DNA of 14,961 nt from Synergistaceae bacterium (GTDB lineage: Bacteria > Synergistota > Synergistia > Synergistales > Aminobacteriaceae): contig JAFTBT010000081.1 in NCBI GenBank assembly GCA_017455085.1, forward strand, positions 1 to 14,961, in the 5' to 3' direction. Every line of letters begins with the position of its first letter. Position 1 is the stretch's first letter. Positions 1-14,961 of this stretch are shown in pieces. The position numbers and the translations under genes are program-made. The notes below the pieces were generated by a model. That model was not told the origin of the DNA and made no database searches. It was given only the letters and a program-made list of their open reading frames with translations.

Positions 1-32
1 AACGTCAAAAACTTTCACTGGAGGGACTCAAA

Positions 33-1106
33 ATTTCACACGCAGTATACATGAAGCTGGCTTTGGAGCTTGCAGTTAGGGGCTTGCGCAGGACATCACC
101 GAATCCAATGGTGGGCTGTGTCATCGTCAAAGACGGCCGCATAATCGGCGAAGGCTGGCATCACGAATACGGACACCCTCACGCCGAAATCGAGGCACTC
201 ACTGACGCGCAGACTCATCACGAGGACGTACGAGGCTCCACAGTGTACGTGACTCTAGAGCCGTGTTCACACTGGGGGAAGACTCCTCCGTGCGCAAACA
301 GACTCGTGGACGAGGGCATCTCTGAGGTAGTGATAGCCATGCGTGACCCGAATCCCAAAGTTGACGGCAGAGGCATAGAGATTCTCACGAGAGCAGGAAT
401 CAGGGTAACAGAGCTTCCGGAGTTCGAGGCTGAGGCAAAATTTCTCAACAGGGGCTTTGTGTTCGTGCAGAAGTATTCTCGTCCGTTCGTGACGGTGAAA
501 ATGGCGGTGTCCCTTGACGGCAGAATGTGCCTCGCGAATGGCAGCAGCAAGTGGCTCACAGGAATCGAGGCCCGGACGTTGGCACACGCTATCCGTGCGG
601 AGAATGACGCTGTGCTTGTGGGAGTCGGGACGGTTTTGGCGGATGATCCGGAGTTGACTGTGCGGAATGTTGCGGGGATGAATCCGTTGCGTGTGGTGCT
701 GGATACTGGGCTGAAGACTCCTGAGGCTGCAAAACTTATCGGCACTGACGGAAAATGTGTGATACTCACAGCAGAATCTTCATCACGTCCCGAAGCTGTA
801 ACACTGCCCGCGAAAAACGGGAGCATAGACCTTCACGAAGCACTAGATTACCTTGCGCGGCATGGAGTGAATACCCTTATGGTTGAGGGAGGCGCAAAAG
901 TGATTAGCAGTTTTTTGCGTGAGGGGCTGGCTGACTACGTGAAAGTGTTCGTGTCTCCGAGAATACTCGGTGAGGGCAGCGGCATAGAGATATGTGCGGG
1001 ATTTGGTGCAGTGAGTGATGCGTTGAAGTTGTCGAGCATGAAGAGTACAGTTTGCGGCGAAGATATATTACTGGAGGGAAGATTGACATGTTCACCGGAC
1101 TTATAG
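33..1106 (+). CDS. ribD: Bifunctional diaminohydroxyphosphoribosylaminopyrimidine deaminase / 5-amino-6-(5-phosphoribosylamino)uracil reductase RibD
   Basis: RibD carries out the deamination and NADPH-dependent side-chain reduction that follow GTP cyclohydrolase II in riboflavin synthesis. Numbered from the ATG at 51, the N-terminal deaminase domain shows the zinc site HAE (44-46) and PC-x8-C (71-81: PCSHWGKTPPC), preceded by TSPNPMVGCVIV. The reductase domain (about 148-345) has PFVTVKMAVSLDGR, SKWLTG, and LVGVGTVLADDPELTVR. About 350 residues is the usual length. Start choice: ATG 51 has no Shine-Dalgarno. An in-frame ATT at 33 lies 7 nt after GGAGGG (20-25) and adds six residues, aligning the N-terminus with E. 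coli RibD, where the equivalent Met is also residue 7. I therefore prefer ATT 33, although the frame is open to the window edge. The 3' end overlaps ribE by 19 nt, implying translational coupling. Confidence 0.93.
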   Translation: MSHAVYMKLALELAVRGLRRTSPNPMVGCVIVKDGRIIGEGWHHEYGHPHAEIEALTDAQTHHEDVRGSTVYVTLEPCSHWGKTPPCANRLVDEGISEVVIAMRDPNPKVDGRGIEILTRAGIRVTELPEFEAEAKFLNRGFVFVQKYSRPFVTVKMAVSLDGRMCLANGSSKWLTGIEARTLAHAIRAENDAVLVGVGTVLADDPELTVRNVAGMNPLRVVLDTGLKTPEAAKLIGTDGKCVILTAESSSRPEAVTLPAKNGSIDLHEALDYLARHGVNTLMVEGGAKVISSFLREGLADYVKVFVSPRILGEGSGIEICAGFGAVSDALKLSSMKSTVCGEDILLEGRLTCSPDL

Positions 1107-1723
1107 AATCGTTAGGAGTAGTGAGGAGCTTTCACCAGAAGGGAGCATATTACGCGCTGAAGATAGATGCGGATTTTTCGGGTGAATTGGTGATTGGGCA
1201 GTCAGTGAGTGTGAGCGGGGCATGTCTGACTGTGACGGCGAAGGACTCTCGCAGCTTTGAGGTGGAGATGATGCGCGAGACGTGGAGTCGTACGTGGTTC
1301 GGGCGTGGGATGCGTGCGGGGACTCCGGTGAATCTTGAGCGGGCTATGCGACTCACTGACAGGCTGGACGGGCATTTGGTGCTGGGGCATGTGGACGGAG
1401 TGGCGAGGTTGTCGGAAATTCGCGGGACGGAAACGAAGGAGGCTGTATTCATTCCGGAGAACAGGGAGCTTTTGCGTGGGATAGTGGAGAAGGGAAGCGT
1501 AGCTGTTGACGGCGTGAGTTTGACGGTGATAGATGCTGGGAGTGAGAGTTTTTCTGTGGGGCTGATACCTGCGACGTTGGAGGCTACGACACTGGGGAGA
1601 CTTCGGGCTGGGAGCATGATAAATCTTGAGACGGACATACTCGGAAAATATGTAGCCCGCCTCACGGGATTTGCTCCGGAGAAGAAGAGCGGGGAGTATT
1701 TAGTGTCGCTGCTGTCTCTCTAG
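1088..1723 (+). CDS. ribE: Riboflavin synthase, alpha chain
   Basis: This enzyme dismutates two 6,7-dimethyl-8-ribityllumazine molecules to riboflavin plus the diaminouracil, as a cytoplasmic homotrimer. The 211-residue protein begins with the family signature MFTGLIE and contains the two tandem lumazine-binding barrels. The first holds GQSVSVSGACLTV (38-50); the second starts at LGHVDG (99-104) and holds KGSVAVDGVSLTV (135-147). An in-frame ATG at 1052 exists, but ATG 1088 gives the canonical N-terminus and has GGAGGG (1073-1078) 9 nt upstream. The gene overlaps the end of ribD and is the second gene of that operon. Its stop codon lies in CTAG, a palindrome that also gives the stop of the convergent formyltransferase gene, so the two genes overlap by 4 bp and there is no room for an intergenic terminator. 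Confidence 0.95.
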   Translation: MFTGLIESLGVVRSFHQKGAYYALKIDADFSGELVIGQSVSVSGACLTVTAKDSRSFEVEMMRETWSRTWFGRGMRAGTPVNLERAMRLTDRLDGHLVLGHVDGVARLSEIRGTETKEAVFIPENRELLRGIVEKGSVAVDGVSLTVIDAGSESFSVGLIPATLEATTLGRLRAGSMINLETDILGKYVARLTGFAPEKKSGEYLVSLLSL

Positions 1724-2523
1724 AAATACAGTGTCATTTTCGCCGAGCCTTCACGGATAATCACCTTGTCGTCAGCAAAAATTACTGTTCTGCCTGTGTC
1801 ATCGGTGAAGTCATAGCTTTTTGTTCTGAGTTCTTGGCCGTCATGCAGTACAACAGCCCCGAAATATGATTGCTGTGAAAGCACTTTAGCCCTGATTGTG
1901 TCCAGTGAATCTTCCCGAAGGCTTATCGTGAAGTCCTGTTTCTCGATTTTGCGCCTGTAAGTTCCTCCTTGAGTGAGTACACCTTTTCGTTTGCCGAGCA
2001 GGTATTCATTCATGGAGGCCAAAAGTGCGGGAATGCCTTCGGATAATTTTGCGTTGAGAGATTTGGGGTTATCGGTGTTGGTGATTTCGACAGGGTAAGT
2101 GTCGATTAACATTCCTTCATCAATGCCCCCCCCCCCAGTACGTAAAAGTTCGTAGCAGGATAAGCATGTTTTTTCTTCCTGAAGCAGGATCGACCATACT
2201 GTGGAATGTGCGCCGCGGTTTGTGTTGAGGTCGCCGCCGTGAAGGTTGAAGAATCTGTGTTGGGCTAACAGGCTTTGCGGGATGATGAACTCGAACTTGT
2301 GCATGATGATTATATCAGCCTCGTTGAGTATTGCAGAGTTGTTGATGAGTTCCTGCTTGCTGGTGATCTCTGTGAACGGAATATTGTACTCAGAGATTGC
2401 AGAGTAATATTTTTCCGAGAGTCTTCCTTTTACGCCTACGACATGTTCAAGTGAGTAATCATTGCTATTCTGAAGTGCGTGTATCATTTCTTCGGAGTAG
2501 CCTAGATATGCAGTTTTCCACAT
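1720..2523 (-). CDS. Formyltransferase-family protein with an 11-G tract in the coding sequence (candidate phase-variable)
   Basis: This 267-residue protein belongs to the formyltetrahydrofolate-dependent formyltransferase family. The family catalytic triad is visible as N93 and H95 (FNLHGG) and D135 (GGGGIDEGMLI), with NRGAHSTVW after the His in place of the usual YRGxxP loop. The C-terminal part (about 185-267) does not look like the tRNA-binding domain of methionyl-tRNA formyltransferase, and the total is shorter than Fmt (about 310). A formyltransferase acting on an amino sugar or other small substrate is therefore more likely than initiator-tRNA formylation; this is inference. The start is 5 nt after the mtnA stop, with AAAGGA inside the mtnA 3' end as ribosome binding site, so the two genes form one transcript. 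A run of eleven G (coding strand; C at 2126-2136) encodes Gly130-Gly133, just before the catalytic Asp. A one-base slip would remove the catalytic Asp and everything after it. Confidence 0.8.
   Translation of the reverse strand: MWKTAYLGYSEEMIHALQNSNDYSLEHVVGVKGRLSEKYYSAISEYNIPFTEITSKQELINNSAILNEADIIIMHKFEFIIPQSLLAQHRFFNLHGGDLNTNRGAHSTVWSILLQEEKTCLSCYELLRTGGGGIDEGMLIDTYPVEITNTDNPKSLNAKLSEGIPALLASMNEYLLGKRKGVLTQGGTYRRKIEKQDFTISLREDSLDTIRAKVLSQQSYFGAVVLHDGQELRTKSYDFTDDTGRTVIFADDKVIIREGSAKMTLYF
2126..2136. repeat. Homopolymer of 11 C/G inside the formyltransferase gene
   Basis: Eleven consecutive C on the plus strand read as GGG GGG GGG GG(C) on the coding strand. The gene is in frame with exactly 11. 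A tract of this length is well above random expectation in DNA of this composition and is the type of contingency tract known from phase-variable surface-modification genes in Campylobacter and Neisseria. It lies inside the gene, not in its promoter, so slippage would give ON/OFF switching. Confidence 0.95.
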
Positions 2524-2528
2524 AGAAG

Positions 2529-3611
2529 TTATTTTCCTTTCTGGATAAAAATATCATGGAGGCTCTCATTATACGGCGGACGAGCTATTCCGTGTTCCGT
2601 AACTATCCCAGCAATCAGCTCATGACTCGTCACGTCAAACGCCGGGTTATACACTTTCACTCCCTCAGGTGCCATACGTTTGCTGTACCACATCTCCGTA
2701 ATCTCTTCCTCCGGTCTCTGCTCTATCACTATGTCTTTCCCAGTCTGAATGCTCATGTCGATAGTTGACGTAGGGCCAAGAACGTAAAAGGGTATTCCGT
2801 AATACTTCGCAAGTATCGCCACGCCAGACGTCCCGATTTTGTTGCAGGCATCCCCATTAGCGGCTACCCTGTCGCACCCAACGAACACAGCATCAATTTT
2901 CCCGTCCTTCATGACCTGAGAAGCCATGTTGTCGCATATCAGTGTAGTATCCACACCGTCAGCCATCAGCTCAAACGTCGAGAGCCTTGCACCCTGAAGC
3001 AGCGGGCGTGTTTCGTCGCAGTAGACTCTGAAATTCATTCCGCGTTCACGTCCCAAGTGTATCGGAGCTAAAGCTGTTCCGTATTTTGAGGTCGCGAGCT
3101 GTCCGGCGTTGCAGTGCGTGAGTATTCCGTCTCCGTCGTGAATGAGGGTTAATCCGTGTTCGCCGATCTTGCGGCACATGTCGATATCTTCGGACTTGAT
3201 GGCTATGCTTTCCCGGTGAAGCAGCTCCAGAATTTCGGGAATGGGTTTGTCGCGATTCTGGAGGGCAGTATTCTCCATGCGGGTGAGTGCCCACGAGAGA
3301 TTTACTGCTGTGGGACGTGCGGAGTTGAGGTAGTCTTTAGCGTTGTGGAGCTGTGAGAAGAATGACTCGTGAGACTGTGATGGTTTTTGAGCGAGTATGT
3401 TCTTTGCGGTGAGGTAGAGTCCGAAAGCTGCGGCGATCCCGATTGCTGGAGCTCCCCTGACCTGAAGGGTATAGATAGCGTTGCGGATGTCGTGAATATC
3501 CGTGAGGTGAAGGGTGATAATTTCGTTTGGGAGGCGTGTTTGGTCGAGGATGAGTAATGCATTTTCGTGTTCATCGAGCGCGACTGACTCATAGTTTAGT
3601 ATGCTGTTCAT
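2529..3611 (-). CDS. mtnA: S-methyl-5-thioribose-1-phosphate isomerase
   Basis: MtnA isomerises 5-methylthioribose-1-phosphate to 5-methylthioribulose-1-phosphate in methionine salvage, or in related disposal of SAM by-products. The 360-residue protein has the whole signature set of the eIF2B-like family: [14 protein letters not shown] (51-64), the catalytic Cys167 in [32 protein letters not shown] (197-210), LICDNMAS, and the catalytic Asp247 in [19 protein letters not shown]. The start at 3611 follows AGGAG at 8-9 nt spacing. It is the first gene of a two-gene unit with the formyltransferase. A TATAAT -10 on the minus strand (3652-3647) lies within the upstream tandem repeat. None of the other methionine salvage genes (mtnN, mtnK, mtnB-E) is in the window. 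The gene sits in reverse orientation between ribE and ribA. Confidence 0.95.
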
Positions 3612-3880
3612 GAAAATATCTCCTGTATCTGGGATTGTGTGATGTGATTATACCCTGAAAGTTATTGCCGAGTATGCCGCTGTTCATGAATATATGCCTC
3701 TGTGTTTGGGATTGTGTGATGTGATTATACCATGAAAGTTATTGCAGAGTATGCCGCTGTTCATGAATATATGCTCCTGTGTTTGTTACACTCCGAATGT
3801 TATTGCTGAATATACGTTAGGTGTCTCGTAGCTATGTATGTTGTTATTCACGAGTATATGCCTCTGTGTTTGGGATACTC
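3603..3880. repeat. Degenerate 76-77 bp tandem repeat covering the mtnA promoter and start codon
   Basis: Copies begin with GCTGTTCATGAA at 3603, 3679 and 3756 (periods 76 and 77). A more diverged fourth copy starts near 3838 (TGTTATTCACGAGTATATGCCTCTGTG). Copies 1 and 2 share long identical blocks, including GGGATTGTGTGATGTGAT and the minus-strand TATAAT. Copies 3 and 4 have lost the -10 region. Copy 1 contains the mtnA start codon and Shine-Dalgarno. Copies 2 and 3 carry the ATG, but copy 2's is out of frame with mtnA (76 nt away) and has lost the AGGAG. The array fills the 333-nt divergent gap between mtnA and the next plus-strand gene; the gap contains no convincing ORF. Confidence 0.85.
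3647..3652 (-). promoter_or_regulatory. Likely -10 element (TATAAT) for mtnA, duplicated in the next repeat copy
   Basis: A perfect TATAAT reads on the minus strand 35 nt upstream of the mtnA start, predicting a 5' leader of about 30 nt. No good -35 is seen at 17 bp (ATACTC). An identical GTATAATC occurs at 3729-3724 in the second tandem repeat copy, so a second start site one repeat further upstream is possible. Confidence 0.5.
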
Positions 3881-3956
3881 AGGCGTAATCATAGGCTGAT
3901 ATTACGTTTTCTGCCCGTTATGCTAATATACCCAGCAAAAGGAGATGACACGAAGC

Positions 3957-4223
3957 ATGATGTACCCATTCATGACCCTGAACGATGACACAGAAATTAC
4001 TCACTCCGAAATGTATCCGGACGGCACTGTAAAAGTCTGTATCGAGACTCCTGTGGACGGAGGATTTCACGATGCTACATGTTGGCTGCCAGCATACAGG
4101 TGGGAGAATAACGGCTATTCATACTTGGAAATGCAGTTCTTGGAGCTTTTTGTAACAAAGCATGAAGATCTTTTCATGAAGTATGCTCAAGACGGAGGAA
4201 TTACCTGTGCCAACTATTTTTAG
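3957..4223 (+). CDS. Small protein of unknown function, partner of a DUF4160 gene
   Basis: I do not recognise a named family for this acidic protein of about 88 residues. It has a MYPFMTLNDDTEITHSE opening, a PDGTVKVCIETP strand, and a CWLPAYRW centre. The frame opens with ATG 3945, but GGAG (3941-3944) abuts that codon, so ATG 3957 (12 nt after the SD) or 3960 is preferred. Its last 17 nt overlap the DUF4160 gene, and its 3' end carries that gene's GGAGG, so the two are translationally coupled. DUF4160 genes are commonly paired with another small gene (often DUF2442) in arrangements like toxin-antitoxin modules. This protein has the size and place of such a partner but not an obvious DUF2442 pattern. 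An extended -10-like TGCTAATAT lies at about 3921-3929. Confidence 0.72.
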   Translation: MMYPFMTLNDDTEITHSEMYPDGTVKVCIETPVDGGFHDATCWLPAYRWENNGYSYLEMQFLELFVTKHEDLFMKYAQDGGITCANYF

Positions 4224-4485
4224 AATCGGCAGCTATATCATCTATTTCTGGACAAACGATGGTGAACCGCGTGAACCTGTCCATGTTCATGTTGCTGTAG
4301 GGCAGCCAGCCGCAAATGCTACAAAGCTGTGGATAACAAGTGAGGGAAAAGTTATTGTGTGTAATAATAACTCTAGGATTCCAGAAGCAGGATTAAGGAG
4401 ACTCATTGATGACATAGAGAGAGACAGCGATGTTATCATTAAGGAGTGGCGTAAGCGTTTTGGTGAGATAACATATTTCTGCTAA
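4207..4485 (+). CDS. DUF4160 family protein
   Basis: This 92-residue protein matches the DUF4160 pattern: PTIFRIGSYIIYFWTNDGEPREPVHVHVA at the N-terminus, then a W-I-containing strand, NNNSRIPEAGLRRLIDDIE, and IIKEWRKRFGE at the end. The family's molecular function is not established; it is often found next to DUF2442 in small paired loci. I set the start at GTG 4207, which has GGAGG (4194-4198) at 8 nt and yields the family-typical (M)PTIFRIG. An upstream ATG at 4183 in the same frame would add eight residues and has no ribosome binding site. The gene overlaps its partner by 17 nt and precedes ribA by 29 nt, so ribA could be read through from here. Confidence 0.85.
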   Translation: MPTIFRIGSYIIYFWTNDGEPREPVHVHVAVGQPAANATKLWITSEGKVIVCNNNSRIPEAGLRRLIDDIERDSDVIIKEWRKRFGEITYFC

Positions 4486-4514
4486 GATTATCCCGCAAAG
4501 AGAGATGAGAATAT

Positions 4515-5165
4515 TTGAGTCACCATACACATAATCACGAGATAATCATAACTAAATCCGCATACAAGCGCGTAGAGAAAAAATTAACCGTCCCCATCCC
4601 CACACAATGGGGAGTCTTCAGCGTCAGCGCGTACAGGAGTATCACTCAGGACGACGATCCCCACACGCATTTAGCCCTCGTCATGGGTGACATACTCACA
4701 GATTCACCCGTCCTCACCCGCATACACAGCGAGTGCTTCACCGGCGACGTATTAGGCTCGTTACGTTGCGACTGCGGCCCACAGCTCCACACTGCTCTGA
4801 GCATGATCGCCGAAGAAGGACGCGGAGTATTGCTCTACATGCGTCAAGAAGGTCGCGGGATCGGCCTGCTCAACAAGTTACGGGCGTATCAGCTTCAGGA
4901 CGAAGGGCTCGACACTGTGGACGCTAATGTTGCGTTGGGATTCCCTCCGGATATGAGAGAGTACGGCACAGGCGCGGAGATACTCAAGGACTTAGGGCTG
5001 ACACGTATACGCCTTATGACGAACAATCCCGGCAAGATCTCAGGCCTCGAAGAATACGGCATAGAGATTACTGAACGAGTCCCGATACTGATTCCGCCGA
5101 ACGAGTATAATTCTAAGTACCTCAGCACCAAAGAGCAGAGAATGGGGCATATCTTAGGCTTATAG
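4515..5165 (+). CDS. ribA: GTP cyclohydrolase II
   Basis: RibA opens the imidazole ring of GTP to start riboflavin synthesis, releasing formate and pyrophosphate. The 216-residue protein has the zinc-binding cysteines C74, C85 and C87 in [20 protein letters not shown], the [21 protein letters not shown] loop, [11 protein letters not shown], and the [12 protein letters not shown] nucleotide-binding region. It is a stand-alone GTP cyclohydrolase II: no RibB (DHBP synthase) domain is fused and none is seen elsewhere here, so RibB must be encoded outside. The start is the TTG at 4515. An in-frame TGA at 4506-4508 excludes anything further upstream, and only a weak purine stretch precedes it. The N-terminus is histidine-rich (SHHTHNHE), which is not a conserved RibA feature. 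Confidence 0.94.
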
Positions 5166-5170
5166 TTCAC

Positions 5171-5184
5171 AACGAGTATAATTC
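5171..5184. repeat. 14-bp direct repeat, second copy (first at 5100-5113 in ribA)
   Basis: AACGAGTATAATTC occurs exactly at 5100-5113, inside the 3' end of ribA, and again at 5171-5184 just after its stop, 71 bp apart. The second copy contains TATAAT (5177-5182) on the plus strand and could act as a -10 for the ribH leader, but the -35 position is poor. Confidence 0.6.
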
Positions 5185-5280
5185 ATTTCTTGATTCACAG
5201 CTTAAGGAGCTATAGCTAGAAGTCGATTTAGTGTAATAACGTACTCTAATCCGTAAAAAAAAATCGAGACAAAATTCTAT

Positions 5281-5521
5281 AAAGGAGGTTAGAATCTGCT
5301 ACACAGGGTTAGAGGGTGGGTAGTGCAAGTCAAAGCACTATAAATATCGAAACATGATAGCTGTAACAAGCAAATCACTACCGATGGCTAGTCGGGAAGT
5401 CAAGCCTCCGGACTGTCGGACAAACTTTAGTAGCTTCGGCCAAAGAGGACAGGTTGAACGAGGAATACTCGAAAGAGTGTAACAGCACATTATTACACTT
5501 TTTACGTAGCAGGATACACAC
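5281..5521 (+). ncRNA. Structured RNA leader inserted between Shine-Dalgarno and start codon of ribH (element A)
   Basis: The 356-nt gap between ribA and ribH holds no credible ORF. AAAGGAGG lies at 5281-5288. Six nt later TCTGCTAC (5295-5302) can pair with GTAGCAGG (5506-5513), an 8-bp stem with one U-G pair, leaving only ATACACAC before the GTG start at 5522. Folding the 219-nt insert away would put the SD about 14 nt from the start. Inside are GGTAGTG/CACTACC and the competing TAGTGC/GCACTA, then a 3' domain shared with the leader at 13464-13783: GGGAAGTCaAGCCTCCGGA (about 5394-5412), TAGTAGC, GGAC, TTGAACGAGGAAT (5454-5466), a GAAA-loop hairpin ACTC-GAAA-GAGT, and GTGTAA/TTACAC. AGGA (5511-5514) could be a weak local SD but partly lies within the terminal stem. 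No FMN-riboswitch core is visible. The first 115 nt (5166-5280) hold only an AT-rich stretch with nine A. Confidence 0.7.
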
Positions 5522-6025
5522 GTGAAAATCACAGAAGGTAAATTAATCGGCACAGGTCTTAACATCGGCATAGTCGCATCACGTTTCAACGAACTGGTCA
5601 CTTCCCGGCTCATTGACGGCGCAAAAGACGCACTCATCCGCCATGATGTTTCAGCAAGCGCAATAGATATTTTCTGGGCACCCGGAGCTTGGGAGCTGCC
5701 ACTAGTCGCTCAGGAGCTCGCACTCACAGGCAAGTATGACGCAATTATCGCACTCGGTGCAGTGATTCGCGGAGACACCCCGCACTTCGACTACGTAGCC
5801 GCTGAGGCCTCGAAAGGTCTCGCAAGCGTCGGCCTGAACCACAGAGTCCCGGTGCTGTTCGGAGTCCTGACGTGTGACACACTGGATCAGGCACTCATCC
5901 GTGCAGGGAGCAAGGCCGGCAACAAAGGAGCAGACTGTGCTGTGGGAGCTATCGAGATGGCTAACTTACTGCGCAACATCCGTAAACAGAATAATGACGC
6001 GGAGACAACATCGGCCAAGTGCTGA
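5522..6025 (+). CDS. ribH: 6,7-dimethyl-8-ribityllumazine synthase
   Basis: RibH condenses 5-amino-6-ribitylaminouracil with 3,4-dihydroxy-2-butanone-4-phosphate to give lumazine, the substrate of RibE. The 167-residue protein shows GIVASRFNELVTSRLIDGA, the substrate loop APGAWELPLVAQ (53-64), ALGAVIRGDTPHFDYV with the catalytic His88, and FGVLTCDT; KAGNKG near the C-terminus is the family's phosphate/ribityl region. The start is GTG 5522, giving the normal MKITEGKL N-terminus. Only AGGA lies close by, and the strong AAAGGAGG is 233 nt upstream, across the structured leader. The gene ends the canonical ribD-E-A-H order. A short 20-residue tail after the family core ends in AETTSAKC. Confidence 0.95.
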   Translation: MKITEGKLIGTGLNIGIVASRFNELVTSRLIDGAKDALIRHDVSASAIDIFWAPGAWELPLVAQELALTGKYDAIIALGAVIRGDTPHFDYVAAEASKGLASVGLNHRVPVLFGVLTCDTLDQALIRAGSKAGNKGADCAVGAIEMANLLRNIRKQNNDAETTSAKC

Positions 6026-6070
6026 GGCAAATTAGCTGTACATTTATAATACGTATCACTCATAATTAAC

Positions 6071-9083
<3,013 letters not shown>

Positions 9084-9098
9084 CAGTCGAAAAATTTG

Positions 9099-9133
9099 CT
9101 CCCCCTTTGGGAAAAACCGGAGGGGGATTTTTT
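9099..9133. terminator. Rho-independent terminator, probably bidirectional, between convergent genes
   Basis: CTCCCCC(T) and (A)GGGGG close a GC-rich hairpin around TTTGGGAAAAACCGG, followed on the plus strand by ATTTTTTG. It starts 15 nt after the glycosyltransferase stop. On the minus strand the hairpin is followed by GCAAATTTTTC, so it can also end the convergent transcript whose frame stops at 9139. Confidence 0.9.
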
Positions 9134-9138
9134 GTGCG

Positions 9139-9962
9139 TTAGTGCTTTATAGCTATGGAGGGTGTATAGATTATGTTTTTCCTGAGCCACACAGACACGG
9201 TGATAATTTTGTTTTCCGGCACTGTAGATATGGGGGCTGCCTGTATCATCATAAAACTCTGCGATAGTGTCGTCTTCTGAAGGCTCATTGCTTCCGGCCA
9301 AGTAGAATAATTCTTTGCCGGTGTAGGTGTCATCACTGAGAGTTACTGTGAAGTCGTACATACCTGACTCGTCAACGCTGATCGTCCCCAATTCCGCAGC
9401 AATGGTATATTCTCCGGTGAAAACATCATTATTCACATCATCAACAACATCAATCACATCAACAACATCATGCACATTCACATCAACAACATCATTCACA
9501 TCAACGTCATCTATAGCTGCACCATGACGAGAGACATTCTGCAACATATACCCTGTTTCACTTTCTGCTGCCTGCTGTGTAGTAGCTGCTGAGACTGTGA
9601 GCTTGTAGGTTTTCTTTGCGGTCTTGGCCGAATTTGCAGCACTGACCTTCACCGAAAACTTTCCTGACTGTGTGGGAGTCCCTGAGATTGTGCCGTTGGT
9701 GTTCATGCTCAAGCCCGAAGGCAGTCCTGTAGCTGACCATGTTATCGCCGGAGTGCCAGTAGCTGCGAGGTCAAAGCTGTATGCATTTCCCTGTGAAGCG
9801 TCCGGAAGTTTCTTAGTGGTAATTTTCGGAGCAATGGCCTTGATTGTGAGTGAGTAGTCGACTGATGCAACCCCTGCGATGTTGTAGGCAATGGCAGTAA
9901 TTTTTCTGTCGGTGCAGACTTCGGAAGGAGTGCCTGTGATTTTGTTGGTGCTGGTGTCGAAC
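9139..9962 (-). pseudogene. C-terminal fragment: second half of Ig repeat 5, repeat 6, Asp/Val-rich tract and terminal domain
   Basis: In the shifted frame, FDTSTNKITGTPSEV resumes repeat 5, and APKITTKKLPDASQG ... GLSMNTNGTISGTP is repeat 6. The low-complexity DVVDVN segment (about 9424-9519) and TGEYTIAAELGTISVDESGMYDFTVTLSD follow. Without correction the frame runs on after DDTG to a nonsense tail ending at 9080. With one base removed from the G5 tract it ends in TVPENKIITVSVWLRKNIIY...IAIKH at 9139, which is the coherent end of the domain. Confidence 0.65.
9424..9519. repeat. Short in-frame tandem repeats encoding an Asp/Val-rich tract
   Basis: Plus-strand units of the form CATCAACAA / CATCAATCA / CATTCACAT repeat with 9-12 bp spacing and stay a multiple of three. 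On the coding strand they give alternating Asp-Val with Asn and His (DDVDVNDVVDVNVHDVVDV). This acidic spacer separates the last Ig repeat from the terminal domain and is not part of any fold I recognise. Confidence 0.8.
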
Positions 9963-11465
9963 GATAGATAACCCTTCCGGCAGATCTCCAGAGAGCAGCA
10001 GAGTTATCGGCTCAGTGCCTTTAACCTTGATGGCTTTCGAGTATTGTTTTCCGAACTTGCCAGCCTTTAGGGATTTGGGGGAAATTTTGGGAAATATAGC
10101 GTTGACGTTGAGGGTGAAGACTTTGGAGACCTCACCGACGGGATTGCTGAGAGTTACGCGAACCATGCCGGAGTCGTTTGTGGGAGGAGTGCCGAGTAGT
10201 TTTGCGTTGTCTGCCTCAAACAGAGTGATTCCCTGCGGAAGATGGCCTTCGAGTTCCCACGTGAGGGGTTTGGAGCCAGAGCTTTTGATGGTTTCCTTGT
10301 ACTTTTTTGCAACAGTAGCGTCCTTGAGGGCTTGTGTAGTGATTTCTGGAAGTTTGCAGACGTTGAGTGTGAGTGTTCTGGTTTCTTTGCCGTAATCGTT
10401 TGAGACGGTGAAGGAGATTTTGGCGGCTTTTGCTTTAGTGGGAGTGCCGGTGATGAGTCCTGAATCGGTCATTGTGAGACCTTTGGGAAGTTTTTTCTTG
10501 GCCGTCCATGTGAATGGAGGAGTCCCTAGAGCGATGAGCTGGCAGATGTATTCTTCACCTTGAGTAGCGGGGTAAGGGTTTTCTGGCAGGATAGCGGGGC
10601 GTGTTTTTGTTGGGGCTTCTAGTACGGTGATGGAGAGATCTTTAGAGGTAGAGCCTGCGGAGTTCGTGACGTAGACGGTGAAGGGTGTGGTGTCTGCTGT
10701 GGTAGGAGTGCCGTAGATGTAGCCCGAAGTGGTGAGTGTGAGGCCGTCAGGTAGTGATGAGTCTGAAGCCAGAGACCACGTGAGGGGAGTAGTGCCTGAG
10801 GCTGTGAGCTTGAAGCCGTAGGGAGAGGAGGTGTATGCGGTGTTGAGAAAGTCGGTAGTGATTTTTGGTGAGCGGTAAGCGGTGAAGGGGATGATGATGG
10901 TGAAGAGGCGGGAGGTGGAGCCTGCGGAGTTTGAGGCAGTGACGGTGAAGGGGAATGCTCCGGGGGTTGTGGGAGTGCCTGAGATTGTGCCTGATGAGTC
11001 GAGAGTGAGGCCGGTAGGCAGAGATCCGGAGGAAAGAGTCCACGTGATGGGGGAAGTTCCGATGGCGGAGAGTGTTGCGGAGTAGGAGACATCGACAGAG
11101 GCGGAGGGGAGGGATGAGGTTGTGATGATGGGAGTTGACGAGGCGGAGCTGTCAGTGTGATCCGTATCATTTACATCCCCAGAATAAGCTGATGAACCAT
11201 AAGCAGGATACACCCTAACACTTGTTCTAGAATATATTACATGTGAGTTTCCGGTAGCTAACCCAATTTTAATATATTCAAGCTGTTTTAAGTCAGGATT
11301 CGAAAAATGTATAATGCATTTATCTGCAGAGGTGTATGTAGTTGAAGGTACAGTATTATCAACATATGCGTATTTTGCTTCAGCAGTCCCTCCATTATTT
11401 CTTAATCCAAAATTATAGTCAGTCCAGAAGTCAGTATAATTGAAATCAAAGCCATTATCTTTACT
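9813..11465 (-). pseudogene. Middle fragment: linker and five putative-Ig repeats, same frame as the N-terminal fragment
   Basis: After the amber codon the same frame stays open for 550 codons: a unique region (SKDNGFDFNYTDFW ... YSRTSVRVYPAYGS, about 11465-11150), then repeats 1-4 complete and the first half of repeat 5, up to GDLPEGLS near 9970. The GATA duplication then throws the frame into a His/Arg-rich nonsense tail ending at 9813. A GTG at 11213 could start an isolated product but has no SD and would lack a signal peptide, so translation of this part depends on readthrough or repair. Confidence 0.7.
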
Positions 11466-12014
11466 CTATACAGGAAAATCACAATACAATTCCTCCAATG
11501 CTCTAAAATAATTTCCAAGTTGGACAGCATGAAATCTATTATTGAAACAATGCAGAGTTCTTAGTGTTTCATTAGAACTAGAAAATCTGCGTAAACTTAA
11601 ATTCTTCAACCTGTTGTTATCACAAAATATTTTTTCTAACGCCCAATTTTCGTCCAAATAAAGTATCACTAATTGATTACTAGAACAGTCCAATACCTTC
11701 AAAGCTGTGTTTTGTGTTACATCCAAACCAGATAATTTATTGTGAGAGCAGTTCAGATGAGTAAGTTTTACTAAAAACTCTATGCCTTTCAGACTAGATA
11801 TAGACTTATAACTTACATCCATTGATGTTGTTATGCCAATTTCGGCACCATCAAGTACATCATCGTTATTGCTGTCGATATTATATTTAACATATTCCCG
11901 AAAGTTCACATCAGGGAAATTAGTCTCGTTGATCTCCACGTCAGCAAACCCTTCACTACACACCGCCAGCAACATTACCGCCAGCAACATCAACCTGCAA
12001 AAACTCTTCTTCAT
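11466..12014 (-). CDS. N-terminal fragment: signal peptide plus leucine-rich repeats (ends at amber codon)
   Basis: As it stands this gives a secreted 182-residue product. MKKSFCRLMLLAVMLLAVCSEGFA is a signal peptide with likely cleavage after GFA; then INETNFPDVNFREYV leads into a DxNxDxxLD-like segment (NIDSNNDDVLDGAEI) and LRR units with the LxxLDCSxNxL pattern (THLNCSHNKLSGLDVTQN, KVLDCSSNQL, EKIFCDNNRL, RTLHCFNNRF). The start is ATG 12014, with GGAGG 8 nt upstream. The longer ATG at 12029 overlaps that SD. It could be the functional product if the amber codon is genuine. Confidence 0.75.
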   Translation of the reverse strand: MKKSFCRLMLLAVMLLAVCSEGFADVEINETNFPDVNFREYVKYNIDSNNDDVLDGAEIGITTSMDVSYKSISSLKGIEFLVKLTHLNCSHNKLSGLDVTQNTALKVLDCSSNQLVILYLDENWALEKIFCDNNRLKNLSLRRFSSSNETLRTLHCFNNRFHAVQLGNYFRALEELYCDFPV

Positions 12015-12079
12015 CGTTATTGCCTCCATATTATTTTGTGAATTGGGATATATACATCATTATCGTTTATTACTGCACA

Positions 12080-12114
12080 AAATTTCCCCCTCCAGCTCAA
12101 AACTAAAGGGGGAA
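12080..12114 (-). terminator. Terminator after the FMN_bind/rhodanese gene
   Basis: TTCCCCCT (12084-12091) pairs with AGGGGGAA (12107-12114) around a 15-nt loop. On the minus strand it is followed by ATTTTG, fitting a Rho-independent terminator 34 nt after the stop at 12148. The same hairpin stands upstream of the LRR/Ig gene, which therefore needs its own promoter in 12030-12080. Confidence 0.7.
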
Positions 12115-12147
12115 TCTCTCTCTACATCGCTTACTAGCACACTACTG

Positions 12148-13455
12148 CTATTGCGCTATCCTCGTCAGTCCAGAAAAACTATACGTACACTTCAGCGTCA
12201 CTTCCGGCGCATCCATCGTAATATCCCTATACGCCGGACCAGCATAGTTCCCCATGCCGCCAATGTTGTACACCTTGCTCATGTCCCAGCCTCTCGCACT
12301 CAGAATCTTCATCAGGTTTCCTACTCTTCCGCCCCCCTGACACATCAAGAATATCACCTTGTTCTTCGGGAAAAGGGCTGCCAATATCTCGTCAGACTCC
12401 TTATACACCGGCACAGGCTCATCCGTCGTTCCACCATACAGCTGCGGCAGTGAAGAGTCCTTGTGTGCGTCCGCGTTGAAGATCAGCGCAAGGTACGGTA
12501 TGCACTCAAAATTCCGCAGGTGCTTCTTAGAGTAGTCCTCAAACTCCCGGATGTCTATATACATCACATCGCTCCGGCCAAGATACTGCTTCAAGTTCTC
12601 GTTGGTGATCGCTGAACACGTCGGCCCAAAGTTTCCCGGCTCACATATCGTGTCTTCAGTGTCGTCCTTATTGGCCTTGTACTTCTTCGTGGTGTCCACC
12701 GGCGCAGGAAGTTCCGTAGTCTCCTTCACAGCACTTGCTACACTGGCTTTAGGTGCTGCGGTTGCCTTCTTGCCCTCGAAAATCTTCCTGAGTTCCACTG
12801 CCGCAGGGTCTCCGTCAAAAAATGAGTCCGTTGCATGATACGCGAATAGTGCCTGAATCGCCCGCAGGTTATTGTTTGACGAAACTGTTGCACCTGTCCA
12901 CGCGTCTACGTCGAAGTCCTTGAAGTCCTTGATCTCGTTATAGCCCTTCAGCTCCGAGTACTTTTTGCCGATGAAGTAAGGGAACATCTCCGCCTTGAAC
13001 TTCTCATACGTAGCTTTAGGTGCTATCGGTGAAGGGTTGCTGTCTCCCCAGAATCCCCCCAAATAGTGGCCAGTGGAGTCAGAGTCGTAGCTGAGGAATT
13101 TCACTTCTGCGTCATCGATTTTCCCGCTGGAGGGCAACGTCAGCTCAACATACGCTGTCGACCACACATTGAGGTCTGCTGGGCGGCATGTGCAGGCTAT
13201 GAATGTGATCTGATACTTCACGTAGTTTCTGGCTACATACTTGAACGGGACGAACGCGTAAAATAGATCCTCTTCCTTTGGGCCGTCTATGTGGTTGAAG
13301 GGGATCACGGCGACCTGATTGGCTTTTGTGCCTTCACCGAGACGGGCTGATGTGTTGAGGAAGTTGTTCACATCGCTTAGGGACAGTTCATCGGCGGAAG
13401 CAACAGCGGCTAACACAAAAACGAGCAGAATAAACACAAATAATTTTTTGGACAT
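12148..13455 (-). CDS. Secreted protein with FMN_bind-like region and rhodanese domain
   Basis: This 435-residue protein opens with a signal peptide (MSKKLFVFILLVFVLAAVASA, likely cut before DELSL) and is presumably exported. The first half ends in a segment like the FMN-binding domain of NqrC/RnfG proteins: FKDFDVDAWTGATVSSNNNLRAI (178-200). There D-x-W-T-G-A-T-x-S-S resembles the S/T-G-A-T-x-T/S flavinylation motif, with Thr190 as candidate FMN attachment residue. A Lys/Thr/Pro linker (about 229-265) leads to a rhodanese-like domain (about 270-420) with VMYIDIREFEDYSKKHL and the catalytic-loop candidate Cys372 in MCQGGGRVGNLMKIL. The combination suggests an extracytoplasmic sulfur- or redox-related role; the substrate is unknown. 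The only strong SD is 331 nt upstream across a structured leader; a weak GGA lies 8-9 nt before ATG. A terminator follows. Confidence 0.8.
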   Translation of the reverse strand: MSKKLFVFILLVFVLAAVASADELSLSDVNNFLNTSARLGEGTKANQVAVIPFNHIDGPKEEDLFYAFVPFKYVARNYVKYQITFIACTCRPADLNVWSTAYVELTLPSSGKIDDAEVKFLSYDSDSTGHYLGGFWGDSNPSPIAPKATYEKFKAEMFPYFIGKKYSELKGYNEIKDFKDFDVDAWTGATVSSNNNLRAIQALFAYHATDSFFDGDPAAVELRKIFEGKKATAAPKASVASAVKETTELPAPVDTTKKYKANKDDTEDTICEPGNFGPTCSAITNENLKQYLGRSDVMYIDIREFEDYSKKHLRNFECIPYLALIFNADAHKDSSLPQLYGGTTDEPVPVYKESDEILAALFPKNKVIFLMCQGGGRVGNLMKILSARGWDMSKVYNIGGMGNYAGPAYRDITMDAPEVTLKCTYSFSGLTRIAQ

Positions 13456-13794
13456 AGTTATTCCGTTACAGAAGACTTATAACATTTCTGTATGCTTCAT
13501 TCCTTGTTCAACGCGTCCGCTTTCACTGGTGAAACTGGCTACTTACGTTTGGTGAAACGCTCCGAAGGCTCCAGTCCCAGCCTAGCATGGGCTGCCCAGC
13601 TAACGTACGGGTATATAATTCTCTACGCATTGATAAGGTTGAGTATTTCACAGACAGAACCATATAACAGCATTTTTCTCTGTCCAACTGCCTATACCCA
13701 GTTCTCAATGAGACACCAATTAAGGCAGGTTATACCAATCGTTAGCTAGGAAATAAACTTGAAGAGCTAAAGTCTCTGTAACGTGTCCTCCTTT
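13456..13794 (-). ncRNA. Structured RNA leader inserted between Shine-Dalgarno and start codon (element B)
   Basis: On the minus strand AAAGGAGG (13794-13787) is followed by ACA and then CGTTACAGAGACTT (13783-13770), which pairs with AAGTCTTCTGTAACG (13478-13464): 14 bp with one bulged base. Eight nt (GAATAACT) then lead to ATG 13455, so looping out the 320-nt insert leaves 11 nt between SD and start. Inner stems are CCTAGCTAACG with CGTTAGCTGGG (11 bp, one G-U), CTGCCT/AGGCAG, GGGTATA/TATACCC (crossing the previous stem, a pseudoknot), GACAGA/TCTGTC, CGTTT-cacc-AAACG and TTTCAC-ca-GTGAAA. The 3' domain shares blocks, in the same order, with the ribH leader: GGGACTGgAGCCTTCGGA, AAGTAGC, GGAC, TTGAACAAGGAAT. 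There is no credible ORF in this 430-nt gap; its distal part (13795-13887) is AT-rich and should hold the promoter, but no clear one is seen. Confidence 0.72.
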
Positions 13795-13887
13795 CATTAA
13801 AATGATGTTGATTGTGAATTATTGTGAAGTATTAGAATTGTAACATATAGGCATCAGATAGAGACATGAATATTTTCCGGCAACACC

Positions 13888-14718
13888 TCATTTCAGCAGC
13901 ATCACCACAGCTATCACCGCCATCGCAAAACTCCCTACAGAAAGCAGCATCACAATCTTCAACGCCCTTGCCATCCGCTCAAGCTCTCCCCTGCTCTCTT
14001 TCTTGAGGGTGTTCGTCATCTCCTCAGCATAACGCGCTATCTCTTCAGCTACCTTCACACTCACTTCATGAATCAGTGCAGTATTATTCTGCGTCAACTG
14101 TGCCGACACTTCCCGCGAAAAGTCCTCTAGTTCCTTGCTCTGTGCCTTAGCATTCGCCCGCAATAATCCCTCAAGGTCAGGCAGTGAGGAATTTACGAGC
14201 TGTTCAAGCTGAGCGTCATTGCCCGAATATATATGCTGAGCCACCAACGGAGTATGCTGTTCCTTGTCTGCAGCATATGCCTCACCAAAACTCTTTACTC
14301 CGTGAATAAGTTCATTAAGCATGTCTGTGATAGTGTCCAGTTTTTTCTCCAGCCCCTGAGTGTCTATAGTCTGTGCTTCTGGTTTAGCTTTTAGTGCAGA
14401 GTCAATACTTGCTGGCAATTTTTCGGCAGACCTCTTCAGCGTAGATATGTCCTCCAATACGCTGCTGATTGACTGCATGAGTACGCTTCTGCCTGCTCTG
14501 TCTTCGTCTATACCGGAACGTACGACTTTTTCGAGGCTGGTGCGCAGATCTTGAGCGAGCCTGTTTGAGCGTTCGAGTGCTCCGGAGAAGTCTGCGGCAG
14601 GTATTGCGGACATCAGGGACTCAGTCAGTGGAGGGAGAATGTTTGCGGCGAGTTCTGCGGCGAGGCGTGCAGTAGTAGGGTCTAGGTCATCAGCGGGCGG
14701 GGAAAAAGAGTCTTGCAT
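13888..14718 (-). CDS. Coiled-coil protein with a C-terminal membrane anchor, function unknown
   Basis: I do not recognise a family. The 276-residue product (from ATG 14718, MQDSFSPPADDLDPTTARL) is rich in Ala, Glu, Leu, Ser and charged helical stretches (about 15-250), consistent with long coiled coils. It ends in a single hydrophobic segment (about 254-275, IVMLLSVGSFAMAVIAVVMLL) followed only by Lys, so it is probably tail-anchored with the bulk in the cytoplasm. GGAG lies 14 nt before the start, a long spacing. The open frame continues upstream into the tandem repeat to 14832, but those residues come from repeat sequence and are unlikely to be translated. A TATACT -10-like box (minus strand, 14781-14776) lies 58 nt before the ATG. 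It is separated from the next gene by the element B leader. Confidence 0.72.
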   Translation of the reverse strand: MQDSFSPPADDLDPTTARLAAELAANILPPLTESLMSAIPAADFSGALERSNRLAQDLRTSLEKVVRSGIDEDRAGRSVLMQSISSVLEDISTLKRSAEKLPASIDSALKAKPEAQTIDTQGLEKKLDTITDMLNELIHGVKSFGEAYAADKEQHTPLVAQHIYSGNDAQLEQLVNSSLPDLEGLLRANAKAQSKELEDFSREVSAQLTQNNTALIHEVSVKVAEEIARYAEEMTNTLKKESRGELERMARALKIVMLLSVGSFAMAVIAVVMLLK

Positions 14719-14784
14719 GGTAAATTTTTCAGCTCCAATAAAATTGTGATTGTGATATAGATTCGTGATATAGCTAGTATACAT

Positions 14785-14961
14785 CATAATGTGGCGGCTA
14801 AACACCATCATAACGGGGCGGCTAAACACCATCCATAACGGGGCGGCTAAACACCATCCATAACGGGGCGGCTAAACACCATCATAACGGGGCGGCTAAA
14901 CACCATCATAACGGGGCGGCTAAACACCATCATAACGGGGCGGCTAAACACCATCCATAAC
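14785..14961. repeat. 24/25-bp tandem repeat array continuing past the window edge
   Basis: Units CATAACGGGGCGGCTAAACACCAT start at 14785 (variant ATGTGG), 14809, 14834, 14859, 14883, 14907, 14931 and 14956 (cut by the window end). Periods are 24, 25, 25, 24, 24, 24 and 25, the difference being one extra C at the junction. Copies 2-7 are identical in the core, so the array is young or homogenised. Both lengths mix, so no reading frame is kept through the array. There are no spacers, so it is not a CRISPR. Confidence 0.92.

Follow-up and report, generated by a model that had tools for sequence, protein, structure and literature searches.

How can a gene be translated when hundreds of nucleotides lie between a perfect Shine-Dalgarno (SD) sequence and the start codon? 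This question is raised by a stretch of 14,961 nt from a Synergistaceae bacterium (contig JAFTBT010000081.1), the whole of which is called the window here. A preliminary description of this DNA claimed that inserts closed by long stems separate the two signals ahead of more than one gene. For the open reading frame (ORF) labeled FMN_bind/rhodanese, this layout is confirmed. On the minus strand its leader (13463-13795 as a whole) reads AAAGGAGG (13794-13787), ACA, CGTTACAGAGACTT (13783-13770) and, on the far side of the insert, AAGTCTTCTGTAACG (13478-13464), the 8-nt GAATAACT and ATG (13455), as had been described. The closing stem is part of the minimum-energy fold (-105.4 kcal/mol, z -3.49, equaled by 0 of 100 shuffles). 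The predicted fold prolongs this stem and would pair the last GG of the SD with bases 3' of the AUG.

The ribH leader also carries a CTGCTAC/GTAGCAG stem downstream of AAAGGAGG in its minimum-energy fold (z -2.82, 2 of 200 shuffles equal). Collapsing the insert does bring SD and ATG close together, as had been proposed. A strong SD together with a transcription start shortly before 13455 had been named as an observation that would undo the proposal; no strong SD is present in the last 20 nt, where the best SD reaches -3.5 kcal/mol compared with -11.6 kcal/mol for the SD ahead of the stem. The features are collected in Table 1; the gene names ribH, serS, and rhodanese come from the preliminary description or were given by eye.

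Table 1. Features of the two long leaders and the serS leader in the window
Feature	Positions	Strand	Basis
Native SD of the ribH host gene, AAGGAG, which now flanks the element on its left	5204..5209	+	Sequence; ribH orthologues
B-type RAGATH-18 mini-element without tnpB	5210..5512	+	Ends compared with other elements
Element-borne SD, AAAGGAGG, ribH leader	5281..5288	+	Common to B elements at different genes
5' arm of closing stem, CTGCTAC, ribH leader	5296..5302	+	Minimum-energy fold
RAGATH-18 core, TnpB guide-RNA scaffold, ribH leader	5405..5465	+	RF03064, 57.2 bits (gathering score 44.9)
3' arm of closing stem and element right end, GTAGCAG	5506..5512	+	B right end; fold
ribH-like ORF, GTG start (name from preliminary description or by eye)	5522..6025	+	Relatives in 79/81 genomes
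SD of serS leader, AAAGGAGG, in probable B-type scar without guide RNA	6071..6078	+	Likeness to ribH element
Hairpin of the probable serS scar, with arms at approximately 6085-6091 and 6116-6122	6085..6122	+	Fold, -18.7 kcal/mol, z -2.38
ORF, FMN_bind/rhodanese (label from preliminary description)	12148..13455	-	ATG 7 nt 3' of right end
3' arm and right end of A-type element, AAGTCTTCTGTAACGG	13463..13478	-	Right-end consensus of subfamily A
RAGATH-18 core, TnpB guide-RNA scaffold, rhodanese leader	13500..13568	-	RF03064, 64.1 bits (gathering score 44.9)
5' arm of closing stem, CGTTACAGAGACTT, rhodanese leader	13770..13783	-	Right-end complement search, fold
Element-borne SD, AAAGGAGG, rhodanese leader	13787..13794	-	Sequence; duplex -11.6 kcal/mol

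RAGATH-18 (RF03064) is the only Rfam family to exceed its gathering score in the window, and it does so in the ribH and rhodanese leaders. A riboswitch or other cis-regulatory family was rejected on this ground. Ren et al. (2024, PMC11061315) showed RAGATH-18 to be the scaffold of the guide RNA that serves TnpB nucleases of the IS607 family. Judged by sequence, both long leaders are TnpB-less mini-elements of this IS607-type family in which the guide-RNA scaffold has been retained. They share with the elements treated in the main text of that paper the RF03064 scaffold, which ends at the right end, and an AGGAG-type left flank; TnpB itself is present in full-length relatives found here. In both window copies the scaffold lies at the right end. 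At ribH the target flank is G-rich, and comparison of borders and right ends indicates exchange at GG. The window copies differ from the published elements in lacking tnpB: they hold no tnpB-sized ORF, and they are therefore classified only as tnpB-less derivatives. When seven ORFs from related loci were scanned for domains, six had OrfB_IS605, TNB, and HTH domains, and the seventh was a host LytB gene.

RAGATH-18 is present in 36 of the 81 genomes of the same bacterial family (32 over the cut-off), with 14 matches in the nearest genome alone (13 over). It also occurs in 22 of 391 genomes (20 over) drawn from the class of a Clostridiales MAG, hereafter the Clostridia-class sample. Many of the genomes compared consist of many contigs. 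Among 120 loci read in the bacterial family, a right end could be named in all except one (L239), as it could for both window copies. Subfamily A elements end in CGG, mostly as ...TCTGTAACGG or ...TCAGTAACGG, whereas subfamilies B, C, and D (the last from one genome) end in ...TACGTAGCAG, ...ATCGTAGCGG, and ...TCAGTAGCAG, respectively. The window holds one A element, at rhodanese, and one B element, at ribH; the latter has a left end like those of L197, L219, and L210, and its right end, ...TTTTTACGTAGCAG, is common to subfamily B. Promoter-like -35/-10 sites were seen between the 5' arm and RAGATH-18 in copies such as L203 and L145, and also in the rhodanese leader of the window.

Several other features of the window were recorded. 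From 14785 to the end at 14961, units of some 24-26 bp (ATAACGGGGCGGCTAAACACCATC) are repeated in tandem, as noticed by eye, and imperfect repeats around CTGTGTTTGGGATTGTGTGATGTGATTATACC occupy 3600-3900, upstream of an ORF (2529-3611, minus strand) that is mtnA-like by eye. A run of eleven C residues at 2126-2136, within the minus-strand ORF 1720-2523, is possibly a phase-variation tract. A repeat-rich gene, labeled surface-protein-like by eye, spans 9080-12029 on the minus strand and is apparently split into ORFs 11466-12029, 9813-11213, and 9080-9712.

Ribosome-binding sites are landing pads of the RAGATH-18 family. An ORF of at least 70 codons starts 4-16 nt past the right end in 93 of the 119 elements that have at least 260 nt downstream (76 if only ATG is counted). 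The same spacing is found at 8.9% (ATG 4.5%) of 24,200 random positions, and at 20.4% (ATG 11.8%) of 754 GGAGG sites that lie elsewhere in these loci. In the window the distances are 9 nt to the GTG of ribH and 7 nt to the ATG of rhodanese. An ORF start also lies 4-16 nt past the right end in 22 of 28 elements of the Clostridia-class sample, a few of whose right ends are doubtful because they were called from short motifs. The preliminary description had staked its reading on further family members being found between SDs and start codons, and these counts establish that such a family exists. None of the six elements of subfamily C lies ahead of an ORF start by the 4-16 nt measure, and some are near the ATG of a shorter ORF. 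These copies (L124, L125, L136, L139, L167, and L232), which have no matching SD and arm and do not precede long ORFs, form a natural control.

The genes entered are diverse. Twenty downstream proteins, picked from the 93 because they looked recognizable and cut at about 250 residues, were scanned against NCBIfam; 19 matched a family, several of them (including rpoB, nusB, and lgt) below the curated whole-protein cut-off. They include rpoB, rpsO (twice), rplQ, rplS (twice), rplJ, gatB, dnaJ, nifU, and the genes for RNase J and HPF, as well as prs, minD, ilvC, nusB, lgt, a purH-like gene, and a malic enzyme gene. Because related genomes may have inherited an insertion at a given gene from a common ancestor, not all counts represent independent events. 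At gatB, an A mini-element is present in one genome (G045, L151) and a full-length B element, assigned by eye, in another (G037, L222), which suggests repeated entry at one SD.

The borders of the elements reveal which SD belongs to whom. IS607 insertion occurs at GG. The target motif (TAM) of RAGATH-18 TnpB proteins is given in the main text of Ren et al. as 5'-AGGAG for 18 of 22 strains and 5'-GAGGG for 4 of 22, and AG-rich TAMs are described there next to putative left ends (PMC11061315). In our loci the left border adjoins the host SD, as AAGGAG/CTATAGC at ribH and as GGAGG/CTAAGTAACAG in A elements. By comparison, the ribH element is bordered by AAGGAG at its left and by G/G at its right. 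Uninserted ribH orthologues have AGGAG or GGAGG 7-14 nt ahead of the start in 28 of 30 cases, the exceptions being AAAGGA (L259) and AAAGGGGG (L269), and the window ribH flanks, if joined, would give this same arrangement. The rhodanese ORF has matches in 10 of 81 genomes, nine of them nearly full length, and these nine long orthologues (L244-L252) carry GGAGG ahead of ATG, or AAAGGAGA in L244. A left-end motif search recognized neither a left end nor a host SD for the rhodanese element of the window. Taken together, the published target data and these flanks suggest that insertion is directed to SDs.

The perfect SD ahead of the closing stem had been taken in the preliminary description for the host's own, with the element starting directly after it. 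This is not supported, and the idea was dropped, because the sequence 5' of that SD is still element, being common to copies at different genes. Where the host SD survives, it lies about 55-80 nt upstream of the element SD; otherwise it has been lost. On the whole, the preliminary interpretation is thus partly supported.

What follows the element SD is an arm that matches the element's own right end. In a complement search extending up to 1800 nt upstream of each right end, with no SD required, the best complement in many A, B, and D elements follows a word such as GAAAGGAGGT. Of 149 elements, 6 were too short to be screened for a complement after an SD-like word within 640 nt; 92 of the other 143 passed, compared with 16 of 715 cases with shuffled right ends; 8.6% of random sites are preceded by an SD-like word. 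The 51 elements that failed include the ribH element of the window, whose 7-bp stem was outscored by another match. When instead the strongest SD of each element was chosen with complementarity ignored, in 72 of 142 elements the adjoining arm favored its own right end over 95% of foreign ones as a pairing partner, compared with 8.0% of 710 random sites. The claim that such stems exceed chance placement therefore holds. By group, this preference was found in 44 of 78 A, 13 of 19 B, and 6 of 11 D elements; the Clostridia-class sample shows the device more weakly (8 of 28), and subfamily C lacks it (1 of 6).

Base-pair exchanges point the same way. Within the selected 92 elements, pairing with the own right end averages -17.3 kcal/mol and with foreign right ends -9.5 kcal/mol, and 58 elements beat 95% of foreign right ends. 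The fourth base from the end forms UA in 67 and CG in 16 of them, and the eighth forms AU in 54, UA in 15, GC in 5, and CG in 4. The predicted closing stem thus covaries between subfamilies. Compensatory change had been proposed from the ribH and rhodanese leaders; covariation stands, but those two leaders belong to different subfamilies (B and A) and so are not a comparison within one. Pairing-preserving changes do occur within subfamily A as well: L182 has CCGTTACAAAA opposite TTTTGTAACGG, and L223 has CCGTTATAGA opposite TCTATAACGG.

Full-length elements carry the SD and arm inside tnpB, about 570-680 nt 5' of the right end. Several Clostridia-class elements are built likewise, for example L295, with GAAGGAGGTGTAAA-CCGTTATAAGAAA facing TTTCTTATAACGG. 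By eye, an Enterococcus italicus element (L284) has AAGGAGGG and a partly complementary arm 632 nt before its right end, and the automatic search picked another site there. Terminal inverted repeats were rejected as a full account of the stem, since the 5' arm is internal: it lies within tnpB in full-length elements and 53-81 nt past the left-end motif in 15 A mini-elements that have a good host SD. A measure of pairing with the right end would be expected in any case, given the imperfect inverted repeats that are known close to the ends of IS607 elements. The pairing of arm and right end beats the best pairing upstream of the element SD in 42 of 43 A mini-elements (-18.3 versus -10.5 kcal/mol), a contrast biased by preselection of this set for SD and complementarity.

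Might the elements merely prefer SDs as targets, with the SD-like word and arm being leftovers of tnpB coding sequence and the host gene translated weakly or by other means? In favor of this passive account, the TAM equals the SD core, and the SD-arm segment of full-length elements does consist of tnpB codons. A synonymous-codon test, quoted for rows with tnpB peptide motifs only because host ORFs upstream of mini-elements were scored as well, gives it some room: in none of the 14 rows of subfamily A does the SD exceed the strength that synonymous codon choice would produce (P 0.19-0.41). Values were better for B, at 0.01-0.24 (7 rows), and for D, at 0.04-0.06 (3 paralogous rows). For the stem, P was 0-0.33 in A, 0-0.34 in B, and 0.003-0.013 in D, values biased by selection because the best complement was chosen first. 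The test thus supports the arm, subject to that bias, and the SD of A weakly. However, the SD words sit in different tnpB reading frames in A and B, and the arms match their own right ends.

Mini-elements weigh further against a passive role. After exclusion of 31 A copies that have a tnpB-sized frame and of 5 that lie at the edge of a contig, 45 A mini-elements remained; with no SD required, 36 have an arm matching the right end and 9 have none. An SD of -6 kcal/mol or better precedes the arm in 33 of these 36, compared with 14.7% of 360 random windows. A weak host SD, or none, was found in 21 of the 36; a strong element SD persists in 19 of these 21, and 17 of the 21 precede a start codon. 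We rely on this unselected count rather than on an earlier one from the selected set of 43, in which the left-end motif was absent from 14 and the host SD weak in 7 of the other 29. After insertion, SD strength in the last 20 nt ahead of the start codon averages -3.4 kcal/mol (n=93, 15 reaching -6), compared with -10.6 kcal/mol in 33 uninserted orthologues of two genes (32 reaching -6). Element SDs average -11.0 kcal/mol (n=66, 64 reaching -6), in a set selected for SD and complementarity. Moreover, insertions stand before rpoB and ribosomal protein genes, where the local SD is weak. We therefore consider the passive account unlikely.

The serS leader of the window (6026-6133) looks like the scar of a B-type element that has lost its guide RNA and kept the SD, a hairpin, and the start codon. 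Its AAAGGAGGATAGATTCTGCT aligns with AAAGGAGGTTAGAATCTGCT of the ribH element, and it has no RF03064 match. The hairpin has about 7-8 bp, with only about 25 nt between the arms (z -2.38, 4 of 200 shuffles equal), and the predicted fold pairs part of the SD. The serS genes of four relatives (L001-L004) have no insert or leader of this kind, and the serS-like protein of the contig is 86% identical to that of Synergistaceae MAG RGIG3237. This putative scar is a single example, and one exact pattern with a 5-35 nt loop found no short A-type scars in 81 genomes. Retention of the element SD where the host SD is gone, and of SD, hairpin, and start codon in the serS scar, would be the expected residue of selection for host translation.

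A different way to spare the host gene would be splicing, in which the insert is a self-splicing intron that rejoins SD and start codon. IStrons of group B belong to the IS607 elements and occupy GG-containing targets (PMC4227781), and the insert does lie where splicing would restore a site. Yet Rfam matches included no group I or group II intron in the two leaders up to an E-value of 5 or in 16 related loci up to 0.1, and such introns were rejected. The serS scar keeps its SD and hairpin with about 25 nt between the arms, and splicing at the borders would restore the host SD and leave the internal one without purpose. Splicing is therefore highly improbable here. The elements resemble group B IStrons in being IS607-type elements that would spare the host gene at the RNA level, but the sparing would act in translation rather than in splicing, and no group I intron was found.

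Finally, the arm could be an antisense lock on the guide RNA that serves TnpB autoregulation, or the leader a TnpB-controlled switch for the host gene. The main text on the published structure describes a pseudoknot between the 3' and 5' flanks of the guide scaffold (PMC11061315), and by sequence a CGTTAG segment of A-type leaders could pair with the right end likewise. Of 43 A mini-elements, 28 have promoter-like sites in the loop, compared with 19.9% of shuffled loops, and the guide RNA may have a promoter of its own there that starts after the SD. Such a regulatory role leaves unexplained both the strong SD directly before the arm and its retention in copies without tnpB, and we give it as little credence as splicing.

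The explanation that we regard as probable is that guide-RNA elements inserted after a host SD carry, in their own SD and stem, a split ribosome-binding site for the host gene. Given what the sequences establish (element identity, position, the element-borne SD, the covarying arms, and an SD kept after loss of the host SD), events could unfold as follows. An IS607-type TnpB element, in the window now reduced to its guide-RNA scaffold, would enter directly after a host SD because the AGGAG target motif and the GG exchange site coincide with it. Insertion would part the host SD from its start codon, and the element would then supply a strong SD of its own, with an arm behind it that complements the element's right end. 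A long-range stem in the transcript would close off the guide RNA, enclosing about 210-360 nt in mini-elements and about 570-680 nt (tnpB and guide RNA) in full-length ones. The predicted result is an SD, a few nucleotides, the stem, mostly 6-13 nt, and the start codon, and the ribosome would use the element SD to translate the host gene. Guide-RNA folding, which needs the same right end, would compete with the closing stem.

A proven precedent for the split-site mechanism exists in phage T4 genes 38 and 25, where folding of the RNA that separates SD and AUG reduces the effective spacing from 22 to 5 nt and from 27 to 11 nt, respectively (PMC3014915). The predicted folds and matching arms here would form just such a structure joining SD and start codon. 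The collapsed spacing is long relative to T4, with a median of 14.5 nt (quartiles 12 and 16, n=66) compared with 11 nt for gene 25 and 5 nt for gene 38. The T4 structures span 22-27 nt and are gene-specific, whereas those proposed here would span about 210-680 nt, are mobile, precede unrelated genes, and enclose a guide RNA. The main text of PMC11061315 uses none of the terms Shine-Dalgarno, start codon, insertion site, and ribosom-, and its passages describe no element-borne SD with a right-end complement. The literature searched, from which subscription papers mostly fell outside coverage so that novelty is not proven, contains no link between TnpB or RAGATH-18 and insertion at SDs; a paper in which both TnpB and Shine-Dalgarno occur deals with a different subject.

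More broadly, and only as a conjecture that falls somewhat short of an even chance, RAGATH-18 TnpB elements of Synergistota and Bacillota may be translation-sparing transposons. Ribosome-binding sites would serve as their landing pads, and tnpB would encode a portable split ribosome-binding site able to restore the translation of any gene entered, even rpoB. The shared right end would exclude simultaneous guide-RNA formation, making host translation and guide-RNA formation mutually exclusive. A conflict between transposon introns and guide RNAs was reportedly described in a 2024 paper. If the conjecture is true, essential genes could become TnpB-responsive, and a transposon would be seen to neutralize its own damage at translation, whereas IStrons achieve this by splicing. 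The recognition of AGGAG by a family of RNA-guided nucleases would have an explanation, and nature would offer an example of a ribosome linking an SD and a start codon that lie hundreds of nucleotides apart. Genes downstream of RAGATH-18 would then need re-annotation of their starts and leaders.
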